From positions 1 through 47,961 of IMG/VR virus record IMGVR_UViG_3300042292_000587: a stretch of DNA of 47,961 nucleotides; one strand, given 5' to 3'. The number at the start of each line of letters is the position of its first letter. Positions within the stretch are counted from its first letter, which is position 1. The notes under the pieces were generated by a model. It was not told the origin of the DNA and ran no database searches. It was given only the letters and a program-made list of their open reading frames with translations. Source of the stretch: a virus. The position numbers and the translations under genes are program-made. Shown here piece after piece: positions 1 to 47,961 of the stretch.

Positions 1-30
1 CTGCGTCGACGCCTGCGAAGGGAACTGGCC
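1..30. repeat. Left copy of 30-bp terminal direct repeat
   Basis: Bases 1-30 are identical to 47932-47961. The terminase reading frame crosses the junction without interruption when one copy is removed. The repeat is therefore most simply the overlap of a circular assembly, and not a biological long terminal repeat. A genuine short terminal redundancy cannot be excluded from sequence alone. Confidence 0.95.
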
Positions 31-888
31 CAGCACGCGCACCTTGGCGATGTCGCTTTCGATTCCGTAGTCGTCGATGATCTTCTGCTGCTCTTTCTTG
101 TTGGTGATCGCCACGGTGCGCGCGTCGATCATGCGGACCTTGTAGCGGTGTTTTTGCTTGCCAACGCAGTTCTCGTAGAAGGCGCCCGTGTTGCGCGTAG
201 GGTTGCCGAAGTCGAACGTCATCGGTTCGCCCGTCATCAAGCCGCCCTTGCGGACCTCGAAGATTTTGTCGGGCACGCCCGAGGCTTCGTCGAAGATGTA
301 GAACGACGTCGAGTTCGCGGCGTGCTGCCCGGCGAAGCTTTCCGAGTTCTCCTCGCGGCAGGTCTGTGCAGTGCAGAACCAGTCTTCGGGATGGGTCTTC
401 GATCGCAGCGCCATGGACCCACGGCCGGCGCTGTAGTCGAACCACTTCTCCGTCAGCGACTTTTTGTGCCACGAGCCCAGTGCGGCCCAGGTCTTGGTGC
501 GGAGCTGGACGTCGGTGTTCGCCGTCACGGTGCCTTTCGAGAACGGCCGCGTGTCGAGGATGAACTTGATGAGCCACGCCACGAGGACGGATTTGCCGAT
601 ACCGTGGCCCGACGCCGTCGAGAACTGGATCGGGTCGACGGGAGTGCGGCCGTCGAACTTGCGCTGGCGGATTTCCTTGCCGAGGGCTTCGAGAAACTCG
701 CAGGCCCACTTGTCGGGGCCGTACTCGAAGCCGTAGCGCGAGCGCCAAGGTTCCTCCAGCTTCACGAGCTGGATGGTGCTGTCGTTCGCCCAGTCCCAGT
801 TGAACATGACGTAGCCAAGCGGGTCGTCGTAAAAGTCGGCGATCGCGTCGGCCAATTCCTGGTCGGCTGTTTTCTTTATCCCTCCCAC
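1..888 (-). CDS. terL: Terminase large subunit, N-terminal (ATPase) part; continues at right end
   Basis: This is the first 296 codons of the DNA packaging motor; the rest is at 47236-47931, giving about 527 residues in the circle. A Walker A motif (SGHGIGKS) lies near residue 100 and a Walker B motif (FYIFDEAS) near residue 200, as in phage terminase ATPases that pump DNA into the prohead. No ATG opens the frame. The chosen start is GTG at 888, preceded by GGAG at 8-nt spacing and overlapping the end of the kinase-like gene; TTG at 855 is an alternative. Upstream neighbours are the kinase-like gene and TerS. Confidence 0.93.
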   Translation of the reverse strand, partial: MGGIKKTADQELADAIADFYDDPLGYVMFNWDWANDSTIQLVKLEEPWRSRYGFEYGPDKWACEFLEALGKEIRQRKFDGRTPVDPIQFSTASGHGIGKSVLVAWLIKFILDTRPFSKGTVTANTDVQLRTKTWAALGSWHKKSLTEKWFDYSAGRGSMALRSKTHPEDWFCTAQTCREENSESFAGQHAANSTSFYIFDEASGVPDKIFEVRKGGLMTGEPMTFDFGNPTRNTGAFYENCVGKQKHRYKVRMIDARTVAITNKKEQQKIIDDYGIESDIAKVRVLGQFPSQASTQ

Positions 889-1319
889 TTGACGGGCTCC
901 ATCTTCCAGGCGTTGCTCTTCATCAGGCGAAATATGTAGTGGTTGGCGTAGTCGAGGCACACTGCGCGCCCCTTAAGGATGCCCCAGTTGCCGACGTGGG
1001 CGTCGGCTTTGAGCCACGCCGGGATACGCCGGGGCAGCACCGACCAATCTTTGATGGGCTGGCAGCGTTCCATGATGAGGTACTTGCCGCCTTGCGACAG
1101 CCGGCGACACGGGGCCAACCAGCGCTTGACTTCGGCTTGGAATTTGTATGACAAACTTTCGAAGAGGTCGAACTCGGTGAAGTTGTCGCGCGCCGGCAAA
1201 TCGCGCTCGACCTTGACGACCGTGTCGCTGTTGAGGGCGCACAGGTACGTGTCGCGCGTCTGGCCGCTGCCGAGCTTGTCGCCGACCACAAGCTCCCAAA
1301 ATTCCCCTTCCAAAGACAT
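876..1319 (-). CDS. Small protein-kinase-like protein
   Basis: This is a 147-residue protein with kinase-fold signatures in the correct order. They are a glycine-rich loop (GSGQTRDTY, near 17-25), a beta-3 lysine (VVKVE, near 34-38) and a hinge-like LIMERC segment (near 81). A catalytic-loop-like ADAHVGN (near 105-111) and a metal-binding LDY (near 122-124) follow, in place of HxDxxxxN and DFG. It is much shorter than a normal kinase (about 250-300 residues) and lacks most of the C-lobe. It may be an active minimal kinase, an aminoglycoside-kinase-like remnant or a pseudokinase. It sits between TerL and a small ORF in the late operon and overlaps the TerL start. The fold call is motif-based inference. 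Confidence 0.7.
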   Translation of the reverse strand: MSLEGEFWELVVGDKLGSGQTRDTYLCALNSDTVVKVERDLPARDNFTEFDLFESLSYKFQAEVKRWLAPCRRLSQGGKYLIMERCQPIKDWSVLPRRIPAWLKADAHVGNWGILKGRAVCLDYANHYIFRLMKSNAWKMEPVKWEG

Positions 1320-1327
1320 TCTCTACC

Positions 1328-1495
1328 TCAATGGTATTTCGCGAGGACGGCCGACTTCAAATCCTCGTCGGTGGCTTCCTCGGGCAAGTCGACATGCTCC
1401 GGTCCCCGGCGCACGGCAAGGGGCGTCAGGACGAGGCAGTTGATCGCCCAGCCGCCTTCCCCGTAGGTCTTGGCGTCTATGACTACCTCGTCCAT
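1328..1495 (-). CDS. Small hypothetical protein (55 aa)
   Basis: The ATG at 1495 follows GGGGAGAC in the leftward direction and the frame ends with TGA at 1328-1330, 8 nt before the kinase-like ORF. The product starts MDEVVIDAKTYG and is acidic (LPEEATDEDLK). No family is recognised. Its tight spacing between the surface protein gene and the kinase-like gene supports it being a real member of the late operon. Confidence 0.65.
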   Translation of the reverse strand: MDEVVIDAKTYGEGGWAINCLVLTPLAVRRGPEHVDLPEEATDEDLKSAVLAKYH

Positions 1496-1510
1496 TGACT
1501 TTGTCTCCCC

Positions 1511-2944
1511 TTAGTAAGAGTTGAACCCGGTCACTTGCAGAAGCACGTTGGCGCCCGTCGCACCGGCCGTGTAGTTCAGCGCAGTCGCCGCCGTACCGCG
1601 AAGCGGCGTGGGGAACTGGAGCTGCACGGGGTTCGCCATGCTGGCCGGCGCGTTGAACTGGATGAGTGTCGTGGCACCGTCCTGGACCGTCACCAGCGTA
1701 GCCGTGGCGTTCGTGTTCTGGTAGACGATGCTGGTCACGTTCTGACGGATGCCGGCCGCCTGCGCAGCTCGGATGGCCGTCTGCGCGGCCGTCGTGATCG
1801 TCGTCGCGACCTGAAAGTCCAGATCGGGCGGCGCGAAAGGCTTCACGACCGCTTGCCCCGACGTGGACAGCGTCAGTCGCGCGGCATCGCCCGCGACGAG
1901 GGTGCTGGCCGGCAGCGCCGTGCGGACCACGCCGCCGACGATGACCGGGTGCGAGTTGGCGACCGCGTCTTCCGCAGCCGTACCGCCGGCCGCAAGGGAG
2001 CCGGCGACGCCGCCGTTGACCGGGGTACGCACGGGCAGCGGGTTCGAGGAGCCTGTGGGGGCCACGCCCTGGATGTAGACCTTGGAGTTGGCGAACTCCT
2101 CGATTGCCAGGAACCCGAGTGTGAAGGTGGTGCTGGACGCCGGCGCCGTCGTGCCGTTGAAGTTCCAGAGCCAAAGGTAGAGCGGCACGTTTTCGTCGAC
2201 GATGTTCTGCACGCGGCTCGCGCGCGTTTCCACGGCGGGCGTCGTCGACGAGGATACGGGCTGGTCCCACAGGAAGACGTCGCGACCGGCGATCTCGTTG
2301 TGGACGATTGTGCCCGGCGAGGCCGTGGTGTTGATGGTCGCCGTCGTGTCGCCGGAGTTCCAGCCGCGACGTTGGCAGTCGAAGGCGACGTTCGTGGCGG
2401 TCGTGCCCGTGTAGAGATTGCGGACGTAGTTGTGGCCGAACAGCGTGAGCGAGCCGGTGCCCGACGTCGGCCAGCTCGCGACCGTGAACGTGATCGACAC
2501 GCCTGGGACGACGGAAGCGATCGCGTACCGGCCGGGCACACCGCCCGTACCCGTGAGCCCCGCAAGGATCATCGCCTGCCCGACGTTCTGCGACGTGAAG
2601 CCATGGCCCGGCAGGAACACCGTGACGCTGGTGGCGCTGTTGATGTTGTAAACCAGACCTTCGCCGATGAGGTCGGCAAGGAGAACCGCGAAGTTGTTGT
2701 TGGCGATACGCTGCGAAGCGATGAACGAGTAGCGAAGGCGCTGCGTCCCCCGCCAGAACCGCTCCGACCGCGTCAGGAACTCGGCGTTGACGGTCGTGCC
2801 CGCAACGATGTTGAGCGATCCGGCGCCCTGGTTGTAGGTGACGCCACCGACGATTACTGGCGTGGTAAGGCCGGGCGAAACAATGGACGCCCCCACCTCG
2901 GAGAAGGATACCGCCCAAGAGTTCAACGACAAGGGTTCCGACAT
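1511..2944 (-). CDS. Putative virion surface / fibre-like protein
   Basis: This 477-residue protein is rich in Thr, Ser, Ala, Gly and Val, with short alternating beta-type stretches and no Lys-rich or coiled-coil segments. That composition is typical of phage surface decoration, spike or fibre proteins. The N-terminus (MSEPLSLNSW) has no signal peptide. It starts at ATG 2944, 3 nt after the TerS stop, and is translated between the two terminase subunits, an unusual place for a tail protein. No family is recognised. Alternatives are a head fibre, a receptor-binding accessory protein or an unknown late protein. Confidence 0.65.
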   Translation of the reverse strand: MSEPLSLNSWAVSFSEVGASIVSPGLTTPVIVGGVTYNQGAGSLNIVAGTTVNAEFLTRSERFWRGTQRLRYSFIASQRIANNNFAVLLADLIGEGLVYNINSATSVTVFLPGHGFTSQNVGQAMILAGLTGTGGVPGRYAIASVVPGVSITFTVASWPTSGTGSLTLFGHNYVRNLYTGTTATNVAFDCQRRGWNSGDTTATINTTASPGTIVHNEIAGRDVFLWDQPVSSSTTPAVETRASRVQNIVDENVPLYLWLWNFNGTTAPASSTTFTLGFLAIEEFANSKVYIQGVAPTGSSNPLPVRTPVNGGVAGSLAAGGTAAEDAVANSHPVIVGGVVRTALPASTLVAGDAARLTLSTSGQAVVKPFAPPDLDFQVATTITTAAQTAIRAAQAAGIRQNVTSIVYQNTNATATLVTVQDGATTLIQFNAPASMANPVQLQFPTPLRGTAATALNYTAGATGANVLLQVTGFNSY

Positions 2945-2947
2945 GGT

Positions 2948-3535
2948 TTACTCCTTTGCTTCTGTTTCGCGTGCCTGCGCCGCTCGTTTGCGGCCGGCCA
3001 GGATGCGTTCGACGACGGAAAGCTCGCCCGACACTTCGACCTTGTCGGTGCTGTAGCCGAGGATTTTGGCGAGAGCGTCGAGGGCCGCCTTCTTGTCGTG
3101 GAACTTGACTTTGTACTTTTTGACCTCGCGCGCGTCTTCGCCTTTGCCGTCTTTGTACTCGTCGACCTGGAACTCCGAAAGCGCCGCGCGCTGCTCGTCG
3201 TTCATGCCGGCCAAGTCGAGGACAGCCGAGCCGTCGTCGTTGATCTCCAGGAGGTCGCCGAAGTTGGCGAAGGCGATCTTGGCGTATTCCTGGATGATGC
3301 GCTCGCGGGTCACGTCCGTCTTGCGCACCATGCTTTGGCGGCGCCGGTCGATTTCTTTAAGGACGTCGGGATGGTTGAAGAGGCGGTGCTGGTAGCCCTC
3401 GATGCTCTTTTCCGAGAACCCGCAGGTACGCATGGCTTGGCGCTTGTTGAAGCCGTTCGAGAAATACTCGTCGACGAGCTTCAGATAGCGCTCGCTCACT
3501 TCCCGCATCGGTTTGTTCTTTTTACCCTGACGCAC
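2948..3535 (-). CDS. terS: Terminase small subunit
   Basis: This is a 195-residue DNA-recognition subunit of the packaging terminase. The N-terminal region has a helix-turn-helix-like stretch (NKRQAMRTCGFSEKSIEGY) followed by NHPDVLKEIDRRR, matching phage terminase small subunits. The C-terminal part is charged and helical. GTG at 3535 is preferred because GGAGG lies 5 nt upstream. The longer reading from GTG 3685 gives a proline-rich, non-homologous leader and would begin upstream of the promoter at 3638-3666. It is the first gene of the late operon. Confidence 0.88.
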   Translation of the reverse strand: MRQGKKNKPMREVSERYLKLVDEYFSNGFNKRQAMRTCGFSEKSIEGYQHRLFNHPDVLKEIDRRRQSMVRKTDVTRERIIQEYAKIAFANFGDLLEINDDGSAVLDLAGMNDEQRAALSEFQVDEYKDGKGEDAREVKKYKVKFHDKKAALDALAKILGYSTDKVEVSGELSVVERILAGRKRAAQARETEAKE

Positions 3536-3637
3536 CTTGGCCTCCTCGAAACTGGTGGGGGGAAACTTGTAATGCTCCTCCCCCCAGGGAGCGGGGCCGC
3601 GTCCAGGAGGGAAGGGGCTCCGACGCGGCCAGGGTTC

Positions 3638-3666
3638 AGAATAGGGCCACGGCTTGGGGCGGTCAA
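3638..3666 (-). promoter_or_regulatory. Predicted sigma70-like late promoter
   Basis: Read leftward, TTGACC (3666-3661) and TATTCT (3643-3638) are separated by exactly 17 bp. The predicted start near 3631 gives a leader of about 95 nt before the TerS GTG. A dispersed palindrome begins 12 bp upstream of the -35 box, a position compatible with activation or with control of a divergent promoter. Confidence 0.7.
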
Positions 3667-3677
3667 GCGCAAATTTT

Positions 3678-3693
3678 GGGATCACGTAATACC
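3678..3693. promoter_or_regulatory. Dispersed palindrome site 1
   Basis: GGGATCACGTAATACC fits the 12-site consensus GGNATNAYRTNATNCC. It lies just upstream of the predicted late promoter and in the divergent early/late gap. Confidence 0.8.
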
Positions 3694-3981
3694 GGCGCGA
3701 AGGGTTCCAAAATTTTTCGGGACTGCGTTTGAACGCTACGGAAATCGGGGGTACACCCTTTGATTGTACTCAAGAGGTTTTTGCGGAGGGCCTGCGAGTA
3801 CCAAGGAGGCTACTTGGCGCGCCCGAGCCCCCCGTGCCCCCGAAGTGCCCTCGACCACGTTGGGGCCCCCCGCGATCCAAAGCGATCGTTCGCACACGAA
3901 TGAACCGATGGTAGCATCGGCATAACATGAGATGCAATCGACGCGTGTGCAATCGAAGCATGCGCTTTCCATTGAGCGCCT

Positions 3982-3997
3982 GGGATGACGTAATACC
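3982..3997. promoter_or_regulatory. Dispersed palindrome site 2
   Basis: GGGATGACGTAATACC lies in the divergent regulatory gap, 304 bp from site 1. This is the only closely spaced pair in the genome. Confidence 0.8.
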
Positions 3998-4111
3998 GGC
4001 GAATAGCATCCGTTGCCGCAATTGCTGCATTGGATGCTCATACGTTTCTAACGACGTCGATAGTGCAAAGGTTGGATTTTGGGCACACTGGAAAGCCCTC
4101 AAAGCCTATTC

Positions 4112-4127
4112 TGTACTGGTCAGTACA
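4112..4127. promoter_or_regulatory. 7-bp inverted repeat, possible operator
   Basis: TGTACTG and CAGTACA are perfect inverted repeats separated by GT. The site is upstream of the first rightward early gene and unlike the 16-bp dispersed palindrome, so it may bind a different regulator. It is only loosely similar to a LexA box (CTGT at the left edge, no matching ACAG at the right spacing). Confidence 0.5.
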
Positions 4128-4241
4128 AAGAATACGATAGCGCTACGTTATAACATATCATGCGAAAACATGTGCAATATCGGCGATAAACGCGCGCTTT
4201 ATCGTAGGCGAAGAAAAATCGACGTATCGAAAGAAAAGCCA

Positions 4242-4270
4242 TTGACAAACGAAAACCGCGCGCACATATT
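4242..4270 (+). promoter_or_regulatory. Predicted early promoter upstream of the first early gene
   Basis: Consensus TTGACA at 4242-4247 is followed after 17 bp by CATATT at 4265-4270. The next gene starts at 4318, giving a leader of about 40 nt. No other good promoter is seen nearer the gene. Confidence 0.6.
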
Positions 4271-4317
4271 ACACAACGTAGCGCCAACGTGGCGCAATCG
4301 CTTGGAAGGGCGAACCA

Positions 4318-4742
4318 TGCTTTCAGCCTCACTCAATCGCCTAGTGCTTTCGCAAGCTTCGCGCGTCAAGTGGCACGCAAGCGCCAATGCGCCAGAAACT
4401 TTTGAAGACTTGCGGCGCGCATTTGCGACGCTGGGTTATATCCCGGTTTCGACAATCGGCTGCGAAACGTCAATCTACGGCGACGCAAGCGTAAACCTTG
4501 CCTTTCGCGCATGGCACGATGCGACGCATCTAGCGCATGGCCTAGGCTTCAATGCGTCGGATGAAATAGCCGTTGCGCACATTCAATGCGCAAGCGCGTG
4601 CATTGCACGCGACAAAGCCTTGTTATGGGCAGACGTCGCGGGCCAAGTGCGATATTTCGAAGCGTTCGGCGAGTTTCCGAACGATCAAACGGCCTTTGTA
4701 CTGGACTATATCGCGTGCGGAATTGTCCGCAAGCGCTTTTGA
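4318..4742 (+). CDS. Hypothetical early protein (141 aa)
   Basis: The first gene of the rightward early block starts at ATG 4318, 7 nt after GGAAGG and downstream of the 4242-4270 promoter. The same frame is open back to 3927, but that extension crosses the promoter and inverted repeat and is not credible. The central segment RAWHDATHLAHGLGF contains an HDxxH-type cluster that could bind metal; no known family is assigned. The protein looks mainly alpha-helical and alanine-rich. Codon use and base composition are more AT-rich than in the replication genes. Confidence 0.8.
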
Positions 4743-4754
4743 AGAGGTAGAACA

Positions 4755-5075
4755 ATGGCAAATATCAGTGAACTGGTCCGCAACGAAAACGAGCAATCTC
4801 CTATCCATTCGCGTTTCCCTGATCGCTTCCGCAAGCCGAACGGGCAATTGACGCGATACGCTTTCGCGTGCGGATACATCGAAAAAGTGTACCACAAGCG
4901 CAATCTTGCTTATGCGGAACTATCGAGCCCCGGCGGGTGTTCGCATGTGGACGTGCGGCTATTCGATGAAACGGGCAAACGCATTGCTTGGATAGGTGCA
5001 AGCGCGCCAGGAAAAGCCCGCAAGCTTGCGCGCAAGCTTCTAAACGAATACGCGGCTTCTCGTCGCGCCGTTTGA
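4755..5075 (+). CDS. Hypothetical protein (106 aa)
   Basis: Starts at ATG 4755, 12 nt after the preceding stop, with an AGAGG ribosome-binding site. It is a soluble, basic protein. The C-terminal half (IAWIGASAPGKARKLARKLL) suggests a lysine-rich helix that could contact nucleic acid, but no family is recognised. Likely co-transcribed with the gene before it. Confidence 0.78.
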   Translation: MANISELVRNENEQSPIHSRFPDRFRKPNGQLTRYAFACGYIEKVYHKRNLAYAELSSPGGCSHVDVRLFDETGKRIAWIGASAPGKARKLARKLLNEYAASRRAV

Positions 5076-5087
5076 TCGTTTTCAACA

Positions 5088-5109
5088 TGGCGCTCCATCG
5101 CGGGCGCCA
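5088..5109. repeat. Hairpin-forming repeat, copy 1
   Basis: TGGCGC and GCGCCA (6-bp stem) flank the loop TCCATCGCGG. The same 22 bases occur at 8957-8978, and similarity extends about 18 bases downstream in both. Both copies are in gaps between small early genes. Confidence 0.7.
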
Positions 5110-5155
5110 TTGTGAAGCCGGGCAATTCTGCACGCTTCAAAACGGAGTTAGAACC

Positions 5156-5599
5156 ATGTCGCACGAGAATTATGCGCTTTCGGATGTCGGCCAAAAGCCA
5201 TACGTCATTTTCGCCGTTGTGCCCGGTATCGACGTCGAGCAATTCATGCGCTCCCGTGGCGTGCCGTTCAAGACGGTTCGGGGCTCGTACCGCATGCGCG
5301 ACAGCGGCGAAATTGTGCAGGAAACGTCCTACATCGTTTCGGCAGAAGACTGGGACAAATGGCTCGAAGGTACCGCAGTTATCACGGGCCAAGAAAGCAT
5401 TTTGGTACTCGGGCCAAAAGCTTCGCGCGACGCGCATCGCCCGGCAATCCTGCACTATCTGGACGGCGAAAAATTGCCCGTGTTCCTGGGCTATTTCGTC
5501 GACTGCGAAGAACACGTCGCAAAGGCGCAACCGGGCTGGACAGAAGATGACGGCGTCTTCTACGCATGCTTTCACGACGTAGAAGACGCCCAAGAATAG
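5156..5599 (+). CDS. Hypothetical protein (147 aa)
   Basis: The chosen ATG at 5156 has a GGAG 7-10 nt upstream; the in-frame extension to 4988 overlaps the preceding gene and is rejected. The product is acidic at its C-terminus (ending DVEDAQE) and carries no membrane segment. The N-terminal part (YVIFAVVPGIDVEQF) looks like a small alpha/beta domain. No family is recognised. A strong hairpin follows 18 nt after the stop. Confidence 0.78.
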   Translation: MSHENYALSDVGQKPYVIFAVVPGIDVEQFMRSRGVPFKTVRGSYRMRDSGEIVQETSYIVSAEDWDKWLEGTAVITGQESILVLGPKASRDAHRPAILHYLDGEKLPVFLGYFVDCEEHVAKAQPGWTEDDGVFYACFHDVEDAQE

Positions 5600-5616
5600 G
5601 CACGGATAGCCTATGG

Positions 5617-5640
5617 CTGGGGGCGAATTTTCGCCCCCAG
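5617..5640 (+). terminator. Strong GC-rich hairpin, possible terminator
   Basis: CTGGGGGCGAA and TTCGCCCCCAG pair perfectly over up to 11 bp around a T-rich loop. No T-run follows, so it may be a pause site, a factor-dependent terminator or an RNA-stabilising hairpin. Confidence 0.5.
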
Positions 5641-5679
5641 TGATAGCCTAACCGTCAATCGCGAACCGGAGTAGCACCC

Positions 5680-6297
5680 ATGTTTAAAGAGCACCAAGCC
5701 AAAATCGGCCAATGGGCTAGGCAATCGCCCGACAATTTCGGGCGCGTGCTGCAATTCGTCATTCTAACCATTCGCATGCCGCTGCATCGCGTCAAAAGCG
5801 ACTTCGACACCGTGGCAGAAGGCGGCGAGGACGCGACGTCTATTCTTTTCGGCTTCAAGGCAAGGGCATGGCGCGAGGCATACGAAAACCAAGAGCGCCT
5901 ATTCAGCTTCCTGGAGCATGTATGGTCCGATCCTGAATTGACGGCACGCGAAAAACATATGGATATGTTGGAGGCCGTATCCGACCAATTCGGTTTCGGG
6001 CCGGTAAAGGCCGGGTTCGTATTGCAATTGGCCTACGGCATATCCGGATGCATCGACACCCACAATTTGAAGCGTTTCGGTATCGGCCTGCGGACCTTTT
6101 CGAATTACCGCCAGAAGAAAACGCGCAAAGGTCGGCGGGCCATGCTTTCCAGATACGTCGATACGACCGAAGCGCAAGGCGGTACGGAGGCCCTATGGGA
6201 CGGCTGGTGCGAATTCGTTGCGCAAAACTCGCCAGGACCTTACAAGGGCTCGGCGTATGAGGTATCCAAGGCGCATTGCGACGCTCTTGGGCTTTGA
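5680..6297 (+). CDS. HhH-GPD-like protein (DNA glycosylase-related)
   Basis: This 205-residue protein has the helix-hairpin-helix plus catalytic-loop signature of the endonuclease III superfamily. GFGPVKAGFVLQLAYG is followed by CIDTH, near residues 107-128, compared with GVGRKTA...VDTH in EndoIII. The Asp of the GPD loop is present. The lysine is shifted one position relative to EndoIII, so lyase activity is uncertain. The C-terminal four-Cys iron-sulphur motif is absent. In a phage such a protein could excise damaged or modified bases in host or phage DNA. Start ATG 5680 has GGAG 8 nt upstream. The assignment rests on motif recognition only. Confidence 0.6.
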   Translation: MFKEHQAKIGQWARQSPDNFGRVLQFVILTIRMPLHRVKSDFDTVAEGGEDATSILFGFKARAWREAYENQERLFSFLEHVWSDPELTAREKHMDMLEAVSDQFGFGPVKAGFVLQLAYGISGCIDTHNLKRFGIGLRTFSNYRQKKTRKGRRAMLSRYVDTTEAQGGTEALWDGWCEFVAQNSPGPYKGSAYEVSKAHCDALGL

Positions 6298-6375
6298 CGG
6301 TTTGGCGCGTGTTTCGACGTGCGCCAGATCGAAGCCCGGCAATGGTGCAAGGCTTCTAGGCAAGAGGACAAGCCA

Positions 6376-6594
6376 ATGAATAAAAAGGCGTTCTACATCT
6401 CGCATCTATCGCAAAGCGTCGAGTTCGTCGATCAAGCTCGGATCGCGGAAACCAAGAACGCAAGGTCGGAGTGGCTGACCTTGGCGCTTGCCAAAATCCG
6501 CCTTGCGTGCGACGTGGCGGGGCTCGACTATCACGCAATCGAGCGCGACAGCTACCAAGCCTACCTCGACCAGAAAATCAGCGAACAACGTTAA
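6376..6594 (+). CDS. Small hypothetical protein (72 aa)
   Basis: ATG 6376 is preceded by GAGGAC and gives MNKKAFYISHL. The track frame is open to 6319 but without a ribosome-binding site there. The product is helical and acidic with no known domain; it is probably translated with its neighbour at 6614. Confidence 0.7.
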   Translation: MNKKAFYISHLSQSVEFVDQARIAETKNARSEWLTLALAKIRLACDVAGLDYHAIERDSYQAYLDQKISEQR

Positions 6595-6613
6595 ACCAAG
6601 AAAGGCCAGTGTC

Positions 6614-6808
6614 ATGGGTAAAACCTACAAGTACGATCCTGAAAACGAATTGAGGCCCGTGGACGTCGAGATGAGAAAGCACGAGGCTCGGCGCCCGCGC
6701 GACCGCTGGGACATCGAGTTCGAAGAACACCAGATGGCCCAGACAAGCGACCATCGCGCAAGCTTGCCCGTGACGCGATACAGAACCCGTCCCCCCGTTC
6801 GAGAATAG
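6614..6808 (+). CDS. Small hypothetical protein (64 aa)
   Basis: ATG 6614 follows AAAGGCC and lies 19 nt after the preceding stop. The product (MGKTYKYDPENE...) is highly charged, rich in Arg, Glu and Asp, and probably largely disordered. It is the last gene before the 415-bp non-coding repeat region. Confidence 0.65.
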   Translation: MGKTYKYDPENELRPVDVEMRKHEARRPRDRWDIEFEEHQMAQTSDHRASLPVTRYRTRPPVRE

Positions 6809-6884
6809 GCCACGAGTTATAGGCCATTGGTCGCTAATCCAAGGCGCACATTGGATGCAAAATCAAGCACCCAAGTTCACACCC

Positions 6885-6921
6885 AAAAAGGGGTCTCTAC
6901 AGAGTAGAGAACCCCCCTTTT
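6885..6921 (+). terminator. Predicted intrinsic terminator
   Basis: A long imperfect stem pairs AAAAGGGG and TCTCTAC on the left with GTAGAGA and CCCCTTTT on the right, and it ends in TTTT. It would stop rightward transcription from the first early block before the repeat array. Confidence 0.7.
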
Positions 6922-6925
6922 GTGG

Positions 6926-7105
6926 TCGTGATACTTTTGAGGGAGCCTTGAACAAATTCCTTATCACGACGGAAAAGATCGTGATACATTTTGCATCTAT
7001 TGCAGTAAACATCGTATCACGACAAGGGTCGGTCGTGATGCGTCGTGATGCCGTAGGTTCGCGTTCCTGATCACGATCTTTTCAGTCGTGATACTATCGT
7101 GATAC
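6926..7105. repeat. Array of nine TCGTGATAC repeats with about 53-bp periodicity
   Basis: Plus-strand copies start at 6926, 6979, 7033, 7043, 7086 and 7097. Minus-strand copies cover 6961-6969, 7014-7022 and 7068-7076. The plus set at 6926/6979/7033/7086 and the minus set at 6961/7014/7068 each repeat every 53-54 bp, close to five helical turns. The extra copies at 7043 and 7097 are one turn after their neighbours. A 23-bp inverted-pair element at 6963-6985 recurs in reverse orientation at 7070-7092 with 22 of 23 bases identical. The array could be iterons of an origin or cooperative operators. Confidence 0.9.
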
Positions 7106-7163
7106 TTTGCGATCCCTGGATTGTAGAGACTGGCCTATCCGTTTCCACTTTTAGGTGCAGCTA

Positions 7164-7192
7164 TTGACAAGCGCCCTGGTATTACATAATAC
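7164..7192 (+). promoter_or_regulatory. Predicted early promoter with palindrome over the -10 box
   Basis: Consensus TTGACA (7164-7169), a 17-bp spacer and TAATAC (7187-7192) form the best promoter in the early region. The -10 box is the right half of palindrome site 3 (7178-7193), so a protein bound there should block RNA polymerase. The first gene downstream starts at 7224. Confidence 0.8.
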
Positions 7193-7193
7193 C
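7178..7193. promoter_or_regulatory. Dispersed palindrome site 3 (operator over -10)
   Basis: GGTATTACATAATACC, identical to site 10, overlaps the -10 box of the promoter at 7164-7192. This is the clearest evidence that the palindrome is an operator. Confidence 0.85.
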
Positions 7194-7223
7194 AAGGTTT
7201 CAAGCAAGAGGAGGGAAGACAAA

Positions 7224-7553
7224 ATGACTGGCAAGGTGAACTACCACGCCTACAAGGATGCAGCGGCCGAGCGCGACAAACTTGCGCGGCGCGTTGCCAA
7301 ACTTGCGCGGCGCGTTGCCAAGCTCGAAAAGCGCAATGCGGAACTGTTGAGCCTTTTGGGCCGCGTATGGGCACGCTGGGACACTGGAGACACCGCCGAC
7401 GCTCCGGCCCTGGCGCTAGACATCGCCCTCGCGTTCGGGGACAAAACCGAGGCGCAATACATCGCGCACTATTTCGGCCATGAGATTGCCTCCTCCAGTC
7501 CCGGATACGCCAGCAAGGTCGCCAAGATTTTGAGCGCCAAGAAAGGGGGATGA
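7224..7553 (+). CDS. Hypothetical coiled-coil protein with tandem heptad duplication (109 aa)
   Basis: ATG 7224 has GAGGAGGGA about 8 nt upstream; the longer frame from 7155 overlaps the promoter. Residues about 19-40 form a charged coiled coil in which LARRVAK is repeated exactly, because of a 21-bp tandem duplication at 7280-7321. The C-terminal half (TEAQYIAHYFGHEIA) is helical. Function is unknown. It is the first gene under the palindrome-controlled promoter. Confidence 0.85.
   Translation: MTGKVNYHAYKDAAAERDKLARRVAKLARRVAKLEKRNAELLSLLGRVWARWDTGDTADAPALALDIALAFGDKTEAQYIAHYFGHEIASSSPGYASKVAKILSAKKGG
7280..7321 (+). repeat. 21-bp tandem duplication
   Basis: Two perfect 21-bp copies (7280-7300 and 7301-7321) lie in frame, adding one heptad to the coiled coil. 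Confidence 0.95.
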
Positions 7554-7555
7554 CC

Positions 7556-7738
7556 ATGGCACGCAAGAACGAAGCTTTCGAAATCCTGCGCGACTTGCTG
7601 GAGAACATGGAGGCCCCTCGCAGCACAAAAGCGTCCTTGCCGTGGAGCAAGGGTTGGCGTCTGGTTCGTCGCAAGCAAGAAGCCGACGCAGCACGCGCGG
7701 TCGAGCGCTTTAAGGCCGGGAAGCCTTGGCGCCCGTAG
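7556..7738 (+). CDS. Small hypothetical protein (60 aa)
   Basis: The start at ATG 7556 is preferred to the overlapping ATG 7550 because the GGGGG ribosome-binding site is then 6 nt away. The product (MARKNEAFEILRDLLEN...) is a basic helical protein with no recognised domain. It follows the previous gene directly and is followed by a hairpin terminator. Confidence 0.72.
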   Translation: MARKNEAFEILRDLLENMEAPRSTKASLPWSKGWRLVRRKQEADAARAVERFKAGKPWRP

Positions 7739-7751
7739 GGGTATTCGACGC

Positions 7752-7780
7752 GAGGGCCGGAGTTTACTCCGGCTCTCTTT
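7752..7780 (+). terminator. Predicted hairpin terminator
   Basis: GAGGGCCGGAG pairs with CTCCGGCTCTC (10 of 11, one G-U) around TTTA and is followed by TTTC. It would attenuate rightward transcription between two small genes. Confidence 0.6.
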
Positions 7781-7809
7781 CGAGCATCCCGCTCGCAATG
7801 GAGAGGACA

Positions 7810-8121
7810 ATGACCATGGCATATACCGGCAATCCGAAGATCGACCGAGTGCTGCTTGTCGTCGTCAACGACGGCGACGGCAGCCAGTGCGGCAAGAGCT
7901 ACAAAGAGCGCGTCGAGATGGCCCGCACGCGAAGCAAGGTAGGCCACCTCGACTGCACCGCCTGGGAAGCCGAAGGGAAAGGGCGATGGAACGCTCTCTT
8001 TCGGTACGCGGCGCGGCGCGAGCTTAAAATCGACTACCTCGACTTGCCCGGCGAGGACATTCGCATGGGTGCGATTTTCCTGCGCCAATACTACCTCGAC
8101 CACATCAAGGAAGGAGCGTAG
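7810..8121 (+). CDS. Hypothetical protein (103 aa)
   Basis: GAGAGG precedes two candidate starts, ATG 7810 and ATG 7816; either leaves a mature protein beginning near MAYTGNPKIDRVLLVVVNDG. The N-terminal beta strand followed by NDGDGSQCGKSYKE resembles the first strand and loop of a nucleotide-binding or SIR2/deoxyribosyltransferase-like alpha/beta fold, but this is weak. It is acidic overall with no membrane segment. Function unknown. Confidence 0.75.
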   Translation: MTMAYTGNPKIDRVLLVVVNDGDGSQCGKSYKERVEMARTRSKVGHLDCTAWEAEGKGRWNALFRYAARRELKIDYLDLPGEDIRMGAIFLRQYYLDHIKEGA

Positions 8122-8124
8122 GCC

Positions 8125-8187
8125 ATGGAAACCCAAGAGCCGCAGGACTGCACCACAAAACGCAAGAGGAGGGAACATAGACAATGA
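8125..8187 (+). CDS. Possible 20-aa micro-ORF
   Basis: ATG 8125 opens a 20-codon frame (METQEPQDCTTKRKRREHRQ) whose TGA overlaps the ATG of the next gene. It may be a leader peptide for translational coupling or chance; no other support is visible. Confidence 0.3.
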   Translation: METQEPQDCTTKRKRREHRQ

Positions 8188-8504
8188 CGCAAGCAAAACA
8201 TTCGCCCGGCCCGTGGCGTGTGAGCGTCCGCCATAGAGTAGGGATCGACGGTCAAAGATTAGGGATCGACGGCCGATGCGACGCCATAGGGTGGCCGCAA
8301 GCCATCATCTATAATGCCGGGATGCCGCACGACCCCGAGGCGCTGGCGAACGCGCAATTGATCGCAACGGCGCCCGAACTCCTGGCCGCCCTGGAGCGCG
8401 TGACAAAATTTTTCGGAGACCTCCCCGGCTGGGGGCGCGACGCTAAAGAGGAACTGGACGTTGCACGCGCGGCAATCGTCAAAGCAAATAGGAGGGCACC
8501 GTGA
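8184..8504 (+). CDS. Short phage protein of the HSPGPW / LIATAPELLAALE type (106 aa)
   Basis: Starts at ATG 8184 after AAGAGGAGGGAAC. The N-terminal KHSPGPWRV and the C-terminal NAQLIATAPELLAALERV match a widespread family of small phage and prophage proteins of unknown function. Between them, residues about 19-32 carry an imperfect heptad duplication (GIDGQRL/GIDGRC) caused by a 21-bp-period tandem repeat near 8239-8280. The stop overlaps the GTG of the next gene. Confidence 0.82.
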   Translation: MTQAKHSPGPWRVSVRHRVGIDGQRLGIDGRCDAIGWPQAIIYNAGMPHDPEALANAQLIATAPELLAALERVTKFFGDLPGWGRDAKEELDVARAAIVKANRRAP

Positions 8505-8671
8505 AACCCAAGCCGCGCTTTGTTGTTCGAGTTCGGGCGGAGTACCTATTCGAAACGTGGGTGCGCGTCCACAACGTCGTCGATACGCACGAACGGAAAT
8601 TCGTCGCACGTGGCGCCGACAAAGACGTCGCAGAACGGATCGCCTATCTTCTCAATACCTACGGCAAATAG
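8501..8671 (+). CDS. Small hypothetical protein (56 aa), GTG start
   Basis: GTG 8501 overlaps the upstream TGA and has GGAGGGCACC directly upstream, a strong ribosome-binding site. The product (MKPKPRFVVRVRAEY...) is basic and probably folds as a small beta-alpha unit. No family is recognised. It is missed by simple ORF cut-offs. Confidence 0.75.
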   Translation: MKPKPRFVVRVRAEYLFETWVRVHNVVDTHERKFVARGADKDVAERIAYLLNTYGK

Positions 8672-8683
8672 GAGGGATAAACC

Positions 8684-8944
8684 ATGCAGACAATCGAAAC
8701 CCGCCGCATCGGCCAGACCAACACGCGCGGCACGCGGTACAAGGCGACGGCGTCGGGCGGCTACAGCCTGATGATCCCGGAACCCATCGAGGCAAGGGGC
8801 GAACTCGACGGCCATCAAGCGGCGGCCACGAGGCTTGTGCGCAAGCTCGGCTGGGGCAAGTATTTTCACGTGGGCTCCTCGCCCAAGGGTGAAATCTGGG
8901 CGGCCACGTCGCCTGTACCGGAGGAGCCTCGCTTCGCGGGCTGA
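8684..8944 (+). CDS. Hypothetical protein (86 aa)
   Basis: ATG 8684 follows GGAGGGATAAACC. The sequence (MQTIETRRIGQTNTRG TRYKA...) resembles small phage beta-barrel proteins that begin with an RFLGPTNTRGSR-type motif followed by a GATRLVRKLGW segment. These are common in siphoviruses and podoviruses and have no known function. It is followed by hairpin repeat copy 2. Confidence 0.8.
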   Translation: MQTIETRRIGQTNTRGTRYKATASGGYSLMIPEPIEARGELDGHQAAATRLVRKLGWGKYFHVGSSPKGEIWAATSPVPEEPRFAG

Positions 8945-8956
8945 CCGGCTTCGGGC

Positions 8957-8978
8957 TGGCGCTCCATCGCGGGCGCCA
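8957..8978. repeat. Hairpin-forming repeat, copy 2, with alternative pairing
   Basis: Same 22 bases as 5088-5109. Here CCATCGCGGGC (8964-8974) can also pair perfectly with GCCCGCGATGG (9004-9014), which lies in the spacer of the 8995-9023 promoter. Two mutually exclusive structures are therefore possible. Confidence 0.7.
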
Positions 8979-8994
8979 GTGCAAAGCTGGGCGA

Positions 8995-9023
8995 TTGACA
9001 CTTGCCCGCGATGGGAGTAGGTT
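8995..9023 (+). promoter_or_regulatory. Possible sigma70-like promoter
   Basis: Consensus TTGACA (8995-9000) is followed after 17 bp by TAGGTT (9018-9023), a weak -10 box. The next gene starts at 9054. Confidence 0.45.
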
Positions 9024-9053
9024 TACCCCTCAGTCCTTGGAAGGGAGCGAACA

Positions 9054-9341
9054 TTGGAATACATCGCAATCGAGACCCGCGTCATGCATAGCATCGCGGG
9101 GATGAAGAACAGCCACGTCAAGGCGACGACGTCCAACGTGACGCCCGTCTATGTCAAGATCGACCCGACGGGCAACGAGAAGATCGCCGGCACCGTTCGG
9201 GCTCTGCACGAGCTTGCTGCCAACAAGATCGCGGCGCTGGCCCTGCGCTGCGAACTTTCCGACGTCGTCGCAAAGAACGTCTTCGCGTCGAGCGCGTCGG
9301 GGTATTCCCTTTGGGTCGCATTCAACAAGAGGGGGCGATAA
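9054..9341 (+). CDS. Hypothetical protein (95 aa), TTG start
   Basis: TTG 9054 is placed 6 nt after GGAAGGGAG, the same strong ribosome-binding site used by several replication genes, so the rare start is well supported. The product is alpha/beta with an alanine-rich central helix (ALHELAANKIAALALRC). No family is recognised. The stop abuts the next ATG at 9341. Confidence 0.75.
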   Translation: MEYIAIETRVMHSIAGMKNSHVKATTSNVTPVYVKIDPTGNEKIAGTVRALHELAANKIAALALRCELSDVVAKNVFASSASGYSLWVAFNKRGR

Positions 9342-9433
9342 TGAAGGACGAGCTTTTCTTTTGGGGCATGGTCGCGCTCGCGGCAAACCTCGCCCTGATC
9401 CCCGTTCTGTTTTTCGCGATTTGGGAGGGCTGA
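9341..9433 (+). CDS. 30-aa single-pass membrane micro-protein
   Basis: ATG 9341 has GAGGGGGCG about 5 nt upstream and the ORF ends at TGA 9431-9433. After MKDELFFW the peptide has one hydrophobic helix (about residues 6-27), then EG. It is predicted to sit in the inner membrane. A very similar design is found in the 27-aa ORF at 24744. Confidence 0.6.
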   Translation: MKDELFFWGMVALAANLALIPVLFFAIWEG

Positions 9434-9435
9434 CC

Positions 9436-9642
9436 ATGGAACTCGTCAAACCGATCTTTCTCCACGAGAACCGCATCCGCTTTGGCTTTGTGAACCTTTA
9501 CTCCAACCCCCACGAGCGGGGGGACTACGTCGCGCCCGGCGCGGTATGGGCTAGGAGGAGTAGTGCCGAAGCCTACGCGAACCCTGGGGATATAGGCAAA
9601 CTTTACGCCCGCGTCCGCATCATCCCCAAAAAAGGAGCCTAA
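9436..9642 (+). CDS. Small hypothetical protein (68 aa), paralogous to next gene's N-terminus
   Basis: ATG 9436 lies 5 nt after GGAGGGC. The product starts MELVKPIFLHEN and ends YARVRIIPKKGA. The ending and the spacing of the preceding residues match YARVKITIKKRK in the N-terminal domain of the next protein, so the two look like diverged tandem duplicates. Function unknown. Confidence 0.72.
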   Translation: MELVKPIFLHENRIRFGFVNLYSNPHERGDYVAPGAVWARRSSAEAYANPGDIGKLYARVRIIPKKGA

Positions 9643-9645
9643 GCC

Positions 9646-10170
9646 ATGTTCTCGTCGTTGTACTCCTACGGCAAGAACCCAGGCCCGCCAACTTGCGGCG
9701 CAATTTTTGACAACAGCTTCATTCGGGCGATGCCCGACGGCACCGTCTTCTACGCCAACTTGCGAGACGTGGGCGGTCGGTGCCAATCCGGCTGGCCCAC
9801 TTCAATTCGCCAGAACGCGGTCAACTCGGCGAGCTGGTACGACCGCAAGCCCTACGCCCGTGTCAAAATCACCATCAAGAAACGGAAGGAACCCGAGGAC
9901 ATGAAGGCCAGTCTCGAACAGTTGAACGCCGCCGAAATCGCCTATTCGTTCGGCCGCCATCTTGCCATTCTGAACCCGACGTGGGTCGAGGCAAGGGACG
10001 TCGAGAAGCGAGCGCGATCGCTCCTCATGGACCTGGGCTTGGAGCGCCTGCCCATGTCCCTGGTCGACCGTTTCTCGGCCGCGATCCGCAACGGCTTCGA
10101 CGACGTCGTGAAGTCCGAAGACATCTTGCGCAACCTTCGCCGCAGCCAAGCGCAGGCGGTGCGCAAATGA
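9646..10170 (+). CDS. Hypothetical two-domain protein (174 aa)
   Basis: Residues 1-83 are related to the preceding 68-aa protein. Residues about 86-174 form a separate helical segment beginning MKASLEQLNAAE. ATG 9901, at the start of the second segment, is preceded by GAGGAC and could be an internal start, so this may be a fusion of two ancestral genes or two overlapping products. No known domain is recognised. Confidence 0.72.
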   Translation: MFSSLYSYGKNPGPPTCGAIFDNSFIRAMPDGTVFYANLRDVGGRCQSGWPTSIRQNAVNSASWYDRKPYARVKITIKKRKEPEDMKASLEQLNAAEIAYSFGRHLAILNPTWVEARDVEKRARSLLMDLGLERLPMSLVDRFSAAIRNGFDDVVKSEDILRNLRRSQAQAVRK

Positions 10171-10348
10171 GCAACGTGGTGCCTTGCGGAGTCACCCCAA
10201 GCACCTCGTGCACTGCGCCTTCTGCTTGAAGGACATGGTCCCGAGTAGCCCGTTCAACGTGCCCGCCTACTGTTCCTATGAACACGCGGCGGCCGACAAC
10301 CCCCACCAGACGGCGCAATCCCTGCGCGTGAACCACGAAGGAAACTAG
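10167..10348 (+). pseudogene. Frameshifted small zinc-binding protein
   Basis: ATG 10167 opens MSNVVPCG and then hits a stop at 10229. The -1 frame from 10199 to 10348 encodes HCAFC and YCSYEH, a CxxC plus CxxxH zinc-binding arrangement. Restoring one base near 10188-10190 (GCGGAG to GCGGGAG) joins both into a 60-residue zinc-finger-like protein. A sequencing error, real inactivation, frameshifting, or an unrecognised start (TTG in the second frame) are all possible. Confidence 0.6.
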
Positions 10349-10357
10349 GAGGAAAAA

Positions 10358-10513
10358 ATGAGTACTTTCGAAACGATCCGCGAATACATCGACGAGGCAA
10401 TACACCCCCGCAACGTAGGCCCCGAGAAGGCCATCGAAATCCTCGAAGAAGTTGCGGAACACGTTCGCGTCAGCATCGAAGCGCTGCGCGAAGAGAACAT
10501 CGAGCTGGAGTAG
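10358..10513 (+). CDS. Small acidic helical protein (51 aa)
   Basis: ATG 10358 follows AGGAGGAAAAA. The product (MSTFETIREYIDEAI...) is strongly acidic and helical (EILEEVAEHVRVSIEALREE). The leader AGGAGGAAAAAATGAG is repeated almost exactly before the next gene at 10523, suggesting duplicated translation signals. Function unknown. Confidence 0.75.
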   Translation: MSTFETIREYIDEAIHPRNVGPEKAIEILEEVAEHVRVSIEALREENIELE

Positions 10514-10522
10514 GAGGAAAAA

Positions 10523-10705
10523 ATGAGCATCCATTCGGTATCCATCGCGATCAAAAACCACACGACGGGCGAAGAGGCCGTCGTGTTCGTGGGCGACGCG
10601 GAGTACGCCCTGACCGACGTGCTGAAGCCGGCCTTCGAGGAGCTTCTGCGGCAGTACCGCGAGCGCTACCCCGTCGGCCTGCGCCGGCATCCCGTCATCA
10701 TCTGA
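10523..10705 (+). CDS. Small hypothetical protein (60 aa)
   Basis: ATG 10523 follows the same AGGAGGAAAAA leader. The product (MSIHSVSIAIKNHTTG...) appears to be beta then helical (LKPAFEELLRQYRERY). No family is recognised. Confidence 0.75.
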   Translation: MSIHSVSIAIKNHTTGEEAVVFVGDAEYALTDVLKPAFEELLRQYRERYPVGLRRHPVII

Positions 10706-10727
10706 AACTGAACCAGGAGGAAGAACG

Positions 10728-11366
10728 ATGAGCATCAAGATCGAACAAGGCAAATGGTACGTGTTGAACGACGGCCAAGTCGTCGGCCCGGCCGAGCCCA
10801 ACAGCGCGATGCCTGACTCGAAGTCGTACCCCTGGAACCTCCCCGGTTTCGACATCAACGCGAAGTGGGCGCGCACCGTGCGTGGGTTTCCGGGCTGGAC
10901 CCATGAAGGCTATTTTTCTGTCTATCGACGGGGGCACGATTGCTCGGTCGCACGCGAGGCCACGCATGCCGAAGTCGTGCGCAAGGTCCTGGGGAAGACC
11001 ACCACGCATGCCGAAGTCGTGCGCAAGGTCCTGGGGAAGACCACCACGGTTCTGCCGAAGGATTGGTACACCAAGCTGTACGAAGGCACCGACTTGGCCG
11101 AGACCATGGCGGAGGAAGCCAAGGCCAAAGACGCGCGGGTCGAGCAACTCGAAGCGCGCATCGCCGAGCAGCAGGTGAAGGACAAAGACGCGCTCATCGA
11201 CCAGATCCTCGAACGTACCCGCGACGGAGACCTGCGCTGGGTAGCCGAGAAGGTCGACGCGATGTGGAAATCGGTGGTAGGGGCTTCCCTCAAGCCCGGT
11301 CAAGGGCTCGGCGTCGTGTTCAGTCAGGAGGAACTCCGCCGCATCTACGCGCAGTTGCGCCAGTAA
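10728..11366 (+). CDS. Hypothetical protein with 14-residue tandem duplication (212 aa)
   Basis: ATG 10728 follows AGGAGGAAGAACG. Residues about 1-70 look like a compact beta-rich domain seen in small phage proteins (QGKWYVLNDGQVVGP). Residues about 79-106 contain THAEVVRKVLGKTT twice from a perfect 42-bp duplication at 10961-11044. The C-terminal half is a coiled coil (KAKDARVEQLEARIAEQQ). It is the last gene before palindrome site 4 and a strong terminator. Function unknown. Confidence 0.8.
   Translation: MSIKIEQGKWYVLNDGQVVGPAEPNSAMPDSKSYPWNLPGFDINAKWARTVRGFPGWTHEGYFSVYRRGHDCSVAREATHAEVVRKVLGKTTTHAEVVRKVLGKTTTVLPKDWYTKLYEGTDLAETMAEEAKAKDARVEQLEARIAEQQVKDKDALIDQILERTRDGDLRWVAEKVDAMWKSVVGASLKPGQGLGVVFSQEELRRIYAQLRQ
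10961..11044 (+). repeat. 42-bp perfect tandem duplication
   Basis: Two identical 42-bp units (10961-11002 and 11003-11044) lie in frame, duplicating 14 residues of the 10728 gene product. Confidence 0.95.
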
Positions 11367-11370
11367 GCTC

Positions 11371-11386
11371 GGCATCACGTAATACC
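11371..11386. promoter_or_regulatory. Dispersed palindrome site 4 at convergent gene ends
   Basis: GGCATCACGTAATACC lies 4 nt after the stop of the rightward gene and 6 nt before the bidirectional terminator that separates it from the leftward primase unit. No promoter is expected here. Confidence 0.8.
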
Positions 11387-11391
11387 AAGAG

Positions 11392-11422
11392 AAAAGCCCC
11401 GGATCGCTCCGGGGCTTTTTTT
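11392..11422. terminator. Bidirectional intrinsic terminator
   Basis: AGCCCCGGA (11395-11403) pairs with TCCGGGGCT (11408-11416) around TCGC and is followed by a 7-T run. The A-tract on the left gives a weaker T-run on the opposite strand. It separates convergent genes. Confidence 0.92.
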
Positions 11423-11426
11423 ATGT

Positions 11427-11684
11427 CTAACCTTCCATCAAAGAGCGTATTAGGTCGTGCGCCGTTTTGAGCGGGTCGACGCCGGGCTCTGTCGAGAGGA
11501 CGTCAACGCCGAAGGGGCCGTACCCGACCAAAACAAAATGCTGCCGATCCGGGCCAAGATGAGCGGCACTTTGCACGTGCGCTAAGTGCCGTATCACTTT
11601 AAGCCGACCGAGAGACACTGCCGGCATTATCTCCTTGAGCGAAGCTACGTCGTCCTCGTGCTTTTTCTTTTCGAACTTGTCCAT
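11427..11684 (-). CDS. Hypothetical protein (85 aa)
   Basis: ATG 11684 has AGGAGG 5 nt upstream and is 9 nt from the primase-helicase stop, so it is likely co-transcribed with it. The N-terminus is highly charged (MDKFEKKKHEDD); the rest is alpha/beta with no recognised domain. A replication accessory role is possible from position only. Confidence 0.75.
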   Translation of the reverse strand: MDKFEKKKHEDDVASLKEIMPAVSLGRLKVIRHLAHVQSAAHLGPDRQHFVLVGYGPFGVDVLSTEPGVDPLKTAHDLIRSLMEG

Positions 11685-11693
11685 CTCGACCTC

Positions 11694-13646
11694 CTATGCT
11701 TTTGCCCAGCGCCACTTGGACTTTTCGGCGTCGTACATGATACTCGCTTTGGTGCCCTTGGTCTCGCGCAAGCGTATCAGGTAGTTGTTCTGGAGCGTGC
11801 GGCTGTCGACGTCCACCTCGTTGCGCATGGCGACGGCTTCGGCTAGGGCTTTGGTAGACCAGTCCTTGAACTTGTTGGCTTCGAGCGTCTTCGCGACGGC
11901 GTTGTCCAGCACGATGATGCTCGACGCATCGAGCGCCTGCCGCTTGCGCTTCGACGGCGCCTCCTCGGCCTTCTCCTGTGCCGGCGCCTCGTCGGCCTTG
12001 GCGCACGGGAACACGGCGAGCGAGCCCTCGTCGTCGGTTTCGCCCTGGGGGCGCAGCTCCAGGCGCATCGGCTTCTCCCACTCGGGCGCGTCCTTCTGTT
12101 TCGTGTTGAACAGGCTCACGAGCTTCTCTTTGCCCTTGCGCTGCACGCCGAAGATCGCATCCGGTGCGCCCTGGAACTCCATCGAGCCTTTGGCGCGCGT
12201 GTCGTCGCCCTGCCCCGAGTGGTGGATCGCCAGCAGCGAGGCGCCCAGCTCGGCCTGGAGGCGCTGCGTCATGGCCGTGAACTTCGATGCATGTTCCTGC
12301 GCGTTCTCATTGAGCCCTTGCATGGCGCGGGCGACCGTGTCCACGACGACGAGCTTGTATCCTTCCGGGTGCATCTCCAAAGCACCGTCGATGAACCCCT
12401 CGATCGCCTCGGCCACGAGCGGCACGGGGTCGGCCAGGATGAAGCGGTCGGCTTTGCGCCCGCCCACGTGGGCACCCTCCCATGCCTTCACGCGCTTCAC
12501 GAAAGACGCGCGGCCCTCGCCCAGGATGTAGAGGACGGGGCCAGGGTCTTCGACGCGGAAGGCGTGCGTCTGCGGGAACGATCCGCCTGTCGCCACGGTG
12601 AGCGCCCAGTCTAGCGCGATGAAGGATTTGAAGGTGCCGGGCGGCCCGAACAGGATCGCGAACGCTTCCTGCGGCAGGACGCCAGGGATGAGCCAGCGTG
12701 CTGGCGGCACGTGGTCGAGCGCCTCGCGGTCGACAAAGCGAAACTTGCCCGCCGTCAGCTCGCGTCCGCTCGGCAAGTCGTCGCGCAGGACCGGGCGAAA
12801 CAGTGCCTTGATCTTGGCCTCTTTGTACGCGGCCGTGATGTTGCCGGGCGGGCTGGTGTTGTAGGCGTAGCCGTTGTCGATCTTGGTTTCGAAGTGGTCG
12901 ATTTCGTCGGCACCCCAGGGCGGCTGGCAGCGAGGGTTCCAGTGTTCCCACATGAGGTCGCGCGCGAGCGCCTGGGAGATGCCGTAGGATTTGAGGTGCG
13001 CCGCTGTGGCGTAGGCTATGGCGTCGCCGCCTTGCCCCTGGACGGCGATCTTGGCGTCTTCGCGAAGCCATTTGGTGGCCGCCTCGACATTGGCCGGGAG
13101 GTCGGGCTCGATCAACCAACTGTCGCGGTCCTCGTGCTTCTCGCGCGCCACGTTGAAGGCGCGCAGCATGTCGTCGGTTCGGTAGGTGGCGCGGCCCTCG
13201 GCTTCCCAACTATAGACGCCGTCGTCGGTACGGCTCGGGGCCAGCAGCACGTAGCCGTTGAGCCCGCGAATGTCCGTCTTGTGCGCGACCTTGCTGACGG
13301 AGTTGGCGACGCGGTCTTCCTCTCCGATTGCGTAGAAAAGATGGATACCACCTCGCGGTGTGCGTTGCCGCATCTCGGTGTTCGGCAGTTGCAGGTCGCG
13401 TTTGACCTGGGGCATGTCGGAGCCTGGGTCGAAATCCACGGCGAGCAAACCCGCCCCGTGCAGATCGAGGCCGATGTTCGCTTTCGGAAACCGAGCCCAC
13501 CACTTCTCGATCTTGGCCGGATCGGTCGTCGCATCGAGTACGCCGTTTTTTACCAGGGCGCCGATCGGTTCTTTCTTGCTGTCGCACGGGAAGATAGGAA
13601 GGCCGCGCTTGGCATAGGCCAGCGCATGTTCAAGCATTGTCGCCAT
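11694..13646 (-). CDS. Primase-polymerase / RepA-like helicase fusion
   Basis: This 650-residue replication protein begins with a Prim-Pol-type primase domain (about residues 1-190). AKRGLPIFPC opens it, with LLAVDFDPG carrying acidic metal-binding residues and TPRGGIHLFY further on. A RecA-fold helicase domain follows, with Walker A GPPGTFKS near residue 333 and Walker B-like VVVDTVARA near 430. A later SLLAIHHSGQG matches the RepA/AAA_25 group. The C-terminal about 100 residues are probably a helical DNA-binding segment. It would unwind DNA and make primers at the phage fork. ATG 13646 has AAGGGG upstream. The gene is read opposite to all neighbouring replication genes. Confidence 0.9.
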   Translation of the reverse strand: MATMLEHALAYAKRGLPIFPCDSKKEPIGALVKNGVLDATTDPAKIEKWWARFPKANIGLDLHGAGLLAVDFDPGSDMPQVKRDLQLPNTEMRQRTPRGGIHLFYAIGEEDRVANSVSKVAHKTDIRGLNGYVLLAPSRTDDGVYSWEAEGRATYRTDDMLRAFNVAREKHEDRDSWLIEPDLPANVEAATKWLREDAKIAVQGQGGDAIAYATAAHLKSYGISQALARDLMWEHWNPRCQPPWGADEIDHFETKIDNGYAYNTSPPGNITAAYKEAKIKALFRPVLRDDLPSGRELTAGKFRFVDREALDHVPPARWLIPGVLPQEAFAILFGPPGTFKSFIALDWALTVATGGSFPQTHAFRVEDPGPVLYILGEGRASFVKRVKAWEGAHVGGRKADRFILADPVPLVAEAIEGFIDGALEMHPEGYKLVVVDTVARAMQGLNENAQEHASKFTAMTQRLQAELGASLLAIHHSGQGDDTRAKGSMEFQGAPDAIFGVQRKGKEKLVSLFNTKQKDAPEWEKPMRLELRPQGETDDEGSLAVFPCAKADEAPAQEKAEEAPSKRKRQALDASSIIVLDNAVAKTLEANKFKDWSTKALAEAVAMRNEVDVDSRTLQNNYLIRLRETKGTKASIMYDAEKSKWRWAKA

Positions 13647-13676
13647 GTTTTCCCCTTCACTAAAGAAAAGCTCCAG

Positions 13677-13705
13677 ACGTTAGCATTTGCAATGCTTTGT
13701 GTCAA
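13677..13705 (-). promoter_or_regulatory. Predicted promoter of the primase-helicase unit
   Basis: Read leftward, TTGACA (13705-13700), a 17-bp spacer and TAACGT (13682-13677) precede the primase ATG by about 30 nt. Palindrome site 5 lies 25 bp upstream of the -35 box. Confidence 0.65.
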
Positions 13706-13729
13706 CGCGAACGCAAAGGTTGCGCCGCA

Positions 13730-13745
13730 GGTATTATGTGATACC
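13730..13745. promoter_or_regulatory. Dispersed palindrome site 5 in a divergent gap
   Basis: GGTATTATGTGATACC sits between the leftward primase unit and the rightward lipoprotein gene and could control both. The rightward -10 box is not obvious; TTGCGC at 13720 is a weak candidate -35. Confidence 0.8.
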
Positions 13746-13776
13746 ATGGTTCGTCGTCTTCAACAGGGAGGGACCC

Positions 13777-14130
13777 ATGAAAAACATCATCGTCGCCGTC
13801 TTCGCAGCGCTGGCCCTGGTCGCATGTTCTGCGCAAGAAACCGCCAAGCCGACCGTCGCCCAGGCGCCAGCGTGTGAAGTCTCGGCGCAGGACGAACGCG
13901 ACATCGCCGCCAAAGAAGGCTTTGAGTTCCGTTCGCTTTCGGGCGAAGCCGCGCGCAACTTCGCGACCTCGACTGGCGCCGACCCGGCGTTCGCAAAGGA
14001 CGTCGAGCTTGTCCAAGTGTTCCTCGGCGTCTACCCCGGCAGCGTTGCGATTAGTGCTTACGACCGCAACGGCTGCAAGTTCGGCGGCGCAATCATCCCG
14101 GAAGAAGCGGTGTTCGGAAAAATCGCTTGA
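13777..14130 (+). CDS. Predicted lipoprotein (117 aa)
   Basis: ATG 13777 has GGGAGGGA 6 nt upstream. The N-terminus MKNIIVAVFAALALVACSA is a lipoprotein signal peptide with lipobox LVAC, so the mature protein would be lipidated at Cys17 and anchored in a membrane. The mature part contains two more cysteines (ACEVSAQ and NGCKFG) that could form a disulphide. Phage lipoproteins at such positions can act in superinfection exclusion, but no family is recognised and this role is inference. Confidence 0.82.
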   Translation: MKNIIVAVFAALALVACSAQETAKPTVAQAPACEVSAQDERDIAAKEGFEFRSLSGEAARNFATSTGADPAFAKDVELVQVFLGVYPGSVAISAYDRNGCKFGGAIIPEEAVFGKIA

Positions 14131-14155
14131 CGGCTTTTGCGAGCGGGCGTATAAC
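14127..14155 (+). promoter_or_regulatory. Predicted sigma70-like promoter
   Basis: TTGACG (14127-14132), a 17-bp spacer and TATAAC (14150-14155) lie upstream of the gene at 14250. The -35 box overlaps the end of the lipoprotein gene. Confidence 0.7.
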
Positions 14156-14249
14156 CGTCGCGCTTGGAATGCGCCAATCTCCTGGGCACGAGTTGAAAAG
14201 GCCCACCACTTATCGCCCCTAGCGGGGCATCCTCGGAAGGGAGACCCAT

Positions 14250-15074
14250 ATGACCAAGACCAAAGCCAGCAAGGCGTCGAAGCCCGCGCCCAAGGCGTCG
14301 AAGCCCGCGCCCAAGGCGTCGAAGGCGACCGCCGTCGTCATTGTCGACAAGGTTGCCGAGAAGGCCGCCGCCATCACCGAGGCCAACAAGCGCCTCGATC
14401 CCCTCGCGAAGACGATCAACGTGCGCCTCGAAAAGGCGGCGAAGCTCGAAGGCGACGCGGACGATCACCGTCTTGCGGCGGCGCTCGAAATGGCACGCGC
14501 GGCCCAGCTCTGCGAAGGTGCCGGCATCAAGTTCAAGGACTGGGCGATCGAACATATCAAGGGCCAGTCCTACGAAAACGTGCGCAAGCTCCTGGCTGTC
14601 GGCAAGGCCGACGAACCGGCCAAGGCCCTTGCCGACCTGCGCGCGGGCGCCAAGAAGGCCCAGGCCAAGCACCGCGAGAAGGTGAAGGCGAAGGTCCAGG
14701 CGGCGAACGTGCCGAAGCTCGAAGCGCCCAAGCCGATCGACGTCGTCGCGGGGCTGAAGCCCGAGGACCAGATCGCCCTGGTCAAGAAGGTCTCGAAGGA
14801 CCTGGGCATGGCCGTCGTGTCCGACAGCGACGCCAAGGCGCTCGACCAGTTCCGCAAGGACCCGCCGAAGAAGGCCGAGGCGGCACCCGCCGCCAAGTCT
14901 CCGTTCGGCTACGACGCGGTCGTCGCCGGCATCGGCGATCTCAAACAGTCCGAGAAGCTGAAGCTTCTGCGCTGGCTGGGCGAGGTCCTCGGCTACAACG
15001 TGACGGCCAAGACCGAGGCCGAGAAGAAAGATTTCGACGCGATCCCCGACTTCCTCAAGGTCGACAAGAAGTAA
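14250..15074 (+). CDS. Alanine/lysine-rich putative DNA-associated protein (274 aa)
   Basis: ATG 14250 follows GGAAGGGAGAC. The N-terminal about 27 residues are a Lys/Ala/Pro tail built of 7-residue repeats (KASKPAP) from a 21-bp tandem repeat at 14271-14333, resembling histone-like tails. Residues about 75-115 (GIKFKDWAIEHIKGQSYENV) resemble the core of phage proteins that carry KfrA/DUF3102-like helices. The remainder is helical with charged linkers. A DNA-binding role in replication is plausible from composition and position but unproven. Confidence 0.75.
   Translation: MTKTKASKASKPAPKASKPAPKASKATAVVIVDKVAEKAAAITEANKRLDPLAKTINVRLEKAAKLEGDADDHRLAAALEMARAAQLCEGAGIKFKDWAIEHIKGQSYENVRKLLAVGKADEPAKALADLRAGAKKAQAKHREKVKAKVQAANVPKLEAPKPIDVVAGLKPEDQIALVKKVSKDLGMAVVSDSDAKALDQFRKDPPKKAEAAPAAKSPFGYDAVVAGIGDLKQSEKLKLLRWLGEVLGYNVTAKTEAEKKDFDAIPDFLKVDKK
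14271..14333 (+). repeat. 21-bp tandem repeat
   Basis: AAGGCGTCGAAG recurs at 14271, 14292 and 14313. The first two 21-bp units are identical and the third is partial. Confidence 0.9.
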
Positions 15075-15213
15075 CACCCGGAGCCTCGGCACAAGGCGCC
15101 TTCGCGGGTTCGCCCCAGGTAGCTCGCCGAGGACGGTGCGGTTGTAGGTGACTGCGCAATTGTTTGACGAGGCGCGTGTGGAACCTTCGCTTCTCTTTGG
15201 AAGGGAGAAACAA

Positions 15214-15633
15214 ATGGAAAGTCTCGCACGCCCAAACTACACCTTTCGCGGCGAACGTCGCAACGCCATGACTATGATCGAGAAAGTCGCGCGGGCAATT
15301 AGCGTCGGGACGGGAGCTTCGTCTTACTCGGATCGCCACACGCGCCTCGAAACCGAACAACGCTTGAAGGCGATCAAACGCGCGGGCGTTCTGCCGTCGC
15401 CGGCCACCAAGGAAGGCGCCTACGTTCGCGCACTCCTGGCCCAGCTTGCGCCCAAGATCGGTCCCGGCAAGCGCTCGATCCACACGCTGCACCGCAAGAT
15501 CGCGATCGCGGAACAACGCAGGTATCCGAGCCCCGGCATGAGCTACAGCGACCAGATGAAGCGCGCCGGGTCGCGGATTACGAAGGAGGATTGCTTATCG
15601 ACGGCGTTCTGTACGTCAGCCCAAGCACAATGA
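15214..15633 (+). CDS. Hypothetical protein (139 aa)
   Basis: ATG 15214 follows GGAAGGGAGAAAC; the longer frame from 15148 has no ribosome-binding site. The sequence includes MIEKVARAI, a motif seen in many short phage proteins, and a basic helical region (HTLHRKIAIAEQRRY). No function can be assigned. Confidence 0.75.
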   Translation: MESLARPNYTFRGERRNAMTMIEKVARAISVGTGASSYSDRHTRLETEQRLKAIKRAGVLPSPATKEGAYVRALLAQLAPKIGPGKRSIHTLHRKIAIAEQRRYPSPGMSYSDQMKRAGSRITKEDCLSTAFCTSAQAQ

Positions 15634-15655
15634 GAGAACTTGAAGGGGAAACGCC

Positions 15656-16054
15656 ATGACCGACACGCTCAAGCCTTGCCCGTTTTGTGGCGGTACCCCT
15701 AAGCGACACAAAGAAAACCTCGGCGACACGCTGGCGGCAACTGTCGTCCAGCTAAACGACACCCAGGCGGAACTAGACGCGGAGATAAAGCGCGTGGCGG
15801 AGTTGGAGCAAGAGTGCGAAGAATACGAGCAGCAAATGAGCGCCGGTAGAGCGCTTTATTTGAAGTCTGTTGAAAGCCTCGCCGCCGCGCGTGCCGAGAT
15901 TGAGCAATTGAAAAAAGACAGAGACTTGACCTGGGAAGCTTTCGCCAAAGTTAACGATGTGGTCAAGCAGGCCGTGCACATGATTGGCGAAGAGGCGTTG
16001 CGTTCAACGTACCGCCGCAACGGCCTCGCGCCAGAGGAGACGAACAATGGATGA
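15656..16054 (+). CDS. Lar-like zinc-finger plus coiled-coil protein (132 aa)
   Basis: The N-terminus LKPCPFCGG is the zinc-knuckle signature of the Lar (restriction alleviation) family, normally about 60 residues. A second CxxC is not visible, so the zinc site may be incomplete. Residues about 25-95 form a long charged coiled coil (AELEQECEEYEQQ). ATG 15656 follows AAGGGGAAACGCC. The last 14 codons overlap the first copy of the 129-bp duplication. Interference with host restriction is an inference from the short motif. Confidence 0.7.
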   Translation: MTDTLKPCPFCGGTPKRHKENLGDTLAATVVQLNDTQAELDAEIKRVAELEQECEEYEQQMSAGRALYLKSVESLAAARAEIEQLKKDRDLTWEAFAKVNDVVKQAVHMIGEEALRSTYRRNGLAPEETNNG

Positions 16055-16266
16055 AGCCGAAAACCTTTTGGAAACTTACGCTCAATGGGTCATGAGCAAA
16101 AAGCGTTGTCCTGAGCGTGACCAAGCCCGCGCCGCCGTCCTCGCCGCAACGGCCTCGCGCCAGAGGAGACGAACAATGGATGAAGCCGAAAACCTTTTGG
16201 AAACTTACGCTCAATGGGTCATGAGCAAAAAGCGTTGTCCTGAGCGTGACCAAGCCCGCGCCGCCG
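16013..16266 (+). repeat. Recent 129-bp tandem duplication
   Basis: Bases 16013-16137 recur at 16142-16266 with no visible difference, a period of 129 bp (43 codons). The unit carries the end of the Lar-like gene, a ribosome-binding site, an ATG and the first about 30 codons of the next gene. Confidence 0.95.
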
Positions 16267-16295
16267 CCCGCGCTCGACCGCGACGGCGTGATTGA
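16047..16295 (+). CDS. Small protein with internal duplication (82 aa)
   Basis: ATG 16047 is preceded by AGAGGAGACGAAC. The product contains MDEAENLLETYAQWVMSKK twice, separated by a segment translated from what was once a ribosome-binding region. The second copy retains its own ribosome-binding site and ATG at 16176, so a 39-residue product may also be made. No family is recognised. The gene appears to have been lengthened by the 129-bp duplication. Confidence 0.7.
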   Translation: MDEAENLLETYAQWVMSKKRCPERDQARAAVLAATASRQRRRTMDEAENLLETYAQWVMSKKRCPERDQARAAARARPRRRD

Positions 16296-16458
16296 GGGGT
16301 GTGCCGTCAAGCTAGATGATGCTGTACGCAAGTGGCGCGACACATCGGAGCAGGCGGGCAATCGCGGTCATCATCCTGTGTTTGTGCAAGCTGGCAACGT
16401 GGCCGACGCACTGGCGAAGGAAGCCGCCGCGATCCGCGCGATGAAGAACAAGGAGTAG
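16246..16458 (+). CDS. Small hypothetical protein (70 aa), GTG start
   Basis: GTG 16246 lies within the second duplicate and overlaps the preceding gene; the ribosome-binding site is weak, so GTG 16288 is an alternative. The product (VIEGCAVKLDDAVRKW, then FVQAGNVADALAKEAAAIRAM) is a helical protein of unknown function. Its stop codon forms part of palindrome site 6. Confidence 0.55.
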   Translation: MTKPAPPPALDRDGVIEGCAVKLDDAVRKWRDTSEQAGNRGHHPVFVQAGNVADALAKEAAAIRAMKNKE

Positions 16459-16473
16459 GTATTACGTGATCCC
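16458..16473. promoter_or_regulatory. Dispersed palindrome site 6 at the helicase start codon
   Basis: GGTATTACGTGATCCC overlaps the stop of the preceding gene and contains the GTG start (16466) of the helicase gene, so binding could affect both transcription and the start region. Confidence 0.8.
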
Positions 16474-17920
16474 AGCACTGATCCAAGACGAGCATCCTTC
16501 GGTCATCGCCAGCCGTGCGGTCGAGCCCTTGTTCTTCGAAGCCCCCGTGCCTCCCGACCGCACGGCGAAGCGCTATCAACATGCCGGCGTCGAGTATTGC
16601 CTCGCTCGCGACAACGCGATCATTGGCGACCAGCCGGGGGTCGGCAAGACGGCGCAGGGCATTTTCATATCGAACGCAATCAAGGCCAACCGCACGCTCG
16701 TCGTGTGCCCGGCCAGTCTGCGGCTAAACTGGGAGCGCGAAATCTGGACGTGGTCGACGGTCGAGAACGTGAAGACCTACCCCGTGATGAAGGCGTCCGA
16801 CGGCATCTCCTCGGAGGCCGACTACGTCATCATCTCTTACGACCTGCTGCGCAACCCTGCGATCCTCGAAGCGGTGATGGACCTGCACTGGGACCACTTC
16901 GTGGCCGACGAAGCCCACGCGCTCAAGGACCCCAAGGGCAACAAGCGGACGCGCGTGATCTGCGCGCCTGACGCTATCCCCTCCGTCGTCGGCCGCATCA
17001 CGTTGCTGACCGGCACGCTGCTGCCGAACCAGCCGAAGGAGTGCTACAACGCAATTCGCCTGTGCAACTGGGGCGCGATCGACGAGGCCAGCCTCGAAGA
17101 TTTTATCAAGTTCTACTACGACAAGGGCCAAGGCTTCGTCACGGTGTTCGACAAAGAGACAGGGAAAACCAAGACCAAGTTCTCGAACGCGGTGCTGAAC
17201 CAGCCGAAAAACATGGCCGACCTTCAGTATCGCCTGCGCAAGAACCTGATGGTTCGCCGGCTCAAGGAGCAAGTGCTGCACGAGCTGCCGCCGAAGCAAT
17301 GGCATCCGTTCCCTCTTGACATCACGTCGGACATCCGTCGAGCCATCAACCACCCCGGCTGGAAGCAAGCCGAGAAGCTGTACGACCTGGACCCCGACGG
17401 CTTTGCCAAAGCTATCCCGGTGGACGGTGCGGTTTCGACGGCACGCTTGGAGCTGGGGCTTGCCAAGGCGCCGGGCACGATCGCCTACATCGAAGACCTG
17501 CTGGAGAGCGGGGTCGAGAAGGTTGTCGTCGGCGCTTGGCACATCCAGGTGATGGACAAGATGCGCGAGGCGCTCGGCAAATATGGGCTCGTCTACATGG
17601 ACGGGCGCACGTCCGACGCCAAGAAACAGGTGGCGGTCGATGCGTTCCAGAACAACGACGGCGTGCGGATTATCCTTGGGCAGATGATCCCGCTCGGCGA
17701 AGGCTGGACCCTGACGCGCGCCAAGGACGTCGTGCTGGCCGAACCGTTCTGGGTGCCGGGGAAGAACGACCAGTTGATCGACCGCTGCCATCGACTGGGC
17801 CAGCTCGACAACGTCATCGGCCATATCCCCGTGGTGCCGGGCACCCTCGACGAACGCATCCTCGGCACGGTCATCGAGAAAGACAAGAACATTCATTTGG
17901 CGCTTGACGCCAGAGGTTGA
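16466..17920 (+). CDS. SNF2-family DEAH-box helicase
   Basis: This 484-residue superfamily 2 helicase/translocase has the expected motifs in order. Motif I is DQPGVGKT (near residues 53-60), motif II is ADEAHALKD (near 150), motif III is LTGTLLPN (near 181) and motif VI is QLIDRCHRLGQ (near 442), the SNF2-type QxxxRxxRxGQ. It probably remodels or unwinds DNA during phage replication or recombination. GTG 16466 has AAGGAG 10 nt upstream and lies inside palindrome site 6. It heads the replication cluster that continues with DUF2800 and DUF2815 genes. Confidence 0.93.
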   Translation: MIPALIQDEHPSVIASRAVEPLFFEAPVPPDRTAKRYQHAGVEYCLARDNAIIGDQPGVGKTAQGIFISNAIKANRTLVVCPASLRLNWEREIWTWSTVENVKTYPVMKASDGISSEADYVIISYDLLRNPAILEAVMDLHWDHFVADEAHALKDPKGNKRTRVICAPDAIPSVVGRITLLTGTLLPNQPKECYNAIRLCNWGAIDEASLEDFIKFYYDKGQGFVTVFDKETGKTKTKFSNAVLNQPKNMADLQYRLRKNLMVRRLKEQVLHELPPKQWHPFPLDITSDIRRAINHPGWKQAEKLYDLDPDGFAKAIPVDGAVSTARLELGLAKAPGTIAYIEDLLESGVEKVVVGAWHIQVMDKMREALGKYGLVYMDGRTSDAKKQVAVDAFQNNDGVRIILGQMIPLGEGWTLTRAKDVVLAEPFWVPGKNDQLIDRCHRLGQLDNVIGHIPVVPGTLDERILGTVIEKDKNIHLALDARG

Positions 17921-17932
17921 GGCGCGTATGGT
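17904..17932 (+). promoter_or_regulatory. Predicted sigma70-like promoter
   Basis: TTGACG (17904-17909), a 17-bp spacer and TATGGT (17927-17932) match the layout at 14127-14155. The promoter overlaps the end of the helicase gene and precedes the gene at 17973. Confidence 0.6.
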
Positions 17933-17972
17933 CGCGGCTCAATTGAGTTTGCAACGAAGAAGGGAGACAATC

Positions 17973-18677
17973 ATGGAAGTCAAGAAACTGTCCGTCGAGG
18001 TGACGGCGGAGGGTCAGCTCGTCAGCATCTCGGCGCTGCTGCCCCGTAACGAAAAGCTCGACGGCTCGGAAGTCAGCTACCTGATCGACGTCCTGCGCAG
18101 TGGCGTCCTCCAGAAGGGAACCACCGACGCCGCCCCGGCGACTGAAGCTCCGGCCGAAGGTCGCCGTCGTCGCGCTGCGGCCGAGCCCGAGAAGGAGCCG
18201 GAAACGTCGGGGGAGCCCGTCGGGCGCCGTCGCCGTGGCGCTGCGGAACCTGCGGCAGTCGAGCCGGCGAGCCCTGCCACGGACCAACCCCGTGCCGCGC
18301 GCAGTCGTCGCGGTGCCCCGGATGCGGAAGCTTCCAGTGCGCCTGCGACATCCCCTTCTGAAGGTCGCCGCCGTCGTTCGGCGCCGGAACCCGAAACGGC
18401 TGCACCGACCGAAGAACCCCGTCGCCGTCGCGGTGCTGCGGCGGAGCCGGAAGCGCCCAAGGCCCCGAGCGATGCCGACCTTGTGAAGGCGGCGACGGCG
18501 GCCAACGAAGCGCTCACGAAGGCGCTGGGCAAGGAAGGCCAGGAGAAAATCCTGGACCTGATGGACGAGTACGACGGCACCGACGGCAAGCCGGTGACGC
18601 GTATCGACAAGCTGAAGGCCGAGGACCGCGACGATTTCCTCAAGCGCCTCAAAGCGCTGGTGGCCGACAACACGTAA
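17973..18677 (+). CDS. Modular protein with arginine-rich repeats (234 aa)
   Basis: ATG 17973 follows AAGAAGGGAGAC; the frame before it overlaps the promoter. An N-terminal domain (about 1-48, KLSVEVTAEGQLVSISALLP) and a C-terminal helical domain (about 155-234) are joined by a disordered Pro/Glu/Ala linker. The linker bears five RRRR- or RSRR-centred motifs (such as EGRRRRAAAEPE and VGRRRRGAAEPA) spaced about 20-25 residues apart. Such arginine clusters could bind ssDNA or RNA or recruit partners. It sits between the helicase and the DUF2800 nuclease. Function unknown. Confidence 0.78.
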   Translation: MEVKKLSVEVTAEGQLVSISALLPRNEKLDGSEVSYLIDVLRSGVLQKGTTDAAPATEAPAEGRRRRAAAEPEKEPETSGEPVGRRRRGAAEPAAVEPASPATDQPRAARSRRGAPDAEASSAPATSPSEGRRRRSAPEPETAAPTEEPRRRRGAAAEPEAPKAPSDADLVKAATAANEALTKALGKEGQEKILDLMDEYDGTDGKPVTRIDKLKAEDRDDFLKRLKALVADNT

Positions 18678-18772
18678 GCCCTCGACTTGTAGGTGGATGG
18701 TACAAACCTTCGCGCGTTGTGGGTGACACGGCCTCTGGAACCCTCACTGATTTCCTCGGAAGGGAGATTGAC

Positions 18773-19981
18773 ATGACCGAACTACCCCAGGCCCACAGCC
18801 CGCTCGGTGCGTCGAGCGCGGAGCGGTGGATGACGTGCCCCGCGAGCGTGAGCTTGTCGACTGGGCACCAGGACGAAGAGAGCGATCATGCTGCTCTCGG
18901 CACGGCGGCGCACGCGCTGGCGGCCTATTGCCTGTCGTCGCAGACGGAAGCGTGGACGACGACAGGCACGCGCATAATCGGCGAGCGCTTCTATCCGCCC
19001 GGCGGCAAGACCCCGATCCCCGAGGGCGGACACCTCGTCGACAAAGGCATGGCCGACGCCGTGTCCGAGTACGTGGCGTTCATCGACGCGCAGTTCCCCG
19101 ACCGCAACCAGGGCAACTCCTGGGTCGAGCGCAAGTTCCACTGCCCGTCGATCCACAAGCTGTTCTACGGGACGTCCGACTTCACGGCGATCGTCGGTCG
19201 CAAGGCCACCGTCGTCGACTACAAGCATGGCGCCGGCATCGTCGTGGACGCGGTCGAAAACCCGCAGCTCATGTACTACGCGGCGGGCGTCCTCGAAGAC
19301 CTGAACGCCTGGGACGACGTCGACGAGATCGAGCTTGTGATCGTGCAGCCGCGCGCTTTCCACTACGACGGCCCGATCCGTAGCTGGACGATCCGCACGG
19401 CCGATCTGGTGACGTGGCTCGAAGACAAGCTGGTGCCGGCGATGGACCTTGCCCTGGTATCACGTGATACCAAGTCCGGGGAACACTGCCGCTTCTGTCC
19501 CGCGCGCTTCGGCGCCTGCCCGCAGATCATGTCCGACGTGGACGAAATGGAGGAGCTTATGAATATCATCGGCAAAGACGGCCAGGGCGCGCCGAAGCTC
19601 ACGGGCGAACAGCTCGCGCGCTTCCTCGACCTCGGCGAGGTGTTCAAGATCGCCCGCACTGCGGCGCTCAAGACGGCCACGATCCGCGTCCAGAACGGGC
19701 ACAAGGTTCCCGGCTGGAAGCTGTCGAAGGCGCGATCGAACCGCCAGTTCAAGGAGGGTGCCGAGGCTGCCGCCAAGAAGGAGTTCGGCGACGATGCCTA
19801 CTCGAAGCCGGAGCTGAAGTCGCCGGCCGACATCGACAAGATGCCGAAGGGCAAGGACTTTACGGCGCGCTGGGCCTTCAAGCCCGACGCCGGGGAGACC
19901 CTGGTGCCCGAGGACGACGCACGCCCGGCCGTGAACAAAGACGTGAAGTCGATGTTCAAGCCGATCAAGAAGTCGAAGTAA
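18773..19981 (+). CDS. DUF2800-type PD-(D/E)XK (Cas4-like) nuclease
   Basis: This 402-residue protein begins HSPLGASSAERWMTCPASV and LGTAAHALAA, the hallmark of DUF2800 phage proteins related to RecB/Cas4 nucleases. The VVDYKHG segment near residue 146 supplies the D and K of the core, with NPQLMYYAAG after it. HCRFCPARFGACPQ near residue 240 has three cysteines, fewer than the four of iron-sulphur Cas4 proteins unless CPAS near the N-terminus is the fourth. It probably processes DNA ends in recombination-linked replication. ATG 18773 follows GGAAGGGAG. Palindrome site 7 lies within the coding region. Confidence 0.9.
   Translation: MTELPQAHSPLGASSAERWMTCPASVSLSTGHQDEESDHAALGTAAHALAAYCLSSQTEAWTTTGTRIIGERFYPPGGKTPIPEGGHLVDKGMADAVSEYVAFIDAQFPDRNQGNSWVERKFHCPSIHKLFYGTSDFTAIVGRKATVVDYKHGAGIVVDAVENPQLMYYAAGVLEDLNAWDDVDEIELVIVQPRAFHYDGPIRSWTIRTADLVTWLEDKLVPAMDLALVSRDTKSGEHCRFCPARFGACPQIMSDVDEMEELMNIIGKDGQGAPKLTGEQLARFLDLGEVFKIARTAALKTATIRVQNGHKVPGWKLSKARSNRQFKEGAEAAAKKEFGDDAYSKPELKSPADIDKMPKGKDFTARWAFKPDAGETLVPEDDARPAVNKDVKSMFKPIKKSK
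19456..19471. promoter_or_regulatory. Dispersed palindrome site 7, perfect and intragenic
   Basis: GGTATCACGTGATACC is a perfect 16-bp palindrome inside the DUF2800 gene, where codons read Leu-Val-Ser-Arg-Asp-Thr. No promoter is expected here. Confidence 0.85.
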
Positions 19982-20004
19982 CCACCAACCAAGGAGAGAA
20001 GAGA

Positions 20005-20667
20005 ATGGCACGCGAGACGAAGAAGAAAGAACCGGCCGAGATCATCCTGTTGCCGGAGGGTCGCCTCATCAACAACGCTCTGTTCGAGCGCGACCAGTTC
20101 GACGACAAGTCGGCCCTGGCCTACAAAGCCGAGATCGTGATCTCGAAGGACGACAAGGAGTTCGACGACGTCATCGACAAGCTCTACGCGGCGGCGGAAG
20201 CTGCCGGTCTGCCGGGCAACGAGAAGTTCACGGTCGATGGCGGCGACGTTGCCTGCGGCATCATCGACGGCGACGAGTACGCGAAGAAGCGCGAGCGCGC
20301 GGGCAAGCCTGCCGATGCGTACAAGGGCAACTGGGTCATTCGTGCGGCGTCCAAGTTCAACAAGGAGGGCGTCGAAGGCCCCGGCGGTATGGCCGTCCAC
20401 GACGAAGACGCCAAGCCTGTCACGATCCAGAACCAGGGCGTCGTCTACAACGGTTGCTACGGCTTCCTCGCCGTGACGATCGGCACCTACGTCGACGACG
20501 GCAAAAACGGCACGGGTCTCCCGTCCACCAAGTTCTACCTCGCGGGCTTCCAGAAGTCGCGCGACGGGGAACGCTTCGCGGCTGCCCGCGATATGTCGTC
20601 GGTGTTCAAGCCGCTCGGCAAGGCAGCGGCGGCCGGTGGCGGCGAGCGTCGCAGCCGTCGCGGCTAA
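20005..20667 (+). CDS. DUF2815-family ssDNA-binding protein
   Basis: This 220-residue protein matches the phage DUF2815 family, an OB-fold ssDNA-binding group usually encoded next to DUF2800, as here. Visible features are RLINNALFERDQFDDK near the start, an ERAGKPADAYKGNWVIRA segment and a Gly/Arg-rich C-terminus (GGGERRSRRG). The C-terminus is basic, unlike the acidic tail of bacterial SSB. It would coat ssDNA at the replication fork. ATG 20005 has AAGGAGAG upstream. Confidence 0.88.
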   Translation: MARETKKKEPAEIILLPEGRLINNALFERDQFDDKSALAYKAEIVISKDDKEFDDVIDKLYAAAEAAGLPGNEKFTVDGGDVACGIIDGDEYAKKRERAGKPADAYKGNWVIRAASKFNKEGVEGPGGMAVHDEDAKPVTIQNQGVVYNGCYGFLAVTIGTYVDDGKNGTGLPSTKFYLAGFQKSRDGERFAAARDMSSVFKPLGKAAAAGGGERRSRRG

Positions 20668-20736
20668 GGTACGACAGGCCAGCGCTGGACAGCGCCAAGG
20701 GGGTGAGAAGCCCCCACGATTTTCAAGGAGGGCAGC

Positions 20737-20940
20737 ATGGACGCCGAAGAAAGATTGAAGCGCATATCGCTTATCATGTCCTACGGGGGATTGATCGGCC
20801 TGTCGGCCATCCAAGCCGATGCTGCCGTGAACCGTTTGTGTAAGCCCTACTTCGACCGCGACTTCATGCTCGCCAACTCCCCTCACGGCTGTAGGGCGAA
20901 GCTGCTTCATATTGTAAAAGAAGCCGAGGCAAGCAAATGA
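20737..20940 (+). CDS. Small hypothetical protein (67 aa)
   Basis: ATG 20737 follows AAGGAGGGCAGC. The product (MDAEERLKRISLIMSYGGLI...) is mainly helical with two cysteines. The 69-bp gap before it contains a weak hairpin (GGGGG/CCCCC). The stop overlaps the ATG of the next gene by ATGA. Function unknown. Confidence 0.72.
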   Translation: MDAEERLKRISLIMSYGGLIGLSAIQADAAVNRLCKPYFDRDFMLANSPHGCRAKLLHIVKEAEASK

Positions 20941-21119
20941 ACAAGGTCTTTGTCTTCCTGTGGCTGGTCGGCGGCGGCATCGAAGGTCCGCTGGAGTACG
21001 AGACCACGACGGAGTGCCACGTGCTGCTGGCCGACTACGAGGCGCGGCTGCGCCAGTTCGGCGGCGGCAGCATAGACTTCGACTGCGAACCTATCGAACC
21101 CGAGAAGGAGACCGAGTGA
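20937..21119 (+). CDS. Small hypothetical protein (60 aa)
   Basis: ATG 20937 overlaps the upstream TGA. The N-terminus (MNKVFVFLWLVGGGIEG) is hydrophobic but short and looks like a buried beta strand more than a membrane segment; the C-terminus is acidic. The stop shares bases with the ATG of the HD gene (TGATG), indicating translational coupling. Confidence 0.7.
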   Translation: MNKVFVFLWLVGGGIEGPLEYETTTECHVLLADYEARLRQFGGGSIDFDCEPIEPEKETE

Positions 21120-21685
21120 TGACCTGGATACAGACCGTGTCGGGCCGCCAGTTCTGGCCGCTCGCCCCTAAGGCCGAAGACGTGGACGTCGGCGACATTG
21201 CCCACGCCCTGTCGATGAAGTGCCGCTACTCCGGCCACACGCAGAAGTTCTACTCTGTCGCAGAGCATTGCGTGCATATCTCGAACGCGATACTGGAAGA
21301 CGGCTGGAGCCCCGGCACTGCGTTGTGGGGCTTGCTGCACGACGCGGCCGAGGCTTACCTCCCGGACATCGCGCGCCCGATCAAGCCGGCCATGCCCGGC
21401 TTCGGGGCAATCGAGGAAGCCGTGGAGAAAGCGATCGTCGATAAGATTGTTCTCGACGTACCCGGCTGGTTCTGCTCCTTGATCCGCTGCGACATCGTTA
21501 AGGCTTACGACACCCGCATCCTGATCGACGAGAAGGCGGCGATGATGCCGCACACGCCGGCCGACTGGGGCTTGGCGGGGCCTGCGCTTGGCGTGCAGAT
21601 TGTGGGCTGGGACCCGACCGAGGCCAAGGTGCGTTTCCTGCGCGCCTACGAAAACCTCGTCGGCCTGATCGAGGCCCGCGCATGA
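21119..21685 (+). CDS. HD-domain phosphohydrolase (DatZ/YfbR-like)
   Basis: This is a 188-residue metal-dependent HD phosphohydrolase. The motifs are SVAEHCVHIS (first His), LLHDAAEAYLPDIARPIK (HD pair plus characteristic DIxRPIK) and a downstream Asp. The family removes phosphates from deoxynucleotides, and phage members include the dATP triphosphohydrolase DatZ of 2-aminoadenine phages. The substrate here is not known. The gene is coupled to its neighbours and lies one small gene upstream of the DNA polymerase, consistent with shaping the dNTP pool. No PurZ is present in the window. Confidence 0.88.
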   Translation: MTWIQTVSGRQFWPLAPKAEDVDVGDIAHALSMKCRYSGHTQKFYSVAEHCVHISNAILEDGWSPGTALWGLLHDAAEAYLPDIARPIKPAMPGFGAIEEAVEKAIVDKIVLDVPGWFCSLIRCDIVKAYDTRILIDEKAAMMPHTPADWGLAGPALGVQIVGWDPTEAKVRFLRAYENLVGLIEARA

Positions 21686-21912
21686 CCGACCCCAGCGAAG
21701 TCGTCGTGAGCGTCGAAGACACGGACGCGCTGTTCAACTTCATTCAGAAGAACGGCGTCGATCACTTTTCGCTTGCTCAAGCACTGCGAATTGCTATCGC
21801 AAAACGAGTGCCCGGCAAACGTCCGTACTTTAAAGGAAGCACGGAAGGCCACTGCTGCGCGGACGCGCACAACGAACTCCGCGAGAAAATTCTGAAAGGC
21901 ACAAGCGCTTGA
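21682..21912 (+). CDS. Small hypothetical protein (76 aa)
   Basis: ATG 21682 overlaps the HD gene stop (ATGA) and its own stop overlaps the polymerase TTG start. The product (VVVSVEDTDALFNFI...) is alpha/beta with a CC pair in GHCCADAHNEL. No family is recognised; coupling suggests a link to polymerase expression. Confidence 0.7.
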   Translation: MTDPSEVVVSVEDTDALFNFIQKNGVDHFSLAQALRIAIAKRVPGKRPYFKGSTEGHCCADAHNELREKILKGTSA

Positions 21913-23879
21913 TCCACCTCGACTTCGAAACCAAGAGCTACGCGGACCTGAAGAAGGTCGGCGCCTGGGCGTACTCGGAACACGAGACGACCGAGGTGAT
22001 CGTGCTGTGCTGGGCGGTCGACGACAGCGCCGTCGATTACTGGCGCCCCGACCACGGGCGCGAGATGCCCGAGGGATTACGTGATGCCATCGAAGAGGGC
22101 CATCCGGTCGAGGCGCACAATTGCTCGTTCGAAGTCTCGATTTGGAAGAACGTCATGGTGAAGCGCTACGGCTGGCCCGACATCGCGGTCGAGCAATGGC
22201 GCGACACCATGGCTGTCGCACACTACTACGCCCTGCCGGGCGGCCTCGACAAGCTGGCGCGCGTGCTGGGCTTGCCGGGGAAGAACCCCGAAGGTGCGCG
22301 GCTTATCACGAAGTATTCGAAGCTGCACTTGAAGACGGCGAAGACCGTGATCCCGCCCGAGGACATGAAGAAGTGGATTGCGTACTGCACGCAGGACGTC
22401 GAGGAACAGCGCACCATCTCGAACTACCTTGGCGATCTACCGGACGACGAGCTGGCCCTGTTCCACCTAGACCTCAAAATCGAACTGCGCGGGCTCAAGC
22501 TCGACCACGAAGGGATCGCGGCGGCAAGCGAAGTCGTCGACCGTCGGGCCGAGGACCTGGAAGCCGAGTTCCGCAAGCTGACCGGCGTCGGCCCCAACCA
22601 GCGCGAGAAAGTGTTGGCGTGGTTCGAGGCGCAGGGCTTCCCGCTGGAGAACCTGCAAGCCGAGTACCTGGAGGAGCTGGTCGAGGAGGGCAACGTGCCG
22701 GCCGGGGCTGTCCGTCGAGCGCTGTCGATCCGCCTATCCATCTCCAAGGCCAGCACGAAGAAGCTCGACAAGATGGTGATGCAGTCGGGCAAAGATTGCG
22801 TCGCCCGTTTCCAATGCAAATACCACGGCGCGCAGACGGGGCGCTGGACGGGCACAGGCTTCCAACCGCTCAACATGAACCGGGGCAGCGAGGACAGCGT
22901 GCCCGAGGACTTGGTGGCGAACATCATGCGCCGCGATCCTCGCTGGCTGGATGCGCTCTACGGCGACGCTATGCAGGCAGTATCCTGGGCAACGCGCCAC
23001 TGGATCACGGCGAAGGAAGGCAACCGTATCCTGGCCGGGGACTTCGTGTCGATCGAGGCCGTCGTTTTGGCGTGCTTGGCGGGCGAAGACTGGAAGGTCA
23101 AGGCGTTCCGCGACGGCGTCAAAATCTACGAGGCCATGGCCGACAAAATCTACAATCTACCTCCGGGTACAGTTACGAAAAAAACACATCCTCTGGAGAG
23201 GCAGGACGGCAAAACAGGGGAACTCGCTTTCGGCTACCAGGGGGCGCTCAACGCATGGCTAAACTTCGACAGCTCGGGCCGCCACACCGACGAACGCATC
23301 ATCGAAATCTGCAAGGCGTGGCGCAAGGAACACCCGGAGATCGTGAAGTTCTGGTACGCCACGGAGCGCGCCGCGATCAAGGCTGTCGAGACCGGCCGCG
23401 AAGTCGAGTGCCAAGCTCTGTCGTTCAAGGTGATCGACGAATGGCTCTCGATGCGTCTGCCCGACGGCAAGCGTATCTGGTACTGGGCGCCCGAGCTGCG
23501 CGTCAAAATGCCGAAGTGGCACGACCCGGCCACCAAGGAAGACTGCGCTGCCGGCACGTGCCGCTGCGAGCCGCAGCCGCAACTCACCTACATGGCGCAG
23601 AAGTTCGGGCAGTGGAAGCGTGTCAGCACCTACGGCGGCAAGGTCGTCGAGAACGCGACCCAGGCCACGGCTCGGCAGATACTCACGCCGTCGATGCTGC
23701 GCGTCGAGAAGTACGGCTACCCGATCGTGCTGTCGGTCTACGACGAAGTCGTCTGCGACACGCCGCTGGGCCACGGCTCGATGAAGGAGTTCGGAGAAAT
23801 CCTCGGCGAGCGCGAGGGGTTCTTCCGCGACTGGCCGATCGGGGTCGACTGCTGGGAAGGTCCACGCTACAAGAAGTAG
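21909..23879 (+). CDS. Family A DNA polymerase with 3'-5' exonuclease
   Basis: This 656-residue replicative polymerase has an N-terminal proofreading domain. Exo I is LDFET (residues 3-7), the Exo II region is AHNCSFE (near 75) and Exo III is YCTQD (near 159). The polymerase domain has motif A GDFVSIEA (near 377), motif B RQDGKTGELAFGYQG (near 430-444) and motif C VYDEVV (near 611), with Tyr in place of the usual His. No 5'-3' exonuclease domain is present. TTG 21909 overlaps the preceding TGA; no ATG fits the conserved N-terminus. Palindrome site 8 lies near codon 57. Confidence 0.95.
   Translation: MIHLDFETKSYADLKKVGAWAYSEHETTEVIVLCWAVDDSAVDYWRPDHGREMPEGLRDAIEEGHPVEAHNCSFEVSIWKNVMVKRYGWPDIAVEQWRDTMAVAHYYALPGGLDKLARVLGLPGKNPEGARLITKYSKLHLKTAKTVIPPEDMKKWIAYCTQDVEEQRTISNYLGDLPDDELALFHLDLKIELRGLKLDHEGIAAASEVVDRRAEDLEAEFRKLTGVGPNQREKVLAWFEAQGFPLENLQAEYLEELVEEGNVPAGAVRRALSIRLSISKASTKKLDKMVMQSGKDCVARFQCKYHGAQTGRWTGTGFQPLNMNRGSEDSVPEDLVANIMRRDPRWLDALYGDAMQAVSWATRHWITAKEGNRILAGDFVSIEAVVLACLAGEDWKVKAFRDGVKIYEAMADKIYNLPPGTVTKKTHPLERQDGKTGELAFGYQGALNAWLNFDSSGRHTDERIIEICKAWRKEHPEIVKFWYATERAAIKAVETGREVECQALSFKVIDEWLSMRLPDGKRIWYWAPELRVKMPKWHDPATKEDCAAGTCRCEPQPQLTYMAQKFGQWKRVSTYGGKVVENATQATARQILTPSMLRVEKYGYPIVLSVYDEVVCDTPLGHGSMKEFGEILGEREGFFRDWPIGVDCWEGPRYKK
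22073..22088. promoter_or_regulatory. Dispersed palindrome site 8, intragenic in the polymerase
   Basis: GGGATTACGTGATGCC fits the consensus and lies 164 bp into the polymerase gene. Confidence 0.7.
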
Positions 23880-23887
23880 GAGGGAAC

Positions 23888-24082
23888 ATGGTCAACCCGA
23901 GAGTTTTCCACAGCGTAACGACCGACTATGGAATGTTTGTCGAGCAAGGCTGCGCCCTCAAGGGCTGCTACCAACACCGAGCCGCTTACGAAGCGCTCTA
24001 CGGGTGGCCAGCTGACCCCAACGTTGTGTGGCAGGCCCGCGAAGCCGAGCGCGAGGCGCGAGCAAAAAGGCTGGTACCGTGA
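23888..24082 (+). CDS. Small hypothetical protein (64 aa)
   Basis: ATG 23888 follows TAGGAGGGAAC directly after the polymerase stop. The product contains two cysteines (GCALKGCYQH) and ends with a basic helix (AREAEREARAKR). The stop overlaps the GTG of the next gene. Function unknown. Confidence 0.7.
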   Translation: MVNPRVFHSVTTDYGMFVEQGCALKGCYQHRAAYEALYGWPADPNVVWQAREAEREARAKRLVP

Positions 24083-24381
24083 TCTTCGATAAGTTGTGCG
24101 AACAGCTGACCGGGGAGAACCAGAACTTGCTGGTGCCGTGGTGGCTGATGGCGTGCTATGCCTACTACATCGAAGACGACCCGATCCTCTCGGACGCGGC
24201 CTTCGAGAAGCTGTGGAAGCGCCTCGATCGTGTGTGGACTTTCGTGCAGCACCAGCACAAGGACTGGATCGACGGCGACGCGCTACAGACGGGCGGCTAC
24301 CTTGGCGAGGCGGACTACCCGGTGCGTATCCCAGGAGCGGTCGCCGCACTTCGGCTGGACAACGGCGGCGCACGCAAGTAG
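24079..24381 (+). CDS. Small protein resembling LigA domain Ia (100 aa), GTG start
   Basis: GTG 24079 overlaps the upstream TGA. The stretch AYYIEDDPILSDAAFEKLWKRL (about residues 27-48) resembles the N-terminal Ia domain of NAD-dependent DNA ligases, in which a YY..DDP.ISDAEYD motif helps bind NMN. No adenylation domain or active-site Lys is present anywhere near, so this is at most a stand-alone domain and not a ligase. No known phage role. Confidence 0.65.
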   Translation: MIFDKLCEQLTGENQNLLVPWWLMACYAYYIEDDPILSDAAFEKLWKRLDRVWTFVQHQHKDWIDGDALQTGGYLGEADYPVRIPGAVAALRLDNGGARK

Positions 24382-24404
24382 TATAGGAAACAGAAGGAGG
24401 AACC

Positions 24405-24734
24405 ATGGGTCTCAAATCCAAAACCAAAGGCAAGGTTGGCGAGCGCGAGGTAGCCGAGCTGCTGCGCGAGTTTGGTTTCAATGCCCGTCGCGGCCAGCAG
24501 TTTGCGGGCGGCGGGGATAGCCCCGACGTCGTCAGCGACATGGAAGGCTTTCATATCGAGGTCAAGCGTACCGGCAAACAGACGGACATCTTCGCGGCAC
24601 TCGAACAGGCCAAGCGCGACCGAAAGCCGTGGGAGGACGCCCTGGTGTTCCATCGCAAAAACAACAAGGACTGGATCGTCGCGATGGACGCGCGCGAGTT
24701 CCTACGCTTACTTATCAAATACGTTTTCAACTAA
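24405..24734 (+). CDS. Hjc-like PD-(D/E)XK endonuclease (109 aa)
   Basis: ATG 24405 has AAGGAGGAACC upstream. The fold is the compact archaeal-Hjc/VRR type. GEREVAELL supplies the first Glu, DSPDVV the Asp, and HIEVKRT the E-x-K pair, followed by a helix with KRDRKPWEDALV and a C-terminal strand. Such phage enzymes cleave branched DNA such as Holliday junctions before packaging. Length and motif order fit well. It is downstream of the polymerase in the recombination part of the cluster. Confidence 0.82.
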   Translation: MGLKSKTKGKVGEREVAELLREFGFNARRGQQFAGGGDSPDVVSDMEGFHIEVKRTGKQTDIFAALEQAKRDRKPWEDALVFHRKNNKDWIVAMDAREFLRLLIKYVFN

Positions 24735-24743
24735 GGAGCGCAA

Positions 24744-24827
24744 ATGACCGAGCTTTTCTTTGAGTGGTGGCCGTTTCTTGTCGGCGTCGCTGTCGGCGTT
24801 TGGTTTTATGAGAGGATCCGCCGATGA
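24744..24827 (+). CDS. 27-aa single-pass membrane micro-protein
   Basis: ATG 24744 has AAGGAG 6 nt upstream and the TGA overlaps the ATG of the next gene. The peptide MTELFFEWWPFLVGVAVGVW followed by FYERIRR has one membrane helix and a positively charged C-terminus. It is similar in design to the 30-aa protein at 9341. Confidence 0.6.
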   Translation: MTELFFEWWPFLVGVAVGVWFYERIRR

Positions 24828-26452
24828 ACAGCAACGCCCCCCTGTCGGCAGAGAGCATCGAAGAGATCGTCGAGGCCGTCGCCGCCCATGGCACCAAGAC
24901 CAAGGCGGCAGCAGCCCTGGGCATCTCTAGGTACGCGGTTATTCGCGCCGTGCGCAAGGCCGAGGAGAACGCCACGGGTCGAGCCAAGGCGCCCGAGCGC
25001 GTGCAGTTCCCGCTGCCGGCGCCGGGCAAGATCGCGCGCTATATCTTTACGTGCGCCCAGTCGAATACCAAATTGCACGACTGGACGTGGCGCAATTTGA
25101 TAGCACTGGCCGACCACTACCAAGCGAGCATCCACGTGTCGCGCTTCACCTACCAGAAGGAAGCTTACGGCAAAAAGGCGGTAAAGCCGGGCAAAGCGGC
25201 CACCAAGGAAGACAAGGCCGATCTTTGGTACGACAAACGGATCGAGCCATTCATATCCGACGACGGCGCTGACGTGGCGCCTGGGCTCGTCTGGTGCGGC
25301 GAGATGAACATTTTGCCGACTGCCGTGCGCCCGTTGTCGGGGCTGGAAAGCTATACCGGCCGCAAATCGGGCATCTTCCCCCACGTCAAGATCGCGCTCG
25401 AAAGCATCGCTTCCCACAAGTCGGAGCCTACGAAGTTCAACTACACCACGGGCGCCGTCACGCTGCGCAACTATGTCGCCAAGAAAGCCGGGCTCAAGGC
25501 CGAGTTTCACCACGGCTACGGCGGGCTCCTCGTCGAGGTCGACAGCGCTGGTTCGTGGTGGTGCCGGCAGTTGAACGCGGACAGCGATGGCACGATCCAT
25601 GACCTGGACGTGCGGGCAAAGCGCGGCCACGTATCGGACGGCCACCGCGTTGCTGCGATCAACTGGGGCGATGTCCACGTCGACGGCAAGGATACGCCCG
25701 TGCTGCGCGCGTGCTTCGGCAAGGACGGCATGCTCGACGCGCTGCGCCCGCAGCACCAGTTCATGCACGACGTCTTCGACTTCCGCTTCAGCAACCACCA
25801 CGACCGCAACAACCCGCACAAGCGCTTCGCGCTGCATATCGACGGCCGCGACAACGGGGTCGACGAGATCAAGGACGTAGCGAAGTTCCTGGCCTTCGAT
25901 AGCTGGCGTCCCTTCTGCAAGACCGTCGTGGTCGACAGCAATCACGACAACGCCATGATGCGCTGGCTGCGCGAGGCCGACTACCGACAGGACCCCAAGA
26001 ACGCGATCCTGTTTCTGGAAGCGCAGCTCGAAGTCTACCGGGCGATCGAAACGCGCGACACCAAGTTCCATCTGGTGTCCTGGTCGGTCAACCGACTGGC
26101 CCCCGATTTCGCGCGTGGCAATGCGCGGTCGATCAAGTTCCTGGCGCAGGACGAAAGCTACGTCATCTGCCCGGATGCCAACGGCGGCATCGAGTGCGGT
26201 ATGCACGGCCACCTGGGTCCGAACGGGGCCAAGGGCTCCGCCGCTGCCTTCGCGCGCATGGGCCGCAAGAGCAACATCGGGCACACCCACAGCGCCGCGA
26301 TCCACGACGGGGTCTACGTCGCGGGCGTCACGGGGTCGCTCGACCAGGGCTACAACGCCGGCCCGTCGTCGTGGTCGCACAGCCATATTGTGACCTACGC
26401 GAATGGAAAACGCGCGATCCTGACCGTATGGAGGGACAAATGGAAGGCGTGA
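24824..26452 (+). CDS. HTH plus calcineurin-like metallophosphoesterase protein
   Basis: This 542-residue protein has an N-terminal Fis/HTH-like segment (about 28-53, TKAAAALGISRYAVIRAV) followed by a metallophosphoesterase domain. Visible metal-binding motifs are GDVHVDG (near 282), VFDFR (near 316), DSNHDN (near 370), MHGHLG (near 459) and GHTHSAAIHDG (near 485), matching the GDxH...GNHD...H...GHTH order of this superfamily. It is likely a phage nuclease or phosphatase that acts on DNA or nucleotides. The HTH suggests sequence-directed DNA binding. ATG 24824 overlaps the upstream micro-protein stop. Confidence 0.85.
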   Translation: MNSNAPLSAESIEEIVEAVAAHGTKTKAAAALGISRYAVIRAVRKAEENATGRAKAPERVQFPLPAPGKIARYIFTCAQSNTKLHDWTWRNLIALADHYQASIHVSRFTYQKEAYGKKAVKPGKAATKEDKADLWYDKRIEPFISDDGADVAPGLVWCGEMNILPTAVRPLSGLESYTGRKSGIFPHVKIALESIASHKSEPTKFNYTTGAVTLRNYVAKKAGLKAEFHHGYGGLLVEVDSAGSWWCRQLNADSDGTIHDLDVRAKRGHVSDGHRVAAINWGDVHVDGKDTPVLRACFGKDGMLDALRPQHQFMHDVFDFRFSNHHDRNNPHKRFALHIDGRDNGVDEIKDVAKFLAFDSWRPFCKTVVVDSNHDNAMMRWLREADYRQDPKNAILFLEAQLEVYRAIETRDTKFHLVSWSVNRLAPDFARGNARSIKFLAQDESYVICPDANGGIECGMHGHLGPNGAKGSAAAFARMGRKSNIGHTHSAAIHDGVYVAGVTGSLDQGYNAGPSSWSHSHIVTYANGKRAILTVWRDKWKA

Positions 26453-26865
26453 AAATCACCGCCGCCGTGTTCGACGACGGCGACGTAGAGGAGCTTGAGG
26501 ACTTACACCGCCGTACTTTTCCGAGCGACGCCTTTCCCGACTGGTTCTTGGGCAACTGGTGGTTCGCTCGCGTCCATGGCGAAGCCGTAGGTTTTGTCGG
26601 CACAGAAGCGCACGATCGGCAGCGAGGCCCGTGCTACCTTGCGCGTGTCGGTGTATACTGGCGTTTCGCCGGCGCTGGCATCGCGAAAGTCCTAGTCCGC
26701 AAAGCGCTGTCGTCGGCGCGGCGTCGTGATGTCGCCGAGGTATGGACCGACACGCGGAAGAACCCAGCCTCGGCCAACACTCTTATCGCTTGCGGGTTTC
26801 GGCAATTCGCGCCGCCGGACCCCTGGGCTTTCCAGGATAGCGACTACTGGCGCGTAAAACTTTAA
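26440..26865 (+). CDS. GNAT-family N-acetyltransferase (141 aa)
   Basis: ATG 26440 follows GGAGGGACAA and overlaps the previous gene by 13 nt; the longer frame from 26194 is rejected. The core has GEAVGFVGTEA (beta 3-4), a YLARVGVYWRFAGAGIAKVL acetyl-CoA loop (R/QxxGxG/A-type) and NPASANTLIACGFRQF, the conserved C-terminal half of the GNAT fold. The substrate could be a host protein, tRNA or small molecule. Confidence 0.85.
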   Translation: MEGVKITAAVFDDGDVEELEDLHRRTFPSDAFPDWFLGNWWFARVHGEAVGFVGTEAHDRQRGPCYLARVGVYWRFAGAGIAKVLVRKALSSARRRDVAEVWTDTRKNPASANTLIACGFRQFAPPDPWAFQDSDYWRVKL

Positions 26866-26875
26866 GGAGGGAAGA

Positions 26876-27427
26876 ATGGAAGACACAAACCCAAAGACCG
26901 CGTTCGGGCTTCAGAAGCCGCAGCTCCACCTGTCGCCGCTCCCGGCGCTCGAAGCCATGGCCGGTGCGTTCGAGCTGGGGGCCAAGAAGTACGGGGCCTA
27001 TAACTGGCGCCAGCGCAACGTCTCGGTCTCGACCTACATCGCGGCGGCCGAGCGTCACTTGCGCGCCTACTGGGAAGGGCAAGACAAAGACCCGGAAAGC
27101 GGACAGCACCACCTGGGCCATGCCATGGCCTGCATGGCGATCCTGGTCGACGCGGGGCATTTCCGCAAGCTCGTGGACGACCGCCCGCAGCCGGGGGTTC
27201 ACTCGGGCGTTCGGCTGGTCGGCCCGATTGAAGACGTGCCGGTTACCTTCTCGATGGGTCCGGTCGGAAGCGAGCCCGTGTTTGCCGGCGATCCGCCCGT
27301 TCGGGGCGCTGGTTTCCAGTATCGCTCGGCCGACGGCAAGGGCGATGTCAGCGTCGAATTGTCCGGCGGGTACAACGCGGCCTCGAAGCTCGCGTCGCCC
27401 TTGCGCGGGAGCTTCGAGGCGAAGTAG
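26876..27427 (+). CDS. DUF5664-type dATP/dGTP diphosphohydrolase-like protein
   Basis: This 183-residue protein has an N-terminal about 110 residues that match the phage DUF5664 family. KPQLHLSPLPALEAMA is followed by GAKKYGAYNWRQ, then ERHLRAYWEGQDKDPESGQHH and HAMACMAILVDA, with metal-binding E/H/D residues as in all-alpha NTP pyrophosphohydrolases. The C-terminal about 70 residues are a divergent extension. It likely hydrolyses (d)NTPs, together with the HD protein shaping the nucleotide pool. ATG 26876 has AAGGAGGGAAG upstream. The stop is the left edge of palindrome site 9. Confidence 0.8.
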   Translation: MEDTNPKTAFGLQKPQLHLSPLPALEAMAGAFELGAKKYGAYNWRQRNVSVSTYIAAAERHLRAYWEGQDKDPESGQHHLGHAMACMAILVDAGHFRKLVDDRPQPGVHSGVRLVGPIEDVPVTFSMGPVGSEPVFAGDPPVRGAGFQYRSADGKGDVSVELSGGYNAASKLASPLRGSFEAK

Positions 27428-27442
27428 GTATTACGTCATCCC
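27427..27442. promoter_or_regulatory. Dispersed palindrome site 9 at convergent gene ends
   Basis: GGTATTACGTCATCCC occupies the 3-bp junction between the stops of the rightward DUF5664 gene and the leftward endolysin gene. No hairpin terminator is visible there, so the site may itself limit convergent transcription. Confidence 0.8.
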
Positions 27443-27874
27443 AAAGAGTTCGATTTCCGCCTCGCGGCGCAAGGCCAAGCCCGCGAGGCGTTTTCCCCCG
27501 CCAAAGACCCAACGCCGCAACTCGCCCGGCACCCGGTCAAGCTCGCCGCGATTGATGACGGCGCGCAGCGTAGAGCCCCGGTAGCGCGAGATACCCAGGT
27601 TGAACACAAAGCTGGTCAGGGCGTCGATTTGCGGAGCCTGGAGAGGCCACCGCGTCAAGGCCAGGGTTTGCCCCCGCGCCATCTGTAGGTCGCTGGACAG
27701 CAGGCTTTCCGCCACTGGCTCCCCTATTTCGGGGTGATCCTGCCGGCAGACGTGACCGTAGCCGATCGTCCAGAAGCCGGCAGGGCAAATGTAGGGCGCA
27801 ACCGAGATTGCCGGCGTGCGGCGAACGATCCGGTGGAGACCCTCAAAATGCTTTACGAGCGGGACGAGGTCCAC
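27431..27874 (-). CDS. Endolysin, GH24 lysozyme
   Basis: This 147-residue muramidase cleaves cell-wall peptidoglycan at lysis. The catalytic Glu is in HFEGL (near residue 11), and APYICPAGFWTIGYGH (near 25-40) carries the conserved Thr of the E...D/C...T triad, with Cys in the Asp position. LTSFVFNLG and the C-terminal RRWVFGGGKRLAGLALRR also fit GH24. No signal peptide is seen, so release depends on a holin. GTG 27874 overlaps the holin gene by 22 nt; the longer frame to 28015 is rejected. It is the last gene of the late operon. Confidence 0.9.
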   Translation of the reverse strand: MDLVPLVKHFEGLHRIVRRTPAISVAPYICPAGFWTIGYGHVCRQDHPEIGEPVAESLLSSDLQMARGQTLALTRWPLQAPQIDALTSFVFNLGISRYRGSTLRAVINRGELDRVPGELRRWVFGGGKRLAGLALRREAEIELFGMT

Positions 27875-28407
27875 GGCTGCAACTTCGCAGTCTTCTCTTT
27901 GCCAAGCTGGCGATCGACGAACCAGAAGCCGAGGATGGCGAACAGCATCGTGCTGTCGGCGGGGCTCCACAGGATCGGCCACGCGGCCTTGATCGTGGCC
28001 TTTTCGACCAGCCAAGCGTAGCCGAAGCCGACGAACTTGGTTAGGCCGTAGAGGGCCAGGAAATAGTAGGTGACGACCGGACGGACGGACTGGTTCAGCG
28101 CGTCGATGAAGCGAACGCCCGTGATCTGCCCCTGCGACGCCAAGGCTTCGCGGTAGGCGTCGAGCGTCTTGCCTGCGACTTCCCAGTTGCCGGCCGTGTC
28201 TGCCTCGCGGATACGCTGTTCGTGGCCCTCGCGCGCGGCTTCGATGTCCAGCTTGCGCATGGCGAGTTCATGGGCGCGGTCAGCCTTCGCCTGGAAGAAG
28301 CCGAGGACGCCTTTGCCGATGTCGGGCAACAGGCGAACGACAGCACCAAAAAGGCCGCCCGTGGCGGCCGATGCACCGATCCCGATGATGTCGAGCAACC
28401 CTTCCAT
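27853..28407 (-). CDS. Holin of the 3-TM superfamily type
   Basis: This 184-residue protein has an amphipathic N-terminus (LLDIIGIGASAATGGLFGAVV) and a long charged central helix. Two membrane segments around SVRPVVTYYFLALYGLTKFV and ADSTMLFAILGFWFVDRQLG match phage/GTA 3-TM holins, which permeabilise the inner membrane. ATG 28407 overlaps the stop of the preceding small membrane protein, and the endolysin start is inside its 3' end. Confidence 0.85.
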   Translation of the reverse strand: MEGLLDIIGIGASAATGGLFGAVVRLLPDIGKGVLGFFQAKADRAHELAMRKLDIEAAREGHEQRIREADTAGNWEVAGKTLDAYREALASQGQITGVRFIDALNQSVRPVVTYYFLALYGLTKFVGFGYAWLVEKATIKAAWPILWSPADSTMLFAILGFWFVDRQLGKEKTAKLQPWTSSRS

Positions 28408-28610
28408 TACGCTTCCTCCTCCAGCTTCTTACGCTCCAAACGACGGATGCGCAGCTCTTCGTGCTGCGTCAGGATGCGGAAAGCAAGCCACACGACGGAC
28501 AGCACGGCGGCAACGCCGGGCATCCACCCGACGACCGTCGTGACTGCAAGGCCGATAGCGCTGTAATCGGCAACCTTCAAGACCGCCTCCGTGTTGCTTT
28601 CCGTGACCAT
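28407..28610 (-). CDS. Small membrane protein, second holin candidate (67 aa)
   Basis: ATG 28610 follows GGGAGAG in the leftward direction. The protein has two hydrophobic stretches (YSAIGLAVTTVVGWM, then GVAAVLSVVWLAFRIL) and a highly charged basic C-terminus (ELRIRRLERKKLEEE). This is the class II holin or holin-regulator design. Its position before the 3-TM holin and endolysin supports a lysis role. No spanin genes are recognised nearby. Confidence 0.78.
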   Translation of the reverse strand: MVTESNTEAVLKVADYSAIGLAVTTVVGWMPGVAAVLSVVWLAFRILTQHEELRIRRLERKKLEEEA

Positions 28611-28632
28611 CTTACTCTCCCTTCAGCCTGAA

Positions 28633-30447
28633 TTACAAGACGACTTCGACGGCCAAGTCGCGCGTGGCGCCGGTGCGGTTGATGAACGTCGTGCGCGTAT
28701 CCGCGTTAGCGCCGCTGCCGTCGTCGTAGCGCACGTTGACGCGGTCGGTCGCGGCCGCATTGGCGATACTGCCGCCAATTGTCAGCGGTTCGTCGCGTGC
28801 GGCACCGGCCTGATTGATCTCGACGCGCGCTTCTTCCGACGCCCCGAAACCGCTGTCGGTGATCGCCGTGATCGTGTTGTTGCGGCCCGAGCCGTAGCCC
28901 GCTTGGTTGGCGGCGGTGTTCAAGGTGATCGACGGCGAGCCCGACGTGGGCGTAAGTACGAACCAGTAGGTGGTGCCGGAGGTCAACGAAGGGGGCGTCC
29001 CAAACGTGAGGGTGACGTCGCCCGACGCGCTGATGGTTTGCGCGTTGCTGGACGATCCGACCTGCGTACCGGGGCTGCCCGCGTTGTTCGTATACAGGCG
29101 GCCTTCCCACGACCCGGCGGTAGTTACACTGGAAACGCTGGTGCGCGCACTCGTAAGCGTACCCGTGGCCGTCGCGACGAACTGGAAGCCGAGGCTTTGG
29201 CCGTTGGCGTTGTCGATGATGCGCGTACCGATGTTGCCTGCGGCGAACGTGCCGGTGGTCGTTGTAGAGGCCGCCTGGACAACATACGCCGACTGGTGCC
29301 GATCTCGCGCGCCAGCGTCGGTCCAGTGCTGCACCGTGACCGTGCCATCCACGGCAAGGGCAGAGCTGCGGGCCGTAAAGATGGTGTCGTCACCGGGGTC
29401 GAAATCGATCTCGGTTGCGCTGGCGGCGTAGCCGATGAGACGTGCGGCGTTCTGCGTTCCCGTAGAAGGTATGGCGGGAGCGGTCTGCGTAATCGCCCCA
29501 GCCGTGGCGCTGGCGAACACAGGTTGGCCTACCGTGAGGCCGGCGAAACCCGACACGCGGCCAGGGCGCAGTTGCACCAGCCCGCTCGCACCGCTGGAAA
29601 TGGCGGCCAGGGCTATGCCAACGCGGGGAGAAATGCGGACAGGAGCCGTCGCATCGGTGTCGACTTGATACCAACGGTCGGCGCCACCGCCGCGCTGGTT
29701 GAAGACGTCTTGGTAGACCAAGTTGCGGCTGGAGAGAGCCTCGCCGGCCGTTACCGTGGCCGACCCTGTCTCGACGCCGAGGTTTGCGCGGGCTGCTGCC
29801 GGTGTGGTGGCGCCGGTGCCTCCGCTCGCTACAGGCAACGGGAGCGCGATAGAGGCGGCGCTCGCGGCGGCAGCGGCAGCACTGGCGGCTGCGTTTGTTT
29901 CCGACGTGGAGGAGTTGTCCTCGGAAGTCTGTGCAGCGCTGGCGCTGGCACTGGCACTGGCACTGGCGTCGTAGACGCTTTGGAGAAGCTCGCTCGACGT
30001 CTGCGTGCTGCCGATCGGCACTTTGATGGCGCGATCGAGTTCTTCCTGCTGCTGGATCGCGATCATGATGGGCCGGTCGATGCCCTGCTCCAAGGTATCC
30101 GGGAAGTAGCCTCCTTGGTTTTCAAGGTCGACCAACTGCAAAAGGTCAAGCTTGCGCTTGATGATGAGGCTTTCGCCGGTCGCAAGGCGCGTGGCCCCCG
30201 TAGACGGATAGGTGATGCTGCCGGTGCCGGGGTAGCCGGCGGTCATAACGACGGTAAAATTGGCGGCGCCAGCCCCTTCGAGGACCGTGGTCTCGGTTCC
30301 GTCGGCGGCCACCTTCGTTACTTCAAGATCGTGCGTCCCGTCCCCGGACGGGTCGGGCTGGAAGATGGTGAGCGGGCCGAATGAAAAGGACGTAGCCGCC
30401 CCATTGCCGGCACGAGAGACTTTCGCGGTGGAGACTTGAACTGTCAA
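28633..30447 (-). CDS. Tail fibre with T7-type N-terminal attachment domain
   Basis: This is a 604-residue receptor-binding fibre. Residues about 1-145 match the T7 gp17 N-terminal tail-binding domain (ITYPSTGATRLATGESLII, then QGIDRPIMIAIQQQEELDRA). A long Ala/Ser coiled-coil-like stretch follows (about 165-205, with repeated AS pairs), then a Thr/Gly/Ser-rich beta region that probably recognises the receptor. TTG 30447 has GAAGGAG upstream; an ATG is absent. A promoter with palindrome site 10 lies just upstream. Confidence 0.88.
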   Translation of the reverse strand: MTVQVSTAKVSRAGNGAATSFSFGPLTIFQPDPSGDGTHDLEVTKVAADGTETTVLEGAGAANFTVVMTAGYPGTGSITYPSTGATRLATGESLIIKRKLDLLQLVDLENQGGYFPDTLEQGIDRPIMIAIQQQEELDRAIKVPIGSTQTSSELLQSVYDASASASASASAAQTSEDNSSTSETNAAASAAAAAASAASIALPLPVASGGTGATTPAAARANLGVETGSATVTAGEALSSRNLVYQDVFNQRGGGADRWYQVDTDATAPVRISPRVGIALAAISSGASGLVQLRPGRVSGFAGLTVGQPVFASATAGAITQTAPAIPSTGTQNAARLIGYAASATEIDFDPGDDTIFTARSSALAVDGTVTVQHWTDAGARDRHQSAYVVQAASTTTTGTFAAGNIGTRIIDNANGQSLGFQFVATATGTLTSARTSVSSVTTAGSWEGRLYTNNAGSPGTQVGSSSNAQTISASGDVTLTFGTPPSLTSGTTYWFVLTPTSGSPSITLNTAANQAGYGSGRNNTITAITDSGFGASEEARVEINQAGAARDEPLTIGGSIANAAATDRVNVRYDDGSGANADTRTTFINRTGATRDLAVEVVL

Positions 30448-30467
30448 CGGCCTTCTCCTTCGTCAAT

Positions 30468-30483
30468 GGTATTACATAATACC
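30468..30483. promoter_or_regulatory. Dispersed palindrome site 10 upstream of the tail fibre
   Basis: GGTATTACATAATACC is identical to site 3 and lies in the 60-bp gap before the tail fibre gene. Read leftward, its TATTAT forms a possible -10 box. Confidence 0.85.
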
Positions 30484-30504
30484 GGCGCGGGGTTTGCGCC
30501 GCAA
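30476..30504 (-). promoter_or_regulatory. Possible internal late promoter for fibre and lysis genes
   Basis: Leftward TTGCGG (30504-30499), a 17-bp spacer and TATTAT (30481-30476) precede the tail fibre start. The -10 box is inside palindrome site 10, the same geometry as at 7164-7193, so this promoter may also be controlled by the palindrome. Confidence 0.55.
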
Positions 30505-30507
30505 TGG

Positions 30508-33500
30508 TTATTTGGGCGGCGGCGGCCCCAGGACGTAGTCAAGCGGATTTTCGCTGTCCTTCTCAAGTGCTTCGAGGAAGCGATCGGCTTGCGACCCGCC
30601 GGGGATACGGCCGGCTACGAACAAGGGCTTGACAATTTTGCGCGCAGTTTCCACCGTCAATTCCTCGTCTTCGTAGATTTTGTAAAGGGCCGAGATAAGT
30701 TTCTCGGTTTCTGCCGCGTAGGATGCGACCAGGGTACCCGACGGCTTGTAGCCCTGCACGAGGCCGCCCGCGATTTGGCCGAACACGCCGAACGCTTGAA
30801 GCTGCGTTCCGAAGATGCGGCGCAGCCAGAAGAAGGCGTCAGCCTTATCTTCGTCTTCAGGCACCGCGTTGCCACGCAGGGTATCAAGGATAGACGGGAT
30901 GAGCGTCATCAGCACGAGCGTAGCGCCCATCGTCCACAGTTTGCCCTTGACGCCCTTCTGCCGCTTGAGGTCGGCCACCGCCTCGCCCATCGCGTTGAAG
31001 TACACGGTCGGGTATGTCATCACTCCGTTCACCGCGCGCGACCAGGGATCGCGGGCACGCTGGAAGCTCGACTGCGCGGACAGAGCGCCAGAGCCCTGCG
31101 CCGTGCGAAGGATGCTGTCGGCGTACACTGCGGCGTCCTGCGGCGTGCGGCCTTCTTCTTGGGCCTTGCGGTAGGCCCCGAACCACGTCGGGTAGTCGAC
31201 CGTGTAGAGCTGGAAGTAGGCCAGGGCTCGGAAGCCGGCGACCGCGAGCTTGGCGCGCGGGGTGGCTTTGTTCTCCAGCTCGCGCTGCAATTCGCCGATC
31301 GCGGCGTCGACGGAGGACAGGCGGTCGCGCAGGACGAGCGAGACGTCGTTCGCCCACTTCATGCCCTTGCGGCCCGTGGCGAGAAGGTCCATCAAGCCGC
31401 GCCCGAAATACAGGCTGCCTTTGCCGACCTGCCGCTTGCCGGTGTCGGTACGCGAAAGTTGGTTGACCGACGACGTGATGCCGAGGGGCTGCGCCAGGAA
31501 TGTCGCAACCGAGTACGTCATGGCCGAAACCAGGACGCCTTGGCGAGCGAACTCGACGATGGGGTTGACGCCGTCCTGGATTTGCAGCGCTCGCCCAGCG
31601 TCGCCGTTGGCCGCCAGATCGCGCATCCACGCCTTGAGCCCTTCCATGCGGTCGGGGCCTGCCTTGTCGGAAATGAGACCGGCCAGTTCCGGGTTGCGGA
31701 ACAGCTTCGACATATCGCGGATCGCCTGCCGGTGTGTGATGTAGTGAATGTGCGCGTCGAGAACGAGCGTCGCCCGCGACAGGTCGAGCGCCAAGGGCGC
31801 GACGAAGTTGGTGCGCGCCTTTATCAAGCCCGAGAACACCGCGTCGTACTGCGCACGCGAGCCGCCACCGACGCCCGAAGACAGCGGGTCTTGCAGCTTG
31901 AAAGCCTCGTCGTTGTAGCTGATCTGCGAGCGGTCGTAGAGAAGCGGGAAGTAGCCGCCCTGAATTATCGCGCCGTTGTTCAGTACAAGTTGCTGGCCCT
32001 GCACCTTGTTCGGGGACTTGCCGGTCTCGCGTCGGTACTGCGCTTCGACGAGCGGCCACATATGGACCTTGAAGATGTCGAGCATCCCCTGGACCCACTC
32101 GGCTTGCTCCGGCGTGAGCTGGTTGATCTCCGCCATAATGTTGGCTTCTGTCCACGATCCAGCCTTGTAACTGCGCCCGAGCTTCATGCCTTCGATCAGG
32201 CGCTTCATGCCGTCGGGGCTCGCCGCGTTGAGCGCGAGCATGATGCGCTGCTCGACTGACAAGCGAACGCCCACGCCGCCCGGCGTTGTGCTGCGGGTCG
32301 TATCGTACTGGAGCCCGAGGGGACCGGGGCGCTGCGGCAGCACGTCGCGCAGTTTTTCGATGTGCGGCTGCACGAATTTCTCGCGGATACGGTTGGCGGC
32401 GAACTCGGCCGACATCACGTTGCGCACGGTCGCGTTGAACCATTTGCCTGCCGTCTTGCCGTTGTCCATCAGGCGCATCGTGAACTCGACGAGCGAGTTG
32501 CTCGGGACAATGACGTTGGCGGCGAGGGCGCCGGCTTTCTTCAGCGCCGGAGCATTGGCGTCGTTGCGGGTCTCGTCCGTGCGAGCAACGTCCTGGGCGG
32601 CGCGAGCGACGCCTTCGAGGTCGGCCACGACCTCGGATAGCTGCCGCACGCCGTCGGCTTCCGCGAACGATGCCGCGTCGCGACCGAAGCCCACGAGCTG
32701 GCGAATGACGACGGCGGCTTCGCGCCAGTCGCCCAGACGCATGTCGGCCGGCTCGACAGGCAAGCCCGCCTTGGACCCGCGAGGCTGCTGCAAGCGCTCC
32801 ACGATTTTGGGGAAGTTCTGCTCGACGATCTCGGCAGCCCGGTCTTCCTTGATCTGGCCTACATCCTCGGCAAAGCCGTACTCGCGGATCAGCCATTTGG
32901 CCGCGTCGAAGTAATCGGCCGCTTCGCTGTTGTCGGCCATGGCGCGGCCCTTGTCCGACGCAAGGAACTTGCTGACGAACTTCTGGTCCTGCACCGCTTC
33001 GTTGCGCACCTTGTAGGACGCGCGGGCCATCTCGAACGCGACGACCTTCTCGAACGATTTCTTTGTCGCGAGATCGCGATCGCCCTTGCGCACCGCGCGC
33101 CCCGCCTCGGCGGCCTTGCGTTTGAAGGCGCTGAAGAACGTGGCCGGCTTGATCTCCGAAACGCGCTTCGTTTCGAGCGCGTCCTGGGCGGCCTTCTTGA
33201 CGAAGGCGTGTTTCAGCTTGCCTTGCTTGCGAGCGATGAGCATCCGGTTTAGGTCGTCCATCATCAGCTTGCCCTGCTGATCGGTGTGGATCGCTTCGAG
33301 CGCCAGATCGACGTCGCGCTTGGACGACATCAGATCGGGGTAGGCTTCGGCCATGCGGCGGTCGGCAAGCGTCTGGATGCGCTGCGTGCGGTCCTCGGCC
33401 GACTGCAACGCCTGGAACATTGAGAGGGCGTCGTCGAAACCGAAGCGCGCGGCCAGGATATGCGGATCGAGACCCGTCTCTTTGCCTTTCGGCGTGAACA

Positions 33501-35730
33501 GCGGGCGACCGTCGATCGTCTTGGGGAACATGGGCAACAGCGTCGCTTCGACGTCGGCGCGGATCGTCTTCGGGTCCGATGCCTCGTAGCCGGTGAACAT
33601 GCCCTCGCCGGCAAACTGGAGAACGTCGATCGCTTTCTGGCGGTCGATGCGCTCGGCGTCGATCGACGTCAGCAGCGCGTAGACAGGCTCGTTGTCGACC
33701 GACTGCTGGGCGACCTCGCGCTCTTGCTCGTAAAGCTTCTTGTACTCGCCAGACAGGCGCTCGCGCTCCTGACGCAGGCGCAAGTCTTCGAGGCGATTGC
33801 GGGCGACTTCACGCGCGCGGGCGACCTTCGCAAGGTACGCCTCGTACTGCGGCTGCGTCAGCCCGGTGTCGCGGGCCGACTTGAACATCTCCTGGAGCCC
33901 GATCATCTGGTCGATGCCGATCGTCTGCTCGGCGGCCACGATCAGGTTCCCGTCGGCGTCAGCCTTCAGGCCCTTGGGCAGCGCCTCACCGCTTGTCAGA
34001 TCGAGGATGACCTTCTTCGGCATCTTGCGGATTTCGACATCGCTGAACCCGGCTTCGCGCAGGATCGAAATGGCGTCGTCGGTGATCTCGGTCGGCGCTT
34101 TGGGAGCTTCGGCGGCGTTCGGGTCGGCAGCCTGTTCCTCTTCGGCCGCAAGCTTCGCCTGCTGCGACAGGTCGGTGCCCGCGTACTCTTTGGCTTCCGC
34201 CGCCGTGAGACCTTCGCGATCCAGGCGGATATGATCGGCCAGGGCTGCGAACGCCTCGGGCTGCACGTGAACGGCGGCGTGCGCCGTGGGCGACACGACA
34301 ATGTCTTCGTTGCCGGCAGCGACTTCGGCCGCCAGGGCTTCGCGCGTGATGCCGACCTTCTCCAGCAATGCGTCGCCCACCTCTGGGTCGAGCTTGTCGA
34401 TAGCTTCCGCGAGCTTGTCGGCGGGGATCGAGACCTCGGGCAGCGAGCCCGACAGAGCCTCGATGGCGGCCTCGGGGTCGTTCTTTGTGATCGGCGCCTC
34501 TTGCACCTTGGCACTCATCTCCTGGAGCGAGGCGAGGCCATTCTCGGCGTTCGCGATATCCTGGCGATCCTTGCGGTAGCGCATGACAGCACCCGGCGTG
34601 CTGAGTACGGTGGCCGCCTGGAAAGCTTTGAAGCCCGCCTCGAAGATGCGCTCGCGGACCTGGGCTGCCGACGCGCCTTCCAAGCCTTCGAGCGACTTCC
34701 CGACTTCTTCGGCCGTGATCTGAATGATCTCTTGGACGGCTTCGGTTCCGCTCTGCACGCCGACGTTCTTCGCGTACTCCGTCAGCGCCTTGCCGGCCAC
34801 CTGTGTCACGCCGAGGCGCTTGACCATGTCCTGCACGAACGCCGCACGCATGCCCGACGTAAATTGCCCGAGGCCCACGCGATCGGCCGCAACTTCGACA
34901 GCGCCGATCAGGCCGCCCGCGACGACCGCGAGCGAACGCGCATAGGTGTCGCTGACGCCAGCTTCGCGGAGGTCCACGTAGGATTGGCCCATGGCGACCG
35001 AGGTGGTCTCCGCGAGGTAGCCCAGGCCAGCGCCGGCCACCACGACGCCGCCAGCGACCGCGAGGGTGGGTGCTGCGACCACACCTGCGGCGACTGCGCC
35101 GACACCAAGTGCCGCACCGCCGACAACACTTTTGCTGGTGGCCGAGGAGAAGAGTTGCCCGACCTGTTCAGACGCCGAGCCGAACCAGCCGCCGATCCCT
35201 CCGTCGTTGTCGGCAAGCGACTTGAGGCGCGCGTCGATAGCGGCCATGTCGGATTTGAACTGCTCGGAGCCGGGGGACACGAGGAGATTGAAGCCGGCGC
35301 GGCCCTGGTCCTGCACGGCGTTTCCGCGCTGGAAGGCGCGGGCTTGGCGCTCGACAAACGAAAGCTGCTCGACGCTGTCGTGAGCGATCTTGGCGTTGCT
35401 GGCGACGGCCATCCATGCGGCGGTGTTGGGAGCATCCTGGAGGGCCGTAGTCACGCGGCGCTCTGTCGCAACGGCTTTGAACGTTTCGCGATCGGAGGCT
35501 ACGACTTCCTCGGGGGCGCCGACTTCCGTAGCGAGCTTGCGGTCGGAGGCGGCCTGCGACGTGCTGGTGCCCGACAGGACGCGGGCGTTGGTGGCAGCTC
35601 GCTGGCGGGGTTCGGCGGCTACGCTTTCAAGGGCGCGAAGGTATTTGTCGCCACCGCTCGGCACGCCCCCAGGCGTCACGTTTGCAGCGTCGATGCCCTC
35701 AAGCGCTTTGTCGTAAATCGTACCGGCCAT
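30508..35730 (-). CDS. Very large internal virion / DNA-ejection protein (1740 aa)
   Basis: The largest gene in the window lies where podoviruses encode their biggest internal virion protein (compare T7 gp16). The N-terminal 150 residues are helical. A long Gly/Ala/Val membrane-like segment (about residues 205-250, VVGGAALGVGAVAAGVVAAP) could insert into the host envelope. The rest is long helical, with acidic linkers and a C-terminal globular region. No lysozyme, transglycosylase or protease motif is seen. It probably forms part of the ejected conduit for DNA entry. ATG 35730 follows AGGGGCGAAGC. Confidence 0.85.
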   Translation of the reverse strand: MAGTIYDKALEGIDAANVTPGGVPSGGDKYLRALESVAAEPRQRAATNARVLSGTSTSQAASDRKLATEVGAPEEVVASDRETFKAVATERRVTTALQDAPNTAAWMAVASNAKIAHDSVEQLSFVERQARAFQRGNAVQDQGRAGFNLLVSPGSEQFKSDMAAIDARLKSLADNDGGIGGWFGSASEQVGQLFSSATSKSVVGGAALGVGAVAAGVVAAPTLAVAGGVVVAGAGLGYLAETTSVAMGQSYVDLREAGVSDTYARSLAVVAGGLIGAVEVAADRVGLGQFTSGMRAAFVQDMVKRLGVTQVAGKALTEYAKNVGVQSGTEAVQEIIQITAEEVGKSLEGLEGASAAQVRERIFEAGFKAFQAATVLSTPGAVMRYRKDRQDIANAENGLASLQEMSAKVQEAPITKNDPEAAIEALSGSLPEVSIPADKLAEAIDKLDPEVGDALLEKVGITREALAAEVAAGNEDIVVSPTAHAAVHVQPEAFAALADHIRLDREGLTAAEAKEYAGTDLSQQAKLAAEEEQAADPNAAEAPKAPTEITDDAISILREAGFSDVEIRKMPKKVILDLTSGEALPKGLKADADGNLIVAAEQTIGIDQMIGLQEMFKSARDTGLTQPQYEAYLAKVARAREVARNRLEDLRLRQERERLSGEYKKLYEQEREVAQQSVDNEPVYALLTSIDAERIDRQKAIDVLQFAGEGMFTGYEASDPKTIRADVEATLLPMFPKTIDGRPLFTPKGKETGLDPHILAARFGFDDALSMFQALQSAEDRTQRIQTLADRRMAEAYPDLMSSKRDVDLALEAIHTDQQGKLMMDDLNRMLIARKQGKLKHAFVKKAAQDALETKRVSEIKPATFFSAFKRKAAEAGRAVRKGDRDLATKKSFEKVVAFEMARASYKVRNEAVQDQKFVSKFLASDKGRAMADNSEAADYFDAAKWLIREYGFAEDVGQIKEDRAAEIVEQNFPKIVERLQQPRGSKAGLPVEPADMRLGDWREAAVVIRQLVGFGRDAASFAEADGVRQLSEVVADLEGVARAAQDVARTDETRNDANAPALKKAGALAANVIVPSNSLVEFTMRLMDNGKTAGKWFNATVRNVMSAEFAANRIREKFVQPHIEKLRDVLPQRPGPLGLQYDTTRSTTPGGVGVRLSVEQRIMLALNAASPDGMKRLIEGMKLGRSYKAGSWTEANIMAEINQLTPEQAEWVQGMLDIFKVHMWPLVEAQYRRETGKSPNKVQGQQLVLNNGAIIQGGYFPLLYDRSQISYNDEAFKLQDPLSSGVGGGSRAQYDAVFSGLIKARTNFVAPLALDLSRATLVLDAHIHYITHRQAIRDMSKLFRNPELAGLISDKAGPDRMEGLKAWMRDLAANGDAGRALQIQDGVNPIVEFARQGVLVSAMTYSVATFLAQPLGITSSVNQLSRTDTGKRQVGKGSLYFGRGLMDLLATGRKGMKWANDVSLVLRDRLSSVDAAIGELQRELENKATPRAKLAVAGFRALAYFQLYTVDYPTWFGAYRKAQEEGRTPQDAAVYADSILRTAQGSGALSAQSSFQRARDPWSRAVNGVMTYPTVYFNAMGEAVADLKRQKGVKGKLWTMGATLVLMTLIPSILDTLRGNAVPEDEDKADAFFWLRRIFGTQLQAFGVFGQIAGGLVQGYKPSGTLVASYAAETEKLISALYKIYEDEELTVETARKIVKPLFVAGRIPGGSQADRFLEALEKDSENPLDYVLGPPPPK

Positions 35731-35744
35731 GCTTCGCCCCTTCG

Positions 35745-37724
35745 CTACTGTGAGTTATTGGCCTTCCAGTATAGCGCCTTAAGCTGGACTTCGCTAGGGG
35801 TCTGCGCCGTGCCAAAAGCACTGCGCCAAGCCGCGATAAGCTGCGGACGCTCCTCGGTCGGGATGCTGACGGCACGGATCGCGTCAAGCGTTTTGGGGTC
35901 GGGCGCGATCTTGAGCGCAGCCGCAGCGCGTGCGGTCGCGAGACGCGGGCCACGGGCTTGAGCATCGGCGACGACGGCTTCATTCTCGGCGCGCGTGCGC
36001 TGTCCGAAAACGCCCGTGCCTTGCGTGACGTAGGTCTTGACCGCTTGATTGACGATCTCCAGGCGTTCAGCGTCGGTGATGCGCCCACCGCGCTTCTCGG
36101 CGCGCAGGGCGTTGACTTCCGACAGAATGACTTCGGTGAGGCGGTTGACGTCGTCTTTCTTGCTGGCGCTCTGGAACTGCGAGTACCCGCGCAGCCGGCT
36201 GAGTACAAACGCCGCGTCAGACGACACGTTGGGGTCAAGACGACCCTTAGCTGCGCCAAGGCGAATGGAGTAGTACCGTTTGAAGTCGTCGTCGGAGAGC
36301 TTCGTTCGCATCTCGTCGACAGGGATAGCGAGAAGCTCGTCGACGCGCTTACCCTCGACCATGGAAAATATTTCGCCCATGGCGCCGGGCTCGCTCTCGT
36401 TGGGGATGCCAAGCTGCGTGCGGCGGCTGATCTCGCGAAGGTTGCGCTCCTCGGGCGCCGTGAGGCCCGAGCGTTCTGCGGCACTCAAAGCGTCGAAAGG
36501 ACGACCGTTGCGGATTTCGTCGGCGAGCCCGTTGACGCGCTCGGCGCGGGCGTTCTTTGCCTCGCGGTCCTGAATGGCGATGCGCTGATCGAGCTGCGAC
36601 ATGGCCCGACGCAAAAGGTCGCCAGACAATTCTTGGCGAAGTTTCGCACGGCGTTGATCCGGGGTTCCCTCGGACGCGGCTATACGTTCCGCAGTGTCGG
36701 CCACGAGGTCGGCTTGGTCTTGGCGCTGCTCCGCCCGACGGGCACGAACATACTGCTCGAAGCGGTAGCGGTCGTTGATGCGGGCGTCCAGCTCCTTCAT
36801 CGCGGCCGTTTCTTTGGAGCCCTCATACTGTTCGCGCAACGCTTGACGCGCTTGCTCCGGGTTGAGTTCGCCGGAGGTAACTTTTGCAAAGAATACGTCG
36901 GCAGCTTTCTGCGCCTCGATTTGCTCGACCTCTTTGTCTACGACCCGGCGAACCGACAAAGCCGCCGCCGGGTCCATGCGGCCTACGTTTGCTTTGAGGA
37001 GCTGGGAGGCCAAAGAGATGTCGGTTTCTGCCGCAGACAGGATCGTGGCCGACAAGACTTGGGTCTCGGCCTTGCGGATAAGGGCAGTCGTTACTTCGGG
37101 GCTGGCACCGTTGATCTTGCCCTGCGCCACGGCTTCCCCGCGCGCGGTAGCGAGAGCGCTGGCGAGGACTTGCGGGTCGTTGAAACTCGCGGAAGCTTCC
37201 GCCACGGCCACGTTTACACGGGCTTCGGAGGTGGCGAGCTGCGAGTTGACGCGCTGCGTCTCGGCGTGGCGCAGCATGCGCGCCGAGAGGTCGAGCGTAT
37301 GATTGTCGGCGGCGGCCGAAAAGTCTCGCTGCTGCGCTTCGTTGCCCAGCTTGGCGCTGGCGGCAGCGCGCAGCTTCGCGACGTTGTCCTGGTAGTCCTT
37401 GAGCTTCGACGTGGCGTCTTCGCCGCGCAGCCCAAAGTATCCGGGGTTTTCCGGCGTACCGTCGCCGTACTGGAGCGTGAGAAGGCCGGTGCGGAACTGC
37501 GTATCCGCGTCCTTCACGGCCTTGAGGTTGTCCTCGCGCTGCATGTTGAGCGCGAGATCGCCGACGCGATTGCCAGCTTGATCCAGTTGGCGGCCGGCCT
37601 GTTCGAGCGCCCGACCCTGCGCCGCGCCGAAGGCATCGGGCGTCGCGCCGGAAGCGTTCTGGTAGACGGGGCCAGCCGAACGCGGGAGCGTCGTGGGGCC
37701 GCCGGTTGTCGGTACGATCGCCAT
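35745..37724 (-). CDS. Internal virion protein, helical (659 aa)
   Basis: This long, mainly helical Ala/Glu/Arg/Gln-rich protein (QRDFSAAADNHTLDLSARML and many similar stretches) sits between the gp14-like gene and the very large ejection protein, the position of T7 gp15. The N-terminal about 40 residues are extended and Gly/Pro-rich. No enzyme motif is visible. ATG 37724 overlaps the stop of the gp14-like gene. It is likely ejected with the DNA into the periplasm. Confidence 0.82.
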   Translation of the reverse strand: MAIVPTTGGPTTLPRSAGPVYQNASGATPDAFGAAQGRALEQAGRQLDQAGNRVGDLALNMQREDNLKAVKDADTQFRTGLLTLQYGDGTPENPGYFGLRGEDATSKLKDYQDNVAKLRAAASAKLGNEAQQRDFSAAADNHTLDLSARMLRHAETQRVNSQLATSEARVNVAVAEASASFNDPQVLASALATARGEAVAQGKINGASPEVTTALIRKAETQVLSATILSAAETDISLASQLLKANVGRMDPAAALSVRRVVDKEVEQIEAQKAADVFFAKVTSGELNPEQARQALREQYEGSKETAAMKELDARINDRYRFEQYVRARRAEQRQDQADLVADTAERIAASEGTPDQRRAKLRQELSGDLLRRAMSQLDQRIAIQDREAKNARAERVNGLADEIRNGRPFDALSAAERSGLTAPEERNLREISRRTQLGIPNESEPGAMGEIFSMVEGKRVDELLAIPVDEMRTKLSDDDFKRYYSIRLGAAKGRLDPNVSSDAAFVLSRLRGYSQFQSASKKDDVNRLTEVILSEVNALRAEKRGGRITDAERLEIVNQAVKTYVTQGTGVFGQRTRAENEAVVADAQARGPRLATARAAAALKIAPDPKTLDAIRAVSIPTEERPQLIAAWRSAFGTAQTPSEVQLKALYWKANNSQ

Positions 37725-38308
37725 TATCGCGGCCCCCCAAACGTCTTTCCGTAATTTCCTACAGGTTTGGAGCCGCCAAAAGCTCCCGCGCTGTCAAACT
37801 TGTACCACTTGTCGGCCACGGACCCGGCGCTCGACATCAGAGTGCCGCCTATACCAAGCGTGGCATCGGAAGACGCGGCGCGGAAGTCCGCAAGGCCGGC
37901 CTCGGCCCCGAAGTTTCCGGCCTGGACGCGAGCGTTGTAAGCCTCCGTGTCGTAGGAGTATTTGGTATTGAGCGCGTCGAGTTCACCGTAAGCCGCCGTG
38001 TCGCTCGTGATGTCGAGCGCCGAGCCGTAGTCGACCAGTACGCCGTTGCCGGCCAGGACAGCGCGTTGGCGCCCGGCAAGGCGGGCAGCTTCCTGGCGCT
38101 TGCGATCGGCCGCAATCTTGCCCTCGGCTTCGACCTGCGCGGCCCGGCGCTCGGCGATGATCTGGTTGTTGCGCGCGACAGCGGCTTGGTACTGCGCGGA
38201 CTTCTGCGCGGCATCAGCCTGCTGCATCTGCCCCATGACGCCAATGGCGGTGCCGGCGACCGTGGACACGAGGGACGCGATTGCGAGAGTTTCTGCGCCG
38301 ACGCTCAT
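37724..38308 (-). CDS. Internal virion protein, gp14-like (194 aa)
   Basis: ATG 38308 overlaps the upstream stop (ATGA) and follows GGGAGCCCAGG. The N-terminus has a membrane-compatible helix (LAIASLVSTVAGTAIGVMGQ, about residues 8-27). It is followed by a Gln/Ala/Arg helical region and a Gly/Ser-rich C-terminus, as in podovirus ejection proteins of the T7 gp14 type that form the outer-membrane pore. The longer frame to 38404 is rejected. Confidence 0.82.
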   Translation of the reverse strand: MSVGAETLAIASLVSTVAGTAIGVMGQMQQADAAQKSAQYQAAVARNNQIIAERRAAQVEAEGKIAADRKRQEAARLAGRQRAVLAGNGVLVDYGSALDITSDTAAYGELDALNTKYSYDTEAYNARVQAGNFGAEAGLADFRAASSDATLGIGGTLMSSAGSVADKWYKFDSAGAFGGSKPVGNYGKTFGGPR

Positions 38309-38781
38309 CCTGGGCTCCCTATCCAATACCGCCGCAGCGGGGTTGTGCAGCCCGGCAGGTAGACGATGTCTTCGTCGACTGTAAACCCGAGCCACTCCAG
38401 CCATTGTATAGCCTTGGCGTTGCCGGCGTCAACGGCGTTGCGGAGGTTCGGGTACGTCGACCGCAGACCATCAAGGTAGGGCTTGCACCCACGCAAGAAA
38501 GCCGCTCGGTGCTTGCGCAGATGCGTCGTTCCGTAGAACCAGGGGAAAGCCACGGGATCGTGCCACGAGCGTTGGAACACCCCGAAGGCCAGGATCGGCA
38601 CGCCGTCGGCCGTCGCCACCCAAGCGTGGGACGACTTGTGGAAGCTGGCTATCAGGTAATCTCGGGCGTCAAGGTCTGTTTCCGACGCCTGGATTTCGTC
38701 GAAGTCTTGAGCCCGCAGATGCTCCGCAACGGCCGCCATGGTCTCGGGTGTTGCGGGTATTACGTCATACCTACTCGGCAT
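38305..38781 (-). CDS. Gp13/GNAT-fold-like virion assembly protein (158 aa)
   Basis: The C-terminal segment NAVDAGNAKAIQWLEWLGFTVD matches the acetyltransferase-like fold of T7 gp13 (DUF2833) proteins required for assembly of the internal core, and it precedes a gp14-like gene as in T7. A true GNAT acetyl-CoA loop is not evident. ATG 38781 has GAGG 8 nt upstream. The palindrome at 38756-38771 encodes residues 4-9, so the start region doubles as a DNA site. Another protein with this ending is encoded at 46762. Confidence 0.75.
   Translation of the reverse strand: MPSRYDVIPATPETMAAVAEHLRAQDFDEIQASETDLDARDYLIASFHKSSHAWVATADGVPILAFGVFQRSWHDPVAFPWFYGTTHLRKHRAAFLRGCKPYLDGLRSTYPNLRNAVDAGNAKAIQWLEWLGFTVDEDIVYLPGCTTPLRRYWIGSPG
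38756..38771. promoter_or_regulatory. Dispersed palindrome site 11 in the gp13-like start region
   Basis: GGTATTACGTCATACC overlaps the stop of the tail protein gene and lies in the first codons of the gp13-like gene. It is an operon-internal gene boundary. Confidence 0.8.
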
Positions 38782-41329
38782 TGGTTATGTCCTCGACCTC
38801 GATGTCGGGGATCACCGCCAAAATGGTCATGGGCAACGGGTCTTTTTGGCGCAGCCGTATGCGGCCGTTGGAGTTTATGCCGCTGTCGATAGGCACTTTT
38901 TTGTCGCCCGTGAGAAGTGCCGTCGGCTCGCCGTAGTTTTCGTCTTCTCGCTGGGCCATTTCGACGAGGTAGCTGTCGTCCTGGTCCCCGAGCCCAAGGA
39001 GGAGCCCGCGCGACCGCGAGAACCGAACAGTGACCTGGGCGATTTTCTTGAGACGCCCCTGGAGTGTGGCCGCGTTGGCGATCTCCACGTCGAGGGTTTC
39101 GATCTCCGAAGAGTACCCAAGCCCGACATGGATGCGGCTGAACTTCCGGGGGAAAATGATCTTGCCGGCCGTCACTGTCTTGCCCCGGATGACGTTGCCG
39201 TCCGCCAAGACAACGACGCGCTGCCCTTCCAGGTGGTCGAGACCGGCCACGGTCGATACCGCTTTGCGAACCTTGCCGCCGTCGACGTATCCGTTGAACT
39301 CCGAGCTGTCGACCGGGATGCTGAAGGTCGTCGGAGACAGGACTGTTATAGTATAACGTTTGAGGTTCAACTGGTCGGGCTGGCTTTCGGCGCCGACGTC
39401 CTCGTCGTAGTCGAACTCCCAGTCGATGTCGGAAAGGTCGACCTCGTCGTTGGTCGCGAGGCCGTGGGCTACGGCGGTTTCGATGGTCGTGGTCGCGCCA
39501 AGCGTGATGTCGGAGATGTGGATGGGGGCGTCGAGCGACAAGCCGCAGTCCACGAAGAAGCAATCGCGCACGTCGCGGAACCGGCGCGAAGCGAGGCGCT
39601 CGATGTACCGGACGTAGCGACCGTTCACGTAGCGCTGCACGACAAAGTACAGGCGATCGTCGACGCTGTCGCTGGCGCGACGCACGCTGGCGACGCGCTC
39701 GAACCAACCGCGCGTGCGGAAGCGCGACCATGCGATCACGTCCTGCTCCTGCTGATAGGTGACGCACGCGATAAACCCGTCTTCGCGCACAAAGGCGCAG
39801 ACGGTGTGCGGCAGCTTGGCGTATGCCCCGTCGACAATCGTGTAGTCGCGGAACATATGGTCGGCCAGGAGGTTGAGGTCGGTCCCGGTGTAGCCGTCGA
39901 TCTGGAGGTTGAACCCGAAAGTCCGAACGCGAGCCTTGTTCTCCTCGACGAACACGGTGGTCGACCCGACGACCATCGGCTTGATGTAAGAGGACCCCCA
40001 GAAGGTCTGCGGTTTTTGCTTGATGGTGGTGGACGCGAAGGCACTGTCCTGACCCGCGTTGACGCGCCATTCGCTCCCGCTCGTGAATACCAGCAAGTCG
40101 TTGCCAGGGACATAGTGGCGGATTTCGTTGACCTTGGTGGCCGGCAGCGCTGCCGTGATGGCGTCGTCGTCTTTGCCGGGTTGGGCCACGGACAGGTTGT
40201 TCGGGGCCGCAGTGACCGTGTAGTACGACGTGTCGGGGTTGTCGATCGAGCCTCCGAAGACGCGACGCTGTTCGTAGTACCCGACCGCGCCAGGGCGCTT
40301 GTTAGCGGCGCTGATAGGGTTGCGGGCCTCGTAGGGGCCGTCGTTCGTATCGGGGGCGATGTTCTTGTCGTCGAAAGTCGTCGCGCCCACGGAGCGGCCG
40401 ATGAACCCGTAGGAGCCGCCTTTGAGCCGATACACGTTGTAGACCACGGCGCCCGAAACCGCCGACCAAGAAATCGTGTTATCGGCCGTGGCGTTTCCGT
40501 TGGTGATAGTGACGGGCGACGAGCCGAGGCTCTCTTCGCCGCTGTCGGCTTCCGACGTAACGACATATTTGTAGGTCGTTGACCCTGTCGTGTTTGGAGT
40601 GACCGTGACGCCGGTAGGTGCCGCGATGCTGGGGGCAAAGGTAACGGAAGAGATGCTCCAGGAGGCCAGGGCAGCTCGCCGAACTTCTCGCACGTTGTAG
40701 TCGCGGTGCGTCACTGTAAGCACGTCGGCTGATTGAACGTAGTTCAGCTCCATCAGATCGTCCTGGACGTAGGGCGTCGCGATCTCGTACACGCGCGCAG
40801 CCGTGCCGCCACTGACGTAGGTGCCGTAGCCGGTCGAGTTGATGTTGCTGCCGTCGACTTGGTCGAGCGCCTGGAACGTGTTGGCCGTCGTCGTACCCAC
40901 GCGGACCCAACGGTTGTTCAGCTCCGTCATGCCGGTAGGCACGTTCAAGAGAATGTCCTGCCCGGTCGTGTACCCGTGCCCCGTCACTTCCACTACTGCG
41001 GGGTTGGCTTTCGTGATACTGACGATCGCCTTCGACGCTTCGGTTACGTGAACGTCGTCGCGCAGCACGCGCATGTACTGGTCCCCGAACTCCAGCACGT
41101 GCGTATCTTCCGTTTTGAACTCGAAAGGGATCAGGCGCGGGGGCTTGTCGTGAAACTTGACGGGGCCAACGTAGATGGTGCCGGGGCGATTTTCGAAGCC
41201 GCCCGTCGACAATATGGTGCCGTTCAAGGCGGTGCGCAAGCCGACTTGGTATTGCGCCGTGTCGACGCGGCTGTACATGCTCTCGCCGACTTCACCTTTG
41301 GCGAACGACGGCTGGATTTTCTTCGCCAT
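38771..41329 (-). CDS. Large podovirus tail (nozzle-type) protein (852 aa)
   Basis: The N-terminus (PSFAKGEVGESMYSRVDTAQYQVGLRTALNG, then ENRPGTIYVG) is typical of podovirus tail tube/nozzle proteins related in role to T7 gp12. Residues about 245-345 include a fibronectin-III-like unit (PTGVTVTPNTTG, TYKYVVTSEADSGEE, VVYNVYR). The rest is beta-rich. It would bind below the gp11-like adaptor and serve as the fibre platform. ATG 41329 shares bases with the upstream stop (TGATG). Confidence 0.87.
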   Translation of the reverse strand: MAKKIQPSFAKGEVGESMYSRVDTAQYQVGLRTALNGTILSTGGFENRPGTIYVGPVKFHDKPPRLIPFEFKTEDTHVLEFGDQYMRVLRDDVHVTEASKAIVSITKANPAVVEVTGHGYTTGQDILLNVPTGMTELNNRWVRVGTTTANTFQALDQVDGSNINSTGYGTYVSGGTAARVYEIATPYVQDDLMELNYVQSADVLTVTHRDYNVREVRRAALASWSISSVTFAPSIAAPTGVTVTPNTTGSTTYKYVVTSEADSGEESLGSSPVTITNGNATADNTISWSAVSGAVVYNVYRLKGGSYGFIGRSVGATTFDDKNIAPDTNDGPYEARNPISAANKRPGAVGYYEQRRVFGGSIDNPDTSYYTVTAAPNNLSVAQPGKDDDAITAALPATKVNEIRHYVPGNDLLVFTSGSEWRVNAGQDSAFASTTIKQKPQTFWGSSYIKPMVVGSTTVFVEENKARVRTFGFNLQIDGYTGTDLNLLADHMFRDYTIVDGAYAKLPHTVCAFVREDGFIACVTYQQEQDVIAWSRFRTRGWFERVASVRRASDSVDDRLYFVVQRYVNGRYVRYIERLASRRFRDVRDCFFVDCGLSLDAPIHISDITLGATTTIETAVAHGLATNDEVDLSDIDWEFDYDEDVGAESQPDQLNLKRYTITVLSPTTFSIPVDSSEFNGYVDGGKVRKAVSTVAGLDHLEGQRVVVLADGNVIRGKTVTAGKIIFPRKFSRIHVGLGYSSEIETLDVEIANAATLQGRLKKIAQVTVRFSRSRGLLLGLGDQDDSYLVEMAQREDENYGEPTALLTGDKKVPIDSGINSNGRIRLRQKDPLPMTILAVIPDIEVEDITNAE

Positions 41330-41922
41330 CAGTTGCGCTCCCGGATCATCTCGCTTTCGCGGGGCGGTTCCTCGACGCTCTCACCTGCGTCGTAAGCGGC
41401 GGCAGTGCGCAGAGCCCGGCCCGCCAGTTCGAGGTTGCTCTCCAGCAGCGCTCGTTTGCCTGTCAGGCGGACAGCCATCTTCGAGGCGAGCATGTACGAG
41501 AGGAACTCGACAAAGTGCGGCGTGTAGACGCCAACTTGGCTCTGACGGAAAGTGTATACGACGCGAGCCGACACCACGTTGGTCAGGACGCAGCGCTCCC
41601 CGTTCTCGTCGACCTCGACCGTGTACGGGTACGCATCGGACTGGCGCGAGAACTGCTCGATCTTGCGCAGCTTCACGCAATTGGCCGGGTAGATATAGCG
41701 GTAGGCCCAGTCCCCAGGCGGCTCGACGCTCGACAAAGCAAGAGCGGCGCGGACACGCGCAAAGGACCAGTCGTAGGTTTCGAGGCACGCTTCCAACGCC
41801 TGCGGATAGAACAGGCTGGAAGCCTTTGCCTCTACGGACTTCTCGTCGAAAGCCTGGATAGACGTCGAGATGCCGAGGTGCGACAGGGCGAGGTTAGCGA
41901 TGTAGATACTGGACGCGGCCAT
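41329..41922 (-). CDS. Tail adaptor, gp11-like (197 aa)
   Basis: The N-terminal pattern NLALSHLGIS, FDEKSVEA, LFYPQALEACLETYDWSFAR matches podovirus head-tail adaptor proteins of the T7 gp11 type. These form a ring between portal and nozzle. The C-terminus is helical (SNLELAGRALRTAAAYD). ATG 41922 follows GGGAGGGCGAGG. The gene order adaptor, nozzle, internal proteins agrees with the call. Confidence 0.88.
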   Translation of the reverse strand: MAASSIYIANLALSHLGISTSIQAFDEKSVEAKASSLFYPQALEACLETYDWSFARVRAALALSSVEPPGDWAYRYIYPANCVKLRKIEQFSRQSDAYPYTVEVDENGERCVLTNVVSARVVYTFRQSQVGVYTPHFVEFLSYMLASKMAVRLTGKRALLESNLELAGRALRTAAAYDAGESVEEPPRESEMIRERN

Positions 41923-41937
41923 ACCTCGCCCTCCCGT

Positions 41938-42219
41938 TTACTTGCGGCGGTTCGACTTGGTCGGCTGCGCTTCCAGCTCTTCGAGGCGCTTCACTTCCTC
42001 GTCGAGGCTTTTGCGGACGTCGTCCTGCGAAGCAAGCGTAGCCTGCTCGTGTACGTCGGCGGTCGTGACCGGAGCTTCCTCCGGGGCGCCCTCGACAATG
42101 GTGGCGTCCTTGGGAAGGTCCTTTGCGAACGCTTCGTCGATCTCGACCGCGACGTTCGGCTGGTGGCGATGGCGGCGGCCCTCGGGGTCGATCCAAGCGC
42201 GTTGGAAGATAACTTTCAT
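41938..42219 (-). CDS. Small charged late protein (93 aa)
   Basis: ATG 42219 follows AAGGGAGCTGAAC. The N-terminal half (MKVIFQRAWIDPEGRRHRH) is a short beta-type unit; the C-terminal half is acidic and helical (EEVKRLEELEAQP) ending in a basic tail (SNRRK). Its position between the Bbp16-like and adaptor genes suggests a head-completion role, but no family is recognised. Confidence 0.75.
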   Translation of the reverse strand: MKVIFQRAWIDPEGRRHRHQPNVAVEIDEAFAKDLPKDATIVEGAPEEAPVTTADVHEQATLASQDDVRKSLDEEVKRLEELEAQPTKSNRRK

Positions 42220-42278
42220 GTTCAGCTCCCTTCAGAATGGAGGCCAGCCCCGAGGTTAGTCAGGGCTGGCTGGTAGCG

Positions 42279-42755
42279 TTAGCTCAAGGCGTCGGCGTAG
42301 GACTTCGACTGGCCGGTCGGATCGCGAGTGATCGTGGCCGAGATGGCGCCCGCCGTCGTGGTCGTGGTGCCCGTCACGACGAGCAAGCCGAGGAAGCGCT
42401 CGTAGGGCTGACCGCCGTCGCTTGGCAACGCCAGCACCGCGATAACGTCGCCCGCGCGCAGCGGGGCCGAAGCCGTGCCGCCCGTGGCGAACGCCTTGGA
42501 CACCCAATGGACCGTGGCCGAGTTGTCCGTGGCGATGGCCGCCTGGGCGTCCGAGGCCAGGATGAACTGGACGGTGCCGGCCGAGCCGGCCGTGACGATC
42601 GCGGTGTCGACCGTGATCACGAGGTATTCGGGTTCGCCGTTGCCGACGTCGCGAGCGACGCCGAGGTCGATCTGGTCGCCACGAAGAGCCGTGCCGGCCG
42701 CTGCCGCGATGGAGACCGCGTCCGCGATTTCCAAGCGCTTGTCGATGATAGCCAT
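42279..42755 (-). CDS. Bbp16-like capsid cement/decoration protein
   Basis: This 158-residue beta-rich protein (MAIIDKRLEIADAVSIAAAAGT...) matches the Bordetella phage BPP-1 Bbp16 family, which stabilises the capsid shell. YLVITVDTAIVTAGSAGTVQF and the DNSATVH and LPSDGGQPYERFLGLL segments are consistent with it. It is encoded directly downstream of the capsid gene, as in BPP-1. ATG 42755 has GAAGGAGAAAAG upstream. Confidence 0.82.
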   Translation of the reverse strand: MAIIDKRLEIADAVSIAAAAGTALRGDQIDLGVARDVGNGEPEYLVITVDTAIVTAGSAGTVQFILASDAQAAIATDNSATVHWVSKAFATGGTASAPLRAGDVIAVLALPSDGGQPYERFLGLLVVTGTTTTTAGAISATITRDPTGQSKSYADALS

Positions 42756-42821
42756 GTGCTTTTCTCCTTCTTTGGTTCTGAAGTCGCCGGGGGCGCTAAC
42801 CCCCGGCTATTGCTTCAAGCG

Positions 42822-43829
42822 TTAGCCGTTGGGGACCAGCGCTTCGTCGGCCGCCAGGGCGTCGACACGGCGCAGCGGGATGCCGTGGAACGACGTGATG
42901 GGGACGCCGCCGATCTGGTCGATCTGGAGAGACGACGTCTTCACGCCGTTCGCCGCCTGCTGGCGAACCTTCGTGCGGGTGTCGCGCGACATATAGAACG
43001 CCGCCCGGCCCATCGAGAGGTTCGGCACGCGCTCCATTGCCTGGAACATCAGCTCGTGGAGGTTGGCGCCGGCCGAGAGATCGCCCGTCAGCAACGACTT
43101 GTCGATGTTGGCGATGCGAACGACGTAGCGCCAATCGCGAACCGAGAGGCCGGCTTTCCATTGGTAGTGCGTGACGTACGCCTGCCACTTCGAGCCGTCG
43201 CTTTCGGTCTGCGTTTCCTGGCCCAGGTCGTTCATCTGGAAGCCTGCCTTCGAGCCCTTCGGCACGATGCCGTGGCACGTGTTCGGACCCCAGACGACGA
43301 GCCAGATCGAGGTGTTGTCGGTGCCAGCACCGCCCGCGTGGATCACGTTATCGGCCGAAGCCGCGATCGCGGTCGAGCGGTTGTTGAAGCGCGGAGCGAA
43401 GCCGGTGAACTCTTCGAGCGCGGTGCGCTCGTTGCCGTAGAACACCGTGCCGGCCATCTCCTGGTTCATCGCTTCGAGGAACGAGCGGTTCTCCTGGAGC
43501 ATGAACGACGCTTTCTTTTGGTTCAGCTCGGCGAGGTCCTTGTCGACCACCGCGTAGGCTTCGAGCATACCGACGTTGTCCGTCACCTGGGCGACGGTCG
43601 ACTTCGAAGGCTGGACGCCCTGGTACAGCTTGCGCCACGTCACCGACGGGAGGCCCGTGCGAACGGTCGTGCGGTGGCCGGTCTCCAGGTTGCCTTCGAG
43701 GAAGGTCATGTCCGGGAGGATTTCGTTGGTCTGCCCCAGAAGCTCGACGACGTCCGAAATCTTGCCGTCGGGGTCGGTCAGCTTCGCGAGGTCGAGCAAG
43801 GTGGGGTTGGTTGCGTTCAAGGCAGCCAT
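42822..43829 (-). CDS. Major capsid protein, BPP-1-like
   Basis: This 335-residue shell protein has an N-terminal segment (LGQTNEILPDMTFLEGNLETG) and central motifs (RTGLPSVTWRKLYQGVQPSKS, VDKDLAELN, NQEMAGTVFYG) that match BPP-1 (Bbp17) and related podovirus major capsid proteins. It lies between the scaffold and cement protein genes. It forms the icosahedral shell with an HK97-derived fold. ATG 43829 follows AAGGAGAAAACC. Confidence 0.92.
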   Translation of the reverse strand: MAALNATNPTLLDLAKLTDPDGKISDVVELLGQTNEILPDMTFLEGNLETGHRTTVRTGLPSVTWRKLYQGVQPSKSTVAQVTDNVGMLEAYAVVDKDLAELNQKKASFMLQENRSFLEAMNQEMAGTVFYGNERTALEEFTGFAPRFNNRSTAIAASADNVIHAGGAGTDNTSIWLVVWGPNTCHGIVPKGSKAGFQMNDLGQETQTESDGSKWQAYVTHYQWKAGLSVRDWRYVVRIANIDKSLLTGDLSAGANLHELMFQAMERVPNLSMGRAAFYMSRDTRTKVRQQAANGVKTSSLQIDQIGGVPITSFHGIPLRRVDALAADEALVPNG

Positions 43830-43841
43830 TTGGTTTTCTCC

Positions 43842-44489
43842 TTAGTTGAAGTTGGGGAACAGTTTCTTGGCCGTGTCGTCTGGCCGTGCGGGGGCTTTGC
43901 CGGAGACGACGAGCTTGTCGTCGGCCATAGCCTTGCCGAGCTTGACGAAGAACTTGAAAACTGCCGGGTTGTTCCCTGCGCCGGTCAAGTTCAGGGCTTC
44001 TTTAAGCTCCGGCGTGGCAAAGTCGGACGCCAGCACCGCCGCTGCGAACGCCTTGCTTTCTTTCAGCTTGTCGCCCCCGATGTCTTTGTCGGTTTCGATA
44101 GCCTTGATCCATTCGGAGTGCGTGGTTTCCCACTGGCTCGTAAGCGCCTGGGCCGCTTTCTGCTCGACGCCCATCTGGAAGTCGATGAGCTTCTGGGCCG
44201 CTTCTTGCGACAACCCAAGCTCCTTGAACAGGCCCGTGTACTGCTCGCGCACTTCGGCGGGAACCTCGACGCCTTCCGGCAGTTTGAAGTCTTCGTACTT
44301 CTCGGGAGCGCTCGTCGGCTTGGCGGCGTCGCCCTTCTTGTCGGGCGCCGGCGCGCCCTTCTTGTCGGGCGCCGGCGCGCCTTCCGTACCCGTAGCTTTC
44401 GGGTCGGTCGGAGGCGTCGCCACTGCGCCGACACCTTCCGTACCGGCTGCGGGCGTCGATGCGCCCTCGGTGTTGGTCCCTTCGCTCAT
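43842..44489 (-). CDS. Scaffolding protein (215 aa)
   Basis: This is an acidic Ala/Gly/Pro-rich protein with a disordered N-terminus (STPAAGTEGVGAVATPPTDP) and a central helical region (KYEDFKLPEGVEVPAEVREQ). The C-terminal helical tail ends KKLFPNFN and could bind the capsid. This is the architecture of phage scaffolds that shape the prohead and then leave. A 24-bp tandem repeat at 44334-44381 duplicates GAPAPDKK in the linker. It overlaps the Bbp19-like gene and precedes the capsid gene. Confidence 0.88.
   Translation of the reverse strand: MSEGTNTEGASTPAAGTEGVGAVATPPTDPKATGTEGAPAPDKKGAPAPDKKGDAAKPTSAPEKYEDFKLPEGVEVPAEVREQYTGLFKELGLSQEAAQKLIDFQMGVEQKAAQALTSQWETTHSEWIKAIETDKDIGGDKLKESKAFAAAVLASDFATPELKEALNLTGAGNNPAVFKFFVKLGKAMADDKLVVSGKAPARPDDTAKKLFPNFN
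44334..44381 (-). repeat. 24-bp tandem duplication in the scaffold linker
   Basis: Two 24-bp units (44334-44357, 44358-44381) add one copy of an 8-residue PAPDKKGA linker in frame. Confidence 0.85.
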
Positions 44490-44827
44490 TCCTCGATCTC
44501 CTCTTGCGCTTTGAACTTGACAAGACGTTCCTTATGTTCGTCGGCCATCATACTATAGGCGTCGGGTTTGGATTGCAACACCCAAGAATAAAGGAACTGA
44601 CCCATGTGCTTTTTCCCTTCCCGGAAGGACATGGTCATGGGCTTCTCGCCTACGAACGACGTATGGAACAGTTGGCTTTCCTCCAGCAACGACCAGACGA
44701 GCGCTCGACCTTCGTAGGTGTTGAGCGTCTTTATCATCCAGTTGTGCCAGTCGAGGTCTCGCTGCTGCTTCGCGATCTCTTTCTTTTCGATCTGGCGCGG
44801 GTCGGACGTGGGGCCTTCTTCTTTCAT
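44486..44827 (-). CDS. Bbp19-like head protein (113 aa)
   Basis: The pattern DWHNWMIKTLNTYEGRALVWSLLEES, then MSFREGKKHMGQFLYSWV and MMADEH, matches the Bordetella phage Bbp19 family of small head-module proteins. Their exact role is unknown. The gene overlaps both the portal stop (44824) and the scaffold start, suggesting coupled translation in the head operon. ATG 44827. Confidence 0.82.
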   Translation of the reverse strand: MKEEGPTSDPRQIEKKEIAKQQRDLDWHNWMIKTLNTYEGRALVWSLLEESQLFHTSFVGEKPMTMSFREGKKHMGQFLYSWVLQSKPDAYSMMADEHKERLVKFKAQEEIEE

Positions 44828-46527
44828 CGGGCACCTTGGTCCTGAAGGCCCTTAGAGACGCCGTCGAGAACAGACTTGCCGTCGCTCGTGCGGGTCTCGG
44901 AGGCGGTCTTGGCGGCGTCGGCCGCTTCGCCCATCTGCTGCATCGTGGCCGCCTGCTGCTGCGCTTCCTGCGCCGCTTGGCGCTCGGCCGCGACAACGTC
45001 GTCGGCACGGATGATGCTCGGCGGGATGCGGAGCTGCTCGGCGTAAGTGTCGATCGCCTCGTCGCCGTTGAATTTGCGACCGTCCGAAAGCCCGGCCTGC
45101 ATGAGGCCGCCTTGGAACGTGGCGACGCGCTCGATGTTGCCGAGCCCGGCGGCGCGCTGTGCAACGGCCAGGGTCGAGATGTACTCGGGCTTGATCTCGC
45201 GCCCGCGCAACTCTTCCGGCGGCACTGGAAGAACCTTGCCGCCGCCGGCAATGCGGTCGAGTTCGTACAGACGGTCAAGCGTGTTGTCGATGAGCGGGTT
45301 TAGAAACTCGCCGAACAACTGAATGAGGACCGGCCCGAGCTGGAGCAAGCGCTCTTGGTTGCGCTGGGACAGTTCGAGCTGGTTGCGGGGCTGCACGCCG
45401 TCCATGTTCGAGATCGCGAGGAACAGATCGACGTAGTAGGCCCGATTGATGCGGCTTTCGATGCGGCTTAGGTTGTTGCCAAGAGCGGCCACGTCGGGCT
45501 TCACCTCGTAGATCGGCGCCAAGCCCTCGCCCGAGCCGTCCGCGTCGTAGAGGGTAGACCCTCCAGGAAGCTGCGAGATGGGTTGGTTGCGAAGACTGGC
45601 CGGCCCCTTGAGCGGCGGGTTCACAAGCTTGTCGATCGCCTGCGCGATACGGCGCTCGCCTATCTGGAGCCCCTTGACGTCACCGAGCGCTGTCATGCCG
45701 GGGCAGTCGGTGCCATAGATGTCTTCGCCGGTCAGGTCCCAGCGAGGCACGTAGTAGGGGAAGCGGGTGTAGCCGGCTTTGCGCAAGTACTTCTCGCCGC
45801 TCTCGCCGGGCTCCCAGTAGATGGAGACGAAACGCTTGGCGCGGCTCAATTTGCCGTTCGGGGCGTAGTCTTCGTTCGGCTGAACCATGTGGCGCACGTC
45901 GAACCAGCCGTCGTAGTTGCTGTTGTCGTAGGCCGTCTTCACCTGCTGCGAGCAATTCTCGTAGCCGAACTGGCGCACCATCTGTAGCGCCGTCATCTGC
46001 CACTCGCGCGCGACCGTGTCGACTTTGAACTTGGCGTTCTGCGAGATCGCGTAGCTGCCGATCGTGTGCGCGTAGAAGCGGCTGACGTCTTCGAAGTCGT
46101 CTTCTTGGTACAGGCAACCCGTGCCGAACTGGATCATCTCACCGAGCATTACCGGGGCCATGTTGTAGAGGTTCGACGAGCTGAACACGCGATTGAGTAC
46201 GCCTTCGAGCTGGTAGAGATACTCCTTGACGGCGGGGCGTTCGCGCAAGCCGGGATCGTCGACCACGAGCGAGAACCATTGCGTCGCCGGCGACATGACG
46301 CCCGAGAACATGCCGGCACGCGCGACCTTGAGCGCGTACCCGGCCGCAGAGTTGATGACGCGCTGGTACGCCTTCTCGCCCTTGTTGCGGTCGGTCAAGT
46401 AGAAGCGGCCCTTGCGCGGCTGCACAAACTCCGAAAGCTCTTTCCAGTGGTCGATGAACGACGTCCGCTCCTGGGTCATGGACCCAAAGCGCTGGTTCAA
46501 AGCTTTCACTCCTGACTGTTCGGGCAT
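44824..46527 (-). CDS. Portal (head-tail connector) protein, 567 aa
   Basis: The N-terminal part (ERTSFIDHWKELSEFVQPRKG, then YALKVARAGMFSGVMSPATQWF) is the signature of podovirus head-tail connecting portal proteins (T7 gp8 type). They form the dodecameric packaging vertex. The C-terminal about 60 residues are helical and Gln/Ala-rich (RQAAQEAQQQAATMQQ). ATG 46527 lies inside palindrome site 12 and follows a small proline-rich gene. Confidence 0.93.
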   Translation of the reverse strand: MPEQSGVKALNQRFGSMTQERTSFIDHWKELSEFVQPRKGRFYLTDRNKGEKAYQRVINSAAGYALKVARAGMFSGVMSPATQWFSLVVDDPGLRERPAVKEYLYQLEGVLNRVFSSSNLYNMAPVMLGEMIQFGTGCLYQEDDFEDVSRFYAHTIGSYAISQNAKFKVDTVAREWQMTALQMVRQFGYENCSQQVKTAYDNSNYDGWFDVRHMVQPNEDYAPNGKLSRAKRFVSIYWEPGESGEKYLRKAGYTRFPYYVPRWDLTGEDIYGTDCPGMTALGDVKGLQIGERRIAQAIDKLVNPPLKGPASLRNQPISQLPGGSTLYDADGSGEGLAPIYEVKPDVAALGNNLSRIESRINRAYYVDLFLAISNMDGVQPRNQLELSQRNQERLLQLGPVLIQLFGEFLNPLIDNTLDRLYELDRIAGGGKVLPVPPEELRGREIKPEYISTLAVAQRAAGLGNIERVATFQGGLMQAGLSDGRKFNGDEAIDTYAEQLRIPPSIIRADDVVAAERQAAQEAQQQAATMQQMGEAADAAKTASETRTSDGKSVLDGVSKGLQDQGAR

Positions 46528-46538
46528 TACGTAATCCC
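46523..46538. promoter_or_regulatory. Dispersed palindrome site 12 over the portal start codon
   Basis: GGCATTACGTAATCCC contains the portal ATG (46527-46525) and is operon-internal. Confidence 0.8.
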
Positions 46539-46540
46539 TT

Positions 46541-46756
46541 CTACGTTCCGAGAAGCGTTTTGCCGCCCGTCGTCAGGTTGTCCGTCAGACCTTGGGTCGA
46601 CGTGAGAATGGTGGAGTTGCGCCCGCCAGCGAGGGCAGCTTTCTGCCGGCTGGAGCTGCGCGCTTTCTTGACGGCCTCGTCTTGCTCCTGCGGGGGCGGG
46701 GGAGGAGCCGGGGGCGGCGAGGGAGGGGGTTGCATCGAAGGCGCGGAGAAGCACAT
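46541..46756 (-). CDS. Small proline-rich protein (71 aa)
   Basis: ATG 46756 has AAGGAG 10 nt upstream; the long frame to 47509 is an overlap artefact. The product begins MCFSAPSM, continues with a polyproline run (PPPSPPPAPPPPPQ) and ends in SSRQKAALAGGRNSTILTST...KTLLGT. Small proteins with an MCF start and an STILT...LLG ending are common next to podovirus portal genes and have no established function. Confidence 0.8.
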   Translation of the reverse strand: MCFSAPSMQPPPSPPPAPPPPPQEQDEAVKKARSSSRQKAALAGGRNSTILTSTQGLTDNLTTGGKTLLGT

Positions 46757-46761
46757 AGGGG

Positions 46762-47235
46762 TCAGGCTCCTTTGTGGAAATACTGGAATGTCTGCCCAGC
46801 ATAGTCGGTCTCGGCGTACTTTGCAAACCCAAGTTTCGCGATCCATGCCAAGCGTTGGGGCGAAGCGTCGCTGCGCTCGGCGATGCCGACGGCGCCACGG
46901 AAGAACTCTTCGCCCTCGGGCGTCCGCATGAACCGCATCACGCTCTTGGTCATGTGGACGCGCTTGCGCTCCAGCGAGGCGTGCGACAGCGTGTGGATTT
47001 GCTTGTTGCCGTCGATGCCGAACATATAGACGGGCGACAGCGGCGCGTCGCCGTTGACGAAGGCCAGTTTCGACATCAGCGCGAAGTGGGCGCGCACCGT
47101 TTTGAGGTCCATGTCGAAATGCTTTTTGGCCCACTCCAGGTCTTCGATCGTGTACTGGTGCGGCTCCGCCAGTACCTTGTCGATGGCGCCCAGTTTGCCT
47201 TCGATGCTCCAGTTCGTCGCGACGATGACCGACAT
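46762..47235 (-). CDS. Gp13/GNAT-like protein (157 aa)
   Basis: ATG 47235 lies immediately before the TerL stop region. The C-terminal AERSDASPQRLAWIAKLGFAKYA resembles the GNAT-like ending of T7 gp13/DUF2833 proteins and the protein encoded at 38305. The N-terminal half is helical. Whether it is enzymatic is unknown; no clear acetyl-CoA loop is present. Confidence 0.7.
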   Translation of the reverse strand: MSVIVATNWSIEGKLGAIDKVLAEPHQYTIEDLEWAKKHFDMDLKTVRAHFALMSKLAFVNGDAPLSPVYMFGIDGNKQIHTLSHASLERKRVHMTKSVMRFMRTPEGEEFFRGAVGIAERSDASPQRLAWIAKLGFAKYAETDYAGQTFQYFHKGA

Positions 47236-47961
47236 TTACGCCTCCCCTTCCAAAGGATCGTACTCGTGTTCCGAAATCCCGCTGTTGCCGTGCCCCAAGC
47301 TTTCCTGGACGTCTGCGGGTGCAGCCTCGTGAGCGTAGGTGAGGGCCAGAGCGTCGGCAACGTCGGGGCTGCACCCGAGGCGCTTCTTCAGATCGTCCTT
47401 GCTCTCCAGGGTGATGCGGCCGAGTTTGTAGATGCCATACTCCCGCTGCGTGAGCTGCTCGTGCAGGGCGTTGCCCGTCGATCCAGCGCCTTGAGACGTC
47501 GGCAGGCACAGGCGCGTCTTGAGCGCTTCGCGAATTTTACCGTACAGCTCGTCGACCTTGTACCGATAACTGTTCTTGTCGATTGGGTTCGACCCGAACT
47601 GGATTTCGTGAACCGGGTAGCCGAGCGAGCGCAGGTGGTCGACAACGCCGCCTCCGTATCCGCCGCCACCGTCGATGTTGATCGCCCCGACCTTCAGCCC
47701 GAGCCCTCGGAAATAGCGCACCAGTTCGATGACCTTGCCTGCGATTTGGATCGTATCTGCCCCATTCATGCGCGTGATGGGCCAGGACCGGGCGTCCATG
47801 CCTTGCCGGGGATAGATGACGCTGTCGTCATCGCCAAAGCGCGCCACGTCCACGCCGATCGTTACGGTGTCTCGGTTGGTCTTGGGAAGCGCCCGACGCG
47901 ACGCTTCTTCTACCAGCTCGGTCGAGATGAACTGCGTCGACGCCTGCGAAGGGAACTGGCC
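47236..47961 (-). CDS. terL: Terminase large subunit, C-terminal (nuclease) part; continues at left end
   Basis: Codons 297-528 of the gene whose start is at 888. GVDVARFGDDDSVIY carries the first Asp of the RNase H-like nuclease, INIDGGGGYGGGVVDHL the second acidic residue region, and DVADALALTYAHEA the third Asp. The nuclease cuts concatemers during packaging. The stop at 47236 precedes the gp13-like gene. Bases 47932-47961 duplicate 1-30. Confidence 0.94.
   Translation of the reverse strand, partial: GQFPSQASTQFISTELVEEASRRALPKTNRDTVTIGVDVARFGDDDSVIYPRQGMDARSWPITRMNGADTIQIAGKVIELVRYFRGLGLKVGAINIDGGGGYGGGVVDHLRSLGYPVHEIQFGSNPIDKNSYRYKVDELYGKIREALKTRLCLPTSQGAGSTGNALHEQLTQREYGIYKLGRITLESKDDLKKRLGCSPDVADALALTYAHEAAPADVQESLGHGNSGISEHEYDPLEGEA
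47932..47961. repeat. Right copy of 30-bp terminal direct repeat
   Basis: Identical to bases 1-30; removing one copy restores the TerL frame. Confidence 0.95.

Follow-up and report, generated by a model that had tools for sequence, protein, structure and literature searches.

The SaPI Rep protein uses its C-terminal domain to read iterons directly downstream of its own gene, and SCCmec Cch2 acts alike (PMC7581432). The system proposed here would likewise consist of an initiator helicase with a putative C-terminal DNA-binding domain and short iterons directly downstream, but SaPI Rep and Cch2 are DUF927 or D5/primase C-terminal helicases, whereas the helicase considered here is of the RecA-like RepA type (AAA_25), is fused to a Prim-Pol and belongs to tailed phages. 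The ORF904 protein of the pRN1 replicon depends on a stem-loop immediately behind the Prim-Pol/helicase gene that encodes it, and a layout like that of pRN1 has been reported for several phages (PMC4234260). ORF904 resembles the phage protein in uniting Prim-Pol, helicase and winged helix (the latter probable in the phage) in one polypeptide, but it has an SF3 helicase and one long stem-loop as origin instead of iterons and a short hairpin. The motor of the phage enzyme is of the AAA_25/RSF1010 RepA type and not of the AAA+/SF3 type that characterises the self-loading replicons of SaPI and pRN1; the phage system would work like such a self-loading helicase replicon, but is not a member of that group. 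A C-terminal winged helix in primase/helicase fusions, including those with RepA-type motors, has been suggested to recognise origins (PMC5862659). These PrimQH-type AEPs also combine a primase, a RepA-type or other helicase and a C-terminal winged helix, but no origin was shown for them, whereas candidate cognate origins are presented here. Finally, the DNA-binding domain of RepA and the origin iterons vary together in the PLE satellites of Vibrio cholerae, while the other parts of RepA are conserved (PMC8263062); in difference to the phage enzyme, this is a RepA_N protein without a helicase, and it belongs to a phage satellite with three repeats of about 30 bp.

Few environmental tailed phages have a known origin, and searches of the open-access literature gave no account of iterons following AAA_25 helicase genes. 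The oriV of RSF1010 has iterons and hairpins, and RSF1010 RepA (PDB 1g8y, E = 2.9e-7) is the only solved structure matched in sequence by the core of the phage helicase. However, RSF1010 uses the separate proteins RepA, RepB' and RepC for helicase action, priming and iteron binding, whereas we propose one polypeptide for all three. Here, we analysed a repeat array in a virus record and conclude with a probability of about 0.78 that it is the replication origin of this phage, bound by the C-terminal domain of the helicase encoded at 11694-13646 on the minus strand.

Structure of the repeat array

The analysed stretch, called the window, is a virus record of 47,961 bp and consists of one linear contig. 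Both of its ends (positions 1 and 47961) appear to lie within one conserved gene, which suggests a circular map that was opened during assembly; the ORF at 47236-47853 is part of a longer protein in relatives. The nine ordered repeats of the original prediction are present within 180 bp and have the 7-bp core TCGTGAT in common (nine of nine copies), starting at 6926, 6979, 7033, 7043, 7086 and 7097 on the plus strand and at 6963, 7016 and 7070 on the minus strand. The full word TCGTGATAC occurs in only five copies, the remainder being TCGTGATAA, TCGTGATGC (twice) and TCGTGATCA. The features of the array are:

6926..6934, plus strand: iteron 1, TCGTGATAC
6961..6969, minus strand: iteron 2, TCGTGATAA
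6979..6987, plus strand: iteron 3, TCGTGATAC
7014..7022, minus strand: iteron 4, TCGTGATAC
7033..7041, plus strand: iteron 5, TCGTGATGC
7043..7051, plus strand: iteron 6, TCGTGATGC, one helical turn past iteron 5
7068..7076, minus strand: iteron 7, TCGTGATCA
7086..7094, plus strand: iteron 8, TCGTGATAC
7097..7105, plus strand: iteron 9, TCGTGATAC, one helical turn past iteron 8
6962..6985: inverted unit, first arm, at iterons 2 and 3, 96% complementary to 7070-7093
7070..7093: inverted unit, second arm, at iterons 7 and 8, pairing with 6962-6985

The predicted spacings were borne out, with plus copies following each other at 53, 54 and 53 bp, minus copies at 53 and 54 bp and the extra plus copies 10 and 11 bp further on. 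The inverted pair, described before as matching in 22 of 23 bases, is indeed nearly perfect, but measures 24 bp at 96% complementarity. That all copies lie on the same DNA face holds only in part: the plus copies drift by 0-3 bp in phase, but the minus copies are off by about half a turn. The gap is AT-richer as claimed (47% GC at the array vs. 62% in the genome), and in repeating a short word many times within AT-richer, non-coding DNA the array has a feature characteristic of iteron origins. While nine copies of one 7-mer occur within 200 bp here, the maximum in 100 first-order Markov genomes was 3-4.

The array gap is placed between two groups of plus-strand genes, with a hairpin on its left and a promoter-like box on its right:

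6886..6921: hairpin bordering the array on the terminase side, with a GGGG..CCCC stem as well as A- and T-tracts, DNA fold z = -4.0
7164..7192, plus strand: promoter-like box, TTGACA-17-TAATAC, for the operon of small genes that follows the array, seen in the sequence
7178..7193: palindrome GGTATTACATAATACC over the -10 box, a separate element and one of nine dispersed copies

Hairpins were also found at the same place in contigs L048, L059, L043 and L044 (z of -3.8 to -4.8), giving five phages including that of the window. The hairpin of the window is terminator-like on the minus strand and possibly doubles as a bidirectional terminator; a comparison with Rfam for structured RNA gave no matching family. 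The box at 7164..7192 is omitted by a consensus promoter scan, which requires a T at the last position. The 16-bp palindrome, with the consensus GGTATCACGTGATACC or GGGATCACGTGATCCC, recurs throughout the genome and mostly close to where genes meet, with copies starting at 3678, 3982, 7178, 13730, 16458, 19456, 27427, 30468 and 38756. Relatives contain 14-23 copies per whole genome, including the late genes (23 in G008), and these palindromes probably serve a regulator as operators or stoperator-like sites. As a source of the array they were rejected, since apart from the window only a few relatives (G002, G006) show the resemblance clearly.

A candidate initiator and its C-terminal domain

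The window encodes its own replication genes, comprising the Prim-Pol/AAA_25 helicase, an SNF2 helicase, a DUF2800 exonuclease, an Enc34-type SSB, PolA and RusA. The gene products relevant here are:

11694..13646, minus strand: Prim-Pol (PF09250) fused to RepA-type AAA_25 helicase (PF13481), 650 aa, proposed to act as initiator, helicase and primase
11697..11963, minus strand: C-terminal domain of this helicase, 89 aa (residues 562-650), probable winged helix and proposed iteron reader
20005-20667: SSB
21909-23879: PolA, phage DNA polymerase
2948-3685, minus strand: small terminase subunit

The stop codon of the helicase gene faces the array. Whereas the original prediction recognised no clear iteron-binding initiator in the window, we consider this Prim-Pol/RepA-type helicase a candidate. 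Its Prim-Pol and motor parts share about 45-65% identity between phages (less for the motor of G011), and the last 75-100 residues are the least conserved part with about 24% mean identity. The C-terminal domains of non-sister phage pairs are 12-50% identical, and those of pairs with the same or similar words reach 82% (window and G001) and 55% (G012 and G021). In a matrix test, similarity of the words did not correlate significantly with that of the C-terminal domains (r = 0.12, p = 0.16), with words being shared by close pairs only. Because of this result, we can only infer that the C-terminal domain reads the TCGTGAT iterons. An AlphaFold2 model of the domain (pLDDT 76.5) contains helices followed by a short two-strand hairpin, and the top Foldseek matches of this model were mostly winged-helix DNA-binding domains, all with E > 0.5 and none significant singly. 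Judged from the model, the domain is probably a winged helix.

Another protein, g274 (14250-15074), is a conserved lysine-rich protein encoded between the Prim-Pol and SNF2 helicase genes and present in 15 related contigs; it is duplicated near the small terminase in L052 and L059 (G021). As a binder of the array it was discarded, having no Pfam match and no DNA-binding domain recognised in the alignment.

Arrays in related phages

A DNA similarity search against phage records gave no match for the window. Relatives were gathered by searching IMG/VR with neighbouring proteins and the helicase, which revealed a phage family sharing terminase, capsid and replication genes with the window. A sister phage (contigs L007, L008 and L009) keeps the lattice as 53, 54, 10, 44 and 11 bp with a one-base shift after iteron 7, and is identical at 63 of 63 site positions vs. 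85 of 117 spacer positions. Nearly every family member covering the stretch from the small terminase to the Prim-Pol carries an array there, located in a GC minimum. The words differ by relative, namely TCGGGATC (L010), TTTGGGATA (L041), TTGCACGAT (L043), AAGTTGGTAAG (L048 and L049), AAGTTGGTAC (L059), GACTGTAAA (L050), TTAAGGCACAG (L044), TTGTTGGTCA (L046) and, weakly, TTGTACGCCAA (L042); the array of L053 is doubtful, with repeats on one strand only near the terminase. Of the periodicity expected in relatives, the 53-bp lattice is confined to this phage and its closest relatives, and the general features are phage-specific words, often on two strands, together with a hairpin.

In a wider scan, about 80 loci of RepA-type (AAA_25) helicase relatives were reduced to 64 non-redundant helicases and analysed for two-strand arrays of at least six copies starting between -60 and +300 bp from the helicase stop codon. 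Of the 32 two-strand arrays, 20 started in this interval, which accounts for 2.6% of the sequence (binomial test, P = 4.5e-24). An array at the stop was present for 20 of the 64 helicases, and about two thirds of the clusters were without one by the same definition. The words included CGGGACA, AACGGCA, ACCTACA, CAAATGG, GTGGTCA, ACGGAAT and others. Contig G013 shows the window's order of terminase, g203, g205, array and helicase, with the array touching the helicase stop and no gene in between; this array has convergent genes on its two sides, and in G009, too, the array follows the 3' end of its helicase gene. The cultured Rhizobium phage RHph_N65, whose host is R. phaseoli, carries 11+1 copies of GCGGAGAT in a 380-bp gap (about 34,930-35,300) that separates its helicase/primase gene from a convergent gene. 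This array is located at the helicase stop, and its distance from the large terminase is 8.5 kb. In the window, array and helicase stop are 4.6 kb apart, in the same gene order as in relatives. The ancestral layout was probably an array directly behind the helicase stop, with about 4.4 kb of small genes lying between them in this lineage. Prim-Pol relatives were also present in three MAG contigs from bacterial genomes; in one of these (L230), GGGTACAGTA repeats begin 54 bp past the stop codon, and the other two have no repeats there.

A second element, TTTNCTGCGGGTTT, was considered as a shared part of the arrays and rejected, being clear in 6 of 14 phages and absent from the window. A GCAGTTTTCTGCGGGTTTCCAG-like element was observed inside the arrays of L048, L050, L041, L042 and L059, which have different words, and in L230 (5920-6240), and is absent from the array of the window.

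GC skew

We determined the detrended cumulative GC skew of 12 genomes, closing linear contigs artificially; gene orientation is a partial confounder of this measure. In seven genomes with skews above the random 95% range, the minimum was 26, 175, 362, 377, 913, 1807 and 2863 bp from the array, and the proximity of minimum and array over all 12 genomes yielded a Fisher P of 4e-5. In G025, whose skew range of 345 is just above the random 95% level, the minimum is 13.4 kb and the maximum 1.4 kb from the array. The skew check suggested with the original prediction located minima near the arrays of seven relatives, but not in the window itself, where the skew is flat (range 225, within chance) with a minimum 21.8 kb from the array; the skew of the sister phage is flat too.

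Alternative explanations and proposed origin function

The original prediction had left open whether the array is an origin or a complex operator. In the latter case, a phage regulator would bind it cooperatively and control the operon starting near 7200, as suggested by the promoter-like sequence about 60 bp past the last iteron and by the resemblance of the array word to one half of the dispersed palindrome that overlaps the -10 box. Promoter control is hardly expected for the arrays of G013, G009 and RHph_N65 at the 3' ends of helicase genes (between convergent genes in G013 and RHph_N65), however, and in G008 and G021 the same palindrome is joined with unrelated array words. Because an operator explains neither the linkage to the primase-helicase gene nor the skew minima, both of which the arrays in relatives follow, we favour the origin and regard the operator as unlikely, although a secondary effect of the array on the promoter is possible. 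It is also quite improbable that the array is a packaging site, where the small terminase subunit would bind the repeats and the pac or cos cut would be made at or around the hairpin. Throughout the phage family of the window, the array is never more than a few kb from the gene for the small terminase, a palindrome adjoins the repeats, and the terminase also differs between phages with different words. However, the arrays of more distant phages follow the helicase gene, the alignment of the small terminase shows no single fast-changing DNA-reading domain, and the skew minima at the arrays point to replication; a terminase profile matched only 2 of 18 records of distant contigs and is uninformative. 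The array of RHph_N65 speaks against both alternatives: because of its position at the helicase stop next to a convergent gene and 8.5 kb from the terminase, packaging is unlikely and a promoter operator insufficient.

Plasmid centromeres contain clustered repeats with regular phasing, and the array may be likened to such a partition site bound by a ParB-like protein. This is very unlikely, however, since no ParA or ParB was named among roughly 20 window proteins scanned and the arrays are tied to the helicase gene. A neutral, functionless repeat expansion is hardly conceivable: although an old tandem duplication could have left the 53-bp spacing, the sites of the sister phage are completely kept in contrast to the spacers, and diverse phages repeatedly show an array at this place, each time with a new word.

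For the array as an origin, we infer a replication start there in this phage, loading of a helicase ring and a role of the hairpin. Several copies of the Prim-Pol/RepA-type helicase would bind the nine TCGTGAT iterons via their probable C-terminal winged helices and assemble into a helicase ring, or into two rings in view of the arrangement on both strands. This assembly may be aided by the hairpin next to the array and by the AT-rich spacers; the DNA would then be opened and primed, and PolA and SSB would take over after priming.

Tentatively, such arrays may represent a large, undescribed class of phage origins, in which each Prim-Pol/RepA-type initiator is paired with an iteron array of its own, whose word is read by a rapidly changing C-terminal domain. 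The origin words of related phages would be mutually incompatible, perhaps because parasites or rivals target origins or take them over. Because the array word changes between related phages, an arms race over specificity is suggested, as in satellite origins. The layout of an array behind the helicase stop provides candidate origins and words for many phages from sequence alone, including the cultured Rhizobium phage, and the prediction of an origin at the helicase stop is directly testable.

Further repeats were noted in some of the contigs. L052 contains a second array at 1129-1300 adjoining the small terminase (tandem copies of TTGGGATACGCAATTCCGACTTCAGGAGAG and palindromes), in addition to its main array at 5346-5595. 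Many matches to the three-site pattern in unrelated contigs were discarded as one unrelated TCGTGATTATTT repeat. An unrelated repeat of the form TCGTGATTATTTNTTATAAATA...AAAATCACGAC...GTCGTGAT is present in many different viral contigs (L012-L035).
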